From Acidobacteriaceae bacterium (lineage in GTDB: Bacteria; Acidobacteriota; Terriglobia; Terriglobales; Acidobacteriaceae): a DNA stretch of 64,000 nt. Shown here piece by piece: positions 1 to 64,000 of the stretch. Under the pieces are notes generated by a model. It saw only the letters and a program-made list of their open reading frames with translations. It was not told where the DNA came from and did no database searches. Position 1 is the first letter of the stretch, and each line of letters opens with the position of its first letter. The stretch covers positions 1-64,000 of the forward strand of contig JASHPJ010000078.1 in the NCBI GenBank assembly GCA_030038195.1, read 5' to 3'. The position numbers were made by a program, and so were the translations under genes.

Positions 1-202
1 GGCGGGCTTCGATCGAGTTGGAATCAAGCCCGGCGAGAGCAAACAGATAACCATCCAGGTGCCTTCGCGACAGCTGCAATACTGGTCGGACGCAACCAAA
101 AACTGGCAGACTGCGGCAGGCAGCAGGATTGTTTACGTTGGCGCATCTTCGCGCGACATCCGGCTACAGCGCCAGATCACGATTCCCGCAAAACAACTAT
201 AA
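1..202 (+). CDS. 3' end of a GH3-type beta-glycosidase (partial)
   Basis: The open frame enters from the left edge at base 2 and stops at TAA 200-202, leaving 66 residues. The fragment contains KPGESKQITIQVP, then YWSDATKNW, then a GxxIVYVGASSRDIRL stretch. This is the pattern of the fibronectin-III-like C-terminal domain of GH3 beta-glucosidases and beta-xylosidases. That domain packs against the catalytic domains, and the active site itself lies outside the window. The gene is followed 24 bases later by the amidohydrolase gene on the same strand and may be co-transcribed with it. The family call rests on this domain only; substrate cannot be inferred. Confidence 0.7.
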   Translation, partial: AGFDRVGIKPGESKQITIQVPSRQLQYWSDATKNWQTAAGSRIVYVGASSRDIRLQRQITIPAKQL

Positions 203-226
203 AAAGTAACAAGGAGTTTAACCGCG

Positions 227-1267
227 ATGGAACGGCGGCAATTCGTAAAAGGAGCGGCAACTGCAATCGGTGCGATTGCTTACGGTGCTCGAGCCACCCC
301 AGCCACAGCTCAGGAGAGCACGCTAGCTGATGCGGCGCCTGCCAAAGCGAATCGGCTGGTTCGCGCAGTCAGCATCGGTTTTAATTGGAGCGTTCCTCCG
401 CTTGCTGAATTGGCAGACCGAGTCGATCGCGAGGCGGCGCAGGGCACCGACATCATCATCCTGCCCGAACATTGTCAGGGCTTTGATGAGCGTGGTCAGA
501 AGACATTGGAGACGTTGGATGGTCCCACAATTACAGCAATGGCGAAACTCGCCCGCAAACACCGGACATATGTCGTTTGTCCAATTGACCGAAGGGACGG
601 AGATTTACGCTTTAATTCCGCTGTCCTGTTGGACCGCAGGGGGCAAGTCGTCTGCACTTACGACAAAGTATATCCGGTGTACCGGCAGGAATGCCTAAGT
701 CAGCCGCCCGTTCAGCCTGGAGAATTTGCGCGCGTTTACCAGGCGGATTTTGGACGGGTTGGCGTCGCTATCTGCTTTGATGTGAACTGGACATTGTTGT
801 GGAAGAAGCTATCCAACCTGAGAGCTGACTTGGTAGTGTTTCCGAGCTGGTTTTCAGCAGGGCGCTCATTACAGGCGCAGGCCATTCAATACAACTATTA
901 CGTGATGAGCTCGACACGCATTCCCGACTGCCTAGTTTACGACATTGACGGAGAACTGCTTGTGCACGATCACGAAAACGCCGGGAAGGGCTTCAATGTC
1001 ACTCGAACCGAGCTGGACATGGATCGATGTATCTTCCACCAGGATGGCAATATGCCCGACAAGCTCAACAGGCTACTACAAGAACGAGGCGATGATGTTG
1101 AGCGGGAAAAGTGGCTGCCGATGGAGGGTTGGTTCGTGCTGAGGGCGAAGCACCCAGGAGTGAGCGCAAGGGAGCTTGCCAAACAGTACGGGCTCGAGAC
1201 GCTCCGGCACTACATAAACCGTAGCCAGTGTGAAATCGACAAATGTCGTGGATGGGAGTTTTCCTGA
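227..1267 (+). CDS. Tat-exported carbon-nitrogen hydrolase (nitrilase superfamily)
   Basis: This is a 346-residue protein of the carbon-nitrogen hydrolase fold, which hydrolyses amides, nitriles or N-carbamoyl groups. All three catalytic residues are visible: Glu81 in ILPE, Lys147 in YDKVYP and Cys183 in AICFD. The N-terminus carries an ERRQFVKG twin-arginine motif and a short hydrophobic stretch ending near ATAQ at about residue 29, so the mature enzyme is probably periplasmic. The start is supported by an AAGGAG box about 10 bases upstream. About 80 residues follow the usual CN-hydrolase core and are of unknown role. It lies between a GH3 gene and a GH36-like gene, so it may act on amidated or amino-sugar substrates, but this is only inference. 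Confidence 0.85.
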   Translation: MERRQFVKGAATAIGAIAYGARATPATAQESTLADAAPAKANRLVRAVSIGFNWSVPPLAELADRVDREAAQGTDIIILPEHCQGFDERGQKTLETLDGPTITAMAKLARKHRTYVVCPIDRRDGDLRFNSAVLLDRRGQVVCTYDKVYPVYRQECLSQPPVQPGEFARVYQADFGRVGVAICFDVNWTLLWKKLSNLRADLVVFPSWFSAGRSLQAQAIQYNYYVMSSTRIPDCLVYDIDGELLVHDHENAGKGFNVTRTELDMDRCIFHQDGNMPDKLNRLLQERGDDVEREKWLPMEGWFVLRAKHPGVSARELAKQYGLETLRHYINRSQCEIDKCRGWEFS

Positions 1268-1386
1268 AGCCAACGGGAGCGACGTGATCGATGGCATAAA
1301 CAATTGCCTTTATTCTACTTTTCGATCGAGAGCAACTGCGGGAGTTCTAAAAATTGAGCCGAACTGGATCAGGATAGCGACTTGCA

Positions 1387-3549
1387 ATGACCAATTTGAA
1401 TCGTCGTGAATTTATACAAGCATCCGCCGCCTCGCTTGTCTTGAGCGGTATCGCAGGTTTTGAGGCGCACGCCAGTGCAACTCAGCTTGACGAGCCCGCT
1501 GGGGCATTCGTGCGCACCGACACCGAAGGGAAAAGCTGGACGGTAGGCAACGCCCTCGTGGAGAGAGAGATTCACTTCGACGCAAAGCAGGGACTTTACA
1601 CTGCCGGTTGGCGGCACAAGGTGACGGGAACCGATTTCATGGCGGCTCTGCTCAGCCGGGGTGTCAAACGGGAAGAGTTTTCTTTCCAGGCAGACGCCGA
1701 CTCTTTTAGCGGAGCGAGCGAATCCTGGGAATTTCTCGAAGCCCGGGTTCAAAAGCTCGCGCCGAATGGAAAATTGCTGGAAATCCATCTGCGGTCAAAG
1801 ACCAGGCCCATCGAGGTAACCGTCTTTTATGCTGTTTACAACGCGCACCCGGTAGTAAGGAAATGGATCGCCATCATCAACCGCGGCAAGGCTCCCGTGG
1901 TCCTTTCGCATTTGAGCTTTGAGAGCGTGGCGATCGCGCCTGGCCCGCCGAGTGTATTGCAGGCGTCGGCGTTTTACGGCGTGTTGCCTCGGGAAATATT
2001 TATGACCGGCAGAGTTGACGACACCGCTGTTGTAGAGCGGAACTCACTCACCGGGGAAGGCTTCATCGCCATGAACGAAGCTCCCGGTTGGACCAAGCGA
2101 ACAGAGCTTGTGCAATGGGGGGAAGGTGTTCAGTTAATGTATGACACGGACATGTTTCCTCTTGACCGCGGTTTGGAACCCGGAGGAACATTCACGAGCG
2201 CGAAGAGTTCGATCGCCTTTTTCGCCGACGGCAAGGGATTCGCCGATCCTCAATGGGTCATGCCGTCCTACACTTCGCAGGTCCTGATGAAGAATGGATC
2301 CACTTATCAGCCGCCATGGATTTATAACACCTGGGAGCCCTTCGAGCGCGGAATCACAAAGCAAATCACTCTGGACTTGATCGCTGCCGCAAGCCATATG
2401 GGATTGGATGTGTTCACAATCGATGACGGTTGGGAACTCACTTACGGCGAGAATACGATCAATTCCAAACTCTTTCCTGAAGGTTTGGACGAGATTCAGA
2501 GAACTGTTGAACAAAAGGGGATGCGCCTGGGCTTGTGGGTGCCGCTTGCTGCCATTAGCCAGAACACCGAGGTCTATCGGGAACATCCCGAGTGGGTCAT
2601 CAGGGACCGGAACGGAAATCCAAAAATCAGCGCATTCGAGGATGGTGGTGGGAATGCTGTCATGTGCCTTGGCTCACCCTACCGTGAGGTGGCCGCGACG
2701 CGGATCAGCAACTTGATCGGACGTTACAATCTGCGTTACGTCAAAATAGACCTCACCACGGTCTTCAATGCATATGGTGAGTCACCCGGTTGCTATGCGC
2801 GAGGGCACTATCACCGCTTCGAGGCTGACTCGATCTTGTGCATCTACGAAGGCATTCAGTATGTGACGGACCGCATCTATCGCGATCATCCCGATGTGCT
2901 TCTCGACCTAACCTACGAACTTTGGGGACAGAAGCATCTCATCGATTACGGCTTGCTCAATGCAGGCAATTTGGACTGGCTGAGTAACGTGGATGACAAA
3001 ACGCCGGATTCCGCCGGTCCGCGCCAGGCGCGGACCTTGCTCTACCAGCGGTCTCTGGCAATTCCCAGCGAGACCATGCTCATTGGGAATCTTCAGGCCG
3101 AGATGGGCGCTGTCGATGAACGCCTTGCAACCGCCATGGGCTCGGGCCCACTGTTCCTCGGCGACTTGCGAAAGCTGACGCCGGAACAGCAGGCGTGGTA
3201 TGGCGCAAAGATTCAGTGGTTCAAGGAATTGCGCAAGGACATCCCGATGTCGGAAGGTCTTTTCCCACTCGGCAATTGGCAGGGCCCCGGAGCGGCAACT
3301 TGGGATGGATTTGCGCGCCTCAGTCGCCGCGGCGAAGGAATGATCGCCCTGTTCAAGAATGAATCGCGATTTGACGAAGTTACTGTGGCCTTGCCCGTCT
3401 TCCCGGATGGGATGTTCCACTTTCGCTCTGCAATGAATGGGCAGGTGCATGGCGCGTATACGGCGCAGCAGCTCCGCCAGGGAATCCAGGTTCACTTTCC
3501 GGGGGATAACAAGGTGGAGGTACTGGAAATTCGAAGGCGTGCTTCATAA
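1387..3549 (+). CDS. GH36-like alpha-galactosidase (melibiase-type), Tat-exported
   Basis: This 720-residue protein has an N-terminal Tat-like signal (NRREFIQASAA, hydrophobic to about residue 29). An N-terminal beta-sandwich region precedes a (beta/alpha)8 barrel. The barrel shows WEPFERGITK, DVFTIDDGWE, GLWVPLAAIS and YVKIDLTTVF. Asp455 in YVKIDL aligns with the nucleophile of the alpha-galactosidase clan (YLKWD in typical members). The usual GGGR element near the acid/base residue is not seen; DWLSNVDDKTPDS occupies that area, so it is a divergent member and the substrate could differ from galactosides. A small C-terminal beta domain closes the protein. It is likely periplasmic and works with the neighbouring polysaccharide enzymes. 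Confidence 0.75.
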   Translation: MTNLNRREFIQASAASLVLSGIAGFEAHASATQLDEPAGAFVRTDTEGKSWTVGNALVEREIHFDAKQGLYTAGWRHKVTGTDFMAALLSRGVKREEFSFQADADSFSGASESWEFLEARVQKLAPNGKLLEIHLRSKTRPIEVTVFYAVYNAHPVVRKWIAIINRGKAPVVLSHLSFESVAIAPGPPSVLQASAFYGVLPREIFMTGRVDDTAVVERNSLTGEGFIAMNEAPGWTKRTELVQWGEGVQLMYDTDMFPLDRGLEPGGTFTSAKSSIAFFADGKGFADPQWVMPSYTSQVLMKNGSTYQPPWIYNTWEPFERGITKQITLDLIAAASHMGLDVFTIDDGWELTYGENTINSKLFPEGLDEIQRTVEQKGMRLGLWVPLAAISQNTEVYREHPEWVIRDRNGNPKISAFEDGGGNAVMCLGSPYREVAATRISNLIGRYNLRYVKIDLTTVFNAYGESPGCYARGHYHRFEADSILCIYEGIQYVTDRIYRDHPDVLLDLTYELWGQKHLIDYGLLNAGNLDWLSNVDDKTPDSAGPRQARTLLYQRSLAIPSETMLIGNLQAEMGAVDERLATAMGSGPLFLGDLRKLTPEQQAWYGAKIQWFKELRKDIPMSEGLFPLGNWQGPGAATWDGFARLSRRGEGMIALFKNESRFDEVTVALPVFPDGMFHFRSAMNGQVHGAYTAQQLRQGIQVHFPGDNKVEVLEIRRRAS

Positions 3550-3626
3550 ACGCCCCGGCGCGCTTGTGTTGCTCAGATCGCTCTTCAGCAGCGTGAGTTA
3601 GCTGCAAGCGCAGCTGCGATTCCGCG

Positions 3627-4235
3627 CTACAGCATTTTGTTATCCGCGCTAACCAGCACAATGTCGGCAGCCGCTCGGCTCCAGCCGATGCGCAGGTCCT
3701 TCACACTATGCAGCGCAAAGGCTCCGCTTTCTCCTCGCGGAGCAGTGATGGCGAAGAAGTCCACCCGGTCCACCGTATTGAGCGAGAAGGACGGGGCGCG
3801 TCAGGGGTCGTATTCGCAATCTCGACGTGGCTCATTTCCAGGCGATTGATGTGGCGCAGGAAAAAGCCCGAAGTCGGCGTCGAGCCGAACATTTCAGGCT
3901 CGGGATATTTTTTGACGTCCTCCGGCGGTCGGATCTGCGCGTCAGCGGCGTTGCCTCCCCCCACCGTCTCAATGTAGATGTTGGAAAGCTTTACACTCTC
4001 AATCGGTGCATCGGGAATGGCGCTGAGGATGGAGCAGACCGCCCGCGGCGCGTTGTGGCACACCAGTTGTCGATCAGGATGCGCTTCATACTGCCCATTC
4101 TGGTGGTTTCTTTCGGCCCGCGCAATCGCGCGCCCAGGCGTAGGAAAATAGGCCCCGTGCCCAGATCGCGCATAGTGGTGTTGGTGATGGCCACGTCCTC
4201 CAACAGTCCTCCGTCGACCGATTCCAGAGCGTAGC
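3627..4235 (-). pseudogene. Decayed GH28 polygalacturonase-like gene (3' part, frameshifted)
   Basis: Recognisable GH28 pectinase sequence is spread over three reading frames of the - strand. One frame (about 4235-4075) gives YALESVDGGLLEDVAI, then TMRDLGTGPIFLRLGAR and RILIDN. A second frame (about 4072-3800) gives LVCHNAPRAVCSILSAI, IESVKLSNIYIETVGGG and GFFLRHINRLEMSHVEIA. A third frame gives LNTVDRVDFFAITAPRG down to a stop at 3627-3629. Frameshifts therefore lie near 4072 and 3797. Upstream of about 4235 nothing resembling GH28 is seen, so the 5' half, including most of the catalytic region, is also lost. The gene is not functional. It belongs with the carbohydrate enzymes to its left and abuts the tRNA fragment and recombination-like repeats at 4385-4592. 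Confidence 0.75.
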
Positions 4236-4384
4236 TGACCCAGTTCGTAGATCTCTTTGGTTTCTGAGGGCAGTCTTCGGGACTTTCTGGCCTTGCCTCG
4301 AACCGAGTTGGTGGTCAGGTCCCCACTCGCCGCGTCCACATTGGCCGGGATTGGCGCGATAGAAGCAAAACGCTCGGCTCATTC

Positions 4385-4406
4385 GGTGATACTTATGGTG
4401 ATACTT
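4385..4406. repeat. Short tandem repeat GGTGATACTT
   Basis: Two direct copies of GGTGATACTT start at 4385 and 4397, a 12-base period. They lie just left of the pair of longer direct repeats and the tRNA fragment, so they may belong to the same recombination or att region. Confidence 0.6.
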
Positions 4407-4429
4407 TATTTGGAAATCCCGTGCGGGCT

Positions 4430-4523
4430 CGTGCAGTTCGGTGCACCGAAGTTACCATCTCATATATATGAAAAAATTATATATATGCGTCATTGTACCG
4501 AATCGTGCAGTGCGGTGCATCGA
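4430..4523. repeat. Direct repeats and palindromes flanking a probable att site
   Basis: CGTGCAGTTCGGTGCACCGA at 4430-4449 recurs as CGTGCAGTGCGGTGCATCGA at 4504-4523, matching at 18 of 20 positions. The first copy contains the perfect 14-base palindrome TTCGGTGCACCGAA (4437-4450). Between the copies lies an AT-rich inverted repeat with CATATATAT (4461) facing ATATATATG. Paired repeats of this type next to a tRNA 3' end resemble arm-type or core-type integrase binding sites. That role is inferred from position only. Confidence 0.55.
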
Positions 4524-4532
4524 GACTGTAAT

Positions 4533-4592
4533 CGGACTTAAATCCGCAGTGCTTAACCGCACGTGGGGGTTCAAGTCCCCCTCCGGGCACCA
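4533..4592 (+). tRNA. tRNA-Leu(UAA) 3' fragment (probable att remnant)
   Basis: The sequence contains an anticodon arm GGACTTAAATCC, a long variable arm, the T arm GGGGGTTCAAGTCCCCC and the acceptor 3' strand TCCGGGC followed by ACCA (4589-4592). The long variable arm and the TTAA anticodon region indicate tRNA-Leu(UAA). The 5' acceptor strand (expected GCCCGGA) and the D arm are absent upstream, and the anticodon loop is one base short. It is therefore a displaced 3' piece, as left when an element integrates into a tRNA gene. An intact copy is not in the window. A hairpin terminator follows at 4617. Confidence 0.75.
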
Positions 4593-4616
4593 GAAAGTAA
4601 AAGACTTATAATGAAA

Positions 4617-4647
4617 CGCCTCTTGATTTTCGAGAGGCGGTTTTCGT
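4617..4647 (+). terminator. Rho-independent terminator after the tRNA fragment
   Basis: CGCCTCT (4617-4623) pairs with AGAGGCG (4633-4639) over a 9-base loop and is followed by GTTTTCGTTT. It probably terminated the original tRNA transcript. It also lies just beyond the stop of the small - strand gene at 4688. Confidence 0.65.
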
Positions 4648-4687
4648 TTGGTGGCTGTTCTGATGGCTGTTGATTTGGTGAGAGCGT

Positions 4688-4897
4688 TCACTTGCTTTTA
4701 TGACGTAGATACTCCGATAGAGAGTTGCAGCCTGTGCGTTCCAGGAGAGTGCTGAGGTGGGCATCGCCGCGCATCCCTTCTGCAAAGTTGTCGCCGTAAA
4801 TTTCGCGCAAGGTATCGATACGAGCGTTTCCGTTTTTCGCGCGAGTTTGTCCATTGTCGTCGCGTGATCTGCCATCAAGACCAGGTTGTTTTGTCAT
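4688..4897 (-). CDS. Small hypothetical protein (69 aa)
   Basis: The ATG at 4895-4897 is preceded by GGAGAAACTCT, a good ribosome binding site, which decides this start over longer in-frame alternatives. The product is hydrophilic and charged, with a basic, glycine-rich N-terminus (DGRSRDDNGQTRAKNG), then TLREIYGDNFAEGMRGD, and ends in LSEYLRHKSK. I do not recognise a named domain. Its shape, a disordered N-terminus followed by one or two helices, suggests a small DNA- or protein-binding accessory factor. It is the last gene of the - strand series from the GHKL ATPase gene at 7855 and probably belongs to the same integrated element. Confidence 0.6.
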   Translation of the reverse strand: MTKQPGLDGRSRDDNGQTRAKNGNARIDTLREIYGDNFAEGMRGDAHLSTLLERTGCNSLSEYLRHKSK

Positions 4898-4947
4898 AGA
4901 GTTTCTCCGTTGGTTGCTCGGGCCGCTGCTGCGGCCCGATATTCTTC

Positions 4948-5262
4948 CTAGCTGACAAGCGGGCACGTACCGTCGCATTCAGCCTGCGCCAGCAGATTAT
5001 CGTTCCATTTGCCGTCAGCATGTGTACGAAGATAGGGATTCCTTCCCGTTTCCCTCACAACGCCGACATACATCTTTTTGTTGGTAGATTTATCGACAGT
5101 GTAGAACGCGGCCTCGTTGGCATCGATGCGACGAATCGCCTCCTCCCTCGTCATCCGCCATCTGTTGATAAGTGGGTTAATGATGTTGCCAATATGGGTA
5201 ATATGCTCGTGCGAACTCATTCGGTCCCGCTTATTGATGCAAGTGACCAAATACTCATTCAT
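4948..5262 (-). CDS. DUF3892 domain protein
   Basis: This 104-residue protein starts at the ATG preceded by TTTGGAGG with 5 bases spacing. The N-terminus EYLVTCINKRDRMSSHEHI, then ITHIG, a MTREEAIRRID helix, FYTVDKST and a C-terminal PYLRTHADGKWNDNLL follow the pattern of the DUF3892 family. These are small cytosolic proteins of unknown function, often encoded on accessory elements. Cys residues near the end (ECDGTC) could bind metal, but only one pair is present. It sits 50 bases upstream of the 69-residue gene in the same direction. Confidence 0.7.
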   Translation of the reverse strand: MNEYLVTCINKRDRMSSHEHITHIGNIINPLINRWRMTREEAIRRIDANEAAFYTVDKSTNKKMYVGVVRETGRNPYLRTHADGKWNDNLLAQAECDGTCPLVS

Positions 5263-5371
5263 GACGGACCTCCAAATTGCTATCGAAACCAAGTTATGCC
5301 GGCGAGGGAGCGTTCAACCCTCGCCTCGGCCGGCGATGAACATGCAAGGAGCTTCACTTCGGAAACCGGAA

Positions 5372-5827
5372 CTATGCTGCTGGTCTCAGGTGCAGGAATT
5401 GCTGCCGTAAACGGCAAATCTGCGTCCGCGCCGCGCTGATGCCAATGCGGTGTTTCCGGCTAATATCCGCATAGTCATGTCCGACGGCGCCGGCGAGTAA
5501 GAGTGCCCATTGTGCCGCGGTTGTCGCGGACTCTATTTGGGCCAACGCTTCCCGTGCCTCGAATTGAAGAATGGGGTTGCGCGGCGTCGGGGCAATGTCG
5601 TCTGCGTATTCATGGCGGAGAGCTGCGCGCTCTCTCTCGCGGCGGGCCGCCGTAGCGCGGATACGCTTGGCGCGCCGCTCATCGGGAGTTGCGTATGTTA
5701 AAGGGTTTTCGAGGAAAAGGCTCATTTCCTCTTCAATGCCCCAACTAAAACTGTCGATATTTGAAGTCCGGCTCGAACGAGCCTGAAGGCGGGCGTAAGC
5801 CCCCCACGGGTGCGGGAGTTCTGTCAT
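5372..5827 (-). CDS. Sigma-70 region-4-like HTH protein (151 aa)
   Basis: An AGAGGA box lies 7 bases before the ATG at 5825-5827. The first 50 residues have no clear domain. A highly charged helix rich in Arg/Glu follows (about residues 50-75). The C-terminal half contains AREALAQIESATTAAQWALL, then GHDYADISRKHRIGISAAR and QICRLRQQF. This is the layout of sigma-70 region 4: a helical lead-in and a helix-turn-helix. No region 2 is present, so it is not a complete sigma factor. It may be a sigma-like regulator of the island genes or a degenerate phage-type activator. The role is inferred from the HTH only. Confidence 0.55.
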   Translation of the reverse strand: MTELPHPWGAYARLQARSSRTSNIDSFSWGIEEEMSLFLENPLTYATPDERRAKRIRATAARRERERAALRHEYADDIAPTPRNPILQFEAREALAQIESATTAAQWALLLAGAVGHDYADISRKHRIGISAARTQICRLRQQFLHLRPAA

Positions 5828-5898
5828 GTAAGTCCTCTTTCTGTGCAGGCCTCTGTGGCGTGCGGACTGTTACGTGCCAGCTGGAGAGGATCGGTGAC

Positions 5899-5928
5899 CC
5901 CCGCTCAGGACGCTGTGCCTGAGCGGGG
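5899..5928. repeat. Perfect 11-bp inverted repeat upstream of the HTH gene
   Basis: CCCCGCTCAGG (5899-5909) pairs perfectly with CCTGAGCGGGG (5918-5928) across an 8-base loop. It lies between the end of the ATPase gene and the HTH gene. There is no T-run on either side, so it is not a classical terminator. It could be an attenuating hairpin, an mRNA-stabilising structure or an operator. Confidence 0.6.
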
Positions 5929-6001
5929 CAAACCGGCCCTTGTGGGCGTGGCAACTTAAATGTAACTCAGTTCGATCCCTCTTGAAAAGCGAGAAATCAG
6001 G

Positions 6002-7855
6002 TTAGATCATCGACATCTGGACGCGGTAAGCCTCCGACCATTCCCTCCTCATTGTGTCGATCAGTTTGTGAGCATCCTCATTCGTCTTCGAGAGGCGGCT
6101 TTGCGTCCGCGCGAGAGACAACAGCAGGAGGTCCAACGCGACAGTCGGGCCATGCTGTTCTGAGGAGGCTACTACGAAGTCGTCATCGTCGTCCGACACG
6201 GCCGGTATGCCGATCTTGCTCACCGGCTCATAAAGTGCCGTGAAGAAGGCGTGTGCAGTGTTGATGGTCAGAATGACACGCCCGAATTGATGTGACACGT
6301 CGTAGAAAGGCCAGTACGGGTCATGTTTGAACGCGATGATATATTGCGAGTTCTTGATCCGCTCAAAGGCCTGTTCGTCTGTTTCATCGTCCCGTTTGAG
6401 CGTTACTGCCAACCCCCGCAGATTCGCATCCACTTGCTGCTGCTCTTCTTCGGTGAGTGGCTCAAGTGGTTTTGCTTGGAAGGCATCTGCCTCGCTCGCT
6501 TTCAACTCGCCGGTACTCGGCCTACCTGCCCCCCGTCGCGCGTTCTGAGCAGCCTGAAACTGGCGAATCTCGTCATTCATGGTCGTGATATCGTCACCAA
6601 TTGCTTCTTTGATCGCTTCCTCGACGTAACCCTTCAGCCGCACGCCTTGCTTGTTTGATGCCACGCCAAAGGCTTCATCGAGTGTTCCGGGGAAATCGAT
6701 CTGAACGCGATACCAATTCGTGACGCTGTGCCGCGTTGTGATCTTCGGCAAGCTGCCGGCGAAAACTTCTCGGTCGTTTCGCAGCATGGAAACGGTCAGG
6801 CCGTCGAAGATGCGAAGGTCGTTCTTTTGTGTTTTGCGGGGCAAGGTTGACCATTCCTCAATAGGCAACTTGTATATCTTGATCTGAATTTGTGCCGTTG
6901 CCGCCTCATTTTCATTGAGCCTGATGTTGACCGGCTTCGAGATTACTAGGCGGCTTTGACGGGGCATACTCTCATCCAGAAATCGTGTGTGTCGCGCGTT
7001 CGCCATCGAGTATGTAGGATCGAAAGCCTCTACCAGACGGTTGTTTACGTAGAGTTTGAGGCCGGACGCAATCTGTCGGCGATAGACGCGAGCCATCTCC
7101 TTCATGGCATGTTCGACTAGCGTCTTGGCCTTCGCATAAGTGAGACGGTCGCATTCTGGCATATAGACGAGCGTTCCAGACCTGCCGAGTTTTTCGACAA
7201 GATCGTTTTCATCTTCGGCCACGCGCGTTTGCTCAGCATGATCGGACGGAAAGATCATCCAAGACGTGAACAGGGATGAGAGCTCATACGAAAACTCGCT
7301 GTGCAGCGTCGGGTCCGGCAACTCGACCAGGTTGCTTTTGTCTCGGCCAATCGCCTCGATGTCGAGCGTCATGCTGTAAATAGCGCGTGGTTCCTGCCAC
7401 GAATAAAGCTCCATTACCGGACTTAGGCTAAGGGCCGCCGTCTTCATGCCCATGCCGAAGCGTCCGATGCCGTCGCGGTTTCCAAAATTAAGCGAGCCGC
7501 CGAAGGCCGTCGCTGCCTTTAGCACTGCCGGGGCCATACCCTTGCCGTTGTCGTAAACGGCAACATCAATAGCTCCGCCTTCCTTCCTCTTGTTTTGCCG
7601 GAAGTAAATGCGAATTTCACTGGCGCCGGCTTGGTAGGCGTTATCGACGTGTTCGCAGAGGGCGGATGTGGTGTGGTTATAGCCAACGTCCCGTAGTGAC
7701 TGAATCAGCGTCTGAGCGAAGAAGAGCGGAACCGTTGCGCTCTCCTTAATCATTCGGTTCATCACGGCACGGCCGCCGCGTGGAGCATCCGCACTCCAAT
7801 TTTCTGTAATCTGCTCGGCCGGCTCACGGCCGATTGTTTCGGTTACTGTTTCCAT
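6002..7855 (-). CDS. GHKL-family (MORC/Hsp90-like) ATPase of the integrated element
   Basis: This large protein (617 residues from this start) carries the Bergerat ATP-binding fold. Counting from the upstream in-frame ATG at 7861, the N box is EHVDNAYQAG with catalytic Glu70 and Asn74, the G1 box is DNGKGM (104-109) and the G2 box is GRFGMGMK (133-140). The remaining 400 residues form a transducer-like region and a C-terminus with no domain I recognise, including an acidic DDDDD stretch near residue 565. The ATG at 7853-7855 has AGGAG 8 bases upstream, better spaced than the ATG at 7861. Such ATPases include MutL, topoisomerase and MORC-like proteins, and prokaryotic MORC-like members often sit beside restriction or defence genes. 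The role here is unknown. Confidence 0.75.
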   Translation of the reverse strand: METVTETIGREPAEQITENWSADAPRGGRAVMNRMIKESATVPLFFAQTLIQSLRDVGYNHTTSALCEHVDNAYQAGASEIRIYFRQNKRKEGGAIDVAVYDNGKGMAPAVLKAATAFGGSLNFGNRDGIGRFGMGMKTAALSLSPVMELYSWQEPRAIYSMTLDIEAIGRDKSNLVELPDPTLHSEFSYELSSLFTSWMIFPSDHAEQTRVAEDENDLVEKLGRSGTLVYMPECDRLTYAKAKTLVEHAMKEMARVYRRQIASGLKLYVNNRLVEAFDPTYSMANARHTRFLDESMPRQSRLVISKPVNIRLNENEAATAQIQIKIYKLPIEEWSTLPRKTQKNDLRIFDGLTVSMLRNDREVFAGSLPKITTRHSVTNWYRVQIDFPGTLDEAFGVASNKQGVRLKGYVEEAIKEAIGDDITTMNDEIRQFQAAQNARRGAGRPSTGELKASEADAFQAKPLEPLTEEEQQQVDANLRGLAVTLKRDDETDEQAFERIKNSQYIIAFKHDPYWPFYDVSHQFGRVILTINTAHAFFTALYEPVSKIGIPAVSDDDDDFVVASSEQHGPTVALDLLLLSLARTQSRLSKTNEDAHKLIDTMRREWSEAYRVQMSMI

Positions 7856-7861
7856 GGTCAT

Positions 7862-8033
7862 TTCTCCTTTGTTTTTACGCCATCTGTTGGCGTGGTTGAG
7901 AGATGCTTCTGCCTATAAGGAGATGGCCCGCCCAAATCGTTACATGGGACGGCTAATTTATTATGCCGTCGATTTTCTATGAGGCAAATTACAGGGCTTT
8001 GAATGACTAGAGGAGTGAAACTCTAGGTTCTCA
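7862..8033. promoter_or_regulatory. Control region of the GHKL ATPase gene with two inverted repeats
   Basis: ACGCCA-TCTGT-TGGCGT lies immediately before the ribosome binding site (about 7876-7893). GACGGC (7948-7953) faces GCCGTC (7965-7970) around an AT-rich 11-base centre. Both are candidate operators for the ATPase transcript. I could not fix a convincing -35/-10 pair. Confidence 0.4.
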
Positions 8034-8168
8034 GCATTCCCCGGATGGCTGGAGCATAGCCGAGGCCGGGCCGGAGTCAAGGCCGCGCTGAAGCACGCCG
8101 CTTCGCGGTCGTAAAGCCTTGACACCGGCCCTCTCGCCTCGGCACATCATCCAATATCCGGGGAATGC
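8034..8168. repeat. Giant imperfect hairpin (135 bp, about 36 paired bases)
   Basis: Three nested pairs of perfect arms are present. GCATTCCCCGGAT (8034-8046) pairs with ATCCGGGGAATGC (8156-8168). GCCGAGGC (8059-8066) pairs with GCCTCGGC (8136-8143). GGGCCGG-A-GTCAAGGC (8068-8083) pairs with GCCTTGAC-A-CCGGCCC (8116-8131), with one A/A mismatch. A 12 x 12 internal loop separates the first two pairs, and a small CCGC-TTC-GCGG stem sits in the apical loop. No reading frame is supported here. It is far longer than a terminator and could be a structured RNA, a MITE-like palindrome or a recombination substrate. Confidence 0.8.
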
Positions 8169-8184
8169 CAGTTTCTCTGAACGG

Positions 8185-8415
8185 CTATTCGGAAGCAGAG
8201 GCGATCCGCTCGACCACAGACAGCTTATGCGCAGGCGAGAGATGGCTGTAGCGGGCAGACATAGTGATCGACTTGTGGCCTGCCGCTTCCTGAATCTCTT
8301 TGACGGACGCACCCGCCATTGCCAGCCAGGAGCAAAATGTGTGCCGGTTTGAGTGCCAGACATATCCGGTGATGCCAGCCTCAGCGAGGCAGGGATGGAA
8401 CCAAGAGCGCGTATT
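8185..8415 (-). pseudogene. C-terminal fragment of a tyrosine recombinase (phage-type integrase)
   Basis: On the - strand, 76 residues run from a stop near 8418 to TAG at 8185-8187 without a usable start. The fragment reads RSWFHPCLAEAGITGYVW, then HSNRHTFCSWLAMAG, EAAGHKSITMSARYSHL and a short tail. This keeps the HxxR box, the downstream His and the nucleophilic Tyr of the catalytic domain. The N-terminal arm-binding and core-binding domains and the first catalytic Arg are missing. It is adjacent to an IS481-type fragment and probably was truncated by that insertion. It is the likely source of mobility for the 4.4-8.6 kb element. Confidence 0.8.
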
Positions 8416-8638
8416 TCAAACAGTGGCGCGCAATCATAAGCTCGATCGGCAACCGATACGGACGCAGGCTGGCGGGCTGGTGGTTCGATGACGCGGCTTT
8501 TACCTACTGCCCTTTCAATCCTGACTGGCAAGCAATGACGGCTGCAGCCGCCTTCAACGTGCTGCCCCGCTGCACAACCATTTTTGCCATTTGCTCTCGA
8601 CTGTGAACCGTCAGTCGGGCATTCTTGTGATAGTCCAT
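8416..8638 (-). pseudogene. IS481-family transposase, N-terminal remnant
   Basis: The ATG at 8636-8638 begins MDYHKNARLTVHSREQM, then VVQRGSTLKAAAA. This matches the start of IS481-type transposases, whose N-terminal helix-turn-helix usually begins with HKNARLTxxGRE. Similarity fades after about 36 residues and the frame is closed at 8504. Weak proline/arginine-rich similarity (SSNHQPASLRPYRLP) may continue in another frame towards 8420. No DDE catalytic domain remains, so the element is dead. Confidence 0.6.
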
Positions 8639-9070
8639 TCGATTTCCTTTCAGGGAAACTTCAGGTTGGGTTACCTTCAGCTTCTCCGATCCGGATCGAA
8701 TGGACAACCTGTTGAGACTTCACAGCTAGTGTGGTGAATCAGAAGTTCGTAGCATAAGTCGAAACCCCGAACCGCAGGTTCCGCCACGGCGGATCTTTGA
8801 CCCACCACGGCGGGTCTTCGACCTTCGACTCGTTTTGGCGCAAAACGCGCCAAAATTCGCTCAGGAGGACAGCTTATTTGTAGTACAAACTTCAGACTCA
8901 GGACACTAGTGCAGTTCCACAGTTCGTGCAGCCCTTTCCAGCTTCAACCGAGGTGGCTTTTTCCTGTTGAAAAAGCCACTTGGCTTCTCGGCTCCGGGGT
9001 ACAGCAACTGTGGAACCGCTGTACAAGCTGTACAATCTGTTCACCGGTGTGGAAGGCCCGGCCTGAACAA
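8639..9070. other. Intergenic region with a cluster of palindromes upstream of fdhD
   Basis: No gene is supported. It holds GAACC-GCA-GGTTC (8769-8781), TCCGCC-AC-GGCGGA (8780-8793), a second CCACCACGGCGGG copy just after it, TTTTGGCGC facing GCGCCAAAA (about 8834-8856) and the 11-bp hairpin at 8953-8979. The fdhD promoter should lie in the last 150 bases, but I see no strong consensus. Confidence 0.5.
8953..8979. repeat. Interspersed palindrome GTGGCTTTTTC...GAAAAAGCCAC
   Basis: This is a perfect 11-bp inverted repeat with a 5-base loop (CTGTT). A closely similar palindrome lies at 19033-19056 and a related one at 26313-26329, each in a 5' intergenic region, suggesting a dispersed REP-like family. 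Confidence 0.6.
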
Positions 9071-9940
9071 ATGCGAGAAACCTACAGTCCCGCACAAGAA
9101 GATTTCAGCACCGCACCCGAGCACAGTCTGCAACTGACCCAGATTCTGGAATGGAACGATGGCATGGCGTTGCCGCATGAGGATGTGCTGGCGGCGGAGG
9201 AGCCGCTAGAGGTTCGGGTGGGCGATGCTGCGCGTGGTTTCGCCTCCATCAGTGTAACCATGCGGACACCGGGACACGATGCGGAACTGGCGGCAGGATT
9301 CCTGTGGACCGAGGGCGTTATTGGGAGCCTAGACGAGATTGGTGAAATTAGGGTCCAGGCGACATCGGCGGCCGGCAAAAAGAATGTCATAACGATTGAG
9401 CTGCATGACAGCGGCTTTGAGCCGTCGCAGTTGCGGCGCAACTTCTTTGCGGCCTCCGGCTGCGGCATCTGCGGCAAGGCGTCAATCGAGGCGATTCGCC
9501 AGCGTGGGCTGCGCGCGCCGAATCCTGAGTTCCGTTTCAATCCGAAGCTGCTCTGCCGGTTGCCGGACAGGCTGCGCGCGGCGCAGACGGTCTTCAGCCA
9601 CACGGGCGGGCTGCATGCCGCCGCGCTGTTCGACGCGGCCGGAGAACTGCTTGTACTTCGCGAAGACATTGGCCGGCATAATGCAGTAGACAAGGTTGCC
9701 GGCTGGGCGCTGTTGGAGAGGCGCCTGCCGCTGGCTGAGCATGTGCTGCTGGTCAGCGGTAGGGGTGGCTTCGAGATCGCGCAGAAGTCGCTGGCGATGG
9801 GGCTTCCGGTCCTGGCCACGGTTTCTGCACCTTCCAGCCTGGCTGTGCAACTGGCCCGGGAACTGGGCCTGACACTGGCCGGCTTCCTGCGCGGGAGCCG
9901 TTTTGTGATCTATGCAGGACAGTCCCGGCTGATTTTCTAA
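9071..9940 (+). CDS. fdhD: FdhD sulfurtransferase for formate dehydrogenase
   Basis: FdhD carries sulfur from the IscS cysteine desulfurase to the molybdenum cofactor of formate dehydrogenase and is required for that enzyme's activity. The conserved CGICGK motif gives Cys131 and Cys134, the sulfur-carrying pair. Other family marks are VTMRTPGHDAELAAGFLWTE, FSHTGGLHAAALF and EDIGRHNAVDKVAGW. The ATG at 9071 is preferred because the in-frame extension to 8909 is low-complexity, Cys/Trp-rich and crosses the hairpin at 8953. The product of 289 residues matches the family length. It is followed by the formate dehydrogenase gene after 111 bases, consistent with a maturation operon. Confidence 0.92.
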   Translation: MRETYSPAQEDFSTAPEHSLQLTQILEWNDGMALPHEDVLAAEEPLEVRVGDAARGFASISVTMRTPGHDAELAAGFLWTEGVIGSLDEIGEIRVQATSAAGKKNVITIELHDSGFEPSQLRRNFFAASGCGICGKASIEAIRQRGLRAPNPEFRFNPKLLCRLPDRLRAAQTVFSHTGGLHAAALFDAAGELLVLREDIGRHNAVDKVAGWALLERRLPLAEHVLLVSGRGGFEIAQKSLAMGLPVLATVSAPSSLAVQLARELGLTLAGFLRGSRFVIYAGQSRLIF

Positions 9941-10051
9941 AAAGTCTGGATAGAAGCCGCGACCGTTCTGCCGCAAGCGGTCGAAATGCTCATTGACTCT
10001 TGCAACGCATCTCAGGTACGGCTAACACGCGTTCCCCGGAGGGCTCCCACG

Positions 10052-13000
10052 ATGTCTTCGACAACTCTTGCCGCAGCTTTCATCCTCATCAACGGTAAAG
10101 CCCAGGCAATCACCGCGGGCGAACTGCTGATCGACGCCATCAATCGTTCGGAAACGCCGCTGCCGCAGGTGTGCTTTCATCCGCAGCTTGGACCCATACA
10201 GACCTGCGACACCTGCATGGTGGAAGTGGACGGCAAGCTGGTGCGGGCCTGTGGCACCAGGGCTGAGAACGGGATGCGTGTGGCCACGGCAACCGGGCGC
10301 GCGGTGGCGGCGCAACACGAGGCCTTCGACCGCATCCTGAGCAACCACATGTTGTATTGCACCGTATGCGACAACAACAACCACAACTGCACGGTGCACA
10401 ACACGACCGCACTGCTCAAAGTGGAGCACCAGTCCATTCCCTACAAGCCCAAGCCGTATGAGAAGGACATGTCGAACCCCTTCTATCGGTATGACCCGGA
10501 CCAGTGCATCCTCTGCGGGCGCTGCGTCCAGGCATGCCAGAACGTGGAGGTGAACGAGACATTATCCATCGGCTGGGAGCTCGAGCATCCGCGCGTGCTG
10601 TGGGATGGCGGCAAGCCCATCAACGAGTCGAGCTGCGTCTCTTGCGGACATTGCGTCACGGTGTGCCCGTGCAACGCGCTGATGGAGAAAAACATGCTGG
10701 GACGGGCGGGCTACTTTACCAGCCTTCCGGAATCCGCTCTGCAGCAGATGATCGACGTGGTGAAGGGCATCGAGCCGGAGCTGGGCTATGGCTCGATCCT
10801 GCAGGTTTCCGAAGTCGAGGCAGCCATGCGCGCGAGCCGCGTGAAGCAGACCAAGACGGTGTGCACGTACTGTGGCGTCGGATGCAGCTTCGACATCTGG
10901 ACGCAGGAGAACGGCTCGAATCCATCGGAGCGGCGCATCCTGAAAGTGGAGCCGCTGAACGGCGCGGCCAACGGAATCTCGACCTGCATCAAGGGCAAGT
11001 TCGGCTGGGAGTACGTAAACAGCCTGGAGCGGCTGACTAGGCCCTTGGTTCGCGAGCACAATGCGAACGGCGACTGCTTCCGCGAGACTTCCTGGGAAGA
11101 GGCGCTGACGCTGGTGGCCGGCAAGCTCGCTGAGATCAGGCAAGAGCACGGTCCGGATGCACTGGCATTCATCTCCTCCTCGAAGTGCACGAATGAAGAG
11201 AGCTATCTGATGCAGAAGCTGGCGCGCGCGGTGATCGGGACCAACAACATGGACAACTGCTCGCGCTATTGCCAGGCGCCGGCGACGACCGGGCTCTTTC
11301 GCACAGTGGGTTACGGTGGCGATGCCGGATCGATCTCCGACATCGAGAAAGCCGGGCTGGTGCTCATCATCGGCAGCAACACCGCGGAGAGCCATCCGGT
11401 TCTGGCCACGCGTGTCAAGCGTGCGCACAAGCTGCATGGGCAAAAGCTCATCGTTGCCGATCTGCGCGAGCACGAGATGGCGCGCCGTGCAGACCTGTTC
11501 CTGCGCCCCAAGCCGGGCACAGACATGCTGTGGCTTTCGGCCGTGACCCGCTATATCCTGGACAACAACCTGGCCAGAATGGAGTTTCTCGACAAGTGGG
11601 TCAACGGCGTCGAGGCGTACCGGAAGAGCCTTGAGCCATTCACGATGGAGATGGCCAGCGAACGCTGCGGCATCCCGGTAGAGATGCTCAGGCAGGTGGC
11701 GCACATGGTGGCGGAGGCCGACGGCGTCTGCGTGCTATGGGCCATGGGTGTTACGCAGCACGTCATGGGCTCGGATACTTCGACGGCTATCTCCAATCTG
11801 CTGCTCACGACGGGCAATTACATGCGCCCCGGCGCCGGAGCCTACCCGCTGCGCGGACATAACAACGTGCAGGGCGCCAGCGATCACGGCGCAATGCCGA
11901 ACTATTTTCCCGGCTACCAGAAGGTGGATGATCCGGAGATACGTGCAAAATTCGAAAAAGCCTGGGGCGTGACGCTGCCGTCTATTCCCGGCCTCAACAA
12001 TCACCAGATGATCGACGCCATCCACGAGGGCAAGCTGAAGGCGATGTATCTTTTTGGCGAAGAGATGAGCCTGGTGGACTCGAACGCCAACTTTGTCGCC
12101 AGCGCGCTGGCGAAGCTCGACTTCTTCGTGATGCAGGAGGTCTTTTTCTCCGAGACCTGCCGCTTTGCCGACGTGATCCTGCCAGCCAGTCCGAGCCTGG
12201 AAAAAGAAGGCACCTTTACCAGCACCGAGCGTCGCATCCAGCGTCTCTACCAGGTCTTTGAGCCGCTGGGCGACAGCCGTCCGGACTGGCGCATCATCCA
12301 GGACATCGCCAACCACATGGGCGCGAACTGGAACTATCCCAGCCCCAGGGAAATCTACGATGAGATTGCTTCGCTCACGCCGTTGATGGCGGGCGTGACC
12401 TATGAGCGGCTGGAGGGTTACAAGACGCTGCAGTGGCCTGTAGCTGCCGACGGCACCGATCAGCCGCTGCTGTACACCAAAGGCTTCAATTTTCCCGACG
12501 GCAAGGCGCGGCTCTATCCGCTGCAATGGACCGAGCCGACCAATCAGCCTGATGCCGAGTATGATCTGCATCTGAACAACGGCCGCCTGCTCGAACACTT
12601 CCACGAAGGCAACATGACGTACCGCACGGAAGGAATTCGCGAGAAGACACCCTGCGTATTTGTGGAAGTATCGCCCACACTGGCCGCGGAGCGCGGCATC
12701 GCTTCAGGCAGTTGGGTGCAGTTGACTTCTCCATATGGCCGGGTGCGCGTGCAGGCCGTGGTTACCGATCGCGTGCATGGCAACGAGCTCTATATGCCGA
12801 TGAACTCTCGCCAGGACTTCGATGAGGCCGTCAATCGGCTTACCAGCAGCTACACGGACAAGGCGACCGACACGCCCGCCTACAAGGAGACGTCTGTGCG
12901 CATGAAAGTGCTGCCGGCGGCCGGTGACGCGCCACCGGCCAGCCCTCTGCCGAAGATCAATCCGCGTTTTGGCCACCCCACGCCGCAGCAGGGCGTGGAG

Positions 13001-13081
13001 GTGGAGCGCAAGTGGCGGCGTGCCGACTACCGCATGCCGGGCAGTGAAGAGCTGGTCCAGATCCAGATGCAGGGCAAGTGA
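10052..13081 (+). CDS. Formate dehydrogenase, molybdopterin catalytic subunit (multi-cluster, cytosolic)
   Basis: This 1009-residue enzyme oxidises formate to CO2 using a bis-MGD cofactor. From the N-terminus there is a [2Fe-2S] domain (CFHPQLGPIQTCDTC), a His/Cys cluster (HMLYCTVCDNNNHNC), a double [4Fe-4S] ferredoxin domain (CILCGRCVQAC and CVSCGHCVTVC) and the catalytic domains with their own cluster (CTYCGVGC). The metal ligand is Cys407 in SRYCQAP, so the cysteine form is used rather than selenocysteine. The next residue is Gln408 where E. coli FdhF has the catalytic His141. GGAGG lies 9 bases before the ATG at 10052, which decides the start. No Tat signal is present, so it is cytosolic. 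It resembles Bacillus YrhE/YjgC-type enzymes. Confidence 0.9.
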   Translation: MSSTTLAAAFILINGKAQAITAGELLIDAINRSETPLPQVCFHPQLGPIQTCDTCMVEVDGKLVRACGTRAENGMRVATATGRAVAAQHEAFDRILSNHMLYCTVCDNNNHNCTVHNTTALLKVEHQSIPYKPKPYEKDMSNPFYRYDPDQCILCGRCVQACQNVEVNETLSIGWELEHPRVLWDGGKPINESSCVSCGHCVTVCPCNALMEKNMLGRAGYFTSLPESALQQMIDVVKGIEPELGYGSILQVSEVEAAMRASRVKQTKTVCTYCGVGCSFDIWTQENGSNPSERRILKVEPLNGAANGISTCIKGKFGWEYVNSLERLTRPLVREHNANGDCFRETSWEEALTLVAGKLAEIRQEHGPDALAFISSSKCTNEESYLMQKLARAVIGTNNMDNCSRYCQAPATTGLFRTVGYGGDAGSISDIEKAGLVLIIGSNTAESHPVLATRVKRAHKLHGQKLIVADLREHEMARRADLFLRPKPGTDMLWLSAVTRYILDNNLARMEFLDKWVNGVEAYRKSLEPFTMEMASERCGIPVEMLRQVAHMVAEADGVCVLWAMGVTQHVMGSDTSTAISNLLLTTGNYMRPGAGAYPLRGHNNVQGASDHGAMPNYFPGYQKVDDPEIRAKFEKAWGVTLPSIPGLNNHQMIDAIHEGKLKAMYLFGEEMSLVDSNANFVASALAKLDFFVMQEVFFSETCRFADVILPASPSLEKEGTFTSTERRIQRLYQVFEPLGDSRPDWRIIQDIANHMGANWNYPSPREIYDEIASLTPLMAGVTYERLEGYKTLQWPVAADGTDQPLLYTKGFNFPDGKARLYPLQWTEPTNQPDAEYDLHLNNGRLLEHFHEGNMTYRTEGIREKTPCVFVEVSPTLAAERGIASGSWVQLTSPYGRVRVQAVVTDRVHGNELYMPMNSRQDFDEAVNRLTSSYTDKATDTPAYKETSVRMKVLPAAGDAPPASPLPKINPRFGHPTPQQGVEVERKWRRADYRMPGSEELVQIQMQGK

Positions 13082-13102
13082 ACCAGAAGAGGAGCTACCG
13101 AC

Positions 13103-13591
13103 ATGGCGCAACCCATCGCTCTTACAAAGCCCACGCGCGACCCGAAGCAGGAGTTGCTGGAGCGGCTGGAGAAGGCTCCTGCCGAACATGCAGCGGCGCT
13201 GCTGGATGGCTACGAGCTGATCGAGCAACTGCATCAGCATGGCGTCTTCACCGTTCTTCGCGGCGTGCTCACGGCGAGCGACAAGCTGGTCGAGACCGCT
13301 TCAGAAGAAGCCAACAAGCCGGAGGCGATTCGCGCGATTCGGAACACGGTTCTACTGGCGCAGATGCTCAGCTCTATCGACCCCGAGGTCCTGCAAGGCA
13401 CGCTGGTCGCGATCAGGCAGACTTTCGGTAACGCCAAGGCCGTTGCCTACGATCCGCCCTCGCTTATCGGGCTGTTTGGGGATTTTTTGAGCCACGATCT
13501 GCGCCGCGGCATGGGCCTGATCAACACGCTGCTGAAGAACCTGGCCTATCAACTGAAGATCCGCACGCAGCCCCCTGCACGCAACCAGTAG
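13103..13591 (+). CDS. DUF1641 partner protein of formate dehydrogenase
   Basis: This is a 162-residue, mostly helical cytosolic protein. The middle LLDGYELIEQLHQHGVF and VLRGVLTASDKLV segments and the C-terminal DLRRGMGLINTLLKNLA match the DUF1641 family. Members (Bacillus YrhD and YjgD type) are regularly encoded directly after a formate dehydrogenase of the type found here and are thought to be a small subunit or partner. It starts 21 bases after the dehydrogenase stop with an AGAAGAGGAGC box, so it is the third gene of the fdhD operon. The exact role is not established. Confidence 0.85.
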   Translation: MAQPIALTKPTRDPKQELLERLEKAPAEHAAALLDGYELIEQLHQHGVFTVLRGVLTASDKLVETASEEANKPEAIRAIRNTVLLAQMLSSIDPEVLQGTLVAIRQTFGNAKAVAYDPPSLIGLFGDFLSHDLRRGMGLINTLLKNLAYQLKIRTQPPARNQ

Positions 13592-13669
13592 CCGAAGGGA
13601 ATCTTCGTCGCAGACGCGCATTTTTACCGGCTCGATCATCATGGCCTCTCCTGTCCGGGCGCGGCTGGA

Positions 13670-14506
13670 TCATTCCTTCCGCCTCCCTGATTTTGTGGAA
13701 TCCACTGGTTCAATCTCCGCGTCCAGGTTCAGCTCCCGCGAGGACTCGGCATCCAGAAAGACAGTGGCGTCAGGGTGAGTGCGCAGGATTGTAGCCGGGC
13801 ACTCCGTGGAAATGGGCTCGGTGAATGCGCGCCGCACGATCTTTGCCTTGCGGCTTCCGGGCACGGAGACGATGAGCCTGGGCACGCGCAGCAGCGCCGG
13901 GATGGTGAGCGTGATCGCATACTCGGGGACCTGTTCGACGTTTTCGAACCATCCCTCCGCCGCCTGCTGCTGCCGGCAGATGGGGTCCAGGCGGACGAGG
14001 CGCACATCCTCCGTGTCCTTGAAGTTCGCGACCGGGGGATCGTTGAACGCCAGGTGGCCATTTTCCCCGATGCCGAGCAGGCATACCTGCGGATCGGCGG
14101 AGCGCAGCCGCACGGCGTAGTCGTGAATAACAACCTCCGGATCCGCGGCGCTGCCATCGATCTCAAGGAACGCCTTTATCGGCACCTTCTCTATCAGGCG
14201 CTCGCGCAGATAGCGCCGGAAAGAGGCCGGATGGTCCGGAGATATGCCGAGATACTCGTCCATGTGGAAGCCATGCACCTTGTTCCACGGCAAACGGTCG
14301 ATTTGAGTCAGGGCGTCGAGAGTATCCAACTGCGATGCGCCGGTGGCAAAGATTACGCCAATCGAGCTGTGACGTTCAGCCAAGGTGACGATTGCCTGCG
14401 CGGCGGCGTGCGCCGCCGCCAAACCGGCCGCGCGGCTGTCAGGGTGAATCTCTACCCTCATATTTCCAACCTGGAGATGCCTGGGCTCAGAATCCGCTAC
14501 GAACAA
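13670..14506 (-). CDS. nagB: Glucosamine-6-phosphate deaminase / isomerase family protein
   Basis: NagB converts glucosamine-6-phosphate to fructose-6-phosphate and ammonia. Family marks are GVIFATGASQLDTLDAL, FHMDEYLG with Asp83-Glu84, and GIGENGHLAFNDP with His151, matching the catalytic region GxxGHIAFNEP. The product is 278 residues from a TTG start at 14504-14506. That start is chosen because GAGAGGAG lies 7 bases upstream, while the region further up (to 14707) codes for a low-complexity peptide. A 6-phosphogluconolactonase-like function is possible but the MDEY and GHLAFN motifs favour the deaminase. It is divergent from a LacI-type regulator that probably controls it. Confidence 0.8.
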   Translation of the reverse strand: MFVADSEPRHLQVGNMRVEIHPDSRAAGLAAAHAAAQAIVTLAERHSSIGVIFATGASQLDTLDALTQIDRLPWNKVHGFHMDEYLGISPDHPASFRRYLRERLIEKVPIKAFLEIDGSAADPEVVIHDYAVRLRSADPQVCLLGIGENGHLAFNDPPVANFKDTEDVRLVRLDPICRQQQAAEGWFENVEQVPEYAITLTIPALLRVPRLIVSVPGSRKAKIVRRAFTEPISTECPATILRTHPDATVFLDAESSRELNLDAEIEPVDSTKSGRRKE

Positions 14507-14907
14507 TGAAGGCTCCTCTCTGATCAGGACTGCACCCGGAAAAATCTCGATTGCCCGATCAGGCCAATCGCACCGGACAGAACAGCGAGGGCTTTGCCTG
14601 CACTCTTTCGGAACCGGCGCCGTGGAGCATGCAGTCCATAGCCGGGCGGTCCATGATGGGATACGGCAAAGTCTGGCGAGTACGCACTCATGATGATACG
14701 AATACATCCTTATGTCAAGATAAATTTCTCAATATATTTGATTATTTTCTTATCTGTAATGAAATTTAGCGCGACTGTGGATCGCCATAGCCGGGCCCGT
14801 TGATGAAAACGTCTGCTTGAGAAAATTCTCTGTATCAGGCATAGTGGTCACAGCCGGATGTGTTCGATTCTCGCGTGAGCGCGATGAACCCTTGATTTTG
14901 TGAAGAT
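14507..14907. promoter_or_regulatory. Divergent control region nagB-like / lacI-like with an AT-rich palindromic site
   Basis: The 400-base gap contains an AT-rich block. AGATAA (14718-14723) faces TTATCT (14750-14755) across 26 bases. A similar arrangement, AGATAA (18921) with TTATCT (18948), lies in front of the oxidoreductase gene. Shared flanking words AAGATAA, TTTC and CAAT suggest a common operator, possibly for the regulator encoded at 14908. No other gene is seen. Confidence 0.45.
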
Positions 14908-15993
14908 ATGAAAAGCTCAACTCGTCGGGTGCCCAAGGTAGGTCTACGGGAGATTGCCGAGGTTGCACAGGTCAGCGTGGCGACCGTATCGAGAGTTCTC
15001 AATGGCAACATTCGCGTCGACCCGGCGATTCACAAAACAGTGATCGAGGCCGCCACCAGGCTGAAAGTCGATCTTTCGCAGCGCAACAAGGCCAGGGCCC
15101 TGGCCTTTGTCCTGAGTAACCGTGCAATGCTGCACGCTTTCCACTCGCGCGTGCTGCACGGCGCCGAGGCGTACTGCACGGCGCATGGCTGGGACATCGT
15201 TTTTCTCTCGTTCAACTACTCGCCGCTGATTCCGTCCAACGAGCTGCACCTGCCGCGCGTGGTGCAGAGGCGCGATGTGATCCGGGCGCTGGTCCTGGCG
15301 GGAACAAACTCCACCAATCTTCTCGATCTGTTGAAGCAGAAGGGGATTCCCTTTGTAGTCCTGGGAAATAACGTGATCGGAAACCTGCAGGAGGCGGGCA
15401 ACGACGTGATCTTCTCCGACGATATTCAAGGCGGCGAGGACGTCACCCGGCACCTGATCGGCCTGGGGCACCGCAATATCAGCTTTGTGGGCAACATCCG
15501 GCTTCCATGGTTTGCGCGGTGTTTTGCAGGGTACAGCCGGGCGATGGAAGAGGCTGGCCTTATTGTCTCCCAAAGCAGCATTGATTCCGAGGACGACGCC
15601 GAGATCGGGTATCTGGGCACAAAGTTTCTGCTGGCCAGAAAAGAGCCGGTCACGGCGATCCTGGCGGGCAACGACACCACGGCGCATGGGGTTTACAAGG
15701 CGCTGCGCGACAGTGGGCTAGAGATTCCCGACGATGTAAGCGTCGCCGGCTGCGACGACACGGTCGGCAACTGGCTCTATCCGCGCCTGACGACGATACG
15801 GGAGTTTCCGGAGCAGTTGGGAAAGCAGATGGTGGAGATGATCCTCAATCGCATCGCGAATCCCGATCAGCCTGCGCAGCGCATGACCATTCCTACCGAG
15901 CTGATCAAGCGCGATTCCTGCCGCCAGGTTGCTGCGACGGCGGGCGAACTGCCGGTTAAGCAGAATGCTTCCGATGTGGCGGCGATTGTGTAG
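14908..15993 (+). CDS. LacI-family transcriptional regulator
   Basis: This 361-residue regulator has an N-terminal LacI helix-turn-helix at about residues 12-35 (GLREIAEVAQVSVATVSRVL). A periplasmic-binding-protein-like sensor domain follows, with ALVLAGTNSTN, GIPFVVLGNN, GLGHRNISFVG and VSVAGCDDTV. Such repressors bind sugar or sugar-phosphate effectors. The neighbours are an amino-sugar deaminase, an MFS transporter and a Gfo/Idh/MocA oxidoreductase, so it probably represses this catabolic set. Its ligand cannot be read from the sequence. It ends 5 bases from the convergent transporter gene. Confidence 0.9.
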   Translation: MKSSTRRVPKVGLREIAEVAQVSVATVSRVLNGNIRVDPAIHKTVIEAATRLKVDLSQRNKARALAFVLSNRAMLHAFHSRVLHGAEAYCTAHGWDIVFLSFNYSPLIPSNELHLPRVVQRRDVIRALVLAGTNSTNLLDLLKQKGIPFVVLGNNVIGNLQEAGNDVIFSDDIQGGEDVTRHLIGLGHRNISFVGNIRLPWFARCFAGYSRAMEEAGLIVSQSSIDSEDDAEIGYLGTKFLLARKEPVTAILAGNDTTAHGVYKALRDSGLEIPDDVSVAGCDDTVGNWLYPRLTTIREFPEQLGKQMVEMILNRIANPDQPAQRMTIPTELIKRDSCRQVAATAGELPVKQNASDVAAIV

Positions 15994-15998
15994 CCGCT

Positions 15999-17312
15999 CT
16001 AAGGATGAAGTATGGCGCGCTCCTGCGAAGCCTGCGGCGCACGCACCAGCAGCAACAGGCATGCCGTGGCGGCGAGGGGCAGCATTCCGGCGGCCACGAA
16101 CGCGGGCCGGTACGAAAAGCGATCGACCAGGATGCCGACCAGGATCGTAAAGACCGTGCTTACCATGCCGGCCGCGAATCCGCTCAGGCCGGTTACGGTT
16201 GCCACAACCTGCTGCGGGAAGAGATCGGAAGGCAGAGTCAGGCCCATGGTTGACCATGCGGCATATCCCCAGAGAGCCAGGCAGATGAGCCCCAGCGCTG
16301 CATAGGTGCTGTGAACGGTTGCCACTGGAATGCCGGCCAGGATAGGAAGACAACTAATGACGCAAATGGATGTGCGCGCCCGGATAAGCGGTACGCCTTT
16401 GCGGACCAGGTAGCCTGAGAGCAGTCCACCCAGAAAGTTGCCCAGATCGGCAGCGACGAACGGCATCCAGGCGAAGAGCGCGATCCGCTTCATGTCGAAG
16501 CCGCGCGCGTCGCTCAGGTATTGCGGAAGCCAGAAGACGTAGAACCACCAGATGGGATCAGTGAGCGCGCGGCCCAGCACGACGGCCCACACATTCCTGT
16601 CGGCAAAGAGGCTGGTCCAGCGTCCTCGTCCGGCTTTGGGCGTGGTGGTGCGCCCGCTCTGGCCGGTGCGGATGAGTTCACGCTCCTCCTGCGTCAGCCG
16701 CGGATGGCGGTCGAGCGGATGGTAGATGCGGAACCAGACGAGAAGCCATCCAAAACCAACGATTCCGGAGAATACGAAGGCCGAGCGCCAGCCAAGCCAG
16801 ATCGAAATCAGCGGGATCAGCAGCGATGCAATCGCTCCTCCTACGCTCGAGCCACTGTCAAAGATGGCTACGGCGACGCTGCGCTCCCGGTCAGGAAACC
16901 ACTCTGCAACAGTCTTGCTTGCACCGGGCCAGTTGAAGCCCTCGCCGATGCCGAGCAGGAACCGGGAAGCGGCAAAGCCGAAGGCCGATGAGACAAACGC
17001 TGTAAAGATATTGACGAGCGACCAGAAAGCGACCGCCAGGGAAAGTCCCAGCCGTGTGCCCACCGCATCGAGAACGATGCCGCCAAAAAACCAGGTGACT
17101 GCGTAGGAGATCTGGAATGCACCCAGAATCTGCGCCATCTGCGTGTGCGAGAAATGGAACTGTTGGGTGATGACCGGCGCCACAACGGAGAAGGTTTGCC
17201 GGCTGATGTAATTGGTCACGGTGGAGAAGAACAGCGTCCAGACGATCCACCAGCGGATGCGCCGGGAGCCGCGCGAAGCCTCTTGCCGGGTAACACTGCG
17301 GATAGGATTCAT
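15999..17312 (-). CDS. MFS transporter, ACS (hexuronate/organic anion) type
   Basis: This is a 12-helix permease of about 437 residues. The start at MNPIRSV (17310-17312) leaves a short basic N-terminus (RRIRWW) before the first membrane helix. The in-frame extension upstream would overlap the preceding gene. NYISRQTFSVVAPVI, then WGGIVLDAVGTRLG-like and GIGEGFNWPGASKTVAEWF segments are typical of the anion:cation symporter family (ExuT, GarP), which import hexuronates, galactarate or glucarate. The pectin- and galactoside-type enzymes elsewhere in the window are consistent with sugar-acid import, but the substrate is inferred. It follows the oxidoreductase gene by 61 bases on the same strand. 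Confidence 0.85.
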   Translation of the reverse strand: MNPIRSVTRQEASRGSRRIRWWIVWTLFFSTVTNYISRQTFSVVAPVITQQFHFSHTQMAQILGAFQISYAVTWFFGGIVLDAVGTRLGLSLAVAFWSLVNIFTAFVSSAFGFAASRFLLGIGEGFNWPGASKTVAEWFPDRERSVAVAIFDSGSSVGGAIASLLIPLISIWLGWRSAFVFSGIVGFGWLLVWFRIYHPLDRHPRLTQEERELIRTGQSGRTTTPKAGRGRWTSLFADRNVWAVVLGRALTDPIWWFYVFWLPQYLSDARGFDMKRIALFAWMPFVAADLGNFLGGLLSGYLVRKGVPLIRARTSICVISCLPILAGIPVATVHSTYAALGLICLALWGYAAWSTMGLTLPSDLFPQQVVATVTGLSGFAAGMVSTVFTILVGILVDRFSYRPAFVAAGMLPLAATACLLLLVRAPQASQERAILHP

Positions 17313-17373
17313 ATTTCTGGCGGCTCCGCACTCAAACGCGGCGCGAGCCTCGATGATGCAATTCGGTCCCGAT

Positions 17374-18801
17374 TCAAGCAGGATGGTCGAGAATCTGCTC
17401 GTGCCGTGGATCCCAATAGAGCCTTTTGCCACTCCAGTAGGACTGCGCGGTCATGATGCAGACGAGCGCATGCGAAAAGCCATGGTCGACGGTGGCGTTG
17501 GGCTGCGCGCGGTCTTGCATGGCGCGAAGCCAGTTGAGCAGATGGTCGACGTCATCATCGTCCGGGCCGAGGGAGTCTGGCGGCGGCGCGCCCGGCACAT
17601 GGACAACTTCCGCTCCGTCGCTTTGCGGGCCGACAATCGGCAACGCGTCGTACTTCGGTCCGGACTCGGCGGGATCGAATTCCTGCCGCCCGCCTTCGCG
17701 CGTAACCACGAAAAGCGAGGCTCCTTCGCCGCCATAGTTGACAATCGTGCCGTCGCGACCCTGAATCCGGGAAAAGCTCCGGTAGCTGTTTCCAAAGGTG
17801 GTCTTATAGGTGTAAAGAAAGCCCTTGGGATAGGTCACGGCGGCTACGCAGGTATCGGGGTTCTCCCGTCCGTCTTTCCAGTTGAAGATGCCTCCGCTGG
17901 CGACTACGCTCTCTGGATACGTTTCGTCTGTCCAGAGATGCACAAGGTCGCTGCCATGGCTCAGCCACTGGTCGAAGATGCCGGACGAAAAGTCACGGTA
18001 CAGCCGGAACTCGAGGTAGACGTGTGGGTCGAAGGGCCGGTACGGCTTACCGAGCAGCCAACGGTTCCAGTCGGTGTCTTCCTCGCGCAGCTTCGAGGTT
18101 CGCCCATACAGCCATTGCCGCCATTCCCCGTGCGCATCCGTCTCCATTGCTGTAGTGAGGCCCGTGTCCATGGGCTTGAAGCGCCAGCGCTCCTCGTTCA
18201 CATTCCATTCCTGCTCGATGTGAATGATCTGCCCCACTCGTCCGGAGCGAATGATATCCCGGACTGCCAGTGGATAGGGCTGGCTGCGGTGCTGCGTGCC
18301 CATCTGCACCACCTGGCTGGAATGCTTGACGAGATCGCGCGTTTCGATTGCCTCTGACAGCACATTGGCAAAAGGCTTCTCCACGTAACAATCCTTGCCT
18401 GCCTTGACCACCTCTGCGCACAGCTTTGCGTGCTGGAAGTCGCCGGTGGCAATCATCACCCCATCCAGGTCTTTGAGCGCAAGCATGCCTTCGGAATACT
18501 TGAACGGCTGTGGCTCAAGACCGAACGCCTTCTTCACCTGGGCTGCGCGCTGCTCCCTGGCCAGGCCCCATAGATCGCAAACAGCGACAGTTTCCACGGG
18601 AAACCGCTTCGCCGCGAGCTGCACCATGTGCACGTGGCCTGCGCTGCGGTCGCCGCAACCCAACTGTCCCAGGCGTATGCGGTCGTTAGCGCCAAGAATG
18701 CGCGCGTAGGAGCTTGCGCTCATGCCCGTCGCAGCCGCCGCTCCTGCCGCCTGTTTCAGGAAATTACGGCGATCCATCTGTTCCTTTGGATCCAGAGTCA
18801 T
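17374..18801 (-). CDS. Tat-exported Gfo/Idh/MocA-family oxidoreductase
   Basis: This protein of about 475 residues has a twin-arginine signal (MDRRNFLKQAAGAAAATG). The Rossmann fold follows with IRLGQLGCGDRSAGH, GVMIATGDFQHAKLC and the dinucleotide/substrate motif CYVEKPFAN (the EKP of the family). The C-terminal alpha/beta domain contains QMGTQHRSQPYP and SSGIFDQWLSHGSDLVHLW. Exported members of this family oxidise or isomerise sugars with tightly bound NAD(P). The ATG at 18801 has GGAGG 8 bases upstream. It is the first gene of the - strand pair with the MFS transporter, so it probably processes the same sugar before import. Confidence 0.88.
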   Translation of the reverse strand: MTLDPKEQMDRRNFLKQAAGAAAATGMSASSYARILGANDRIRLGQLGCGDRSAGHVHMVQLAAKRFPVETVAVCDLWGLAREQRAAQVKKAFGLEPQPFKYSEGMLALKDLDGVMIATGDFQHAKLCAEVVKAGKDCYVEKPFANVLSEAIETRDLVKHSSQVVQMGTQHRSQPYPLAVRDIIRSGRVGQIIHIEQEWNVNEERWRFKPMDTGLTTAMETDAHGEWRQWLYGRTSKLREEDTDWNRWLLGKPYRPFDPHVYLEFRLYRDFSSGIFDQWLSHGSDLVHLWTDETYPESVVASGGIFNWKDGRENPDTCVAAVTYPKGFLYTYKTTFGNSYRSFSRIQGRDGTIVNYGGEGASLFVVTREGGRQEFDPAESGPKYDALPIVGPQSDGAEVVHVPGAPPPDSLGPDDDDVDHLLNWLRAMQDRAQPNATVDHGFSHALVCIMTAQSYWSGKRLYWDPRHEQILDHPA

Positions 18802-19160
18802 TCCCACGTCCTCCAGCCTTTGAACCGGTGTTGCGGCACGCCTTGTGCTGCGCGTACCGGTCGCCTGGCAGCTTTCCATATTTTATGAATGACATTAACA
18901 TGAGATAATCTCTTTACAAAAGATAATTTTCAATTTAATTGAGAAAGTTATCTCAACTATCTTTGAATCCAAGTGATTTCCGACAGCTAATCGGTTTCGC
19001 TTCAAGTGTGTACAGAACCAAGACTGCCGAGTGGCTTTTTCCTCAAGAAAAGCCATCCGCCGCGACGAACACACTCTTTAGATGTCAAGATGTGAAGCGA
19101 AACCGCTCTAATCGGCGCGCGAGTGGAAGCGTATACTGGAACCGCATTCCAGGATCAACA
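18802..19160. promoter_or_regulatory. Divergent control region oxidoreductase / sedolisin
   Basis: GAGATAATCTC (18902-18912) is a perfect palindrome. AGATAA (18921-18926) faces TTATCT (18948-18953). This AT-rich block resembles the one at 14718-14755. The interspersed hairpin TGGCTTTT...AAAAGCCA lies at 19033-19056. An in-frame extension of the sedolisin gene through this region is judged non-coding. Confidence 0.45.
19033..19056. repeat. Interspersed palindrome, second copy
   Basis: TGGCTTTT (19033-19040) pairs with AAAAGCCA (19049-19056). The whole reads GTGGCTTTTTCCT followed by CAAGAAAAGCCA, nearly the same left half as the palindrome at 8953. Confidence 0.55.
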
Positions 19161-22100
19161 GTGCAAGGCCCCGGTTTCTTGAGATCCGCTTCGAGAAAAA
19201 TCCTGCTGGCGCTCTGTGTGCCGGCTCTAGTCGCGGCCTCTGCTGTTCGAGCGCAGAATTCCACGCCAATTCCTGCTCCCGTTGAAGGCTCTGCGCGAGC
19301 TGTCTTGCCTCAATCGCACCTGGCGCAGCTAAGTCGCGCCGTTGACCTGGGACCGCTGGACGAGGACCAGCCTCTCCAAAGCATGGTCATGCTGCTGAGA
19401 CGATCGCCGCGACAGCAGCAGGCGCTGGCGGCGCTGCTCGACAGCCAGCAGACGAGAGGCTCGGCCAATTACCACGCTTGGCTTACGCCCCAGGAGTTTG
19501 GCCGGCGCTTCGGACCGGCTGCGGAAGACCTGGAAAAGGTAGCGGACTGGCTCCAGCAAGAGGGATTCCGCATCGACAGCGTGGCGAAAAGCGGAATGTG
19601 GATCGAGTTTTCAGGAACTGCAGGACAGGTGAATACCGCGTTTCGAGCCCAGATGCGCAGGTACCGGATTGGCGGCGCACCGCACATCGCCAATCGCGCA
19701 GATCTGTCCGTTCCCGCTGCACTGGCGCCGCTGGTGCAAGGCGTAACGCTGCACGACTTTTTCAGCAAGCCAGCACTGGCGCGGCGACAAGCTGCGGGCG
19801 ATGCGCCTGTGCCGCAGATTACTGCGCCGTGGAATGGCGCGCATGCCGTGATTCCCGGCGACTTTGCGAGCATTTACGATCTCAATCCCTTGTACAAGGC
19901 GGGCTTGAACGGCGCCGGCCAGACCATTGCGATTGCAGGCGAAGCCGACATCAGCTTGAGCGATGTTGCGACCTTCCAGAAGATCTTCGGGCTGCCTGCA
20001 AATCCCCCCCAAGTGATCGATGTGGGCGCCGATCCGGGCGAGGACACGATGCAGGGATACGGGCTCGAGGCGTCGATCGATACGGAGTGGTCGTCTGCCG
20101 TGGCTCCGGGAGCAGCCATCGATCTGGTGGTGAGCGAGCCCTCTGAAACGACGGACGGTATTGTGCTCGCGGCTCTTTACATTGTGGATCATGATCTGGC
20201 GCAGATTGTGAGCGTAAGCTATGGCGAATGCGAGCAGGACCTGGGCGCGACGGGCAACGCGCTCTGGAGCAGCCTGTGGGAACAGGCGGCAGCGCAGGGC
20301 ATGAGCGTATTTGTGGCCAGCGGCGACCAGGGGGCTGTGGCATGTAATACAGACGGAGTTGACTTCGATACCGGCTACGGCCCCATGGCGGTAAACGGGC
20401 TGGCGTCCACGCCATTCGATACGGCGGTAGGCGGCACAGAATTTGAGGAAAGCGTCAATGGCGGGAGCGCATCGACGTTCTGGAATACAACCAATGCATC
20501 GAACCTGGCTTCGGTTACCGGATACATCCCCGAGATGGTCTGGAACGACAGTTGCGACGATTCCTACAATCTTTACCTGCTTCAGGAGTGCCAGATTCCG
20601 ACGCTCCCGTCATTGGCCGCAAGTGGCGGCGGTGTGAGCACGATCTATGCGACACCGTCTTGGCAGACCCTGCAGGTAACGGGGCTGAATGCTCTTGCCG
20701 GCTACAGTCTGCCGAATCAGGCCGGCGTGAGTCCGCGCGGGCTGCCCGACGTTTCGCTCGATGCCTCGGCGGATCATGACGGCTATCTCCTGTGCTTTAC
20801 AACCGACAGCGCGAGTCCCGATTGCCAGCTTGAAAATAACGCGATTGCTCCAACGACCTTTCAAAATGAAGCGGGAGGGACATCGTTTGCAGCGCCCGCG
20901 TTTGCGGGCATCATGGCGATCGTCAATCAGCAGCAGAAAAGCACGAATCCACCGTCCTCGCCGAGTCCGGCGGCCGATGGCAGGCAGGGGCTGGCCAACT
21001 ACATGCTCTACGCGCTGGCGGCGCAGGAAACCTATTCCGGCTGCAATGCCAGCGACCGCACCGATTCCTCGCAAGCGGCTCCGGCTGGATGCGCCTTCAA
21101 TGACATCACGTTTGGCGATAATGGCTCGCCACAGACATATACTTTTGCGCCGGGCGTCACCGGCTACGCAGCCGCTGCCGGCTACGACCTGGCCACCGGG
21201 CTGGGCTCGGTAGACGCGCGCAACCTGGTTACGCAGTGGACCAGCGCGGCGGGAAGCTTTCATGGCTCGGAGACCTTGCTGGCCGGCAGTTCTGGAACCG
21301 GCGTTCTCTCCGTCCAGCACGGTCAGCCAGTCTCGCTTGACGTGACTGTGCAGAAGCTCAGCGGAGATGCCACTTCGCAATCGCCGGCCGGGGACATTTC
21401 TCTGGTTGCAAGTGGAGGCACGCTTGCGGGCAGCGCCGGAGTGGCTGCCGAAGAGCTTTTGCCGGGCACCAATGGCTCGGCCAGCACGGGAGATTTCAGT
21501 ATCGGTACGCTGCCGGGCGGAAGCTATCAGCTCAGTGCGAGCTTTCCCGGAGATGGAACCTTTGCGCCGAGCACCTCCAACTCGATTCCCGTTACCGTGA
21601 CGCCGGAAAGCAGCGAGACACTGCTGAAGGTCTACACGTATACGCAAGGCTACGGGTCACCGGTGGATTTTTCCGTTCAGGTTGTGGGCGCGTCAGGGCA
21701 GGGATATCCGTCAGGCACGGTCACGCTCTTGAATGATGGAGCTGCGTTTGCGCAGATGCCATTGGGAAGCAACGGCACGGCTGGCCTGACCACTTGTCTC
21801 GAAGGGAGCGGGTTTTTCCCGCCGCCTTCCACCATGCCCTGTTTCGCGCCGGGCACCTACCAGTTCTCTGCGACGTACAGCGGCGACGCCAGCTTCACTC
21901 CCAGCCCCGCGCAGACTGCCAGCGTCACCATCCCCAAAGGGCAGCTTTTTCTATTGGGGATTGGCGCGACATCTTCGAACCCGAACCTGCTCAATCTGCC
22001 GTATACGGTCCAGATGTGGCTGCCTACGTCCCCGCCCGCCGCGCCGGCAACCGGCACGGTGCAGTTCTACCTGAACACCACGGCTCTTGGCGCACCGGTG

Positions 22101-22787
22101 CCGGTTTCCGGCAATCCGGCCCAGGCGTCGGTGCCCAATGTGATGCTTCCACAAGGTACATTTACCCTGAGCGCGAGCTACTCGGGCGACGCAAATTACA
22201 ATGCAACGTCCTTCACGGAGAATGGCTCCGCGGGAGTTCCCTTTGGATGGACCGGGTCCACAACCTCGGCCACGATCAATCCGGGGCAGACGGCTACGTT
22301 CAATTTCAATCTCAGCAACTGGAATTACAATGGCCAGGTTCCGATCGGCTGCGTGTACGGGACAAGCCCGGATCCGATTCAGCCTGTCTATGGCCCGCCG
22401 GGCGTTCAGTGCAGCGTGAGCCCCACGTCGATCGACTTAACCACTTCGGGGCAAACCGTTCCAGTGGTGGTGACCATCACCACCACCCAGCAGTCCCGGC
22501 TGGAGCCTTTCAAAAGCTTGCCGTTTACTTTGCTGCCGACGCTTGCTCTCCTGCTTTGGGGGGTACGGAAAAGACGCTGGCGCGGAACGATCGCCGGCGT
22601 GATCGCAGCCTTGACGATTGCCGCCGCGGCTTCCTGTGGCGGAGGCTCGGGTAGTTCCGCTCCAACCGGGCCGCCGGCCACGAAAGCGCTCTTCAGTCTC
22701 TATGCCCAGACGACTACCGTCATCGGTCCTGGAATCTGGGAGACAGGCTACAACGGTATCGAGCTAACCGTGAATATCAATCCATAG
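19161..22787 (+). CDS. Secreted sedolisin (S53) protease with Ig-like repeats and C-terminal membrane anchor
   Basis: This is a 1208-residue acid serine peptidase. A GTG start at 19161 with AGGA 6 bases upstream places a signal peptide (SRKILLALCVPALVAASAV) at the very N-terminus. A pro-kumamolisin activation domain (about residues 45-190) precedes the S53 domain. The catalytic Glu303 and Asp307 are in GLEASIDTEW, Ser575 is in GGTSFAAP, and the oxyanion Asp is probably in the SYGECEQDLG stretch. After about residue 690 there are bacterial Ig-like modules with repeated SYSGDANY / FPGDGTF motifs. The tail has two hydrophobic segments separated by VRKRRWR, which would anchor the protein. Such large sedolisins are common in Acidobacteriota. 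Confidence 0.85.
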   Translation: MQGPGFLRSASRKILLALCVPALVAASAVRAQNSTPIPAPVEGSARAVLPQSHLAQLSRAVDLGPLDEDQPLQSMVMLLRRSPRQQQALAALLDSQQTRGSANYHAWLTPQEFGRRFGPAAEDLEKVADWLQQEGFRIDSVAKSGMWIEFSGTAGQVNTAFRAQMRRYRIGGAPHIANRADLSVPAALAPLVQGVTLHDFFSKPALARRQAAGDAPVPQITAPWNGAHAVIPGDFASIYDLNPLYKAGLNGAGQTIAIAGEADISLSDVATFQKIFGLPANPPQVIDVGADPGEDTMQGYGLEASIDTEWSSAVAPGAAIDLVVSEPSETTDGIVLAALYIVDHDLAQIVSVSYGECEQDLGATGNALWSSLWEQAAAQGMSVFVASGDQGAVACNTDGVDFDTGYGPMAVNGLASTPFDTAVGGTEFEESVNGGSASTFWNTTNASNLASVTGYIPEMVWNDSCDDSYNLYLLQECQIPTLPSLAASGGGVSTIYATPSWQTLQVTGLNALAGYSLPNQAGVSPRGLPDVSLDASADHDGYLLCFTTDSASPDCQLENNAIAPTTFQNEAGGTSFAAPAFAGIMAIVNQQQKSTNPPSSPSPAADGRQGLANYMLYALAAQETYSGCNASDRTDSSQAAPAGCAFNDITFGDNGSPQTYTFAPGVTGYAAAAGYDLATGLGSVDARNLVTQWTSAAGSFHGSETLLAGSSGTGVLSVQHGQPVSLDVTVQKLSGDATSQSPAGDISLVASGGTLAGSAGVAAEELLPGTNGSASTGDFSIGTLPGGSYQLSASFPGDGTFAPSTSNSIPVTVTPESSETLLKVYTYTQGYGSPVDFSVQVVGASGQGYPSGTVTLLNDGAAFAQMPLGSNGTAGLTTCLEGSGFFPPPSTMPCFAPGTYQFSATYSGDASFTPSPAQTASVTIPKGQLFLLGIGATSSNPNLLNLPYTVQMWLPTSPPAAPATGTVQFYLNTTALGAPVPVSGNPAQASVPNVMLPQGTFTLSASYSGDANYNATSFTENGSAGVPFGWTGSTTSATINPGQTATFNFNLSNWNYNGQVPIGCVYGTSPDPIQPVYGPPGVQCSVSPTSIDLTTSGQTVPVVVTITTTQQSRLEPFKSLPFTLLPTLALLLWGVRKRRWRGTIAGVIAALTIAAAASCGGGSGSSAPTGPPATKALFSLYAQTTTVIGPGIWETGYNGIELTVNINP

Positions 22788-23343
22788 GCAAAGCCGAGAG
22801 CCGATGGGAGCCATTCTGGATTGCTCGACCAGCGCAAATCTCGACCAGCTCAAATGAAGCTCGGCTGTGCCGCGGAGGATACTTTCATCGTCATGTCCGG
22901 GAATGGCAACGGCGCTTCTACCTGCGCGCCTGCCCTGGGCAATATCCGGAACCCGAACTCGCATTGTCCGGCGTAGTCCGCAACGCGGGCAGGGTTTCTG
23001 TCCAGCGCTTCATGGTTGCGCAGAAAGCGCTTGGCACAGTAGACTTCTCCCCGGAAACGCAAGGTTCGAAAGCGGGAGCTGGAATTGTTTCCAGGCGGCT
23101 GCCGGAAAAAATCATCTGCAATTTGATTCCAGCGTGTTTCAAAAGCTGCTTTGCCAAAAGATTGCTTTGCATTGTCCGGCGCGTATAAACCATGGCAAGC
23201 CTGAGTTTATGAACTTTGCTGGCCACATGCGCTTATTTTGCTGGCCACATGCGCTTATTTTGATACGCTCGTTGAGAAAAACTCAGCATGGCCCGGCATG
23301 GCGTGACCGGGCCGTCCGCTTCCGCGGCTGAAAAGGAGATTCT
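22788..23343. other. Intergenic region, 556 bases, with a 22-bp tandem duplication
   Basis: No convincing gene is seen; open frames here lack ribosome binding sites and family resemblance. The notable element is a perfect tandem duplication of a 22-base unit at 23218-23261, just upstream of the thuA-like gene. Confidence 0.5.
23218..23261. repeat. Perfect 22-bp tandem duplication
   Basis: The unit at 23218-23239, containing GCTGGCCACATGCGC followed by TTATTTT, is repeated without change at 23240-23261. It lies about 80 bases before the thuA-like start and may alter promoter spacing or duplicate a regulator site. Confidence 0.8.
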
Positions 23344-24228
23344 TTGCTGCCTCTTCGAAAATCCTGTTGTTTTCTGGTCCTCGTTGCCTTGGTGCTCGTC
23401 TTCGATATCGGCCGCTCGCAGGCGCAGTCGGCCGGGAGCGCTGTGTTGCCCCCTGCTCCTCACGCGAAGGAAATTCATCTCAAGCATGTCCTGGTTATTG
23501 CCCAGACAAAAGGGTTTGAGCACGATTCCGTTTCCGACGCCATGGCGGCCATCTACAACATGGGCCACGACAGCGGCCTGTGGGACACCGAGATGCGCAC
23601 GGATACGGAGCTTTTAACGAAAAAAGATCTGGGCAGAAATGCGAAGAACCTGAACTACTTCGATCTTCTCGTTTTTGCCAGCACAACCGGCGAGCTGGAT
23701 CTGGACGCCAGCCAGAAGGCCGACATCCTGTCGTTCATCCATGACGATGGCAAGGGCTTTGTGGGCATTCATGCCGCGCTGGATACGAACTACACGTGGC
23801 CGGAGTACGGAGAGATGATCGGCGGCTGGTTTGACCAGCATCCCTGGGGCACTTTCAATGCGCCCATTATCAATGAAGCGCCCGATTTCCCGGCGGTGCG
23901 TCACTTTCCCAAGGAATTTGTGAAGTACGACGAAATCTACCAGCCCAAGGCATGGTCGCGCGATAAGGTGAACGTCCTGCTCAGCCTTGACCCCGGCAAG
24001 CTGGACTACTCCAACAACCCGCGCATTCATCGCACCGATCATGACTTTGCCGTGGCCTGGTGCAAGATGTACGGCAAGGGCCGGGTCTTTTATTCCACGT
24101 TGGGGCACACGGAGGAATCGTGGCAGGACCCGGATATTCGCAAGATGTACTTTGAAGCCATACGGTGGGCGTTGGGAATGACCGAGGGAAGCACCATGCC
24201 GCATCCACGGCCAGCCGCTACGCAATGA
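23344..24228 (+). CDS. ThuA-domain protein (trehalose-utilisation-like), exported
   Basis: This 294-residue protein begins at TTG 23344, with GGAG 5 bases upstream. A hydrophobic signal (CCFLVLVALVLVFDIG, about residues 7-24) indicates export. The ThuA fold is recognised from KHVLVIAQTKGFEHDSV, FDLLVFASTTGELDL, GKGFVGIHAALDT, WPEYGEMIGGWFDQHPW and VFYSTLGHTEESW. ThuA proteins have a glutamine-amidotransferase-like fold and are linked to sugar utilisation, often beside Gfo/Idh oxidoreductases. The reaction is not established. It stands alone between the sedolisin and the drug exporter. Confidence 0.85.
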   Translation: MLPLRKSCCFLVLVALVLVFDIGRSQAQSAGSAVLPPAPHAKEIHLKHVLVIAQTKGFEHDSVSDAMAAIYNMGHDSGLWDTEMRTDTELLTKKDLGRNAKNLNYFDLLVFASTTGELDLDASQKADILSFIHDDGKGFVGIHAALDTNYTWPEYGEMIGGWFDQHPWGTFNAPIINEAPDFPAVRHFPKEFVKYDEIYQPKAWSRDKVNVLLSLDPGKLDYSNNPRIHRTDHDFAVAWCKMYGKGRVFYSTLGHTEESWQDPDIRKMYFEAIRWALGMTEGSTMPHPRPAATQ

Positions 24229-24571
24229 GGCCAGGGCAGGATGGCAGGCGAGCGCGCGCGGAGCAGTGAGAAGCAATCGGTGGCGCCTGGTTGCGGCTGC
24301 TCCGGCGGCGCATCTGGAGAGCAGCGCTGCTTGGGAATACCTGGTTTGCCGATAAGCTCCCAATCAGCGAGCTAGAGCAATTTCACAGATGGTGTACTCC
24401 ATCTCGAATCAGAAAAACAACCGCAGATCCTTCGACTCCCTCGCGCTTTCCCTCATTGCATAAGGGAAAACACGTGGTCGCTCAGGATGACAACGCGATG
24501 AAAGAGTACAGCAACTCTGAAAATGCTATAGCCTCTTTACCCTCACCATGATGGATCAGCCCATCGTGAGC
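24229..24571. other. Intergenic region between convergent thuA-like and MFS genes
   Basis: No gene is supported. GCAGATCCTTCGACT at about 24425 and GGTCGCTCAGGATGACA at about 24477 resemble the ends of a common bacterial intergenic repeat (CCTTCGACT...CGCTCAGGATGACA), so a degenerate dispersed repeat may lie here. I see no clear terminator. Confidence 0.4.
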
Positions 24572-26215
24572 TTACTCCGCTGCAGCCACCGGCCGCGAAC
24601 GGAAGCGCGGCTTCTTCATCAGGTAGCCGACCGGTATCAGACACACGAGCAGGATCACCAGGACATGCACGGTGTCGATATACGCCAGGGTGCGCGCCTG
24701 CTGCACCATCTGGTTATAAATCTGCGCTCCGGCGCCGGCGGCAGCGCTGGCCGGGGAGAACGCGCGGGCCTCGAGTGCGCGTGCAATTGCCTGCTGCATG
24801 GATCGATATTGAGAAGAGCCGCTATAAGCATGTGCGGCGAGGAACTGCTGGTGCACCTGCGCCCGCCGCACCAGCATCGTGCTGATAAACGAGACGCCGA
24901 TGCTGCCGCCGATATTGCGCGCCAGCGCGGTCAGGCCTGAGACCTCGTTGTTTTTCTCCTGCGGAATGCCCACGTACGACATGACGCTGATGGGCACAAA
25001 CAAGAACGGCATTCCCAGAACCATCACCACGCGCCAGCTCACCGCGTTCCCGAAACTGATTCCCAGGTCGAGATCGCTGATGCGCCAGATGCCGAAGGAA
25101 AGCATCATGAATCCGAAGGTGATCATCAAGCGCGGATCCAATCTCTGGCCTAGCCATCCGACCATGGGCAGCAGCACCATGAGCACCAGGCCGCCGACCG
25201 AGAGCGCCATGCCTGCGTCGGTGGCCGTATAGCCCATCATCTCCTGCAGGAACTGCGGAATCATCACCGTGGTTGAATACAGCGCGGCGCCGATCACCAC
25301 CATCACCACCTGGCTCATGGCAAAGTTGCGCCTGCGATAAAGCGAGAGATCGATGATCGGGTGTTCTGCAGTCACTTCGCGATAGAGAAGAACCGCCAGT
25401 CCCGTTACAACCAGCGCGGCGCAGGTGACGATCAGGCGTGAGCCGAACCAGTCGTCTTCCTGCCCTTTGTCCAGCATGATCTGCAAAGCGCCGATGGTCA
25501 GCGCCAGCAGTCCCAATCCGATGCCGTCCACGCTGCCCAGGCGCTTGCGGAGCCGTTTCAGATAAGGCGGGTCCTCGACGATGCGGCTGGTCAACGCCAG
25601 GGAGATTGCGCCAACCGGAATATTGAGGAAGAAGATCCAGCGCCAGGTGTAATTGTCCGTAATCCAGCCGCCAATGGTGGGCCCGATGGCGGGAGCCACA
25701 ACAACCGCCATTCCGTAAAGCGCAAAGGCCAGACTGCGCTTCTCCGGCGGAAAGGTGTCGGCAAGGATGGATCGCTCGCTCGGCTGCAGACCGCCTCCTG
25801 CCGCTCCCTGGATCACGCGGAAGACAATCAGCATGGCCAGCGAGCTGGCCAGGCCGCACAGGAACGAAAATGCGGTGAAGAGTGCAACGCAGCTCATGTA
25901 AAAGCGCTTGCGGCCGATGCGGTTGGCGATCCAGCCGCTGATGGGCAGCACGATTGCGTTGGAAACCAGGTATGAAGTGAGCACCCACGTGGCCTCTTCG
26001 TAGCTGGCTCCCAGTGTTCCGGCAATGTGGGGCAGGGCCACATTGGCGATGCTCGAGTCGAGCGCCTCCATGAAGGTGGCCAGGGTAACCGTGAACGCAA
26101 TCACCCACGGATTGAAGCGCGGTGTCCAGTGCTCGTAGTGAAATTCGCTGTCAAAGTCCTGGTCCCGCTCCTGGTCCTGCTCCTGGACCGCTGCATCGGC
26201 CGAAGGCTGTGGCAT
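24572..26215 (-). CDS. DHA2-family multidrug MFS exporter (EmrB/QacA type)
   Basis: This 547-residue, 14-helix antiporter exports drugs or toxic organic compounds using the proton gradient. The N-terminus is hydrophilic and Gln/Asp-rich. The first helix carries ATFMEALDSSIANVALPHI, the DHA2 motif D1 with its membrane Asp. Motif A follows as SGWIANRIGRKRFY and motif C as FVVAPAIGPTIGGWI-like. The start is supported by AAGGAG 5 bases upstream. EmrB transporters often pair with EmrA membrane fusion proteins, but none is adjacent. The substrate is unknown. Confidence 0.9.
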   Translation of the reverse strand: MPQPSADAAVQEQDQERDQDFDSEFHYEHWTPRFNPWVIAFTVTLATFMEALDSSIANVALPHIAGTLGASYEEATWVLTSYLVSNAIVLPISGWIANRIGRKRFYMSCVALFTAFSFLCGLASSLAMLIVFRVIQGAAGGGLQPSERSILADTFPPEKRSLAFALYGMAVVVAPAIGPTIGGWITDNYTWRWIFFLNIPVGAISLALTSRIVEDPPYLKRLRKRLGSVDGIGLGLLALTIGALQIMLDKGQEDDWFGSRLIVTCAALVVTGLAVLLYREVTAEHPIIDLSLYRRRNFAMSQVVMVVIGAALYSTTVMIPQFLQEMMGYTATDAGMALSVGGLVLMVLLPMVGWLGQRLDPRLMITFGFMMLSFGIWRISDLDLGISFGNAVSWRVVMVLGMPFLFVPISVMSYVGIPQEKNNEVSGLTALARNIGGSIGVSFISTMLVRRAQVHQQFLAAHAYSGSSQYRSMQQAIARALEARAFSPASAAAGAGAQIYNQMVQQARTLAYIDTVHVLVILLVCLIPVGYLMKKPRFRSRPVAAAE

Positions 26216-26644
26216 TCCTGCTCCTTGCTATCTCTCGATGCAGCCGTGCTCTTCGAGCGGTTCTCCAATTTTCTGTGCACTCTGAGCAGACGTATCCGCC
26301 ACGGCGGATGGAGTTTTCTCAAGGAAAACATCACGGAAGAGCCGTGACTCCGCTCTACACCCATTGGAAAATCGCTATCAAATTCGACCGGATGCGGTCG
26401 GGCCGCAGGTTTGATTGTAAATGGGCTGAAGGTAGTCCAGGGCGAAACCAGGGTGAGCGTGTCCTTTTGCAATCAAATCAAGCAAGCCGGCCCCAATTTT
26501 TTTTGCCCCAACACTAGAATGCGCGAAACCAGAGGCCGATAGAGTGCGCGTAACAACCACCTGCTCCTGATAACGATTCTGGACCTCTTACGTAGACGGA
26601 AGCGGTTCGGCGCAGGCGGAATTCGATTAAAAGGAGCAAGAAAC
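26216..26644. promoter_or_regulatory. Flagellin upstream region with sigma28-type promoter and interspersed palindromes
   Basis: ATCCGCC-AC-GGCGGAT (26294-26309) shares its core with 8780-8793, and GTTTTC-TCAAG-GAAAAC (26313-26329) resembles the hairpins at 8953 and 19033. A sigma28-like promoter is at 26515-26542. The 5' leader from there to the fliC ATG is about 95 bases. Confidence 0.5.
26515..26542 (+). promoter_or_regulatory. Sigma28 (FliA) promoter of fliC
   Basis: TAGA (26515-26518), a 16-base spacer and GCCGATAG (26535-26542) match the sigma28 consensus TAAA-N15/16-GCCGATAA. The same -10 box and spacing occur before flgM and the HDOD gene. Confidence 0.7.
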
Positions 26645-27460
26645 ATGCTGAGCATTCTCAATAGCGTATCCTCCCTGACGGCAGAGAACGCACTTTCGTC
26701 CACGCAGGCCAGCCTGCAGAACACCCTCACCGAGCTGTCGACCGGTTTGAAGATCAACACCGGTTCCGATGACGCCGCCGGCCTCTCGATCGCCAACGGG
26801 CTGGCAGCGAACATCTCAGCCCTCAACCAGTCCAGCCAGAACGCTTCCGACGGCGTTGGCCTGTTGCAGACCGCGGACGGCGCACTGTCGCAGGTGACCA
26901 CGCTGCTCAACCGTGCAGTCACGCTGGCCACCGAAGCTTCGAACGGAGGCCTCTCCACCAGCCAGGCGACCGCTCTGGACACCGAGTATCAGTCGATCCT
27001 GACGGAGATCGGCAATATCGGCTCGACGACCAACTACAACGGCACGTCCATCTTCGGCACCACGGCCACCGTGTTCACCAGCGACGGCACCACGAGCGGC
27101 AGCAACACGACCTCCACGACGATCGGTGCTCTGACCACGGCTGCGCTCGGACTGACCGGCACGGACCTGACCTCGACAGGGGACGCGCAGACCGCGCTGA
27201 CCGACATCACTGCGGCGATCAGCACCGTTGCTGCCAACCGCGGCTCGATCGGCGCCTCTGTGAACCAGCTCAATGCCGATCAGAACGTTGAAAACACCGA
27301 AGTTACCAACCTGACCAGCGCTGAGGACAACGTGCAGAACGCTGACATCGGCCAGACGGTTGCGCAGATGACGCAGTACAACGTGCTCGAGCAGACTGGC
27401 ATGGCGGCTCTGTCGCAGTCCAACCAGGCGCAGCAGGCCGTTCTCAAGCTGCTCCAGTAA
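26645..27460 (+). CDS. fliC: Flagellin
   Basis: This 271-residue filament protein has the conserved N-terminal D0/D1 helices (LTELSTGLKINTGSDDAAGL, about residues 28-47, then LLQTADGALSQVTTLLNRAV) and the C-terminal D1/D0 helices (VENTEVTNLTSAEDNVQNAD, GQTVAQMTQYNVLEQTG). The central variable region is very short and Thr/Ser-rich (about residues 135-185), so the filament should lack D2/D3 outer domains. An AAAAGGAGC box lies 7 bases before the ATG. It is driven by the sigma28 promoter at 26515 and ends in a strong terminator at 27496. It is the only flagellin in the window. Confidence 0.95.
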   Translation: MLSILNSVSSLTAENALSSTQASLQNTLTELSTGLKINTGSDDAAGLSIANGLAANISALNQSSQNASDGVGLLQTADGALSQVTTLLNRAVTLATEASNGGLSTSQATALDTEYQSILTEIGNIGSTTNYNGTSIFGTTATVFTSDGTTSGSNTTSTTIGALTTAALGLTGTDLTSTGDAQTALTDITAAISTVAANRGSIGASVNQLNADQNVENTEVTNLTSAEDNVQNADIGQTVAQMTQYNVLEQTGMAALSQSNQAQQAVLKLLQ

Positions 27461-27495
27461 ACCAGATCACTCACTTACTCACTCACTTCCTCCGC

Positions 27496-27524
27496 GGGGC
27501 GCCCATGTGGCGTCCCTGCTTTTT
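27496..27524 (+). terminator. Terminator of fliC
   Basis: GGGGCGCC pairs with GGCGTCCC (one G-T pair) around CATGT and is followed by TGCTTTTT. It separates fliC from the fliD promoter. Confidence 0.8.
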
Positions 27525-27537
27525 CAGCCGCAAAGCC

Positions 27538-27565
27538 TGTATTTTCGCCGCAGAAATGCCGATAG
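27538..27565 (+). promoter_or_regulatory. Sigma28-like promoter of fliD
   Basis: GCCGATAG at 27558-27565 is identical to the fliC -10 box. The -35 position 16 bases upstream reads TGTA, a poor match, so this is a weaker assignment. Confidence 0.5.
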
Positions 27566-27634
27566 AAGGCGTGGTTGAAGGAATCGAATCAAAGGTTAGC
27601 CGGGATTCCGGAACGACCCCCAAGAAGGAACACT

Positions 27635-29050
27635 ATGAGCTCTCTTTCGGCACTGGATTCTCTGCTTTCGTCTTCTTCCTCTTCATCGATCGACCTCAGC
27701 TCGATCCTTGAAGCGGCCTTGGGAGCATCGTCTTCTGGAATCGACGTCACGTCTGCGGTCGACTCAGCCGTTACCGCAGCTGAAGCGCCAGAAGATGCGT
27801 GGGAGTCGCAGGAGGCTACGGTTCAGAGCCAGATCAGCGCGCTGGATTCGCTCCAGACCGATGCCACGAATCTCGACAATGACATTCAGGCTTTGAACAG
27901 CATCACCGGTCCGCTTTCGTCGCGCACAGTCAGCTCGTCGAACTCCAATGTAGTTACTGCTTCGGCCGCGAACGGCAGCACGGTCGGCAATCACATTGTG
28001 GAGGTGAACAGCCTGGCGACAACGGCTTCCTGGACCTCCGGCACGTTTGCGAGCAGCACGACGGATCTGCCGGCCGGCAGCTTCACCATTACCGACAGCA
28101 GCGGTAACTCGACAACCATTACCACGGACGGATCGGAGACACTGACCGATGTTGCCAACCAGATCAACAACGACAACCTGGGCGTGACGGCCAGCGTGAT
28201 TACAGACGCCAGCGGTGCGCGGCTGGCGATTGTCGCCAACGACTCCGGCAGCGCCGCCAACTTTACCGTCGACGATTCGGGCTCGACCGGTTTTGGCTTT
28301 ACGCAGGCTGTGACGGGCGCTGATGCCTCGCTTACGGTGGATGGCATTAATATAACAAGCGCCTCGAACACGGTTACCGGCGCAGTGTCCGGACTTACGT
28401 TGAATCTGCTCAGCGCCGCTCCGGGGACGCAGGTGAGCCTGGGTGTCTCGCAGGACGTTTCGTCCGTTACCACCGCGATCAACCAGTTTGTGAGCGACTA
28501 CAATACTGCAATTTCGGCCCTGAATACGCAGTTTACTTACGTCTCCGGAACCGGCGAGGGCGTTCTCGCTTCCGATTCCACGGTTCGCAACCTGCAAACC
28601 ACGCTGTTAGACGCGCTGGATTACACATATACGCCATCGTCTGGAACGACGACCGTTCCAAACCTCACTTCGCTCGGCATCTCAGTAAACAACGACGGCA
28701 CGCTGACTGTGGATTCTTCTACTCTTCAGAGCACGCTCGAGAACAATTTCAGCGATGTGCAGAATTTCTTTCAGGGCTCTGCGTTCAATGGCTTCGCTAA
28801 TTCGCTCGATCAGCAATTGACCAGCTTCATCGATCCTTCCGATGGAGCATTTACGGTAGACCTGTCGAGCCTCAACAGCCAGTACAGCGACCTGGAGACG
28901 GATATTTCGAACTTCCAGACCAACTACATTGAGCCTTTGCAGACGCAGTTGCAAAGCGAATATAGCCAGGCCGAAATTGACCTGCAAGAGCTGCCCACGG
29001 AGATGAAGCAGATACAGGAGGAGCTGGGCGAGAACTCCAGCAGCTCGTAA
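27635..29050 (+). CDS. fliD: Flagellar filament cap protein FliD (HAP2)
   Basis: FliD forms the cap that folds flagellin at the filament tip. The protein has 471 residues from the ATG at 27635, preceded by AAGGA at 5 bases; an in-frame upstream start gives an extra Arg/Pro-rich tail. A Ser-rich N-terminus is followed by EDAWESQEATVQSQISALDS, the characteristic FliD_N helix that starts cap coiled coils. The core has LADVANQINN-like and TVTGAVSGLTLNLLSAAPGT segments, and the C-terminal coiled coil runs from about residue 395 to 470. It is transcribed after fliC from its own promoter and followed by fliS. Confidence 0.92.
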   Translation: MSSLSALDSLLSSSSSSSIDLSSILEAALGASSSGIDVTSAVDSAVTAAEAPEDAWESQEATVQSQISALDSLQTDATNLDNDIQALNSITGPLSSRTVSSSNSNVVTASAANGSTVGNHIVEVNSLATTASWTSGTFASSTTDLPAGSFTITDSSGNSTTITTDGSETLTDVANQINNDNLGVTASVITDASGARLAIVANDSGSAANFTVDDSGSTGFGFTQAVTGADASLTVDGINITSASNTVTGAVSGLTLNLLSAAPGTQVSLGVSQDVSSVTTAINQFVSDYNTAISALNTQFTYVSGTGEGVLASDSTVRNLQTTLLDALDYTYTPSSGTTTVPNLTSLGISVNNDGTLTVDSSTLQSTLENNFSDVQNFFQGSAFNGFANSLDQQLTSFIDPSDGAFTVDLSSLNSQYSDLETDISNFQTNYIEPLQTQLQSEYSQAEIDLQELPTEMKQIQEELGENSSSS

Positions 29051-29162
29051 GAACGGCAGCACAGTGTGAAGAGAGTAGCGGAGCAGGCGGGAAAGAAGGG
29101 GAAAACTGTTTGCTCCTGCAGAAATCGGAAAAAGAACACGGATGAATCCCAGAGAGAAGACT

Positions 29163-29624
29163 ATGAATCAGACAAGTCTCGCCTATCGGAAAGTGGCAGT
29201 AGAGGGCGCCAGCGGCTTCGGGCTGTTGATTGCTCTCTACGACACGCTGGCCGGAGACCTGCGGCGCGCCGCAGTGGCCCAGCGCGAGGGCAAGATTGAA
29301 AAACGCACACAGGAGTTGAAGCATGCCCTGCTGGTTTTGGCCAACCTGCAAAACTGGGTGGACGCCGACAGCGGTGATCTGGCGCGGCAACTGGCGCGTT
29401 ACTACGCGCGGCTGCGCAAGAAGATCATGGAAGCACAGGTGAAGCAATCGGCCGGGATTCTGGAAACGGAGATGGCCGAGACGCTACGCATCCGCCAGAT
29501 ATGGCAGAACCTCGATCAGCGCACGTCGGCATCCGGACCGGAGATTCTGCCGCCGAAGCGGGCGCAGAGATATAATGCTCCGCTGCTCCAGATGGAGCAG
29601 GCACAGCTAAGCTGGTCAGCGTAA
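29163..29624 (+). CDS. fliS: Flagellin export chaperone FliS
   Basis: FliS binds the C-terminus of flagellin in the cytosol to prevent early polymerisation. The 153-residue helical protein shows SLAYRKVAVEGASG, LLIALYDTLAGDLRRAA and KKIMEAQVKQSAGILE. The ATG at 29163 is chosen over 29142 because GAGAGAAG lies at good spacing. The C-terminus (after about residue 125) is longer than in enteric FliS and predicted unstructured. It is the last gene of the fliC-fliD-fliS group and ends in the terminator at 29677. Confidence 0.88.
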   Translation: MNQTSLAYRKVAVEGASGFGLLIALYDTLAGDLRRAAVAQREGKIEKRTQELKHALLVLANLQNWVDADSGDLARQLARYYARLRKKIMEAQVKQSAGILETEMAETLRIRQIWQNLDQRTSASGPEILPPKRAQRYNAPLLQMEQAQLSWSA

Positions 29625-29676
29625 CAGGATTCGAGCGAGACCGGAGTTTTCGCTCGCAACGAAATGGGCAATTTTG

Positions 29677-29704
29677 GGGCGCGTTGCGACGCGCCCTCTT
29701 TTTT
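29677..29704 (+). terminator. Terminator of fliS
   Basis: GGGCGCGT pairs perfectly with ACGCGCCC across TGCG, followed by TCTTTTTT. It marks the end of the + strand filament genes. Confidence 0.85.
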
Positions 29705-29761
29705 ACGCAGGATATGGAGTGGGTGCGGAACGAAGAGAACAGATCGCACGGGAACGGCATT

Positions 29762-29787
29762 AAAAAACGCCGCGCATCTGCACGGCG
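29762..29787 (-). terminator. Terminator of the flgL end of the flagellar series
   Basis: On the - strand CGCCGTGC pairs with GCGCGGCG (one G-T pair) around AGAT and is followed by a TTTTTT run. It converges on the fliS terminator and closes the long - strand flagellar series. Confidence 0.8.
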
Positions 29788-29805
29788 CTTTTGGCACGAT
29801 GGATC

Positions 29806-30708
29806 TCAGGATGGAACGGAAAGATAATTGAGCAGCGTATTGGGCAGAACCTTGGCGGCTGCGGCCAGAATGGCGCTGTTGGCGGTCTCGGCCTGGCTCA
29901 ATTCGGTGGCGGCCTGCGCTTCGTCCACGCCCACCAGGTTGTTCTCCTGCGTGGTGAGGGTCACCGTGTCCTGCTGCAGGTAGGTTTCCTGCGAATTCAA
30001 CTGGCTTTCTGCGTTGCTGTAGAAGCCCTGCGCCTGGCTGACGTAATTGATCGCCGAGCTGACCGCCGAGGTTGCCGCCGAAATCTGCGATGTGTCTCCG
30101 CTCTGCAGCGCAGACACGAGCGAGCTGAGCGCGCCGATCACGTTGTTGCTTGAATTGGAGAAGATCTGGCTGCCGGGAAGATTGACCTGGATGCTGAGGT
30201 TGTCGCCGATCGCAACGGAGTTCGAATCGTCATTGCCGTTGTAGGCGTAGCCGGTCGAGGAAGAGGAGTCCGCCGTGTACGGCGCGGCGCCGGTTGCCGT
30301 CCCGCCGAAGAGATAGACGCCGCTGACGGATGTATTGGCGTCAGACACCACGGCGGAAAGAATGCTCTGCACCTGCTGGGCCAGGGCGGACAGGCTGGTG
30401 GAAGAGTTGGTGCTGTTTGCGCCTTCTGTGCCCAGCGATACGGCCTGCGTGAGCGCTGTGGCCACCGAGCTTAATGCTGAGCTGGCCTGCTGAACGTTGG
30501 CCAGAACATTGGTGATGTTGTTTGTGTACTGGTCCACGTTGGCGGTCTCAAGCGTATTGCTTACCATCTCAGCCGATGCGGCCGGATTGTCGGATGGCTG
30601 GCTTACGCTCTTGCCGGTCGAGACCTCCTGCAGCGCGATATTGAGCGTGGCCTGGCTCTGCTGCAGGTCGGCCAGGATGTCGGGAACCATATTTGTATTC
30701 ACGCGCAT
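29806..30708 (-). CDS. flgL: Hook-filament junction protein FlgL (HAP3)
   Basis: FlgL joins the FlgK zone to the filament. The 300-residue protein has flagellin-like N-terminal helices (LQQSQATLNIALQEVSTGKS, PSDNPAASAEMVSNTLET) and C-terminal helices (NNLVGVDEAQAATELSQAET). The middle is Ser/Asn-rich. It is the last gene of the flagellar - strand series, 5 bases after flgK, and lies in the stretch served by the sigma28 promoter in front of flgM. Confidence 0.92.
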   Translation of the reverse strand: MRVNTNMVPDILADLQQSQATLNIALQEVSTGKSVSQPSDNPAASAEMVSNTLETANVDQYTNNITNVLANVQQASSALSSVATALTQAVSLGTEGANSTNSSTSLSALAQQVQSILSAVVSDANTSVSGVYLFGGTATGAAPYTADSSSSTGYAYNGNDDSNSVAIGDNLSIQVNLPGSQIFSNSSNNVIGALSSLVSALQSGDTSQISAATSAVSSAINYVSQAQGFYSNAESQLNSQETYLQQDTVTLTTQENNLVGVDEAQAATELSQAETANSAILAAAAKVLPNTLLNYLSVPS

Positions 30709-30713
30709 ATCGG

Positions 30714-32093
30714 TCAGTAACTCTGCGTGGAGCCCATATCGAGGGTCACGGTGCTGAGGGCCTGAATTGTGCTTACGATGCGGGCTGCCGCTTCATAAGC
30801 CGTCTGGTAGCGGATAAGGTTGGTGGTCTCTTCGTCGATGTCCACGCCGGACTCGGAGCTCTGTTGATTGGTGAGCTGCAGAATGTTCTGGCCGAGCGCG
30901 GTGGACGTGTCGCTGGCGTTCGAGGCTGCGCTGCCCACCTGGTAAACCAGGCCCGCGTATGCGTTCGCCGCCGACTGCCCCGAAGGCAATGCGTTGGAAA
31001 GAGCTGCGGAAAGATTCGCGACGTTGCCGTTGCTCCCCGATGAGCCGTCAGAGCTGACCGCAATCTGCGAGCCGCTGGTGATCGCCACCGAGATGCCCGC
31101 GGCCGCGCCTGCTGTGCCGGAGGGAATGCTGAAGAACGCCTGGCCGGTGCTGCCGCTGGAATCGTAGCCTTGAGCCTGCGCGGCATTGAAAGCGGTGGCG
31201 AACTGGCTCGCCAGCGTATTGAGCGAATGCAGAAAACCGGGAATTACCTGGTCGCGAATCTGGATCGCTCCGCCAAGCTGGCCGCCCGAAATATCGGACG
31301 TGATGTTGTTGCCATTCGAGTCTAGCACCTGCTGAAAACCGTCGGAGCCGGTGGTGGTTTGCAGATTGTAGCTCTGGCCGCCCATCACCAGCGGCGTTCC
31401 ATTGCCGGTGGTGATGACTTCGCCGTCGCTGCTCTGCGTTACCGAGATCCCAACCAACGTGGAAAGCTGCTGCACGAGCGCGTCGCGCTGATCTTCGATG
31501 GTGCCGCCGTTCTGCTGGCTCATCACCGACGGCGAAAGCTGCGCATTCAACTGTGCAATCTGCTGGGTGAGGGAATTGATCTGCGCAACCGTCGTGGTCA
31601 CCTGCTGATCAGCGGCCGTCTGCGCGCTGGTGAGCCCGCTGGCCGTGCTGTTGAACGACTGCGCCAGGTTCTGGCCGGCGGTCAGAACGCTTTCCTGCGT
31701 GGCTGCATCGGAGGGATTGGCGGAAAGTTGCACCAGGCTGCTTGAAAATGCGCTCAGCGTGCTTGCAATGTCTTGGCCCGTGCTTGAGAACAATGTCTGG
31801 ATCGACTGCAGGCTCGCAGATTCCGTATCCGCGCTGCTCTGCAGCGAGGTTTGCTGCTGAATCTGCAGGTTGAGCAGCTCGTCGCGCACGCTCTCAATGC
31901 CATCCAGAGAAACGCCGCCTCCGGAGACCGCGCCTCCGCTCAGCTCCTCCGGGTTCTCGCTCATCTGCGCCACCTCCCGCGTATAGCCGGCAGTATTGGA
32001 GTTGGCAATGTTGTTGCTTGTGGCGGTGAGTGCAGCCTGCGATGCGTCGAGGGCGTCCAGGCCAGCCAGAAGTGATGTAGTCAAGCCTCCCAT
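30714..32093 (-). CDS. flgK: Hook-filament junction protein FlgK (HAP1)
   Basis: FlgK (459 residues) caps the hook and starts the filament junction. The N-terminus LLAGLDALDASQAALTATSN, then NIANSNTAGYTREV, is the rod/hook signature. The C-terminus ends in SGVDIDEETTNLIRYQTAYE and AARIVSTIQALSTV, the FlgK C-terminal motif. It follows flgN by 5 bases, and FlgN is its secretion chaperone, so the order flgM-flgN-flgK-flgL is functionally sensible. A late class is expected from the sigma28 promoter upstream of flgM. Confidence 0.94.
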   Translation of the reverse strand: MGGLTTSLLAGLDALDASQAALTATSNNIANSNTAGYTREVAQMSENPEELSGGAVSGGGVSLDGIESVRDELLNLQIQQQTSLQSSADTESASLQSIQTLFSSTGQDIASTLSAFSSSLVQLSANPSDAATQESVLTAGQNLAQSFNSTASGLTSAQTAADQQVTTTVAQINSLTQQIAQLNAQLSPSVMSQQNGGTIEDQRDALVQQLSTLVGISVTQSSDGEVITTGNGTPLVMGGQSYNLQTTTGSDGFQQVLDSNGNNITSDISGGQLGGAIQIRDQVIPGFLHSLNTLASQFATAFNAAQAQGYDSSGSTGQAFFSIPSGTAGAAAGISVAITSGSQIAVSSDGSSGSNGNVANLSAALSNALPSGQSAANAYAGLVYQVGSAASNASDTSTALGQNILQLTNQQSSESGVDIDEETTNLIRYQTAYEAAARIVSTIQALSTVTLDMGSTQSY

Positions 32094-32098
32094 GGTGT

Positions 32099-32527
32099 TT
32101 ACATCCGGCAGGACCAGGTCTGGTGTTTCAGCCTGGCGCCGGAAGCCTCCTGAAATTGCCCTCGGAACGAAGTGAACAGCGATGCCATCAAGGCTACCGA
32201 GCGGCTGGAATGTTGCAGCAAGATGGAATAGCGGAAATTCAGCCGCTGCAACTCGCCCGTTGCAGCGCGGATCTCACGCATGAGGCTGGAATCGGTGCTC
32301 TGCGCGGGAAGGGGATAGCAGGCTTGTGAGGAGGCGCTCAGTTCGTCGGCCAGCGTGCCCAGTTGCTGGCTCAGTTCCTGCTGGTTGGCGACGCTGTCCT
32401 CCAGCTCCTGCAGGTCGTTGCGCGACATCGCGTCCATGGCCCGCTCCAGCTCGGAAGCAAGAGACTGCAGAAGCTGGAGATGTTCTCCAGCCTTGACGCT
32501 CCGGGTTCGTACGTCAGCCGCAATCAT
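32099..32527 (-). CDS. flgN: FlgN-like export chaperone
   Basis: This is a 142-residue helical protein with the long paired helices of FlgN (LLQSLASELERAMDAMSRND, then LEDSVANQQELSQQLGTLAD). FlgN binds FlgK and FlgL before export. Sequence conservation in the family is low, so the call rests also on position, directly between flgM and flgK. The C-terminal RLKHQTWSCRM tail is unusual and may be disordered. Confidence 0.75.
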   Translation of the reverse strand: MIAADVRTRSVKAGEHLQLLQSLASELERAMDAMSRNDLQELEDSVANQQELSQQLGTLADELSASSQACYPLPAQSTDSSLMREIRAATGELQRLNFRYSILLQHSSRSVALMASLFTSFRGQFQEASGARLKHQTWSCRM

Positions 32528-32582
32528 TCCTGGCTACTTCCTGTTCCGGCGTTGCCGCGGAGTGGCTGGAGCGGTTCTGCAA

Positions 32583-32864
32583 TCAGGCGTGCTCGTCAAT
32601 CATCGCCCCGGCGATCTGGTCCGGGTCAAGCTTGTACTGGCCGCTGCTGATCGCCTGCTGCAGGCTCTGCACCTTGTCCTGGCGAATCTCCGGCGAACTC
32701 ATCGCTTGGCTCACCAGCGCGCTCACCGAGCCCGAGCCGGAGGTCAGTGTGGTCCGGTCTACGCTGTCGGCCTCCGTCGAGGGAAGGTTTTGCGCGTTCA
32801 CCCGCTTTGAGTTCGGCTCGCTGCCGATCTGGCTGGCTGACGAGTTGTAAAGATCGATTCTCAT
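32583..32864 (-). CDS. flgM: Anti-sigma28 factor FlgM
   Basis: FlgM (93 residues) binds FliA and holds late genes silent until the hook is built and it is exported. The C-terminal sigma-binding helices are recognisable: SALVSQAMSSPEIRQDKV, then LQQAISSGQYKLDPDQIA and a final helix. The N-terminal half is hydrophilic and disordered, as needed for export. The start overlaps the flgJ stop by 4 bases (ATGA), so it is translated both from the flgJ transcript and from its own sigma28 promoter at 32892-32919, allowing feedback. Confidence 0.92.
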   Translation of the reverse strand: MRIDLYNSSASQIGSEPNSKRVNAQNLPSTEADSVDRTTLTSGSGSVSALVSQAMSSPEIRQDKVQSLQQAISSGQYKLDPDQIAGAMIDEHA

Positions 32865-33349
32865 TGTGATCCCTTCTCTGAACCTGCGACCCTATCGGCA
32901 CCTTGCCGAGCGGAGTTTAATCGAAAGCTCAGATTTCCACCGGAATTTTGGCCCACATGAGCCGGTTCTGCCGCCGGAGAGGCCCCATGAGCCTTTTCGG
33001 CCTGCGCGGTCATGGCTTTGGCAATCATCTTAGCAATTCCAATGCCACCCGAGGCCTCCAGCGCCTGGGCCAGAGATTGCACGCCCAGGCCCAGCATCTG
33101 GTCGCGGCCGGCCTGGTCCTGGTCGTCCTCGTCATCCGCACCTGGGACCGTGGCAAACGACTGTTCCGCCTGCTGCAGCCAGCTCGAGAGCAGCATGGCC
33201 TCGAACTGCCTGGAGCCTTTCTCAATCTTGGCGGCGTCACTGGTGCCGTTCATTGCGCTCAGTTGCGCCAGCGTGCGCGACTCCTGCGACTGCTGCACGC
33301 TCATCTGCGCGCTCATGCCGTCGAATCCGATCATGCTTGATGAGCCCAT
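32861..33349 (-). CDS. flgJ: Rod-binding protein FlgJ, N-terminal type without muramidase
   Basis: This 162-residue protein matches the FlgJ rod-scaffold domain: KIEKGSRQFEAMLLSSWLQQ, then GRDQMLGLGVQSLAQALEAS and GIGIAKMIAKAM. Enteric FlgJ has a second, peptidoglycan-cutting domain of about 150 residues. It is missing here, so a separate lytic enzyme must open the wall for the rod. Start and stop overlap flgI and flgM. The 3' end holds the sigma28 promoter of flgM. Confidence 0.88.
   Translation of the reverse strand: MGSSSMIGFDGMSAQMSVQQSQESRTLAQLSAMNGTSDAAKIEKGSRQFEAMLLSSWLQQAEQSFATVPGADDEDDQDQAGRDQMLGLGVQSLAQALEASGGIGIAKMIAKAMTAQAEKAHGASPAAEPAHVGQNSGGNLSFRLNSARQGADRVAGSEKGSQ
32892..32919 (-). 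promoter_or_regulatory. Sigma28 promoter of flgM inside flgJ
   Basis: On the - strand TAAA (32919-32916), a 16-base spacer and GCCGATAG (32899-32892) give the best sigma28 match of the window. It lies 28-55 bases before the flgM ATG, within the last codons of flgJ. Confidence 0.8.
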
Positions 33350-34635
33350 TACTGCACCACCAGTTCCGCCTGCAGGCCGCCTTCCGCCTTGATCGCCTGC
33401 AGGATGGATACGACGTCGCGCGCCGTGGTTCCGATGGCGTGGAGCCCGTTCACGAGCTCTTCCACGTTTGCGCCCTCATCCAGCCGCATGGTCTGCGCCG
33501 AGCTGTCATCCGCGCTCACGGTCGTCTCCGGAACCAGCGCCGCCGACTGGCCGGGCAAGACATTTTCAGCGCCGGGAGCCTGGCCGGGCGGGCTTTGCGG
33601 CGTACTTTGTCCGCCCGCTCCCTGGGGATTGGCCGGGGAAGCCGAGAGCCGCTGATCTCCTCCGTAATAGCCCGGCCCATTGCGGATGGGCGCACCGGGA
33701 ATGGGCGCAACGGCGTAGGATGTGACCACCTGGATGGAGAGATTTCCGTGAATCACGGAAACCGGCGTGAGCTTCACGTCACCGCCCAGGACAATGGTGC
33801 CTGTGCGCTCGTTCACCACGATCCGGGCCGGCGTATGAACGGTCAGCACAAGATTCTGCACCCGCGAAATCAGCACGGGGACCGATGCCTCGCCGGTCTC
33901 GGCCACAGAAACGTCCACGCGCGTGCTGTCGAGCGCATTCGCCACCGGCTTGTGAAACTCATCGTTGATTGCGTCCGCAATCTGCCGGGCGGTGGTGAAG
34001 TCGGGATTGCGCAACAGCAGCGAGACTACCTTGAAGTCGTGCAGGTCGATCGACGTGTCGCGCTCCACGATAGCCCCGTTGGGAACAATGCCCACGGTGG
34101 GCGAGTTTTCCTGCCTGCCGTTCGCTCCCGTTCCAACGGAGTATCCACCCACAACCAGCGGGCCCTGCGCCTCGGCATATACCTGCCCATCCGGCCCGTG
34201 CAGCGCGCTCATCAGCAGCACTCCGCCTTCCAGGCTCTTTGCGTCGCCGGCCGACGATACTGTCACATCCAGCCGCGCGCCCGGCCGCGCAAACGGTGGC
34301 AGGGAAGCAGTAATAAAGACCGCGGCCACGTTCTTCACTTCTACAATGCCGGGAGAGATGAGCACGCCCATCCTTTGCATGGCGTTGGCGAGCGTCTGCA
34401 CCGTGAAGTAGGTCTGCTGGCTGTCGCCGGTGCGGTTGAGGCCCACCACCAGCCCATAACCCACCAGCATGTTGTCGCGCACGCCTTCCACGCTGGTGAT
34501 GTCTCTCACCAGAACGCGGCGATTGGGATTGTCCGCGGCAGCCGAGGGCGCCAGCGCGAGCGCGGCGCAGCCCAGGCTCAGGACGCAGGCGATGGACCGC
34601 AGAGGCAATTTCGCAGATGCAGATGCAGACTTCAT
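33349..34635 (-). CDS. flgI: Flagellar P-ring protein FlgI
   Basis: FlgI (428 residues) forms the ring in the peptidoglycan layer around the rod. A Sec signal peptide (SIACVLSLGCAALALAPSAAA, residues about 14-34) is followed by RVLVRDITSVEGVRDNMLVG, YGLVVGLNRTGDSQQ and MQRMGVLISPG. The conserved C-terminal EELVNGLHAIGTTARDVVSI, ending in ILQAIKAEGGLQAELVVQ, is present. The insertion after about residue 325 is Pro/Gln/Gly-rich. It starts 5 bases after flgH, and the presence of both FlgH and FlgI shows a diderm envelope. Confidence 0.94.
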   Translation of the reverse strand: MKSASASAKLPLRSIACVLSLGCAALALAPSAAADNPNRRVLVRDITSVEGVRDNMLVGYGLVVGLNRTGDSQQTYFTVQTLANAMQRMGVLISPGIVEVKNVAAVFITASLPPFARPGARLDVTVSSAGDAKSLEGGVLLMSALHGPDGQVYAEAQGPLVVGGYSVGTGANGRQENSPTVGIVPNGAIVERDTSIDLHDFKVVSLLLRNPDFTTARQIADAINDEFHKPVANALDSTRVDVSVAETGEASVPVLISRVQNLVLTVHTPARIVVNERTGTIVLGGDVKLTPVSVIHGNLSIQVVTSYAVAPIPGAPIRNGPGYYGGDQRLSASPANPQGAGGQSTPQSPPGQAPGAENVLPGQSAALVPETTVSADDSSAQTMRLDEGANVEELVNGLHAIGTTARDVVSILQAIKAEGGLQAELVVQ

Positions 34636-34640
34636 CGATT

Positions 34641-35357
34641 TCAGAATCCTGTCAGCCAGAGCAATGCGCGGGTAAGAAAGTTCGGCGAACGCGTGCTGTC
34701 GGAGATGATGCCTTTGCCCTTCATCTCAATCTCAAGGTCGCCCAGCGCAGCGGAGGAGACCGTGTTGGCCGGTCCAATGTCGCCCGGACGAACCACGCCG
34801 CGCACCGTTACATCTTCATGCTGGTTGTTCATGAAGATCTTGCGTTGCGCCTCCACCACCAGGTTTCCGCTGGGCAGCACGGCGATCACGCGCGCCGTCA
34901 GGCTCGTTTGGAACGTGGTGCTCGAATCGGTCGCGCCTGAGCCTTTCAACGCTGTGGACGAGTTGGCATTGAAGAGCGGATTCAGGCCCTTTGTATTCAC
35001 GTCACCTGCCAGGCCGGTAATGGCCGAGCTGGTTTGAAAGGCGCGGGAACTGTTCACATCGCCGCTTTGCGCCGCGGTGGTTTGAACGGAAACGAGGATT
35101 ACGAGCGTGTCATTGAGCTTGCTTGCCTTGTAGTCCGTGGAAAAATCGTTCAACGTGCCGCCGGGGGTCCACAGGCTGCCCGTCGTGCGCTGTACCACGG
35201 GCATATCGGTCTCCTGGACGTGGGCAAGATACTGTGACCGGAGCTGCGCCGGGTTCTCCGGCTTGCGGCTCTTCGCTTCAGCCGTTGTACCCTGCCAAAG
35301 CAGAGTTCCTGCGCACAGCAGAGACAGGATCAGCCGCTCGATCCCTTTCTTCATCAC
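34641..35357 (-). CDS. flgH: Flagellar L-ring protein FlgH
   Basis: FlgH (238 residues) makes the ring in the outer membrane. The mature domain carries SLWTPGGTLNDFSTDYKASK, NDTLVILV, then LVVEAQRKIFMNNQHEDVTV and VRGVVRPGDI, the strong family signature. The N-terminus is a signal peptide (LILSLLCAGTLLWQGTTAEA). The only Cys there is preceded by SLL, not by a small residue, so no canonical lipobox is seen although enteric FlgH is a lipoprotein. The start overlaps the flgA stop by 4 bases. Confidence 0.92.
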   Translation of the reverse strand: MMKKGIERLILSLLCAGTLLWQGTTAEAKSRKPENPAQLRSQYLAHVQETDMPVVQRTTGSLWTPGGTLNDFSTDYKASKLNDTLVILVSVQTTAAQSGDVNSSRAFQTSSAITGLAGDVNTKGLNPLFNANSSTALKGSGATDSSTTFQTSLTARVIAVLPSGNLVVEAQRKIFMNNQHEDVTVRGVVRPGDIGPANTVSSAALGDLEIEMKGKGIISDSTRSPNFLTRALLWLTGF

Positions 35358-35908
35358 AGTCTTCCTCGCAGGGTTCCGTCGCTCGCAACCTGAACCGTGA
35401 AGACCTGGAGACGGTCGAGGCTGGTTGCGCGAATCGTCTGGCCGGGAACGCCATTTTCAAGGCAGATGACCGAGAGACTGATGTGGACGTGCGTTCCGTC
35501 GAGATAGAGCGCGGTGGTTGAGCCCTGCCGGACGGCAAAGGCAGCCTGCCTGAATGTTGAGGCAGTGGAAACGGATCGATAGGAAGCCGCTTCGGCTGTT
35601 TCGCTATCCCTTACCTGAAGAGCAACCATGAACGGCAGGCACTGCTCTGAATCGGCGCACGCCATGCGTGCTACCACACCTCGATCTCCTGCGCGGTGGA
35701 TGGACTGCACCCGCAGCGTGGGGTTGTTCACGTTGGCGACAACATCGGTGAACAGCCTGACCTGGTTCGATGAAACCGCAACGCCGCTGCTCGACACGGC
35801 CGCCGCAACCTGCTCGGTGGTGATGGCGTAGCGCCCGGGCGCGGCCAGGGCCGGCAGAGCCATCACGGCAAAGACAATCCAGAACAAAATTGATCCGCGT
35901 CTCTTCAT
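35354..35908 (-). CDS. flgA: P-ring assembly chaperone FlgA-like
   Basis: FlgA is a periplasmic chaperone for FlgI. The 184-residue protein has a signal peptide (SILFWIVFAVMALPALAAPG). The C-terminal SAF-like part resembles FlgA at RQAAFAVRQGSTTALYLDG, HISLSVICLENGVPGQTIRA and LQVFTVQVASDGTL. The N-terminal part is divergent, so the call relies partly on its place between flgG and flgH. ATG at 35906-35908 is preferred: the AGGTGG 8 bases upstream partly overlaps the flgG stop. Confidence 0.8.
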   Translation of the reverse strand: MKRRGSILFWIVFAVMALPALAAPGRYAITTEQVAAAVSSSGVAVSSNQVRLFTDVVANVNNPTLRVQSIHRAGDRGVVARMACADSEQCLPFMVALQVRDSETAEAASYRSVSTASTFRQAAFAVRQGSTTALYLDGTHVHISLSVICLENGVPGQTIRATSLDRLQVFTVQVASDGTLRGRL

Positions 35909-35920
35909 GGGAGCAACCAC

Positions 35921-36712
35921 CTACTGCGCCAGTTGGTTCAACTGCTGCAGCATCTCGTCGGCAGCCTTGATGACGCGCGAGTTCGACTCGTAGGAGCGCT
36001 GCGCGAGGATCATGTTCACGAACTCATCCACCACGTTGACGTTGGACTGCTCGAGCATGCCCTGCTGAATGGTGCCCAGTCCCTCCGAGCCGCCCGCCGT
36101 GCCGACTACCGGGTTGCCCGATGCCGTGGTGGGCAGATAGATATTGTTGCCCACGCTGTTCAAGCCGCCGGGATTGACGAACATTGCCAGTTGAATGACG
36201 CCCACCTGCTGCGCCTGCGTCTGTCCGGGCAGGGTCACGCTTACCGTGCCATCGCTGCCGATGGTGATATTGGTCGCCGCCGCGGGAATATTGATGGCCG
36301 GCTGCAGCGCATTGCCATTGGCCGTCACCAGGTTGCCCTGCGCGTCAGTCTGGAACGAGCCGGAGCGCGTGTAGCCGGTCTGGCCGTTGGGCAGCAGGAT
36401 CTGGAAGAAGCCCGAACCCTGGATGGCAAGATCGAGAGGATTGCCGGTGCTGCTCAGGTCGCCCTGCGTCTGCACAATCTCAGTATTGCCGGGCCGCGTG
36501 CCCAGGCCTATCTGCAAGCCGGAAGCAACCGTGGTCTGCTGGGTTGCGGCAGCGCCTGGCATGATGTCGTTCTGATAAAGAAGGTCGGAGAACTGCACGC
36601 GGCGCGACTGAAAGCCGGCCGTGCTCGAGTTCGCGAGGTTGTTCGCGATGTTGTCCAGGTTGAGCTGTTGTGCCGTCATGCCGCTAGCCGCGGTGTAAAG
36701 CGCGTGAAACAT
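35921..36712 (-). CDS. flgG: Distal rod protein FlgG
   Basis: FlgG (263 residues) builds the distal rod. The N-terminus FHALYTAASGMTAQQLNLD, then NIANNLANSSTAGFQSRR, and the C-terminus MLEQSNVNVVDEFVNMILAQ, then RSYESNSRVIKAADEMLQQL, are the classical FlgG ends. DLAIQGSGFFQI is the family core motif. It follows flgF by 12 bases and precedes flgA, an order seen in many flagellar clusters. Confidence 0.95.
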   Translation of the reverse strand: MFHALYTAASGMTAQQLNLDNIANNLANSSTAGFQSRRVQFSDLLYQNDIMPGAAATQQTTVASGLQIGLGTRPGNTEIVQTQGDLSSTGNPLDLAIQGSGFFQILLPNGQTGYTRSGSFQTDAQGNLVTANGNALQPAINIPAAATNITIGSDGTVSVTLPGQTQAQQVGVIQLAMFVNPGGLNSVGNNIYLPTTASGNPVVGTAGGSEGLGTIQQGMLEQSNVNVVDEFVNMILAQRSYESNSRVIKAADEMLQQLNQLAQ

Positions 36713-36724
36713 CCGGTGTCTCCT

Positions 36725-37462
36725 TTATCCAACCTTGGGCAGGTCCTGCGATGCCGTTTTATCGATCTCTGCATTGAACATGGAAAGCGCGCGCTGCATC
36801 ATCTCGGCGGAGCGCTCGGTCGAGATAAGATCCACTAGGCCAAGGATGGGATTGACATTCGAGCTTTCCAGAAAGCCTTGCCGCACGTCGGAACTGGTCG
36901 AGTCTTCTGTCGTATCGGCCGGCGCGGTGTAGTAGGTGTTGCCGGCACTTTCCAGCTTTGTGCCCGGCTTGAATTCCACGATGTGCAGCTTGCCGGTAAC
37001 CGCGCCATTGATCGAGATGGTGCCGTCGGCGCTGATGGAAACGTGGCCCGGTAGCATGGTGATCGTGCCGCCTTCGCCCATCACGGCATCGCCTGTGGAC
37101 GTTACCAGTTGGCCCTTGTCCGAAACCTGGAAGCTGCCGGCGCGCGTGTACATCGGACCCTTTGCGGTCTGCACCACAAAGTAGCCGGGACCCTGAATGG
37201 CCACATCCAGGTCGTTGCCGGTCTTTTGCAGGGCGCCCTGGCTGAGATCGAGGATGGTGCTGCTCACGACGCCGTAATTGTTGATGGCCTGGTTCAGCGA
37301 TGAGCCTGGGGCATTACTGGCGTCGGCGAGCACGGAGCTGAAGACGGCGCGCTCCGCACGGTAGCCAATGGTGCTGGCGTTTGCCAGGTTGTTGGCGATC
37401 GTGTCCATCTGCTGCGTGCTGGTCACCAGAGCGGTGCTCGCGGCGTAGTAACCACTGTCCAT
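36725..37462 (-). CDS. flgF: Proximal rod protein FlgF
   Basis: This 245-residue rod protein starts at MDSGYYAASTALVTSTQQMD, with NNLANASTIGYRAERAVF. The C-terminus has FLESSNVNPILGLVDLISTE, then RSAEMMQRALSMFNAEID. The DLDVAIQGPGYFVVQT motif matches the FlgF/FlgG family. It is assigned to FlgF rather than FlgG because flgG lies immediately after it and because of the N-terminal MDSGYYAA form. An in-frame extension to 37525 is rejected: it lacks the rod signature. It is the first rod gene after the HDOD gene. Confidence 0.88.
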   Translation of the reverse strand: MDSGYYAASTALVTSTQQMDTIANNLANASTIGYRAERAVFSSVLADASNAPGSSLNQAINNYGVVSSTILDLSQGALQKTGNDLDVAIQGPGYFVVQTAKGPMYTRAGSFQVSDKGQLVTSTGDAVMGEGGTITMLPGHVSISADGTISINGAVTGKLHIVEFKPGTKLESAGNTYYTAPADTTEDSTSSDVRQGFLESSNVNPILGLVDLISTERSAEMMQRALSMFNAEIDKTASQDLPKVG

Positions 37463-37677
37463 ACCCCAGAGATAAGCAAGGAGCGTGCCATCCGGGTAGG
37501 CAAAGTTTGCCTGAAACAGCCGCAAAATAGCTACGGATTGGGCTTAAGAATGAGGGAACCATGAGAACCGGTGCGGAGCTTGCCATCGCCGACGCCCGAT
37601 CCTCATCGGAAGACAATCTGTCTGGCGGCGGATTGCGGCTGAGAAATGAGACTGGAGCGCCGTAAAGGCGAGGAATT

Positions 37678-38394
37678 CTAGTGAACAATCCGATACGGAA
37701 GCGCAGCGGATACATCCAACAGCGGGCAGTGGTCTGCGTAGCTGCCGGCCAGGCGATGCACCTCCGCCATGAGCGCAGACCATTGCGGATTGTAGCCGGG
37801 CATCAGCATTTCGCAGAAGAAATCGCGCAGGTAGCCGGGGAAGGCCCAGCGCTCGGCCAGTTTGAGCGCGGTGTGCGCGTGGCCGCCCGCGTCCTCATTC
37901 CAATCCCATCCCAAGGCCGAGGGCAGCAAGCCGATGACGTGCAGCATTCCGGCCATATAGGCATGGTCAGGACGGATCGCCCAGAGAATCGTCTCCGCCA
38001 GATGCCTGGCATTGTACGCAGCTTCGCGTGCGTGGCGCCAGATCTCTGCAACGGTGCGCCCTGCCATCGCTCCGCGTACCGCGGCGTCAAAGCAGGCGGC
38101 GGGACCTAAGTCGCAGATGCAATCTTCCATGCGGACCGGGCGGTCGCCGGCGGTTCCGTACTCGCGTCCTGCCATGCGCAGAATCTGAATGGTGGCGCCC
38201 AGATCGCTCAGCACCGTCTCTGAGAACGCGCGCAGGTCAGTCGAACTTTGCTGGAGCTGAAGTTCCATCGCCAGTAGCGTCTCGGGCAGCACCGGAAGGT
38301 CGGGAAGGCTGTCGGCGTTTTCGCCGTGAGCGTACTTGGGTTCAACCAGGATGCAGCGGCCGGCAGGGAATTCGATTACGCCTGTCTTCAACAC
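37678..38394 (-). CDS. HDOD-domain protein under sigma28 control
   Basis: This is a 238-residue cytosolic protein with the HDOD core: LPDLPVLPETLLAMELQLQQ, then FSETVLSDLGATIQILRMAG and YMAGMLHVIGLLPSALGW. HDOD domains are HD-like folds that usually lack the catalytic metal residues and act as regulatory scaffolds in c-di-GMP, motility and type IV pilus control. The N-terminal 28 residues have no domain. It has its own sigma28 promoter (38415-38442), so it is expressed with late genes. It sits between the MshEN protein and the rod genes. Its target is unknown. Confidence 0.75.
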   Translation of the reverse strand: MLKTGVIEFPAGRCILVEPKYAHGENADSLPDLPVLPETLLAMELQLQQSSTDLRAFSETVLSDLGATIQILRMAGREYGTAGDRPVRMEDCICDLGPAACFDAAVRGAMAGRTVAEIWRHAREAAYNARHLAETILWAIRPDHAYMAGMLHVIGLLPSALGWDWNEDAGGHAHTALKLAERWAFPGYLRDFFCEMLMPGYNPQWSALMAEVHRLAGSYADHCPLLDVSAALPYRIVH

Positions 38395-38414
38395 CGTAGG
38401 GTCACCTGGGCTAT

Positions 38415-38442
38415 CTATCGGCAGCTATTGACGATTTGTCTA
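38415..38442 (-). promoter_or_regulatory. Sigma28 promoter of the HDOD gene
   Basis: On the - strand TAGA (38442-38439), a 16-base spacer and GCCGATAG (38422-38415) lie 21 bases before the ATG. The -35, spacer length and -10 are the same as at fliC. The promoter overlaps the end of the MshEN gene. Confidence 0.7.
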
Positions 38443-39348
38443 GCCCAGGCTGACCGTTACTTCCGGCACTGCTGTGGAAACTTTTATCCGGTTTGCCGCA
38501 GGAACGCGCTTCAGAGCGAAGATCACGTCTACCGTGCCGCGTTTTCCCAGCATTCTCGTCCACAGGAAGGCGTTGCACTTGGCGAAAGCCGCCTCGCGGG
38601 CTCCAATCTCCACTGCCCAGCCGCCCAGGGTACGGCCCATCTGGGCTGCGGTCCCAGGCTCGTCGATGCATGCTTCCTCGTAGTTCGGCATGGCCGTCAC
38701 TCGTTCCATCTGTTCGGCGAACTCAGCCGGCGTGATGAAGCAGGGCTCGGCGCGGCAGCCGGTAATCTGCTCAATGGACTGCAAAAGCCCGTGCTCCACG
38801 CGGTCCACGAATCCCAGGACCAGGCGTTTCGACTTCGGCGAGTCATGAATGGGCGCGGCGCGGTGCGCGCGCAGCAGCGACAATGGCAGATCGGTCTCGA
38901 TCGTCAGTCCGCCCAGCTCCTGCGCCAGCGCGGGATAGCCCCACTGCGCGGCGCGGGCCGCGGCCAGCTGCTTCTCGTTGGTGAATCCGCACTCTCTCAG
39001 CGCGGTTTCGAGCGACTCGCCACGGCGCTCGCTGCGCATCACCGCCGAGCGGTATTGATCTTCGCTCAGGTATCCCTTCGAAACCAGCGCCAGCCCGAGC
39101 GAGAGCCTTGGACTGCGCGGCATCTCCACCACGCATCCGCTCGCGAGTGAAGCCAGCGTATTGCGCGATCCCAGGGCAAAGCAGTCTGGCGAGCAGTACC
39201 AGTTTTCACCCACAAACAGTCCGGTGCGGCTGCCCGGAACATACTTGGTGAGCAGCTTGTTGTGGCACTCGGGGAGTGCGCACGCGGTACGCACGCGGTT
39301 CCAGCCAAGATCATGTGGAGGCAGAAGAGACTTGAGCGAGAGATTCAT
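38440..39348 (-). CDS. Cysteine-zinc / MshEN (GspE N-terminal-like) domain protein
   Basis: This 302-residue protein has four Cys at 23, 28, 52 and 56 (CALPEC and YCSPDC), arranged like a C4 zinc site. A GspE_N/MshEN-type region follows at about residues 81-140 (RLSLGLALVSKGYLSEDQYR, then ESLETALRECGFTNEKQLA). MshEN domains bind c-di-GMP through a pair of RLGxxLxxxGxL-type motifs; the first Arg-Leu and Gly-Tyr-Leu are kept here, the second half is weaker. No ATPase domain follows, unlike in GspE or MshE. The C-terminal half (about 150-302) is of unknown fold. Lying between fliN and the HDOD gene, it may couple second messenger to the motor switch (inference). Confidence 0.65.
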   Translation of the reverse strand: MNLSLKSLLPPHDLGWNRVRTACALPECHNKLLTKYVPGSRTGLFVGENWYCSPDCFALGSRNTLASLASGCVVEMPRSPRLSLGLALVSKGYLSEDQYRSAVMRSERRGESLETALRECGFTNEKQLAAARAAQWGYPALAQELGGLTIETDLPLSLLRAHRAAPIHDSPKSKRLVLGFVDRVEHGLLQSIEQITGCRAEPCFITPAEFAEQMERVTAMPNYEEACIDEPGTAAQMGRTLGGWAVEIGAREAAFAKCNAFLWTRMLGKRGTVDVIFALKRVPAANRIKVSTAVPEVTVSLG

Positions 39349-39368
39349 CGGAAGCGGCTCCTTGCGGG

Positions 39369-40160
39369 TTAGCGGAGAAAATGTGTTTCCACGGCTTGCG
39401 GAATCTCGGTGACGCGCATGCCGTAGTTGCCGTCGACGATCACCGCCTCGCCACGCGCCACCAGCTTGCCATCCAGCAGCAGCTCCACCGGCTCGTCCAC
39501 CAGGCGATCCAACTCGACCACGGAGCCGCTGGTCAGCTCCAGCACGTCGCGCAGTGGCAACTGGCGCTGGCCAAACCGTAGCGCGACGTTCAGCTCGACA
39601 TCCATCACCAGCTTCAGGTTCGCCGGATGAAACGGCCGCTTGCTCGACTCCGCGTCGTCCTCGCCGTTGGCGGCAGCCAGCGCGTCCAGCAGTTGTCCAT
39701 CGAAGTAGAGCAGGACCGCGTCCTCCGATCCCACCGCCGGCGCTGTCAGCGGCACCACATACATGCCGCCGAAGGCCAGCCCGGAAACGGATTCAACCTT
39801 GCACGACAGCTCGCCAAACTGCGGCGTGAGCGACTCGCTGAACGCCGTCGTTGAAGCGGCGATCACCGTGGCCAGCGCCTTGACCTGTTCCTCGCCGGTG
39901 GTCTGGACCGGCTGGCTGCTCAGCTTGGACGCCAGTTCGGCAACCTGCGGCTGATAAAACTCGATGAAGCACTGGCCGTGCAATCCGCCTTCGAGTTTCA
40001 GGCTGAACTGTACCGGCTGTCCTCGCCGGGCAGGCGGCTGCTCAAGGTCCGCAACCTCGAGCGGCCAGGGAGAGCCGACGGCCTTGCCCAGCGATTCAGA
40101 AATTGCGCCGGCCAGCGCCGCCGCAAAGATACGCACTGCAATCCTGTTTTGATTCTCCAT
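39369..40160 (-). CDS. fliN: Flagellar motor switch protein FliN, long form (FliY-like)
   Basis: This 263-residue switch protein has a C-terminal SpoA domain (DVELNVALRFGQRQLPLRDV, then LELTSGSVVELDR and the GEAVIVDGNYGMRVTEI end). The N-terminal 170 residues include GEEQVKALATVIAASTTAFS and GGMYVVPLTAPAV, a CheC/FliY-like region, although the phosphatase motif of CheC is not recognisable. FliN with FliM and FliG forms the C-ring that reverses rotation. It begins 5 bases after fliM. A second, short FliN is encoded at 47554. Confidence 0.85.
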   Translation of the reverse strand: MENQNRIAVRIFAAALAGAISESLGKAVGSPWPLEVADLEQPPARRGQPVQFSLKLEGGLHGQCFIEFYQPQVAELASKLSSQPVQTTGEEQVKALATVIAASTTAFSESLTPQFGELSCKVESVSGLAFGGMYVVPLTAPAVGSEDAVLLYFDGQLLDALAAANGEDDAESSKRPFHPANLKLVMDVELNVALRFGQRQLPLRDVLELTSGSVVELDRLVDEPVELLLDGKLVARGEAVIVDGNYGMRVTEIPQAVETHFLR

Positions 40161-40165
40161 GACGC

Positions 40166-41107
40166 TTACATCCTCTCCCAGTTGGTGGTGGAAAGACGCC
40201 GGCCGAGCTGCGCCGCTTTCTGCGCGCCGTTCCGCACCGGTGTTGCTTCAAAGATTCCCTGTCCGCCGGCGGTGAGCATGCCTGGCGTGCGCACCGGCGC
40301 GCGCAGCTTGAGCACGCTGCCCGGCAACAGCGCCAGCAGGTCGCGCACCGCCACGTGCAGGTTCGGCAGCTCCGCGGCCACCTGCACATCGCAGTCCAGG
40401 ATGCGCTCGCGTATCGATGGCCGCGGGAAAAACCGCACGCTGCTCTTCTTCTGCGGCTGATCCTGCTTGACCTGCTGGATCAGCACGTTCAGAAATGCAG
40501 CCGGAAACACGAGCTGGAATGTGCCGACCGTCCCCGCGATGTCCACCTCGAACTTCACGCAGGTGACTTTTTCATTCGGCGGGCAATACTGGTGCAGTAC
40601 GGACGATTTGACCCGCCGATTCGCCTTCAGCGGCATATCCGCCGGCAGCCGCCACGTGCTCTCCGCCTGCCGTACCATCAGCAGGGTTACGTCCTGCATG
40701 AGCTCTTCTTCGATCTCGGAGAGCTCGCGCTGACCGCTGCCCGGCGTTCCGGTGCCGCCCAGCAGCAGATCGACGATGGGGAAGACCAGGCTGATGTCGC
40801 ACTCCACAATCGTTGCGCCGGGAATAGCGCTCAGCGAAAAGGGAACAATGTAAGCAAGCGCCGGAATAGCCGCGATGTGCTCTTTGATGGGGAGCTGTTC
40901 CAGCCCGCTCAGCTTTACTTCGAGCCCCGTTCCCAGGTGCGCATCCAGCGCCGTAGCCAGGTGGCGCGCAAAGGTTTCGTGAATCGTGGTGAGCGTGCGC
41001 GCGTTCTCGTTGGAAAGCCGGCCTGCTGAGCGAAAGTTGCAATTCACGACTGTGCGCTGCTTGCCGTTGCTGTTCAATGTTGCTGACCGCTTCGTCGTAT
41101 CCGTCAT
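40166..41107 (-). CDS. fliM: Flagellar motor switch protein FliM
   Basis: FliM (313 residues) is the CheY-P-binding C-ring protein. The middle CheC-like domain shows LTTIHETFARHLATALDAHL, VEVKLSGLEQLP-like and GATIVECDISLVFPIVDLLL, then GGTGTPGSGQRELSEIEEEL. A SpoA domain is at the C-terminus (RILDCDVQVAAELPNLHVAV, DLLALLPGSVLKL). The N-terminus lacks an obvious CheY-binding LSQxEIDALL peptide, replaced by a basic stretch. It lies 18 bases downstream of fliA and before fliN, so the switch genes follow the sigma factor gene. Confidence 0.88.
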   Translation of the reverse strand: MTDTTKRSATLNSNGKQRTVVNCNFRSAGRLSNENARTLTTIHETFARHLATALDAHLGTGLEVKLSGLEQLPIKEHIAAIPALAYIVPFSLSAIPGATIVECDISLVFPIVDLLLGGTGTPGSGQRELSEIEEELMQDVTLLMVRQAESTWRLPADMPLKANRRVKSSVLHQYCPPNEKVTCVKFEVDIAGTVGTFQLVFPAAFLNVLIQQVKQDQPQKKSSVRFFPRPSIRERILDCDVQVAAELPNLHVAVRDLLALLPGSVLKLRAPVRTPGMLTAGGQGIFEATPVRNGAQKAAQLGRRLSTTNWERM

Positions 41108-41125
41108 GCTTTTGTCCTGTCCGCG

Positions 41126-41923
41126 TTAAACCTGCTCGGCGTAGAGATCCGCACCCGCATAGCGCGGCTGCGGACGATCCTGAACGTGGGCCAGCGCCTT
41201 GCGCAGCTTGGTAACCGCCGCTTCCCTGATCTGCGATACCCGCGAGAGCGCCACGCCCACAACCTTGGCGATTTCCTTCATGGTGAGCTCTTCGCGGTAG
41301 TAGAGAGAAAGAATCAACTGCTCCCGCTCGCTGAGCCTGGAGATCGCTTCCGCCAGGTGGCTGCGCATCTCACCCTTGAGGCAAAGGTCGAAGGGATTGG
41401 GATCGTCGAGGTCCGGAGCGGCCTCAATCAGATCGATCGTCTCCGAGCTGTCGTCTGACGAAACCGCCCGCTGGCTGGTGATGTGCAGCGTGTCGAGCTG
41501 CGCCATGATCTTGCGCAGATATTCGGCATCCACATTCATCTCGGCCGCAATCTCCGCCTCGGCCGGCTTGCGTCCCATCCTGGCCTCGAGCTTTGCGGTG
41601 GCTTCTGCAATCTCGCGTCCGCGCCGGCGCATGAGGCGCGAGCCCCAGTCAATCTCGCGCAGGCTGTCCAGGATGGCGCCGCGGATGCGGAACTTGGCGA
41701 AGGTCTTGAACTGCGCATTCTTGGCTTCGTTAAAGCTGCGGCTGGCTTCAATGAGTCCCACCACGCCGGCGCTGACAAGGTCTTCCAGGTCGACGTGCTG
41801 CGGCAGCCGTTCGCGAATGCGCGCGGCAATATAGTAGACCTGCGACAGCTCCTGCATCACGAGCTCGTCACTGCTGCTCGAGTGGGCGACGCTGTTGGTA
41901 TAGGCCAGTTCTGCCGGAGTCAT
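41126..41923 (-). CDS. fliA: Flagellar sigma factor FliA (sigma28)
   Basis: This 265-residue sigma factor directs polymerase to late flagellar and chemotaxis promoters. Region 2 reads LEDLVSAGVVGLIEASRSFN, then FKTFAKFRIRGAILDSLREI; region 3 contains ARMGRKPAEAEIAAEMNV; region 4 ends in EQLILSLYYREELTMKEIAK, then VVGVALSRVSQIREAAVTK. It is the FliA/WhiG type and does not have region 1.1. Its anti-sigma FlgM is encoded at 32583. The GCCGATAG boxes found at 26535, 27558, 32892 and 38415 fit its known promoter preference. It follows flhA by 40 bases. Confidence 0.95.
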   Translation of the reverse strand: MTPAELAYTNSVAHSSSSDELVMQELSQVYYIAARIRERLPQHVDLEDLVSAGVVGLIEASRSFNEAKNAQFKTFAKFRIRGAILDSLREIDWGSRLMRRRGREIAEATAKLEARMGRKPAEAEIAAEMNVDAEYLRKIMAQLDTLHITSQRAVSSDDSSETIDLIEAAPDLDDPNPFDLCLKGEMRSHLAEAISRLSEREQLILSLYYREELTMKEIAKVVGVALSRVSQIREAAVTKLRKALAHVQDRPQPRYAGADLYAEQV

Positions 41924-41963
41924 TGGTCCACCTCACCGTAGTTGAAGATAAAAATCCTGGTTT

Positions 41964-44036
41964 TCATCGCACCGATCCGAGTGACATGACCTGCGTCATC
42001 GGCGGAATCTCCGATGGCGAAATCACCACAACCCTGGGAATAAACGGTTCAAGATAGCGCCGGAGATAAAAACGCCCCGGCGAAGCGCACAGCAGGATCG
42101 GAGGCGCCATGGCGATCTGGTCGCCGAGCATGGCGCGCAGCCCGTCCAGAACCCTGCGCGCCACGGAAATCTGCAACCCTCCTCCTGAGCCAAGCTGCAG
42201 ACTCTGCGAGGGCGTGCGCGCGCACTCTTCTTCGATGGAGCTGTCGAGCGTAACCACCTTGAGCATGCCGCGCTCGTCCAGCAGCGGACGAATCAGCGCG
42301 CGTCCCAGCGCATGCCGCGCGGCTTCAACAAGCACCACCGGATTCTTGTTGGCCGCCGCCGCTTCTACCAGCGTCTCGAGAATCGTTCCCAGGTCGCGGA
42401 TGGAAACCTGCTCGCGAAGCAACTGCTGCAGCACTTTCTGCACTTCGCCCAGGCTCATCAGCTTCGGCGTCAGCTCCTCCACCAGCTTGGGATGCGAGTC
42501 GGCAAGACGGTCCACGAGCCGCTTGGTCTCCTGGCGCGTGAGCAGATCGTGCGCGTTCTGCTTGATCAGCTCCGAAAGATGCGCGGCCAGCGCCGAGGTG
42601 TGGTCCACGACCGCGTATCCGGCGGCGATGGCCTGTGCCTGCAGGTCGGGCGTAATCCACTTTGCAGGCGAATTGAAGGCCGGCTCGCGCGTCTCCTGCC
42701 CCTGCAGATCGCCCGGCTTGGGATTGGAGTTTACCGCCAGCAAGCGGTCGCGCCGCATCTCCCAGCGCGCGATCTCCACGCCGCGCAGATACACCACGTA
42801 CTCGCGCTCTTTCAGGGAAAGATTGTCGGTGATGTGAATCGAGGGAACCAGGAATCCGAGCTGCTGCGCCAGGTTCTTGCGCAGCGACTTGACGCGCGCC
42901 AGCAGTTGGCCTCCCTGCTTGGCATCCACCAGCGGCACCAGGCCCACGCCTACTTCCAGCATCAGCTCGTCGAGCTTCAGCACCGCATCCATCGGATCCA
43001 CGGCCGGCGCACCCACTTTTTGCGCAGCGGTTTTCTCCTGCCTAGCGGCTTCCGCGGCCATGGCGGGCTTCATCTTCCAGGCCGCAAAGATTGTCAATCC
43101 GCCGAGAGCGATGAAGGGAATCTTGGGCATGGCGGGAATGATCGCCAGCGCCAGCAGCACACTGCCGGCGATCCACAGCGGGCGCGAAGTTTTGAAGACC
43201 TGCTTGCCGATGTCCACGCCGAGCGAGTGATCGGACGCCGCGCGCGTCACCACGATGCCGCCCGCAACCGAAACCAGCAGCGACGGAATGATGGCCACCA
43301 GTCCATCGCCCACCGTGAGGATCGTGTACGTCTTGAGCGCTTCCTGGAAAGGAACACCCTGCTGGAAGACGCCGATGAGGAAGCCGGCAACGATATTGAT
43401 GGCCATGATAAGGATAGTGGCCATCGAGTCCCGCTGCGAGAAGCGGGCTGCGCCGTCCATGGAGCCGCAGAATTCGGCCTCGCGCGCCACCAGTTCGCGC
43501 CGCTGGCGCGCCTGGTCGGCGTTGATCAGGCCGGTATTCAGGTCGGAGTCAATCGCCATTTGCTTGCCGGGCATGGCGTCGAGTGTGAAGCGCGCGGTCA
43601 CTTCTGCAGTGCGCACCGCGCCGTGGCTCACCACCAGATATTGAATGGCGATCAAGGCGAGGAAAATCACGAAACCGACAATGTAGTTGCCGCCGACCAC
43701 GAATTGCCCGAAGGCTTCAATCACTTTTCCGGCCGCCGCAGGGCCTTCGTTGCCGTGCAGCAGAATGCGCCGCGTGCTGGCCAGGTCCAGCGCCAGTCGC
43801 ATCAGCGTGAGCAGAAGAATGAGGCTGGGAAACACCGAGAACTGCACCGGACGCAGCACCTGGATGGCCGTGAGCAGCACCAGCACCGCGGCCATGATGT
43901 TCAGCGTGAGCAGCAGGTCGAGCATGAATCCCGGCAGCGGCACCAGCATCACGAAGATCAGCGCCACCGCGCCGGTGGGGATTACCCAGTCGGAGTATTG
44001 TTGAAGCGTCTGCAGCAGTCCGGGCTTCTTCGTCAT
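41964..44036 (-). CDS. flhA: Flagellar export gate protein FlhA
   Basis: FlhA (690 residues) is the export gate ring. About eight membrane helices fill residues 15-310, with the FHIPEP signature region as LPGKQMAIDSDLNTGLINAD-like (DAMPGKQMAIDSDLNTG). The cytosolic C-terminal domain, after about residue 340, docks chaperone-cargo complexes and shows LGFLVPSIHITDNLSL and GRALIRPLLDERGMLKVVTL. The start overlaps the flhB stop by 4 bases. The order fliO-fliP-fliQ-fliR-flhB-flhA is the complete membrane export set. Confidence 0.96.
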   Translation of the reverse strand: MTKKPGLLQTLQQYSDWVIPTGAVALIFVMLVPLPGFMLDLLLTLNIMAAVLVLLTAIQVLRPVQFSVFPSLILLLTLMRLALDLASTRRILLHGNEGPAAAGKVIEAFGQFVVGGNYIVGFVIFLALIAIQYLVVSHGAVRTAEVTARFTLDAMPGKQMAIDSDLNTGLINADQARQRRELVAREAEFCGSMDGAARFSQRDSMATILIMAINIVAGFLIGVFQQGVPFQEALKTYTILTVGDGLVAIIPSLLVSVAGGIVVTRAASDHSLGVDIGKQVFKTSRPLWIAGSVLLALAIIPAMPKIPFIALGGLTIFAAWKMKPAMAAEAARQEKTAAQKVGAPAVDPMDAVLKLDELMLEVGVGLVPLVDAKQGGQLLARVKSLRKNLAQQLGFLVPSIHITDNLSLKEREYVVYLRGVEIARWEMRRDRLLAVNSNPKPGDLQGQETREPAFNSPAKWITPDLQAQAIAAGYAVVDHTSALAAHLSELIKQNAHDLLTRQETKRLVDRLADSHPKLVEELTPKLMSLGEVQKVLQQLLREQVSIRDLGTILETLVEAAAANKNPVVLVEAARHALGRALIRPLLDERGMLKVVTLDSSIEEECARTPSQSLQLGSGGGLQISVARRVLDGLRAMLGDQIAMAPPILLCASPGRFYLRRYLEPFIPRVVVISPSEIPPMTQVMSLGSVR

Positions 44037-45139
44037 ACGGGCATTCCCTCTACGCGCCTGTAGGATGCGGTTCTTCTTTGCGCTTCGCGCGCTCTCAGCT
44101 CAGCTTGCGCCTTGTAAACGACGACCAGGATCTCGGCGACCGCGTGATAAAGCGCCGCCGGAATGGGATCGCCGACCTCGGCGCCCTTGTAAAGAGCCTG
44201 CGCCAGCGGCCGGTTTTCCATCACCGGAATGTCATGGAGCCACGCAATCTCCTTGATCTTCTGGGCTAGGAGATCGAGGCCCTTGGCCACGACCATCGGC
44301 GCAGCCATGCTGGCCTCGTAGCGAAGCGCAACCGCGTAGTGCGTGGGGTTGGTGATCACCACCGTGGCCGTCTCTGCGGCCTTCAGCATCTGCCGGCGGC
44401 GGTTGTGCCGCTGCAGCCTGCGGATGCGCGCCTTGTTGGCCGGATTGCCCTCCGACTGCTTCAGCTCTTCCTTGATATCCTGCCGGCTCATCTTCAGGTC
44501 GCCTTCGTTCTTCCACCACAGCAGCAGGTAATCCACGCCTGCCCAGGCCAGCAGAACAAGCCCGCTTTTCCAGATGATTTCAATCAGGATGCCGCTTGCC
44601 ATGCCGGCGAAGTCGCGCGCATCGACAAAGGAGCTGGAGAGGATCAGGCCCCAGTGGCTGCGAATGCACGCGTAGCCCACACAGGCAATGGCGCTGAAGG
44701 GAATGAGCGATTTGAGAATGGTGCTGAGCGCGGCCAGCGAAACCATCTGCTGCAGTTTTCCTGCCGGGCTCAGGCGCTCCATCCTGGGCGACAGCGCATC
44801 GGGCGCAAAGACAAAGCCGCCCTGCGCGAGCCCAGTGAACAGAGCCACAGCCAGCCCCGCCGCAAAGATGGGGAAAACCCAGTGGATGGCCTGGATGCTT
44901 GTCCAGAAAAGCAGCGGGCCGTTGGGAGTGATGGCGTCCGTGCTGGCGGAGTCCAGCACATTGCGGAAAAACTGCGTCCATCCCGGCACGGCTCCGCGAC
45001 CCATGAACCACACCACGCCGGCCACCGCGGCCATCGACAGTGCGCCGGTCAGCTCGCGCGAACGCGTCACCTGTCCGCGGTCGCGGGCCTGTTTCCGGTG
45101 CCGTGGTGTCGGCTTTTCTGTTTTACTCGCGTCAGCCAT
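44033..45139 (-). CDS. flhB: Flagellar export switch protein FlhB
   Basis: FlhB (368 residues) has four membrane helices between about residues 33 and 205 and a cytosolic domain that cuts itself to change export from rod/hook to filament substrates. The cleavage motif NPTH is at 264-267 (VVITNPTHYAVALRYE). The N-terminal ADASKTEKPTPRHRKQARD is the usual charged leader. The C-terminal tail after about residue 345 is Arg/Ala-rich. The gene starts 7 bases after fliR. Confidence 0.95.
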   Translation of the reverse strand: MADASKTEKPTPRHRKQARDRGQVTRSRELTGALSMAAVAGVVWFMGRGAVPGWTQFFRNVLDSASTDAITPNGPLLFWTSIQAIHWVFPIFAAGLAVALFTGLAQGGFVFAPDALSPRMERLSPAGKLQQMVSLAALSTILKSLIPFSAIACVGYACIRSHWGLILSSSFVDARDFAGMASGILIEIIWKSGLVLLAWAGVDYLLLWWKNEGDLKMSRQDIKEELKQSEGNPANKARIRRLQRHNRRRQMLKAAETATVVITNPTHYAVALRYEASMAAPMVVAKGLDLLAQKIKEIAWLHDIPVMENRPLAQALYKGAEVGDPIPAALYHAVAEILVVVYKAQAELRAREAQRRTASYRRVEGMPV

Positions 45140-45146
45140 CGTCGTT

Positions 45147-45917
45147 TTAGTGCGCCAGGTGGAGCAGTTGTTCGCCTTTCACCATCGATTCGAGGAACAG
45201 GCGGCGGAAAAGATCGGGCCAGTACTTCAATGTCACCGCAAGAATCCCAATGCCCAGAAGGCTCTTGACCGCGGGGCCAAGCAGCATCAGCGGCATCTGC
45301 GGCGATGCTTTGCCCAGCAGTCCCAGAACAATGTCGGCGGCCAGCGTGGCCGAGAGCACCGGGGCCGCGATCTGCACGCCCAACCCGAAGATTTCGCCGG
45401 CCACCTGGAAGATGGCCCGCGTAAACAATCCGCCCAGGTGCGCCGTGCCGGGCGGCAGATAAAGAAAGCTGTTGCCCACGGCGCGCAACAGCCAGTAGTG
45501 CACATCCATGCGCAGAAACAGCAGCAGCACGATGCTCTGGTAGAAGACGGCAACCACTGTCGTATCCACCTGCGACTGCGGATCGAGAATGTTTACCAGC
45601 GAATAGCCCATCTGCACGCCCAGCACCTGGCCGGTGAGCTGCACCGCGTCAAAGACGATGTTGGTGGCAATCCCCATGCCCACGCCGATGAGGAATTCAG
45701 TGAGGATCAGCATGGGCCAGCCTGCCAGCGTGGGCACAACAATCGCGTGCTCCACGGAAGGAAACAGCAGCACCGTAAGCGCGATCACGAAGACCGCCTT
45801 CACCCGCGCCGGAATTACCGAGCTGCCGAAGAACGGCGCGAAGAGCATAAGCCCGGTCAGGCGCACGCCAATGGTGAGCGCCGCGGTGATGCCCGGGATG
45901 AGCGGAATCTGGATCAT
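45147..45917 (-). CDS. fliR: Flagellar export protein FliR
   Basis: FliR (256 residues) forms the export pore with FliP and FliQ. About six hydrophobic segments are seen, with LMLFAPFFGSSVIPARVKAV, IGVGMGIATNIVFDAVQLTG and FGLGVQIAAPVLSATLAADI. The ATG at 45915-45917 overlaps the fliQ stop by 4 bases and fits the family N-terminus (MIQIPLIPG); the longer in-frame form runs through fliQ and is rejected. Confidence 0.94.
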   Translation of the reverse strand: MIQIPLIPGITAALTIGVRLTGLMLFAPFFGSSVIPARVKAVFVIALTVLLFPSVEHAIVVPTLAGWPMLILTEFLIGVGMGIATNIVFDAVQLTGQVLGVQMGYSLVNILDPQSQVDTTVVAVFYQSIVLLLFLRMDVHYWLLRAVGNSFLYLPPGTAHLGGLFTRAIFQVAGEIFGLGVQIAAPVLSATLAADIVLGLLGKASPQMPLMLLGPAVKSLLGIGILAVTLKYWPDLFRRLFLESMVKGEQLLHLAH

Positions 45918-46183
45918 TGCAGGTACACGTGAAAGTCGGAAAACATGTTGAGCGTCATGTGCGCCAGGTGCCGCCACATCCACGGCATCGTAAAGAACAG
46001 CGCGCCGCCGGTCGCCAGCAGCCGGGTGACCGACGAGATCGTTGTATCCTGCAGCGAAGTGAGCACCTGGGCGACGTTCACCACCAGGCTCACCGTCATG
46101 GCCACCAGCAGGATGGGGCCGGCGAGGATGACCACCTCTTCGAGCACCGCGCGTCCGAGCAACACAGCCTGGTCCACTCCCAT
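45914..46183 (-). CDS. fliQ: Flagellar export protein FliQ
   Basis: FliQ (89 residues) is two long membrane hairpin helices that wrap the export pore. The sequence GVDQAVLLGRAVLEEVVILA, GPILLVAMTVSLVVNVAQVL, then TSLQDTTISSVTRLLATGGA gives the family pattern, including the charged turn. It starts 4 bases after fliP and overlaps fliR, so the three are translationally linked. Confidence 0.94.
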   Translation of the reverse strand: MGVDQAVLLGRAVLEEVVILAGPILLVAMTVSLVVNVAQVLTSLQDTTISSVTRLLATGGALFFTMPWMWRHLAHMTLNMFSDFHVYLQ

Positions 46184-46187
46184 AGCG

Positions 46188-47015
46188 CTAGTTGAAACTC
46201 CTCATCAATGAGCCGATCAAAAGGTGCCAGCCATCCACCATCAGGAAGAGCAGCAGCTTGAGCGGGGTTGAAATCACCACCGGCGGCAGTTGCAACATGC
46301 CGACGGAAGTCGTAATCGAAGCCACGACCATATCCACAATCAGAAAGGGAAGAAACAGCACGGTACCGATCTGAAAGCCGGCCTTGAGCTCCGACAATAT
46401 ATAAGCGGGTAGCAGCACGCGCATCGACAGATCGTCGGCAGAAGCCGGCCGCGGCTCTTTGGCCAGATCGATGAACAATGCAACGTCTTTTTCGCGCACA
46501 TAGTGAGCCATGAATTTGCGTAGCGGCGCCTGTCCGGCTTCAAGCGCCTGCGTGGCGCTGATCTGGCCGGCCTGCATGGGCACGATCGCATCCTGGTAAA
46601 TCTGCGCTCCAACCGGCTGCATCAGGAAAAACGTGAGAACGAGCGAAAGACCGATCAGCGTCTGGTTCGACGGCGTGGTCTGCAGTCCCAGCGCCTGGCG
46701 CAGAAAATGAAAGACGATCAGCAGCCGCGCAAACGGCGTAACGCAGAGCAAAAGCGAGGGGATCAGCGTCAGCGCCGTGAGCATGATCACGATTGACCAC
46801 GGCACGTTGGCTCCGGGCACTCCCTGAATCTGCAATCCTGCGCCGGCGCTGCCGGGCAGAGCGGCAGCATTGCCAGGTAAGCTGACGGAGCTTGCGGATT
46901 CTGGCGCGCCGTTGCCTGCGGGCGCGGGAGGAGCCAGCGCCGACGCAGTCGCGCTGAACGCGACAAACAGCGACGCGATCGTCGCCATGCGCCGGGCTGA
47001 GGAGCAGAGTTTCAT
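46188..47015 (-). CDS. fliP: Flagellar export protein FliP
   Basis: FliP (275 residues) is the main pore subunit. A signal peptide (MATIASLFVAFSATASALAP) and a Pro/Gly/Ala-rich linker to about residue 68 precede VIMLTALTLIPSLLLCVTPF, then RLLIVFHFLRQALGLQTTPS and NQTLIGLSLVLTFFLMQPVG. The C-terminal ILSELKAGFQIGTVLFLPFL and IVDMVVASITTSVGMLQLPP are the FliP hallmark. It overlaps fliO by 4 bases. Confidence 0.95.
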   Translation of the reverse strand: MKLCSSARRMATIASLFVAFSATASALAPPAPAGNGAPESASSVSLPGNAAALPGSAGAGLQIQGVPGANVPWSIVIMLTALTLIPSLLLCVTPFARLLIVFHFLRQALGLQTTPSNQTLIGLSLVLTFFLMQPVGAQIYQDAIVPMQAGQISATQALEAGQAPLRKFMAHYVREKDVALFIDLAKEPRPASADDLSMRVLLPAYILSELKAGFQIGTVLFLPFLIVDMVVASITTSVGMLQLPPVVISTPLKLLLFLMVDGWHLLIGSLMRSFN

Positions 47016-47557
47016 TTACGCTGCTCCACGCCGCTTGTACTCGTCTGCACGGCTTCTGCAGCGCCAAGCTGCGTCAGCAGCGCCACTCCTGATGCGCCGC
47101 CGCCGATCAGGAACTTCTGCCCATCCACGTGAATCACAGAGACGAACCGCTTTTCTCCCAGCGAGACAGTCTCTGCCACGCGTAGTTGCCTGGTTGCGCC
47201 GAATTTGTTGTTCTTCCTGAGCCAAGCCCAGCCGCGCGTCAGCAGGCCGGAGTTCAGCGGCTGAGCAGCGGGCTCTTGAGCGGGCGCCGCCTGGACCGGC
47301 TTTGCCGGTTCCTCGGCAGGCGTATCCTGCTTCTTCCTCTTTGAAGCGCCGGTAGTCAGCGGCGAGCCCACGGGCGCGGGGCGTTTTTTCTGCAAGAGCT
47401 CGCGCGCGCCGGAAAGCTGCGTCTGCGTCAGGTCGAGCTGCTCCCGCTCGGCGAAGGCGCGCAGCGTCCGCGCAAACGCGCTGGTCATGGGCATCGCGGC
47501 GTCCGCGCGTTGCGCTGTCCGAAGGGAGGGCTGCTGAAGGGGCAAAGTAGAAGTCAT
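47012..47557 (-). CDS. fliO: FliO-like export assembly protein lacking a visible membrane helix
   Basis: FliO helps assemble the FliP ring and normally has one N-terminal membrane helix. This 181-residue protein keeps the cytosolic FliO part at the C-terminus (TRQLRVAETVSLGEKRFVS, then HVDGQKFLIGGGASGVALL). The first 110 residues are basic and Pro/Gln/Ala-rich with no hydrophobic run of about 18 residues, so it appears soluble. Either membrane anchoring is lost or done by another protein. The assignment is supported by its place between the short fliN and fliP with ATGA overlaps on both sides. Confidence 0.75.
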   Translation of the reverse strand: MTSTLPLQQPSLRTAQRADAAMPMTSAFARTLRAFAEREQLDLTQTQLSGARELLQKKRPAPVGSPLTTGASKRKKQDTPAEEPAKPVQAAPAQEPAAQPLNSGLLTRGWAWLRKNNKFGATRQLRVAETVSLGEKRFVSVIHVDGQKFLIGGGASGVALLTQLGAAEAVQTSTSGVEQRK

Positions 47558-47850
47558 GCCTGTTCCGTAATCCGCACGGCCAGCCGGTCGCCGATCACGT
47601 CGAACTCGGTCCAGCCGATGAGAAGCTGATTGACGCGCAGCGGCACGTCGCTGGTGTGATGGCAGGCCGTCTCCACGATCGAGCCCTTGGTGAGCGCAAG
47701 AAGATCGCCGATCGTGAATCGCACTACCGGCACTTCGAGTGTCAGCGTGCAGGGCAGCCAGGGCATGGTGTCGAGCAGATCGGTTGCGCTCGGCTCCTCA
47801 GCGGGCGTCTCGGTGACTCTGGGTTCCAGGGGTTGTGCGGCGGTGCTCAT
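47554..47850 (-). CDS. fliN: Second FliN, short form (SpoA domain)
   Basis: This 98-residue protein is almost only a SpoA domain: LPCTLTLEVPVVRFTIGDLL, ALTKGSIVETACHH, then VNQLLIGWTEFDVIGDRLAV. The start at MSTAAQPLEP follows an AAGGAGC box. The in-frame extension to 47988 codes a Cys/Arg-rich peptide and is rejected. Having one long FliN (39369) and one short FliN suggests a C-ring made of unlike subunits, or a division between the switch and the export cargo ring. It begins the fliO-fliP-fliQ-fliR-flhB-flhA series. Confidence 0.82.
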   Translation of the reverse strand: MSTAAQPLEPRVTETPAEEPSATDLLDTMPWLPCTLTLEVPVVRFTIGDLLALTKGSIVETACHHTSDVPLRVNQLLIGWTEFDVIGDRLAVRITEQA

Positions 47851-48188
47851 CTTCCGGCCTGCTCCTTGCCCCCGTTCGCGCATGCCGTGCCGGGCGGAAG
47901 TTTTCTCCGCCAGTCCAGAACACACTGCAGGGACGATTGCGCAGGGGTAATTGCATTTGGCGTGCCGGAAACGGACCGCAGGGCGCAAAGCCGCGAAAGC
48001 CGGCCTGCGTCATAAGCAGGTCTTCTTCTTTCAGTAACTTACGGCCATATAAGGAGGGGCCGGCGCGGCCTTGCAGAGGGTGAGACAGCGATGAGAACCC
48101 ACGCGGGGGCGCGGGCTTCCGCCGGGGCCGGTTTGCCCGCGGCGGAAGTCTCTAATCGTTCGTTAACGCGCCGTTTGGATCGTCCGCA
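47851..48188. other. Intergenic region between flgE and the short fliN
   Basis: CTTCCGCCG (48116-48124) pairs perfectly with CGGCGGAAG (48140-48148), about 40 bases beyond the flgE stop; there is no T-run. It may be a partial terminator or an mRNA-stabilising hairpin. No gene, and no c-di-GMP riboswitch consensus, is seen. A promoter for the export genes is expected here but not identified. Confidence 0.45.
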
Positions 48189-49433
48189 TTACGAGATCAG
48201 TTGGATAGTGGCCTGCGAGACCTGGTCCATCGTGGTGAGAACCTTGGCGTTGGCCTCGTAGCCTTGCTGCGCGACGATCATGTTGGCGAACTCGGTAGAG
48301 AGGCTCACATTCGACTCCTCCACCGCACCGCCGGTAATGGTGCCGTTGCCGCCGGAGCCGGCCTGTCCAATCACCGGAGCGCCCGAGGCGAACGTGGCCT
48401 GCAGATCGTTGTTGCCCACCTGCGAGAGCCCCTGCAGATTGGCGAAGCTGGCCACCGCCACCTGGCCCAGGGCCATGGTCTGGTTGTTGCTGAACTGGCC
48501 CTGCACGGTGCCGTCCGGCAGAACCGAGTAGCCGGTGAGCGTACCTACGCCGTAGCCGTTCTGGGTGGTCGCCGAGGTCGCGCTGGTCGAGTCCTGCTGG
48601 GTGATGACCGGTGTGCCGCCGGAGCCGTTCAGGTTCCAGGTCAGGCTCATGCTGGCTGCGCCATCCGCCAGTCCCGTGATGTTGATTCCGGTAACGGGCG
48701 ACGAGGGGGAAGTGAGCTGGCCGGAAGAGTTGAAGGTCAGCGTGCCCGACGCCACGGTTTGCGCGGTGCTGCTGGAGCCCACATCCGAGCCGGGGATGGT
48801 GATGTCATAGCTCCAGGTATTCGCGCCCGTGTTGGTGTACTGCACCGTCAGCACGTGCGAGGTGCCCAGCGAGTCATAAACCGTGATGGGCGAGCTGAAG
48901 GTGGTACCGGCCGCTGCGCTCGCGTCCAGGTTCGTATCCATGGTGAAGCTCGTTGTTGCCGAAGCCGGAATATTGCTTGCCTGGTTCACGCTGATCGGCG
49001 CCAGCGCCGTGCTGGTGGAGATTTGCCCGTTCACGGCCGGATAGCCCATCACTAACTGGCCCTGCGGCGTGCAGAGCTGGCCCTGCGCGTTGACCGTGAA
49101 GTCGCCGTCGCGCGTGAAGCTCTCCTCACCGTTGGCCTGATCCTGCACAACGAAGAACCCGTTGCCTTGCAGCGCCATGTTCGAGGCCTGTCCGGTGGAA
49201 GTCACGGTGCCGTCCGAGTAATTCGCAATCTGGCCCTCTACTTCGACGCCCGATCCGAACTGGATGGGATCGCCGTTGCCCGAGACACTCTGCATCTGGT
49301 TGAAGACGTCGGCAAAGTTCAGGCTCTCGTCCTTGTAGCCGTCGGTGTTGAGGTTTGCAAGATTGTTAGCGATGACATTCAGCGAATCGGAGCTGGCTGC
49401 CAGTCCTGAAAGAGGAATCGAGAATGCTGACAT
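48189..49433 (-). CDS. flgE: Flagellar hook protein FlgE
   Basis: FlgE (414 residues) polymerises into the hook. The N-terminus FSIPLSGLAASSDSLNVIAN, then NLANLNTDGYKDESLNFAD, and the C-terminus VEESNVSLSTEFANMIVAQQ, then GYEANAKVLTTMDQVSQATI, are typical. ASNMALQGNGFFVVQD is the core motif. The middle is Thr/Ser-rich. It starts 1 base after the flgD stop region, in the order fliK-flgD-flgE. Confidence 0.95.
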   Translation of the reverse strand: MSAFSIPLSGLAASSDSLNVIANNLANLNTDGYKDESLNFADVFNQMQSVSGNGDPIQFGSGVEVEGQIANYSDGTVTSTGQASNMALQGNGFFVVQDQANGEESFTRDGDFTVNAQGQLCTPQGQLVMGYPAVNGQISTSTALAPISVNQASNIPASATTSFTMDTNLDASAAAGTTFSSPITVYDSLGTSHVLTVQYTNTGANTWSYDITIPGSDVGSSSTAQTVASGTLTFNSSGQLTSPSSPVTGINITGLADGAASMSLTWNLNGSGGTPVITQQDSTSATSATTQNGYGVGTLTGYSVLPDGTVQGQFSNNQTMALGQVAVASFANLQGLSQVGNNDLQATFASGAPVIGQAGSGGNGTITGGAVEESNVSLSTEFANMIVAQQGYEANAKVLTTMDQVSQATIQLIS

Positions 49434-49434
49434 T

Positions 49435-49932
49435 TTATCTGCCTCCTGCGGCGGTAAAGTAATTGGAATTGGCGGCCGTAGCGCCGATGTTGCCGTAAAG
49501 ATTCACCAGCGAGCCGGTGTAAGGCTGCGCTGGCTGAAAAGCGGTTGCAGGCTGCTGCGCGAGCGCATTGGCCTGCGTGGCAGGGCCCGCCTGTGCCGCT
49601 GTTTGCGACGCCTGTGCCGCGTCAGTGGTTGCGTCGCCCGTGGACGAAGACGTGAGCGACGAGAGCGTCTGGTTGATAGAGATGAGCTGGTCAAGCTGGT
49701 TCAGCGAAACCATCTGGCTCACCATCTCAGTCGGATCGACCGGCTGCGTGGGGTCCTGGTTTTGCAGCTCGGTGACCAGCAGGTTGAGGAACATGGTCTG
49801 CAGATCGCTGGCTGACGTGCCGTTCGAGCTGCTTGAGCTGCTGGAGCCGCTTGTTCCCGAACTGGCGCTTGTGCTGGCCGCCTGCGCCTGCATCGGCGCG
49901 CTGATCAACGGGCTGAATCCCTGTACGTTCAT
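49435..49932 (-). CDS. flgD: Hook cap / assembly protein FlgD, short
   Basis: FlgD caps the growing hook. The 165-residue protein has the conserved N-terminal segment SDLQTMFLNLLVTELQNQDP, then TQPVDPTEMVSQMVSLNQLD. A Ser-rich stretch and an Ala/Gln-rich tail follow. The C-terminal Ig-like/Tudor module found in enteric FlgD (about 230 residues) is not seen. The ATG at 49932 has GAGGT 7 bases upstream. It overlaps nothing; fliK ends 28 bases before. Confidence 0.88.
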   Translation of the reverse strand: MNVQGFSPLISAPMQAQAASTSASSGTSGSSSSSSSNGTSASDLQTMFLNLLVTELQNQDPTQPVDPTEMVSQMVSLNQLDQLISINQTLSSLTSSSTGDATTDAAQASQTAAQAGPATQANALAQQPATAFQPAQPYTGSLVNLYGNIGATAANSNYFTAAGGR

Positions 49933-49960
49933 CGTTCTTACCTCGCGTGAAGAAATTTCC

Positions 49961-51586
49961 CTATGCCCTGATATCCAACCGGTATCCATCGCCTGCAATT
50001 GCCGCCGCGCGTGAAACCGGGCTGTCGGTTTCCGCGAAGGCCGGGATCGCTTCTGCCTGCTGCGGCTGCGCAAATGTGCGCTGATCTTTTTGTGGCGAAG
50101 CGCCGCGCTCGCCGGAAAACGACATTCCGCTCTGGCTCACCTGCACCAGCGCGCGCAGCCCGAGCTCGCCGCCGAGCCTGGCTTCCATGGCAGGGATGTG
50201 CGCCGAGATCGCCTTGCCAAGATCGTCGTGATCCACGGAGATTTGCGCCGTCATCTGTTGTTGCGAAACGGCGGTGCGGATTGAAATCTCGCCGAACTCG
50301 GCCGAGTGCATGCCCACGCGCATCTCGGTCCCGCTCATCTTTTGAATCACGTTTGCCGTACTGATTCCTTGCGTTGCCGCGGCCTCGTTTGTCTCCGCCT
50401 GTGCAGGCCGCTCGCTTGCCGCAGCCGTTCCCGTCGCTGCGCCTGCGCTGCCGCCCGGAGTGGCAATCTCATGCGTCGCGTTGTGCGGCGCGATTGCCTG
50501 AAGCTGCGATGCCGCTGCGCCGGCCTGCGCCGGCGTCTGCGCTGCGGTTGGGGTGGTTTGCGCGGCCTGATTTTGTGTGGTCTGGTTCTGTGTGGCCTGG
50601 CCCTGCGCGTGCTGCGCCGTGGTGCTGCCCGGCGTTGTATTGTTCTGCGTGTTGTGAGCCGGGACGCTTGCCTGCCCGGCGATGGAAGCCGGCTGCATGC
50701 TGTTTCCGTTGGCAGGCGATGACTTGAGCGAATCTGTGCTTACCGCTGTTCCGCTCTGCGCCGCGCTTGCAACAGGCCGGGCCGCAGCCGGCATGCCATT
50801 CAGGCAGGCTGAGCTATTTACGGTCGTGCTGCCGATAGGCATTGCAACTGCAGTGATCCCCTGCGCAGGCGGAAATCCCGCAGCAAACGTGCTCGTCGCG
50901 CACGCTTCGTCATTCGATTGCCCTGTCGCATCGATCACAGATGGGAGAGCATCCACTGCAATCTTCCCATTCTGCGTTGGCGATACGGCCTGACCGCGAT
51001 TGGCGGCGGCCGTTGCGTGCGCCAGATGGCTGGCGTCGCTGGCCGTTTGAACTTTGTTGATTGCGCTGGCTGCTTCAGGCTGCTGTGTTTCTGCGCTGTC
51101 TTTGCCTTGACCGGAAGAGTCGGGGGCAGGAACCGGAGGCACAGGCGCCTGAGGGACGGTTACTGCAATCGTCGCAGCCGGCAGCGGAGCGTTTGCCACA
51201 GACGGTGCAAAATCCGCAGCGGACTTCTCATCACGCGCCGTTGCGCGGATAGGTCCGTTTGCATTGAAGCGAGCCGTTGCCATTGGCCCGCGAGCCGGCT
51301 CTGCAATCATCTTGACTGCAATCGGCGCGACAGAATCTTGTTGAGGTTCGTTTGCAGATTGATCTTGGCTGCTGGTGCTGGCTGAAGACTCCGGCTGGCT
51401 GTTCTGCTCTGCCGCGCCTGCATCTTTCTGCTGTGTGCTGACTGTGCCCATGATCGCATCGTTATTCGATGACTGCGCAGACGTTCCCGCGAGCACTTCG
51501 AGAAAGCTCGCGCCGGTTGGCTTCGAGCTTGTCTCCGGCACGGTGGCCGAAGTGGTAATCGTCGATCGATGGGCTGCAATGCGCAC
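49961..51586 (-). CDS. fliK: Hook-length control protein FliK
   Basis: FliK (541 residues) measures hook length and triggers the FlhB switch. Residues 1-400 are low-complexity, rich in Ala, Gln, Thr and Pro, as expected for an extended ruler. The conserved C-terminal domain is seen at about 410-500: VIQKMSGTEMRVGMHSAEFG, then EISIRTAVSQQQMTAQISVD, HDDLGKAISAHIPAMEARLG and ELGLRALVQVS. It follows fliJ by 254 bases. Confidence 0.88.
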   Translation of the reverse strand: MRIAAHRSTITTSATVPETSSKPTGASFLEVLAGTSAQSSNNDAIMGTVSTQQKDAGAAEQNSQPESSASTSSQDQSANEPQQDSVAPIAVKMIAEPARGPMATARFNANGPIRATARDEKSAADFAPSVANAPLPAATIAVTVPQAPVPPVPAPDSSGQGKDSAETQQPEAASAINKVQTASDASHLAHATAAANRGQAVSPTQNGKIAVDALPSVIDATGQSNDEACATSTFAAGFPPAQGITAVAMPIGSTTVNSSACLNGMPAAARPVASAAQSGTAVSTDSLKSSPANGNSMQPASIAGQASVPAHNTQNNTTPGSTTAQHAQGQATQNQTTQNQAAQTTPTAAQTPAQAGAAASQLQAIAPHNATHEIATPGGSAGAATGTAAASERPAQAETNEAAATQGISTANVIQKMSGTEMRVGMHSAEFGEISIRTAVSQQQMTAQISVDHDDLGKAISAHIPAMEARLGGELGLRALVQVSQSGMSFSGERGASPQKDQRTFAQPQQAEAIPAFAETDSPVSRAAAIAGDGYRLDIRA

Positions 51587-51840
51587 GCCTGTCTGTCTGC
51601 ATGTTGCAGGCCACGAATTGCCAAACCCTCCGCGCCAAGTGGAGCCTCAATGCCTGCTGAAAACAAAGTGGTTATTCATCGACGCATCCGCACCCTCTTG
51701 CGTCCTGGGCAAAAACCGGCAAGCAATGCCGCGTGCACTGGGCAAGGATTGCCGGGTTGCGAGCGGGAGATGACGCAGCCAAAGAAAACGACCCGAGCAC
51801 CCCCCCGACCGTGGGATGGAGTTGCGTGGCTGTGGAAAGA
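51587..51840. other. Gap between fliJ and fliK
   Basis: This 254-base stretch contains no supported gene. A promoter for the fliK-flgD-flgE group might lie here. I looked for a sigma54 box and found only TTGGCA followed by TGCA at wrong spacing. Confidence 0.35.
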
Positions 51841-52278
51841 CTAATTCCGCTGCGCCCGCGCGGCAAAGATGTCGTCGAGAAACTTTTGTGCGGCGCGCGC
51901 GCGCTGCTGTTCGTAAGCGTCCTGCTGCCGCGCGCGCATATCGCTCAGCATCTGGCGGTCGCGGTGCGCCGCCTGGTACCTCCCGGCCTGCAGTGCGCGC
52001 TGCTTTTCCAGTGCCCCGAGGGCCGCATGCAGATTTTTTCTGCGCTCCGTCGCAGCCTCGATATCATTCACGATGCCTTGCATGTGCGAAGCAGGTTGCG
52101 GATTCTGCATCGCCTGGTCCCGCGCCGTATGCGCAGCGGCAATCTGCGCGGTGAGCCGGTCGATCTCATGCCGCGCGCGCGCTATCTCCAGCAGGATTTT
52201 CTTGAGCGCAAGCTCTTCGCGCTTTTCCACGCTCTCGCGGAAGCGGAGAACCGTCGCAAGTGAGAAGCGAAACGCCAT
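51841..52278 (-). CDS. fliJ: Flagellar export chaperone FliJ
   Basis: FliJ (145 residues) is the coiled-coil stalk that links the FliI ATPase ring to FlhA. The protein is almost entirely helical: RFSLATVLRFRESVEKREEL, then KKILLEIARARHEIDRLTAQ and AATERRKNLHAALGALEKQR. It follows fliI by 1 base, the usual order. Confidence 0.9.
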   Translation of the reverse strand: MAFRFSLATVLRFRESVEKREELALKKILLEIARARHEIDRLTAQIAAAHTARDQAMQNPQPASHMQGIVNDIEAATERRKNLHAALGALEKQRALQAGRYQAAHRDRQMLSDMRARQQDAYEQQRARAAQKFLDDIFAARAQRN

Positions 52279-52279
52279 C

Positions 52280-53587
52280 TCAGCCCGGAATTTTCATCAG
52301 GTGCCCGGCGGCGTCGGCAAAGCTGCAGAGCACGTTGGGCGTCTGCTGCAGGAACTCGTTCAACGACGGCAGAACTTCGATGGCGTTGTCCAGCACCGGA
52401 TCGGTTCCTTTTTGATAGGCGCCGATGCGGACCAGGTCCTCAGAATGCGCATAGGCAGAGAGCAGCAGCCGTAGCGCCTTGGCCTTCGACAGGTGCTGCT
52501 CGCTCACCAGGCTCGGCATCAGGCGGCTCAGGCTGTCGAGAATCGAGATGGGAGGATAATGACTCTTCATGGCAAGATTTCTGTCGAGCACCACATGCCC
52601 GTCGAGCAGCGAGCGCACCGCATCCACCACCGGGTCCTGCTGATCGTCTCCCTCCATCAGTACGGTATAAAACGCGGTGATGCTGCCCTGCGAGAAATTG
52701 CCCGCTCGCTCCACCAGCCTGGCCAGCGTATTCAGCACGGAAGGCGTATAGCCCTTGGCCGTAGGCGGCTCGCCCGCAGCCAGGCCGATCTCGCGCTGCG
52801 CCATGGCGAAGCGCGTGAGCGAGTCCACGATGAGCAGGACGTTTCTTCCCAGGCTTGCAAAATATTCGGCCATCGCCGTTGCGGCAAGAGCCGCGCGCAG
52901 ACGCAGCAGCGGCGACTGATCGGAGGTGGAGACCATCACCACCGCGCGCCGCAACCCCTCCTCGCCCAGTACTTCAAGAAACTCGCCCACTTCGCGGCCG
53001 CGCTCGCCCACCAGCGCCAGCACGGTCATGTCCGCAGCGGTGCCGCGCGCCATCATGCCGATCAGCGTGCTTTTGCCCACGCCGCTGCCGCCAAAGATGC
53101 CGATGCGCTGCCCGCGTCCGCAGGTCAGAAATCCGTCAATCGCGCGAATGCCGCAACTGAGCGGCTCGCGAATCGGAACACGTTCGAGCGGCAGAGGCGC
53201 AGAGCCGTCGATGAGCACCGAATGCGTGGCACGATAATCGCCCCTGCCATCCAGCGGATTGCCCGCCGTATCCACCACGCGCTCCAGCACACCGGGCCCC
53301 ACGCGCACCGATGGCCGCGCGCCCCAGGTTTCGATCCTGTCGCCGAAGCGCACGCCGCGCACCGGGTCGGCGGTCATCGAAAGCATCGTCGAGCCGCGGA
53401 AGCCGATGATCTCGCCCGCGTAGCTTCGCCCGGTCGAGTCCTTGATCTCGCACGACTCGCCCACAAAACAGAATGGGCCGTCAGACTCAACCAGGTTGCC
53501 GACAACCTGGCTGATGCGGCCCCTCCACCGCAGCGTCGAGCCCGACTCGAGATAGTGTGCGTAAGGCGCGAGGATCGGGCGCTTCAT
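52280..53587 (-). CDS. fliI: Flagellar export ATPase FliI
   Basis: FliI (435 residues) is the F1-beta-like export ATPase. The P loop GGSGVGKS is at 166-173, the Walker B region is RNVLLIVDSLTRFAMAQREI, and GEPPTAKGYTPSVLNTLARL, then VERAGNFSQGSITAFYTVLM follow. EGDDQQDPVVDAVRSLLDGH is the family C-terminal motif. The N-terminal beta-barrel is at about residues 15-90. The start overlaps the fliH stop by 4 bases. Confidence 0.96.
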   Translation of the reverse strand: MKRPILAPYAHYLESGSTLRWRGRISQVVGNLVESDGPFCFVGESCEIKDSTGRSYAGEIIGFRGSTMLSMTADPVRGVRFGDRIETWGARPSVRVGPGVLERVVDTAGNPLDGRGDYRATHSVLIDGSAPLPLERVPIREPLSCGIRAIDGFLTCGRGQRIGIFGGSGVGKSTLIGMMARGTAADMTVLALVGERGREVGEFLEVLGEEGLRRAVVMVSTSDQSPLLRLRAALAATAMAEYFASLGRNVLLIVDSLTRFAMAQREIGLAAGEPPTAKGYTPSVLNTLARLVERAGNFSQGSITAFYTVLMEGDDQQDPVVDAVRSLLDGHVVLDRNLAMKSHYPPISILDSLSRLMPSLVSEQHLSKAKALRLLLSAYAHSEDLVRIGAYQKGTDPVLDNAIEVLPSLNEFLQQTPNVLCSFADAAGHLMKIPG

Positions 53588-54264
53588 CGTGCTGCGGGCC
53601 TCAGCGCAAGCAGGTCAAAGAATCCCTGTTCCACTTCTTTCAGTTGCGTGTCGAGCCCGAAGTTGGCGACGCCCAGTTGCGTTTCGAGGAGGCAATCCTG
53701 ATCGCTCAGCTTGGAATCTTCCACCACTTCCACGTGCGCCAGGTTGGGGAATCCGGCAAAATACTGCTTCCAGGAAGCGCCGCGTCCTGGGGCTACGCGC
53801 ACCGTCACATTCGAGTCGTCGCGCATCTTCTCCACGGCAATGCGCGCCAGCGTCGCCACCAGCATGGGATCCACCTGCGCTTCGCGATGCAGAATCTTCG
53901 CCGCAATGGACAACGACAACTGCACCACCTCCGCTTCCACGCGCGCAAAATAATCGTCTCGCTGTTCCGCAAAATCCTTCACGGCCGAGGCGACCGGACC
54001 GCGTGCAGCCAGCAGTTTCTGCTCAAGCTCCTGGCGCAGCTTCTGCTCCAACTGGGCCACTGCGTCCGCGCGTTCCTGGCGAATCTTGGCGGCGAGCTCC
54101 TCTTCCGACATCTCCACTTCCGCGCGACGCTTGCCGGCGCACCCGTTGCGATGCTCGTCCCCGGCCGGCTCTTCTTCTGTTTCGAGTGAGCCGCCGATGT
54201 CCCGGTACTGCAGCGTAGCAATGGGCAAAGGAGCGATGGTGCTGTATGGCGTGCTATAGGACAT
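53584..54264 (-). CDS. fliH: Flagellar export stator protein FliH
   Basis: FliH (226 residues) holds FliI and docks it at the C-ring. A charged coiled coil (EEELAAKIRQERADAVAQLE, then QKLRQELEQKLLAA) precedes the V-ATPase-E-like C-terminal domain (VEAEVVQLSLSIAAKILHRE, VTVRVAPGRGASW). The start at MSYSTPYS is chosen because GGGAG lies 9 bases upstream. It overlaps the end of fliG by 11 bases. Confidence 0.88.
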   Translation of the reverse strand: MSYSTPYSTIAPLPIATLQYRDIGGSLETEEEPAGDEHRNGCAGKRRAEVEMSEEELAAKIRQERADAVAQLEQKLRQELEQKLLAARGPVASAVKDFAEQRDDYFARVEAEVVQLSLSIAAKILHREAQVDPMLVATLARIAVEKMRDDSNVTVRVAPGRGASWKQYFAGFPNLAHVEVVEDSKLSDQDCLLETQLGVANFGLDTQLKEVEQGFFDLLALRPAAR

Positions 54265-55276
54265 ATTCGTCGTCTCCCTCACTCTTCAACACGATCTTGC
54301 CTTCCGACTCGAGCTTGCGGGCAATGGCCACAATCTCAGCCTGCGCCTTGGCCACTTCCTTGCTGCGTACCGGGCCCATCACCTCGGAATCCTCCTTCAT
54401 CATTTCCACCGCACGCGAAGACATGGTCCTGTAGAAGTGGCTGCGTACATCTTCACTTGTGCCCTTGAGCGCGATCATCAGCGTCTTCTTGTCGAGCGAG
54501 CTCATCAGCTCGCGCATCTCCTGCTCGGGAACCTCGAGGAAGTTGTCGAAGGTGAACATCAGGTCGCGGATATTAATGGCCAGCTTCGGTTCTTCCCGCT
54601 CGATGTTGTCGAGAATCTCGCGGGACGTGACCGGGTCAAGACGATTCATCAGCTCGGCAATGTTCCTGAATCCGCTGCCGGACTTCCTGGTCTGGTCGCC
54701 TACGGAACGAAGCCGCCGGTTCAGCACCGTCGAAACTTTCGCGGCCACTTCAGGCGAAAAATTGCCGAGATTGGCGAGGCGTCTCACGCAGTCCGCGCGC
54801 ACCTCCGGCTCCAGCTTCATCAGCAGCGCCGAGGCCTGCTTCGCATCCAGATGGCCGAGCACCAGCGCCTTGGTCTGCGAGTTTTCGCCCACAAGGAATC
54901 TCGCCAGTTGCTGCGGATCGGCCTTCCTCAGTGTTTCCAGGCACAGAGATTTGGTTTCGTCCGACTGCGTGAGCCGGTCCACCATATTCCGTGCGCCGCT
55001 TTCCCCGAAGGCCTTCACCAGCAGGCGCACCGCGACGTCCTGCCCGCCAATGGCCGCGCACTCCTGCGCAGACATCATCTCCTGGTACTCCTCGAGCACC
55101 TGCAGCGTTACCTCCATGGGCACCTGTCCCATGTGAACCACTTCTTCGGTGATCCGCTCCAGGTCTTCATCGGGCAGATTGCGCAGGATCGGCGCGGCGG
55201 CGTCTTCTCCAAGAACCGAAAGAAGGACCGCTGCCTTGCGAGTCCCGCTCATGGCGATGCGTTCAGTCGTGCTCAT
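54254..55276 (-). CDS. fliG: Flagellar motor switch protein FliG
   Basis: FliG (340 residues) couples the stator to the rotor. The N-terminal domain binds FliF (GTRKAAVLLSVLGEDAAAPI), the middle domain has the ARM-like helices and the C-terminal domain contains the charged torque helix region MRELMSSLDKKTLMIALKGT, then FYRTMSSRAVEMMKEDSEVM. KAQAEIVAIARKLESEGKIV ends the protein. It overlaps fliF by 4 bases. Confidence 0.95.
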   Translation of the reverse strand: MSTTERIAMSGTRKAAVLLSVLGEDAAAPILRNLPDEDLERITEEVVHMGQVPMEVTLQVLEEYQEMMSAQECAAIGGQDVAVRLLVKAFGESGARNMVDRLTQSDETKSLCLETLRKADPQQLARFLVGENSQTKALVLGHLDAKQASALLMKLEPEVRADCVRRLANLGNFSPEVAAKVSTVLNRRLRSVGDQTRKSGSGFRNIAELMNRLDPVTSREILDNIEREEPKLAINIRDLMFTFDNFLEVPEQEMRELMSSLDKKTLMIALKGTSEDVRSHFYRTMSSRAVEMMKEDSEVMGPVRSKEVAKAQAEIVAIARKLESEGKIVLKSEGDDEYVL

Positions 55277-56853
55277 GAGGTCTCCTCATGCAGCCAGGCT
55301 TGCACCGCGCGCGCGGTGTGCAGCGGCTTCTGCCGTATCATTTCAACGGTCTGCTCCTTGAGTTGGTTGGCGCGCGTCACGCCGGGGCCGGGCTCGCTTG
55401 ACGCGCCGGGCAGCGCCTCAACGCGCGCCGGCGGCAGCAGCGGTTCGGCCCCGGCAGGCACTGGAGCCGCCGTAAACACGTGCCTCTGCACCGGCCGGAT
55501 CACGAACAGATAGGCGAGCACGAAGAGCGCCAGCAGCGACACCGGCCTTAAGAGCGAAGAGTAGTCAGAAACCGTCTTCTGCACCTGCGTAGCCCAGCCA
55601 GCCGCAGGAGCATCCAGCTCCGCCGAGTCGGCGTCGAAAGGCAGGTTTTCTACGCTGATGCTGTCGCCGCGCTTCTCGTCAAAGCCGATGGCCGCTTCGG
55701 CAAGCTGCCTGATCTGGCTCAGCTCCTCCGCCGATCGCTTCTTCCGCGTGAAAGTGACCTTGCCTTTCTGCACCGTGCGCACAATCGCATCGTCCACCAG
55801 GATGGCGGCCGTGATGCGCGCAATCCTGCCTGCAGGAGCGACGGTATGCACCACGGTCTTGTTCACGCCATACTGCGCATTCTCCGTCTTCGAGCTCTGC
55901 ATGAGCGGCGGATTGGCCGGCTTCTGCGGCTTGGCAGTGGGAGTATTGCTGGAGGTTCCCGGAACTCCCGCTGGAACCGCGCTTCCGCCCGAGATGTCCT
56001 CCGATTTCTGGTCGCTCAGCACGGCGCTGACAGCAGGATCGTACTTCTCCTGGCTTTCGTCTGTAGTACCTTGGTCGTAGTCCACGTTCACGCTGGCGCG
56101 AATCTTGTCCACGCCCACGATCGGCTCGAGAGTGCTGATCAGCCGCGCGCTCAGATCCGCGTCCGCTCCGCCGCCGTCGGTCCCGTCTGCGCCAATGCCG
56201 AGCGAGCGGTCGGTGTCCGCATCCACAATCGAAACGTCTTCGGGCTTCAGATCGTCCACTGCGCCGGCCACCAGGCGCGAGATGGCCACGGCCGCATCCT
56301 TTGACAGCGTGCCGCGGCGCAGCCGCAGAACCACAGACGCCTTTGCCCCGCGCTGGCGGTCCAGGAACACCGAGTCAGTGGGCATGACGAGATGAACGCG
56401 CGCGCTTTCCACGTCAGACAGCGTCTCGATCGACCGTTCCAGCTCGCCCTCCAGCGCGCGCTGATAGGTGACTTTCTCGTCGAACTCGGTCTGGCCCCAG
56501 GACATCTTGTCGAACAGCTCGAATCCCATGCGGCCGCTGTGCGGACCGCCGTCCGACGCGCTCTGCATGCGCGCCGCGTCCAGCTTGTCTGCCGGAACGC
56601 TGATGGTCTTGCCGTCGGCGCTGGCCTGGTGCGGAATGCCGGCCGCATCCAGCTTTGCGCTCAGCGCCTGCGCATCTTCCGGCTCCAGTCCCGTGTAGAG
56701 GGTCTTGTAGTCGGGCGTGCCGATGAACTTGACAAATAGCAGCACCACCAGCGCCGTTGCCGCGGCTCCGCCCAGCAGGAATCCTCTCTGCCGGCTGTTG
56801 CGGCTTACCCAGATCTGCTTCAGTTGATCGCCTGCGTTTTTATAGCCAGCCAT
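55273..56853 (-). CDS. fliF: MS-ring protein FliF
   Basis: FliF (526 residues) forms the ring in the cytoplasmic membrane. Membrane helices are at about residues 25-43 (LLGGAAATALVVLLFVKFIG) and 436-456 (LLRPVSLLALFVLAYLFVI). Between them are the secretin-like RBM domains, with ALEGELERSIETLSDVESAR, VHLVMPTDSVFLDRQRGAKA and SVVLRLRRGTLSKDAAVAIS. The short cytosolic tail binds FliG. It begins 12 bases after fliE. Confidence 0.95.
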   Translation of the reverse strand: MAGYKNAGDQLKQIWVSRNSRQRGFLLGGAAATALVVLLFVKFIGTPDYKTLYTGLEPEDAQALSAKLDAAGIPHQASADGKTISVPADKLDAARMQSASDGGPHSGRMGFELFDKMSWGQTEFDEKVTYQRALEGELERSIETLSDVESARVHLVMPTDSVFLDRQRGAKASVVLRLRRGTLSKDAAVAISRLVAGAVDDLKPEDVSIVDADTDRSLGIGADGTDGGGADADLSARLISTLEPIVGVDKIRASVNVDYDQGTTDESQEKYDPAVSAVLSDQKSEDISGGSAVPAGVPGTSSNTPTAKPQKPANPPLMQSSKTENAQYGVNKTVVHTVAPAGRIARITAAILVDDAIVRTVQKGKVTFTRKKRSAEELSQIRQLAEAAIGFDEKRGDSISVENLPFDADSAELDAPAAGWATQVQKTVSDYSSLLRPVSLLALFVLAYLFVIRPVQRHVFTAAPVPAGAEPLLPPARVEALPGASSEPGPGVTRANQLKEQTVEMIRQKPLHTARAVQAWLHEETS

Positions 56854-56865
56854 TCGATTTCAATC

Positions 56866-57168
56866 CTAGAACTGCATTTTTTCAATGTCCTGATATGCGT
56901 TCACGATCTTGTTGCGAACCTGCATCATCAGTTGGAACGACACGTCAGCCTTTTCCACCGCAATCATGACCTGGTTCACGTCGCCGTTGCCGGTCTGCAT
57001 CAGGCTGGCCGCCTGCGTTGCCGCCGTGTCGTGCAGCGAGTTCACGGTGTTCACGGCGTCTTTCAGCACGTCGGAAAAACTTGGTCCGCCCTGGTCGCCG
57101 CCCAGGTCGAGGGGCGCGGCGTTCGGCGCGTACACGTTCGGAATATTGCCTAGATTGACAGTGTTCAT
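56866..57168 (-). CDS. fliE: Hook-basal body protein FliE
   Basis: FliE (100 residues) links MS-ring and rod. FSDVLKDAVNTVNSLHDTAA, then DVNQVMIAVEKADVSFQLMM and QVRNKIVNAYQDIEKMQF are the full family signature. It starts 11 bases after flgC. Confidence 0.94.
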   Translation of the reverse strand: MNTVNLGNIPNVYAPNAAPLDLGGDQGGPSFSDVLKDAVNTVNSLHDTAATQAASLMQTGNGDVNQVMIAVEKADVSFQLMMQVRNKIVNAYQDIEKMQF

Positions 57169-57179
57169 CGCGCCCTCCG

Positions 57180-57629
57180 CTAAGTAGTTTTCAGAATGTC
57201 GATCGATTCCTGGATCATCTGCTTGGCCGCGCTGATCGCTGAAGCATTTAACTGGTACGCGCGCGTGGCGCTCATCAGGTCCACCATCTCCGTGATGGGA
57301 TTGATCGCCGGATACGCGACATATCCATCCTTGTCCGCGTCTGGATTGCCCGGCTCATACCGCCGGACGGACGGCGACGGATCGTCGACCACGTCTGTCA
57401 GCCGCACCGAGCCGGCCGGCGCGTCGCCAAAGGAGCCAAGGCGGTTGAAGACGGTTTGAAACGGAGAGGCATTCGTCGTGCTGAACACCACCTCTTTGCG
57501 AACGTAAGGCCCGCCCGATTCCGTGTGCGTCGTCTCGGCGTTGGCGAGATTGGCTGAGGTCACCTCGGCGCGCTGCCTTTCTGCCGAAAGGGCCGAAGCG
57601 CTGATGCTCATCATGTCAAAGATTCCCAT
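57180..57629 (-). CDS. flgC: Proximal rod protein FlgC
   Basis: FlgC (149 residues) has MGIFDMMSISASALSAERQR, then VTSANLANAETTHTESGGPY at the N-terminus. The middle has DVVDDPSPSVRRYEPGNPDA, and the C-terminus MVDLMSATRAYQLNASAISA, then AKQMIQESIDILKTT. These are the characteristic FlgC elements. The gene follows flgB by 24 bases. Confidence 0.95.
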   Translation of the reverse strand: MGIFDMMSISASALSAERQRAEVTSANLANAETTHTESGGPYVRKEVVFSTTNASPFQTVFNRLGSFGDAPAGSVRLTDVVDDPSPSVRRYEPGNPDADKDGYVAYPAINPITEMVDLMSATRAYQLNASAISAAKQMIQESIDILKTT

Positions 57630-57653
57630 GACCGGCTATCCTCCTAATCCTTG

Positions 57654-57998
57654 CTAATCCTTGATTGCCGTGAGCAGCTCGTGAAACTCTTCCTTGATCA
57701 GTTGCACGCCCATCTGGTACTGAAGCTGCGTTTCCGACATCATCATGCTTTCGCGGTCGATGTTCACGTTGTTGCCGTCAGGACGTTCCGGCAGGTTGTC
57801 GAGCTCGATGCTGGCCGGCTGCAGCCGCATAGCGCCGCTCTGGTCCATCACCTGCTGCATCACAGTCTGAAAGTCGATGTCCTTGGTGTGATAACCGGGC
57901 GTATCCACGTTGGCCATATTGGTGGTCACCAGTTGCTGCCGGTCCGCGGTCACCTGCAGATATCCCTGCAGCATCTGGAGCAGCGGTGTCGTCGCCAT
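57654..57998 (-). CDS. flgB: Proximal rod protein FlgB
   Basis: FlgB (114 residues) has LLQMLQGYLQVTADRQQLVT, then NMANVDTPGYHTKDIDFQTV, and MMMSETQLQYQMGVQLIKEE at the C-terminus. The ATG directly abuts the stop of the preceding sigma54 activator gene with no gap, so basal-body genes are translationally coupled to their regulator. Confidence 0.93.
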   Translation of the reverse strand: MATTPLLQMLQGYLQVTADRQQLVTTNMANVDTPGYHTKDIDFQTVMQQVMDQSGAMRLQPASIELDNLPERPDGNNVNIDRESMMMSETQLQYQMGVQLIKEEFHELLTAIKD

Positions 57999-59363
57999 TT
58001 ATGCATACCTCCTTGGCGGAAGTCCGTACTCACGAATCTTGTTGCGCAGCGTGCGCAGGCTGATGCCGAGCATCTCCGCGGCGTGCGTCCGGTTTCCGTC
58101 GGTAAGCGCCAGCGTGTTCTCCAGGTGCTGGCGTTCCAGCTCGCGGATCGGCATGCCGGCCGCGGGCGCTGCCGGCGCCGGAGCGGCCTTGCGCGCGCTT
58201 GATGCCAAATGGAACTCGGCGTCGAAGCAGCGCGCGTCGATCTCAAGCGTGCCGCTGAGCGTAACCACGCGGCGCATGAAGTTGGCCAGCTCGCGCACAT
58301 TGCCTGGCCAGGAGTGCGCCTGCAGCCGCTCCAGAAAATCCGGATGCAGCCGCGGCGTTCCCATCTTCCGCTGCGCGGCGAACTGCTCTGCAAAGTGCCG
58401 CGCAAGCACCGGAATGTCGTCGCGCCGGTCGCGCAGCGCCGGGAGTGAAAGCGGAATCACGTTCAGCCGATAGTAAAGATCGGCGCGGAACTGACCACGC
58501 TCCACCATCCCGGCCAGGGAAACGTTGGTTGTGGCCACCACGCGAATGTCCACGCGCACGGAGCGGCCTTCGCCAAGCCGCTCGAACTCGCGTTCCTGCA
58601 GGGCGCGCAGCAGCTTGGGCTGCAGATTGAGCGGCATCTCGCCAATTTCGTCCAGCAGGAGGGTACCGCCATTGGCCAGCTCGAACTTGCCGGGACGCGC
58701 GTTGACCGCGCCGGTAAACGCGCCGCGCCCGTGGCCGAAGAGCTCGCTTTCGAGCAGCGTTTCAGGAACCGCGGCGCAGTTGACGGCCACGAAAGGCTTG
58801 CCGCTGCGTTCGCTGGCATCGTGAATGAAGCGCGCCAGCAGCTCTTTGCCGGTGCCGCTCTCGGCTTCGATCAGCACATCGGCGCCCGTGCCGGCCGCGG
58901 CGCGCGCGCGCTGCAGCGCGTGCCGCAGCAGCGGCGACTGGCCCACGATAGCGCCGTTGGCAATCCCGGTTTCAACCGGAGCCTGCTTGGCGCGCTGCAT
59001 CACCTGCGCCGCCGCGGCCTGCAGCCGGTCAAAGGGAATTGGCTTGGTCACGTAATCGAGCGCGCCGTCGCGCATGGCATTCACCGCGTCGGGCACCGAG
59101 CCATACGCGGTGAGCAGGATCACGGCCGTGCCGGGCGCCGCGCTGCGCGCCGCGCGCATCACTTCCATGCCGCTGCCATCGGGCATGCGCATGTCGGTCA
59201 CCACCAGGTCGAACTCGCGATCCTGCAGGTTGCGGATCGCTTCGCGCACGCCGGACGCCGTCTCCACCCGCCATCCATGGCGAAGAAAGTTGGCGCGCAG
59301 GGCGGTGCGAATGCCGGGTTCGTCATCGACAACCATCACCGAGCTTTCAGTCCATGTCGTCAT
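57999..59363 (-). CDS. Sigma54-dependent response regulator (NtrC/FlrC type) of the flagellar cluster
   Basis: This 454-residue activator has a receiver domain (VMVVDDEPGI, phospho-acceptor Asp57 in VVTDMRMP, Lys in TKPIP), an AAA+ domain and a Fis-type HTH (HLENTLALTDGNRTHAAEML, then LGISLRTLRNKIREY). The sigma54 contact motif GAFTGA is intact at 214-219. The Walker A sequence is AESGTGKE at 167-174, where the usual first Gly is Ala. It overlaps the kinase gene upstream and abuts flgB. It should switch on mid-class flagellar promoters when phosphorylated. Confidence 0.9.
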   Translation of the reverse strand: MTTWTESSVMVVDDEPGIRTALRANFLRHGWRVETASGVREAIRNLQDREFDLVVTDMRMPDGSGMEVMRAARSAAPGTAVILLTAYGSVPDAVNAMRDGALDYVTKPIPFDRLQAAAAQVMQRAKQAPVETGIANGAIVGQSPLLRHALQRARAAAGTGADVLIEAESGTGKELLARFIHDASERSGKPFVAVNCAAVPETLLESELFGHGRGAFTGAVNARPGKFELANGGTLLLDEIGEMPLNLQPKLLRALQEREFERLGEGRSVRVDIRVVATTNVSLAGMVERGQFRADLYYRLNVIPLSLPALRDRRDDIPVLARHFAEQFAAQRKMGTPRLHPDFLERLQAHSWPGNVRELANFMRRVVTLSGTLEIDARCFDAEFHLASSARKAAPAPAAPAAGMPIRELERQHLENTLALTDGNRTHAAEMLGISLRTLRNKIREYGLPPRRYA

Positions 59364-60613
59364 AGTGCAGGGAACTCCAGTTGAAAATTGCTGCCTTCTT
59401 TCAGCCGGCTGGTCACGCGGATGGAGCCGCCGTGCTGCGCCATCAACCGCTTGCAGACCGCCAGGCCCAGTCCCGGCGTCTCGCCGGTTCCGCTGAATCC
59501 CGCTTCAAAGAGCCGTCCGATCTGCTCGTCCGGAATGCCACAGCCGGTGTCTTGCACTTCCACCACGGCAAGGCTTTTGGCAGCGCGCGTCTCGCCATGC
59601 GCGGTGACCGTTACGCTGCCGCCCGCCGCCGTGTGCCGGATCGCATTGCAGATAAGGTTGAGGATGATCTGGCGAATGCCGTCTTCGTTGCCGCGAATCG
59701 TCAGCGCGGCCACATCGGGCTCAAAGGCAAGCGCCACGCTGGCCTGCTCGGCGATGGGCCGCACAAACTCCACGCCGCCGCGCACGCATCCCACCAGGTC
59801 CAGCTCCCCAAACTGCGGCGTTCCCTCGCCGTTCATGCTGAGAACGTTGTTCACCGTTCCGGAGAGCGTCCGGATGCCAGCCCGCAGGTGCGCAATCCAC
59901 TGCGGATTGGCGCCGTGGTCTTCCGCGATGAGGCCGGCGAACAGCTCCAGGCTGGCTAATGGATTTCTAATCTCGTGCGCCAGGATCGATGAGATCTCGG
60001 CCAGCGTGGTGGCGCGCCGCGCCGCTTCGCGTTCCAACTCGGCCTGCTTGCTGGCGGTAATGTCGCGCAGAATCCAGATGCTGCGCAGCAGGGCTGTCGC
60101 CGGCTCCTGCTTCTGCGGCAGGCAGATCAGCTCGCGCTTGCCAATCTCCAGCCAGCGCTTGCCCGTCTCCGCCGGGATGCAAACTTCCGTATCGCGCTGA
60201 TCGCCGGCCTGGGCCAGCGCTTCGAAATGAATGCGGCTGGCGGCGGAAAGATCGCGCAGCGTGGTCACGTGAATCGAGCCCAGCGCCAGCAGCCGCCGGC
60301 ACTCGGGATTGATCATCACGATGGTCTCTGCGGTGTTGAGCACCAGCACGCCGCAGGGCATGGAATCGATGATCTGCTGCAGCGCCGCGCGCATGCGGTC
60401 GTTCTCAGCCAGGCTGCGCGTCAAGGCCGCATTGCGGTCGGCCAGCTCGACGCTCAGATGCGCCACTTTCGTCTGTAGGTCGCGGTACGAGGCTTCCAGC
60501 AGCGCTGAAGCGGAGATGAACTCCGAGAACGCATCGGCCAGCAGCCGTGGACTGTTGATCCGCGGCGCGGCGGGAGCCTGGTTGATTGGAACTACATGAG
60601 AACTGGGCAGCAT
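59360..60613 (-). CDS. PAS-containing sensor histidine kinase (FlrB/FleS/AtoS type)
   Basis: This 417-residue kinase is soluble, with no membrane helix. A coiled coil (about 40-80) leads into a PAS-type domain (QQIIDSMPCGVLVLNTAETI, about 79-190). The HisKA domain holds the phospho-acceptor His213 in SILAHEIRNPLASLE. The ATPase domain has a good N box (NLICNAIRH) and G boxes (DTGCGIPDE, GLGLAVCK). The start at MLPSSHV has AGGAAATAGG upstream; the longer in-frame form overlaps the preceding gene and is rejected. The pair with 57999 matches the FlrB-FlrC or FleS-FleR pairs that control rod and hook genes. Confidence 0.9.
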   Translation of the reverse strand: MLPSSHVVPINQAPAAPRINSPRLLADAFSEFISASALLEASYRDLQTKVAHLSVELADRNAALTRSLAENDRMRAALQQIIDSMPCGVLVLNTAETIVMINPECRRLLALGSIHVTTLRDLSAASRIHFEALAQAGDQRDTEVCIPAETGKRWLEIGKRELICLPQKQEPATALLRSIWILRDITASKQAELEREAARRATTLAEISSILAHEIRNPLASLELFAGLIAEDHGANPQWIAHLRAGIRTLSGTVNNVLSMNGEGTPQFGELDLVGCVRGGVEFVRPIAEQASVALAFEPDVAALTIRGNEDGIRQIILNLICNAIRHTAAGGSVTVTAHGETRAAKSLAVVEVQDTGCGIPDEQIGRLFEAGFSGTGETPGLGLAVCKRLMAQHGGSIRVTSRLKEGSNFQLEFPAL

Positions 60614-60677
60614 TTGCCTATTTCCTAAGCACGATGCGTGCCAAATTGAAACAGGCATCCCAATCCGGGATCGATCT

Positions 60678-61859
60678 TTACAAAAGAATATGCTCGGCCT
60701 TGATCTCGCGCTCGCCGCCCACCAGGATCGTGGCGCGCTCGATCGCGTTGCGTAGCTCGCGGATGTTGCCCGGCCAGCTATGCTGCGCCAGAATCTGCAG
60801 CGCCTCGCGGCCGAGCGCCGCACCGGGCAGAAATCTGGCCGCAAACGATCGCGCCAGCTCGTCCAGGTCGTCCATGCGCTCGCGCAGCGGCGGCAGATGA
60901 ATCGGGAAGACGGCTAGGCGATAGTAGAGGTCTTCGCGAAACTGCCCGTTGGCGACCTGCTTTTTGAGATCGGCATTGGTGGCGGCGATCACGCGGACAT
61001 CGACCTTGAGATTGTCGTTGCCGCCCAGCCGTTGCACTTCACCCTGTTCGAGAAAGCGCAGAATCTTGCTCTGCAGCGAAAGCGGCATGTCGCCGATTTC
61101 ATCCAGGAACAGCGTGCCGCCATGCGCTGCATGAATGCGCCCGATGCGCGACTGCATGGCTCCGGTGAACGAGCCCTTCGTGTAGCCGAACAGTTCGGCT
61201 TCAAGCAGCGTCTCCGGAATGGCCGAACAGTTCACCACGATGAAGGGCTGGTTGCGGCGCGGGCTGATCAGGTGAATCTCCTGCGCCAGCAGGTCCTTGC
61301 CGGTGCCGCTCTCGCCGGTGACGAGAATTGTGGTGTTGCGCGCGGCCACCATGCGTGTCACGGCCCAGATGCGCTGCATTGATTCGGCGTTGCCGATCAT
61401 GCCGCGCAGCTTGACGCCGTGGCGCTCGGGCGCAACCTGCGCCGCCTCGGCAGCCACCGGCGCAAAGCTTGCGCTGCGCGCGGCTCCGCCGGTGTTGATC
61501 ACATGGACGAGCTTGACAGAAACCGGCGTGGGCGAAGCGCTGCCCACCAGCAGTTGCCCGGTCTGCGAATTCAGCATCAGCACCTGGGTATTGGGAAAGC
61601 GGTGGCCCACGATGGCACGAAATCCCTCCGGCTCCAGGTCGGGCAGCATGGGGTCGAGCAGCAGCACGCCGTCGCCGGACTCATGCCGGCGCAGCAGCTC
61701 GAGCGCGCCGGCACCGCTGCTTGCCTGAAGGACCGACCAGCGCTCCGGCGCCAGCTTTTCTTCGAGATCCTGCCGTAACTGGGCATTTGGGCTGACAACG
61801 ATGACATTCAACGGATAACGATCTTCTAGGCGTTCCGACTGCACGACGGCTATTCCCAT
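60678..61859 (-). CDS. Sigma54-dependent activator without a DNA-binding domain (FleQ/FlgR-like)
   Basis: This 393-residue activator has an N-terminal receiver-like domain that lacks the acidic pair (VVSPN in place of VDDE), although an Asp69 remains in LLLDPMLP. The AAA+ domain has Walker A GESGTGKD (182-189), GYTKGSFTGAM giving GSFTGA (229-234) instead of GAFTGA, and FREDLYYRLAVFPIHLPPLR. The protein stops at EIKAEHILL, just after the ATPase C-subdomain, so the usual Fis HTH is missing. Helicobacter FlgR similarly lacks one. The ATG at 61857-61859 has AGGA 5 bases upstream. It lies between the degenerate kinase and the PAS kinase. Confidence 0.85.
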   Translation of the reverse strand: MGIAVVQSERLEDRYPLNVIVVSPNAQLRQDLEEKLAPERWSVLQASSGAGALELLRRHESGDGVLLLDPMLPDLEPEGFRAIVGHRFPNTQVLMLNSQTGQLLVGSASPTPVSVKLVHVINTGGAARSASFAPVAAEAAQVAPERHGVKLRGMIGNAESMQRIWAVTRMVAARNTTILVTGESGTGKDLLAQEIHLISPRRNQPFIVVNCSAIPETLLEAELFGYTKGSFTGAMQSRIGRIHAAHGGTLFLDEIGDMPLSLQSKILRFLEQGEVQRLGGNDNLKVDVRVIAATNADLKKQVANGQFREDLYYRLAVFPIHLPPLRERMDDLDELARSFAARFLPGAALGREALQILAQHSWPGNIRELRNAIERATILVGGEREIKAEHILL

Positions 61860-61931
61860 ACCATTCCTGCGGACAAAGTTGTTGTGAATCATGGATGGAA
61901 GCAGACTGGGATCAAGAGTCACGCGCCGCTT

Positions 61932-62663
61932 CTATGCGGTGCATGTCTCGCAGCAAATGGTCTCGCTTTTCTGTGGATCGTTTTGGTAAGCCGGCAACGC
62001 AAGCGAGATGCGAAACGGCTCCTGGTTGAAGTGGTAGCGGCCCTGCTGGCTTTGCATATTCACCTTCACCAGGGCGAGAGTGAGGCGATTGGAGGAGTTG
62101 AGGTCATTATCTTTCCTGCGCGTGGTCCGGATGGCGCATTCGATGAAGCCATCGACTGCGGAGGCATCAACTTGGATAACAGCGCCCACGCCGGAGGTGG
62201 CGGCAGCGGTTTCGATGGCCGCGGCAAGCGCCTGCGCCATCCGCCGCCGGTCGCCCAGCGCGCGGCCCATCCCGTCGGTAGCCGGCGCGGTGATTCCGAT
62301 GCCGAGCGTATCGAGAGCCCCGATGCGGTCTTGGATCGTCTCTGCCAGCAGGCTTTCCAGCTCGATCGGTTCTTCTTTTGCAGGTATCAACTGCGAGGCA
62401 ACAAGATCCTGCAGAGAAGCGAAGATTTGGCACGCGCGGTCGATCTGCCGCGTGGAAAGCTCCACATAGCGCACGCTGTCCGTCTCGCCGCCGCCGGCCA
62501 TGGCCAGCAACGCAACGGCCGAGCGCAGGATGGTGAGCGGCTGGGCCATCGCGTGCAGGCCGTTGGCCATGTCGGCGCAGAACCGCTCGTGCTCCTCGCG
62601 CTCGCCGCGACAAGCGGCTTCAGTGGTCGCTTCTGTGTTGTGGCTAGGCTTCGCGCAGCTCAT
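61932..62663 (-). CDS. Degenerate histidine-kinase-like protein (DHp domain, no clear ATPase)
   Basis: This 243-residue protein has a HisKA-like helix with His37 in ERFCADMANGLHAMAQPLTI, then LRSAVALLAMAG, and a second helix (VELSTRQIDRACQIFASLQD). The following part, with LAQALAAAIETAAATSG-like and GVGAVIQVDAS stretches, resembles a kinase ATPase domain but no N, G1 or G2 boxes can be found. It may be a phosphotransfer protein or a scaffold that serves the OmpR-type regulator. The ATG at 62661-62663 overlaps the regulator stop by 20 bases. A Cys-rich end (ETICCETCTA) is unusual. Confidence 0.65.
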   Translation of the reverse strand: MSCAKPSHNTEATTEAACRGEREEHERFCADMANGLHAMAQPLTILRSAVALLAMAGGGETDSVRYVELSTRQIDRACQIFASLQDLVASQLIPAKEEPIELESLLAETIQDRIGALDTLGIGITAPATDGMGRALGDRRRMAQALAAAIETAAATSGVGAVIQVDASAVDGFIECAIRTTRRKDNDLNSSNRLTLALVKVNMQSQQGRYHFNQEPFRISLALPAYQNDPQKSETICCETCTA

Positions 62664-63441
62664 ATCCGAATCCGCGAATGGTGTGGGCGAGCCGCGGTTC
62701 ACCGGGCAGGTCGATCTTGTCGCGGACGTACTTCATGTACACATCGACAATATTGGTAGACGGCTCACCGGGCATGTTCCACACCTCGGCCAGCAGCGTT
62801 GCCCGCGAGACCGGACAGCCCGCGTTACGCATCAGCACGTCCAGAATGGCGAACTCGCGCGGCGTCAATTCGATCTTGCGGCCGTTCCGCTCCACGCGCC
62901 TCTCTTCGCGCTGCAGCATGAGGTCTGCGACCCTGGAAACATTGGGAATCACGCCGGAGTTGCGGCGCAGCAAAGCCTGCACCCTGGCCAGAAGCTCCAT
63001 CAGCGAGAATGGCTTGGTCAGGCAATCGTCCGCGCCGGTATGGAAGGCTTTCACCTTGTCTTCAATGCCCGTCCGCGCCGTCAGCACCATCATGGGCAGC
63101 CTGGGCTGCGAGGGACGCACGCGCTCGATCAGCGCAATCCCGTCCAGCTTGGGCAGGTTGAGGTCGAGGATCAGCAGATGATAGCGGGTCTTGTCTTCGA
63201 GAGCGGCCAGGGCCGCTTCGCCGTCGTGAATCACGTCTACGCTATATCCCTGGGCGTCCAGCTCGCCGGAGAGAAATCCCGCCAGGTCGATATCGTCCTC
63301 CACGATCAGGACGCGCCGGCCGGCCGGGTTGCTGAATCCCCGGAGAGCCTTTTTATTATTGAGTTGATTATTAACCACAGAGGCAATTGCACTCGCTGGA
63401 GCTTCGGTCGTCTCATCCAGCGAGAAAGCTGTAACTTCCAT
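62644..63441 (-). CDS. OmpR/PhoB-type response regulator at the head of the flagellar series
   Basis: This 265-residue regulator has a 40-residue N-terminal extension, then a complete receiver: VLIVEDD with the acidic pair, phospho-acceptor Asp93 in LILDLNLPKLDG, Thr in VLTART and Lys143 in LTKPF. The winged-helix effector domain shows ELTPREFAILDVLMRNAGCP, then GEPSTNIVDVYMKYVRDKID and TIRGFGYELREA. GAGGG lies 5 bases before the ATG. It is the first gene of the whole - strand flagellar run and may be its master regulator, replacing or adding to a FleQ/FlhDC-type switch. That role is inferred. Confidence 0.88.
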   Translation of the reverse strand: MEVTAFSLDETTEAPASAIASVVNNQLNNKKALRGFSNPAGRRVLIVEDDIDLAGFLSGELDAQGYSVDVIHDGEAALAALEDKTRYHLLILDLNLPKLDGIALIERVRPSQPRLPMMVLTARTGIEDKVKAFHTGADDCLTKPFSLMELLARVQALLRRNSGVIPNVSRVADLMLQREERRVERNGRKIELTPREFAILDVLMRNAGCPVSRATLLAEVWNMPGEPSTNIVDVYMKYVRDKIDLPGEPRLAHTIRGFGYELREA

Positions 63442-63652
63442 TTCACCCTCTCGTGCAGCGGCTGTTGGAGTTCTGTCTGAGCCTGGTAATCGGGGCCCAT
63501 AACTTTAGTAATTTGTGGCTTGTCTGGATAGTCTCTCATAGGAATCCAATGAGCAATACATACTAAGTGTCATCGGGACGGCGGGGAGTGCTACCCATAT
63601 GACTTTCCGAATGAGCAAAATGACGGCTATACTCTGGATTTGACCCACGCCT
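63442..63652. promoter_or_regulatory. Divergent region between the OmpR-type regulator and the PilZ gene
   Basis: This gap of 211 bases is relatively AT-rich and should contain the promoter of the entire regulatory head. TTTAGTAATTTG (about 63501) and CATACTAAGTGTCAT (about 63559) are AT-rich candidates. No sigma54 or sigma28 consensus was found. Confidence 0.35.
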
Positions 63653-63991
63653 ATGCAGAAGTTCGAATATCGGACGCCGCGCTACAAGGTGGACCTGCCG
63701 GTCCTGCTTATTCTTGCGGACTCGCGCATCACCGGGCGGTGCCGGGAGATCAGCAAGGAGGGGATGAGCGTGGAGTTTCCCGAGCCGCTGGCGACAGACT
63801 CCGCCGGCACGGTCTCGATCCGCTACAGGAATCTGGCCCTGGAGCTGCACGTCGAAGTGGCGCACAGCGGCACGCGGACGGATGGGTTGAAGTTCGTCTT
63901 TGCAACCGATCAGGACAGGGCCGATGTCGAGAGACTGGTGGCGCTCGTCGCCGGCTCTACAGGCCAGCGCGGCCCGGTGCTTGTCCGCTAG
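63653..63991 (+). CDS. PilZ-domain protein (c-di-GMP receptor)
   Basis: This 112-residue single-domain protein shows the PilZ pattern: an Arg-rich start YRTPRYKVDLPV for the RxxxR arm, CREISKEGMSVEF for the (D/N)xSxxG motif, with Glu at the first position, and a beta-barrel to about residue 95. PilZ proteins bind c-di-GMP and often act on the motor (YcgR type) or on exopolysaccharide systems. It is divergent from the flagellar regulator gene. The start has only a weak ribosome binding site. It ends 9 bases from the window edge. Confidence 0.8.
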   Translation: MQKFEYRTPRYKVDLPVLLILADSRITGRCREISKEGMSVEFPEPLATDSAGTVSIRYRNLALELHVEVAHSGTRTDGLKFVFATDQDRADVERLVALVAGSTGQRGPVLVR

Positions 63992-64000
63992 CCGCCGGGG

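Follow-up and report, generated by a model that had tools for sequence, protein, structure and literature searches.

The window analysed here comprises 64,000 nt of an Acidobacteriaceae bacterium (assembly GCA_030038195.1, contig JASHPJ010000078.1, positions 1–64,000 of the forward strand) and contains a very large palindrome at 8034–8168, between a GHKL ATPase gene on the left and a tyrosine-integrase remnant on the right. The question raised by this locus is what such a hairpin does there. Both the palindrome and its neighbours had been described in an earlier note and were recovered in our analysis, the former by fold statistics and by a family alignment. The RNA minimum free energy of 8020–8185 was −90.9 kcal/mol (z = −7.2), a value reached by none of 200 shuffled sequences; the bottom strand folded as DNA gave z = −9.4 relative to shuffles. 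The hairpin is neither a chance product nor a decayed duplication.

The whole conserved unit occupies positions 8032–8170 (covariance-model match G000:C6:8032-8170, E = 1e-27, and alignment); it measures 139 bases in the window copy and 138 bases in the family. Stem I is formed by a left arm at 8034–8047 (plus strand; family consensus TGACATTCCCCGGATA) and a right arm at 8155–8168 (plus strand; TATCCGGGGAATGTCA), both placed by alignment and pair counts. It is followed by an internal loop with a left side at 8048–8058 and a right side at 8144–8154, and by stem II, in which GCCGAGGC (8059–8066, plus strand) pairs with GCCTCGGC (8136–8143, plus strand). The nested arms and the symmetric loop proposed earlier were therefore present, but the loop measures about 11 × 11 and not 12 × 12 bases. 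The single small apical stem was not retained: the family alignment places a three-way junction with two GC-rich mini-hairpins at the apex, within the core GTCAAGG ... CCTTGAC (8076–8123, plus strand, exact pattern match). The proportion of paired alignment cells was 94.3% in helix 1 (stem I), 96.4% in helix 2 (stem II), and 99.2% in helices 4 and 5 (the core with its apical junction). A second core-like match in the window, at 61356–61415, was rejected as a chance occurrence; it lies inside a sigma-54-type response-regulator gene and has a fold z of −1.9.

Integrating and conjugation-type mobile elements of soil Acidobacteria carry this hairpin as a conserved module of 138 bases. The same genome contains one further copy (G000:C16, 84% identical) and one half copy, and many genomes of the same bacterial family contain full-length copies with about 75–90% identity. 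Among 397 genomes of the order, a covariance model built from 31 copies detected the hairpin in 80, with 1–7 copies per genome. When genomes were drawn from across the phylum, strong matches over the full length fell within the same family, and a few weak relatives were found elsewhere; distant matches in other families kept the core and lacked the −10 element spaced by 16 nt that is described below. BLASTN of the hairpin region against phage and plasmid collections gave no match, nor did a viral scan with the promoter motif. In whole-collection scans for the 16-mer end of the hairpin, nearly all matches outside Acidobacteria proved to be chance matches by BLAST, the exceptions being a metagenome-assembled genome labelled Formivibrio (L154, possibly misbinned) and the viral-labelled contig L200. 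The latter (IMG/VR, 10,253 bases) has the hairpin near its end, at 10099–10237, and encodes a tyrosine integrase, a capsid-like protein, and a DNA methyltransferase; it is possibly an integrated satellite.

The alignment of the copies is paired in 94.9% of its cells, and this value falls to about 40% when the partner is shifted by one base. Compensatory double changes were counted in 70 cells, compared with 24.8 ± 3.3 in shuffled alignments (none of 500 reached the observed number), the covariation score was 0.145 versus 0.054 in shuffles, and 46 pairs covary. The search for homologous hairpins with compensatory changes in relatives, suggested earlier as a check, was thus positive. G–T and A–C mismatches numbered 24 and 36, respectively; this absence of a wobble preference on the strand tested does not discriminate RNA from DNA.

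For 77 of 84 copies, a gene for a tyrosine integrase (PF00589) or for a MobF (TrwC) relaxase lies within 5 kb of the hairpin. The relaxase is located within this distance in 54 of the 84, the others being integrase elements, and its 3′ end lies within 60 bp of the hairpin in 32; for contrast, of 60 genomes from the family, only 14 contain TrwC. Three arrangements were recognized. Class 1 has the order tRNA-Leu, an att region of about 150 bp, 0–5 kb of cargo, the hairpin, and a 336-aa tyrosine integrase, with 15–19 bp between the hairpin and the integrase stop codon. Class 2 comprises tRNA-Glu or tRNA-Met, an integrase, a small HTH_17 gene, the hairpin, and a MobF relaxase. In class 3, a MobF relaxase (TrwC, PF08751) is followed after 1–18 bp by the hairpin and then by variable cargo. 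The att ends of classes 1 and 2 are at the tRNAs, distant from the hairpin, and DNA homology between loci often stops exactly at one hairpin end. Genes classified by PADLOC as defence-type (HEPN-type, PDC-S31, PDC-M05A) occur as cargo beside the copies, and no reverse transcriptase was seen among the recurring neighbour gene families, in agreement with the earlier view that a retron is not supported. The adjacent genes are oriented in both directions, so the hairpin is not accounted for by any one gene downstream of it.

On the relaxase tree, possession of the hairpin requires 4 changes versus 15 with shuffled labels. It accompanies 14 of 14 relaxases of lineage Y, although these rows had been retrieved by way of the hairpin, as well as the majority of one clade of lineage X, and is absent from a third MobF group of 16 relaxases. 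Lineages X and Y are separated by very long branches and share the same hairpin core. In the reverse test, none of the 19 readable flanks of MobF relaxases had a hairpin, so the hairpin is a lineage-specific trait. Some loci have more complex arrangements. In L044 (7258–7396 and 8508–8581) and L046 (260–400 and about 1180–1217), a cargo gene separates a complete hairpin from a shortened or half one, an arrangement that would result from cargo entry by recombination between hairpin copies. In L083, a toxin-antitoxin-like gene pair is enclosed by two hairpins (1638–1775 and 3625–3767), both of which adjoin relaxase 3′ sequence; this locus was interpreted as a tandem accretion of element pieces.

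In the window, the sequence at 8188–8478 (minus strand) corresponds to a degraded C-terminal part of a 336-aa-type tyrosine integrase with an in-frame stop (tblastn, 75% identity), the intact relatives of which have their stop codon 15–19 bp from the hairpin. The hairpin and this remnant assign the window copy to class 1, with the GHKL gene as cargo and with no tRNA found within the window. The earlier placement of the hairpin in an integrated element is supported. The element is decayed, which makes present activity of this copy uncertain; it may be a relic. The GHKL ATPase gene (6002–7861, minus strand; PF13589, E = 3e-20; PADLOC MzaB, 6.5e-13) lies outside the conserved module. It is one of many different cargo neighbours, and the functional link to the hairpin that had been considered is consequently unsupported. 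Together with this ATPase, whose similarity to the MzaB defence model is weak, the segment 4948–7861 encodes a DUF3892 protein and an unannotated protein of 151 aa, all on the minus strand; it is possibly an uncharacterised defence operon. On the other side of the hairpin, 8725–9024 contains dispersed repeats (parts 26–210 and 208–324 of the query 8700–9300) that match at least 14 places in the same genome and many more in further genomes of the genus; no relation of these repeats to the hairpin was seen. Because of the repetitive nature of this segment, a search for the empty site of the window insertion gave nothing.

In nearly every copy, one arm carries TTGACN-N16-TAYGCT, a sigma-70-like promoter, in which the −35 element lies within the stem and the −10 element runs into the conserved internal loop. 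In the window, the −35-like TTGACT is located at 8075–8080 on the minus strand, within paired stem III, and the −10 hexamer TATGCT at 8058–8053 on the same strand, in the left side of the loop. An independent consensus scan of the window reported the same site as the family motif, namely TTGACT-16-TATGCT on the minus strand at 8080–8053. The opposite arm has TTGACA, followed in most copies at a distance of 20 nt, past a bulge of about 4 bases, by a −10-like hexamer; in the window copy this second, weaker hexamer is CATCAT, in the right side of the loop on the plus strand.

The promoter rule was derived from 39 founding copies after inspection of the alignment and was then tested on 49 new copies. 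TTGACN-N16-TAnnnT was obeyed by 41 of these, with diverged stems, and several of the remainder had the 16-nt spacing intact, with CATGCT or TGCGCT. The new copies included subfamilies with different stem sequences (CTGCCTGCCCCGGAT with GCGCGGGCG; CTACCTGCCCCGGAT with GCCCAACC; and GCACATTCCCCACAT). The spacer is fixed in length at 16 nt and variable in sequence, with compensation. Four copies with flipped asymmetry have the same motif with the same spacing on the other arm. In predicted DNA folds, all 82 copies had a base-paired −35, and the unpaired probability of the −10 averaged only about 0.5, being highest at its downstream end; the bases that follow also lie in the loop. Motif and predicted folds thus agree in that the folded strand rebuilds a −35 and a −10 element at promoter spacing, as expected of a single-stranded DNA promoter. 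TAYGCT, however, agrees with only 3–4 of the 6 consensus bases of a −10 element, and TTGAC is also retained in related palindromes that have no clear −10, so that it may be conserved for another reason. With respect to the relaxase gene, the motif points one way in lineage X and the opposite way in lineage Y.

The explanation that we favour, with moderate confidence, is that the hairpin serves as an RNA polymerase start site activated by single-stranded DNA, on MobF-type mobilizable or conjugative elements and on integrase-only elements of Acidobacteriaceae. Transfer would make the element DNA single-stranded, and the strand could fold on itself. The stem would then rebuild a double-stranded, TTGACA-like −35 with the fixed 16-nt spacer, and the internal loop would offer an already melted −10 (TAYGCT) within a bubble, after which comes the duplex of stem I, thus mimicking an open complex. 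Host RNA polymerase is predicted to bind the folded strand and to copy stem I into a short RNA; the right arm of stem I (8155–8168) would provide the first bases copied, if the start point is placed correctly. This RNA may prime complementary-strand synthesis, as at a single-strand origin, which seems likelier for the relaxase-linked copies, and/or may be an early transcript in the recipient of the Frpo/ssi type, which seems likelier for the palindromes upstream of ardC discussed below. More tentatively, the T-shaped hairpin, with −10-like elements in both bubble strands, could be usable for either transferred strand. The structure with its covariation, the two hexamers a fixed distance apart, and the association with relaxase and integrase genes are observed features; folding in vivo, polymerase binding, and a role in priming or transcription are what we infer from them.

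A host factor should be the recogniser, since the same core occurs in two distant relaxase lineages and in relaxase-free integrase elements; a shared host factor is likewise made likelier by the range of accompanying enzymes, namely several distinct integrases and two relaxases that differ greatly. For the hairpin family, complementary-strand priming is favoured over a dedicated early-gene promoter because the adjoining genes point both ways. The structured RNA, the MITE-like palindrome, and the substrate of a recombinase or of the ATPase, which had been offered as possibilities in the earlier note, are not the best fit, since the constant part across the diverged copies is the promoter motif. 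About 90 natural variants are available, with covariation, fixed −35/−10 geometry, and subfamilies with different stems, which makes the idea of an open-complex mimic directly testable. Our literature search on conjugation in Acidobacteriota found little, and the covariance model provides a tool to find transferable elements, including relaxase-free ones, in this phylum.

Two alternatives were the most serious. An origin of transfer or another relaxase binding site, which integrase-only elements would carry for mobilization in trans, is unlikely. Such a site would agree with the position of the hairpin next to MobF relaxase 3′ ends, with the common occurrence of long palindromes at oriT, and with its presence on relaxase-free elements. 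Two very distant relaxase lineages, however, are not expected to share a recognition site with the same core and spacing, a third MobF group has no hairpin, and the promoter motif is left unexplained. Inverted repeats of oriT are, moreover, usually short and located 5′ of the relaxase gene. An ordinary duplex promoter or regulatory site, reading leftward from 8080 toward the GHKL gene with the palindrome serving a DNA-binding regulator, appears somewhat more doubtful. The consensus was found by an independent scan, and the motif points into the HTH–integrase genes in class 2 and toward the GHKL gene, 190 bp off, in the window; in the relaxase-first class, however, the same direction would be antisense into the relaxase end, and a duplex promoter has no need of 46 covarying pairs or of an unpaired loop conserved precisely at the −10.

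The exact ends of inter-locus homology at the hairpin, the variable cargo, the frequently adjoining integrase, and the cargo enclosed by full and reduced copies in L044 and L046 could also be read as signs of a recombination site or module joint, i.e., an attC-like folded site or an att site for exchange between backbone and cargo. This reading is improbable. The att ends of classes 1 and 2 lie at tRNAs away from the hairpin, the copies occur with several different integrases and also with relaxases that have no integrase nearby, and homologous recombination between copies would give the same pattern. Integron attC sites are likewise long imperfect palindromes close behind stop codons and are functional as folded single-stranded DNA. 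They conserve little sequence, unlike the hairpin, which is conserved throughout and has a promoter motif inside; no integron integrase was seen, and no RYYYAAC/GTTRRRY ends were detected in it by eye.

A structured RNA or a bidirectional terminator or insulator at the 3′ ends of relaxase and integrase genes is a still poorer candidate. It would account for the many copies located 1–30 bp behind stop codons and for the strong covariation. No terminator-like site and no T tract were found, however, at 7860–8400, and 138 bases far exceed a terminator, in line with the earlier view of the hairpin as too long and too ordered for one. Also, the window has no Rfam match at gathering score, A–C mismatches outnumber G–T mismatches on the strand examined, and the promoter spacing would be unexplained. 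A MITE-like mobile palindrome without function for the host element is very improbable, given that, despite sharp ends, near-perfect terminal inverted repeats, and occurrence in different element types and orientations, the copies are few per genome, stand beside a relaxase or integrase in the great majority of cases, are retained along two deep MobF lineages and integrase modules and not scattered, and no transposase with matching ends was noticed.

The proposed start site activated by single-stranded DNA has several known counterparts. Frpo/ssi single-stranded DNA promoters (F plasmid, ColIb-P9) were reportedly described by Masai and Arai in 1997. The hairpin resembles these in the folded single strand with −35 and −10 elements, in the location on mobile conjugative DNA, and in that its related ardC set precedes an anti-restriction gene. 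It differs from them in having no detectable similarity to known families (no Rfam or plasmid match), in lying mostly behind a relaxase or integrase gene and lacking a constant gene downstream, and in the T-shaped apex with −10-like elements in both bubble strands. Frpo has been described as a folded single strand that forms the −35/−10 geometry of a promoter (PMC9849209, PMC11541004), and single-strand origins that depend on RNA polymerase act in the same manner (PMC4595007). The ICEBs1 sso1 is a proven RNA-polymerase-dependent single-strand origin located immediately downstream of the relaxase gene (PMC4595007). Similarly, the hairpin region lies directly behind the relaxase gene of an integrative element and is predicted to act only when single-stranded, and a relaxase-bearing element, which passes through single-stranded DNA, was found for 54 of 84 copies. 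The sso1, however, consists of three stem-loops and resembles the single-strand origins of Gram-positive rolling-circle plasmids, unlike the one long hairpin of Acidobacteriota elements with MobF relaxases. At the complementary-strand origin of M13, RNA polymerase synthesizes a primer on a hairpin. The likeness to the proposed mechanism lies in a primer made by the sigma-70 polymerase on folded single-stranded DNA; the M13 origin, mentioned in PMC7948647, is a phage origin with another sequence and layout.

The GTCAAGG ... CCTTGAC core recurs in other long palindromes of Acidobacteriota. The bare core pattern showed no enrichment over a reversed control. In combination with a stability filter, it was found 6 times in 93 kb of ardC loci versus once in 138 kb of control loci, and a shuffled core gave no hits. 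Of 30 ardC loci fetched independently, 6 have a palindrome of about 200 bp directly upstream of the ArdC N-domain gene, always on its 5′ side; further ones occur in L359 (1304–1358) and L363 (1501–1554). The loci with such palindromes include L370, L371, L373, L380, and L383. Most of this set has a conserved, AT-rich CATAAA, separated by N18 from TTGACG and mostly unpaired in an internal loop, as a −10 match weaker than that of the main hairpin family. The arm with CATAAA in most cases directs away from ardC in the duplex and into ardC from the folded single strand.

These palindromes are candidate single-strand promoters in their own right, and their independent placement at ardC is a prediction of the single-strand-promoter reading. 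Expression of the ardC of R388 is required in the recipient and not in the donor (PMC7213743). With regard to a leading-region location, the ardC-linked relatives stand 5′ of ardC, and the neighbours of the hairpin family itself point in both directions. We propose, tentatively, that the hairpins could form a new family of single-strand-activated start sites, standard in mobilizable elements of Acidobacteriota, with a sister group controlling ardC. A related palindrome was also observed in L354 (1501–1553), upstream of a HamA-type gene (PF08878, 1850–2842). Additionally, three near-identical long palindromes in a genome of another family (L283–L285, genome G682) have a GTCAAGG-like core followed by GGAGGTGACCATG and apparently stand in front of genes.
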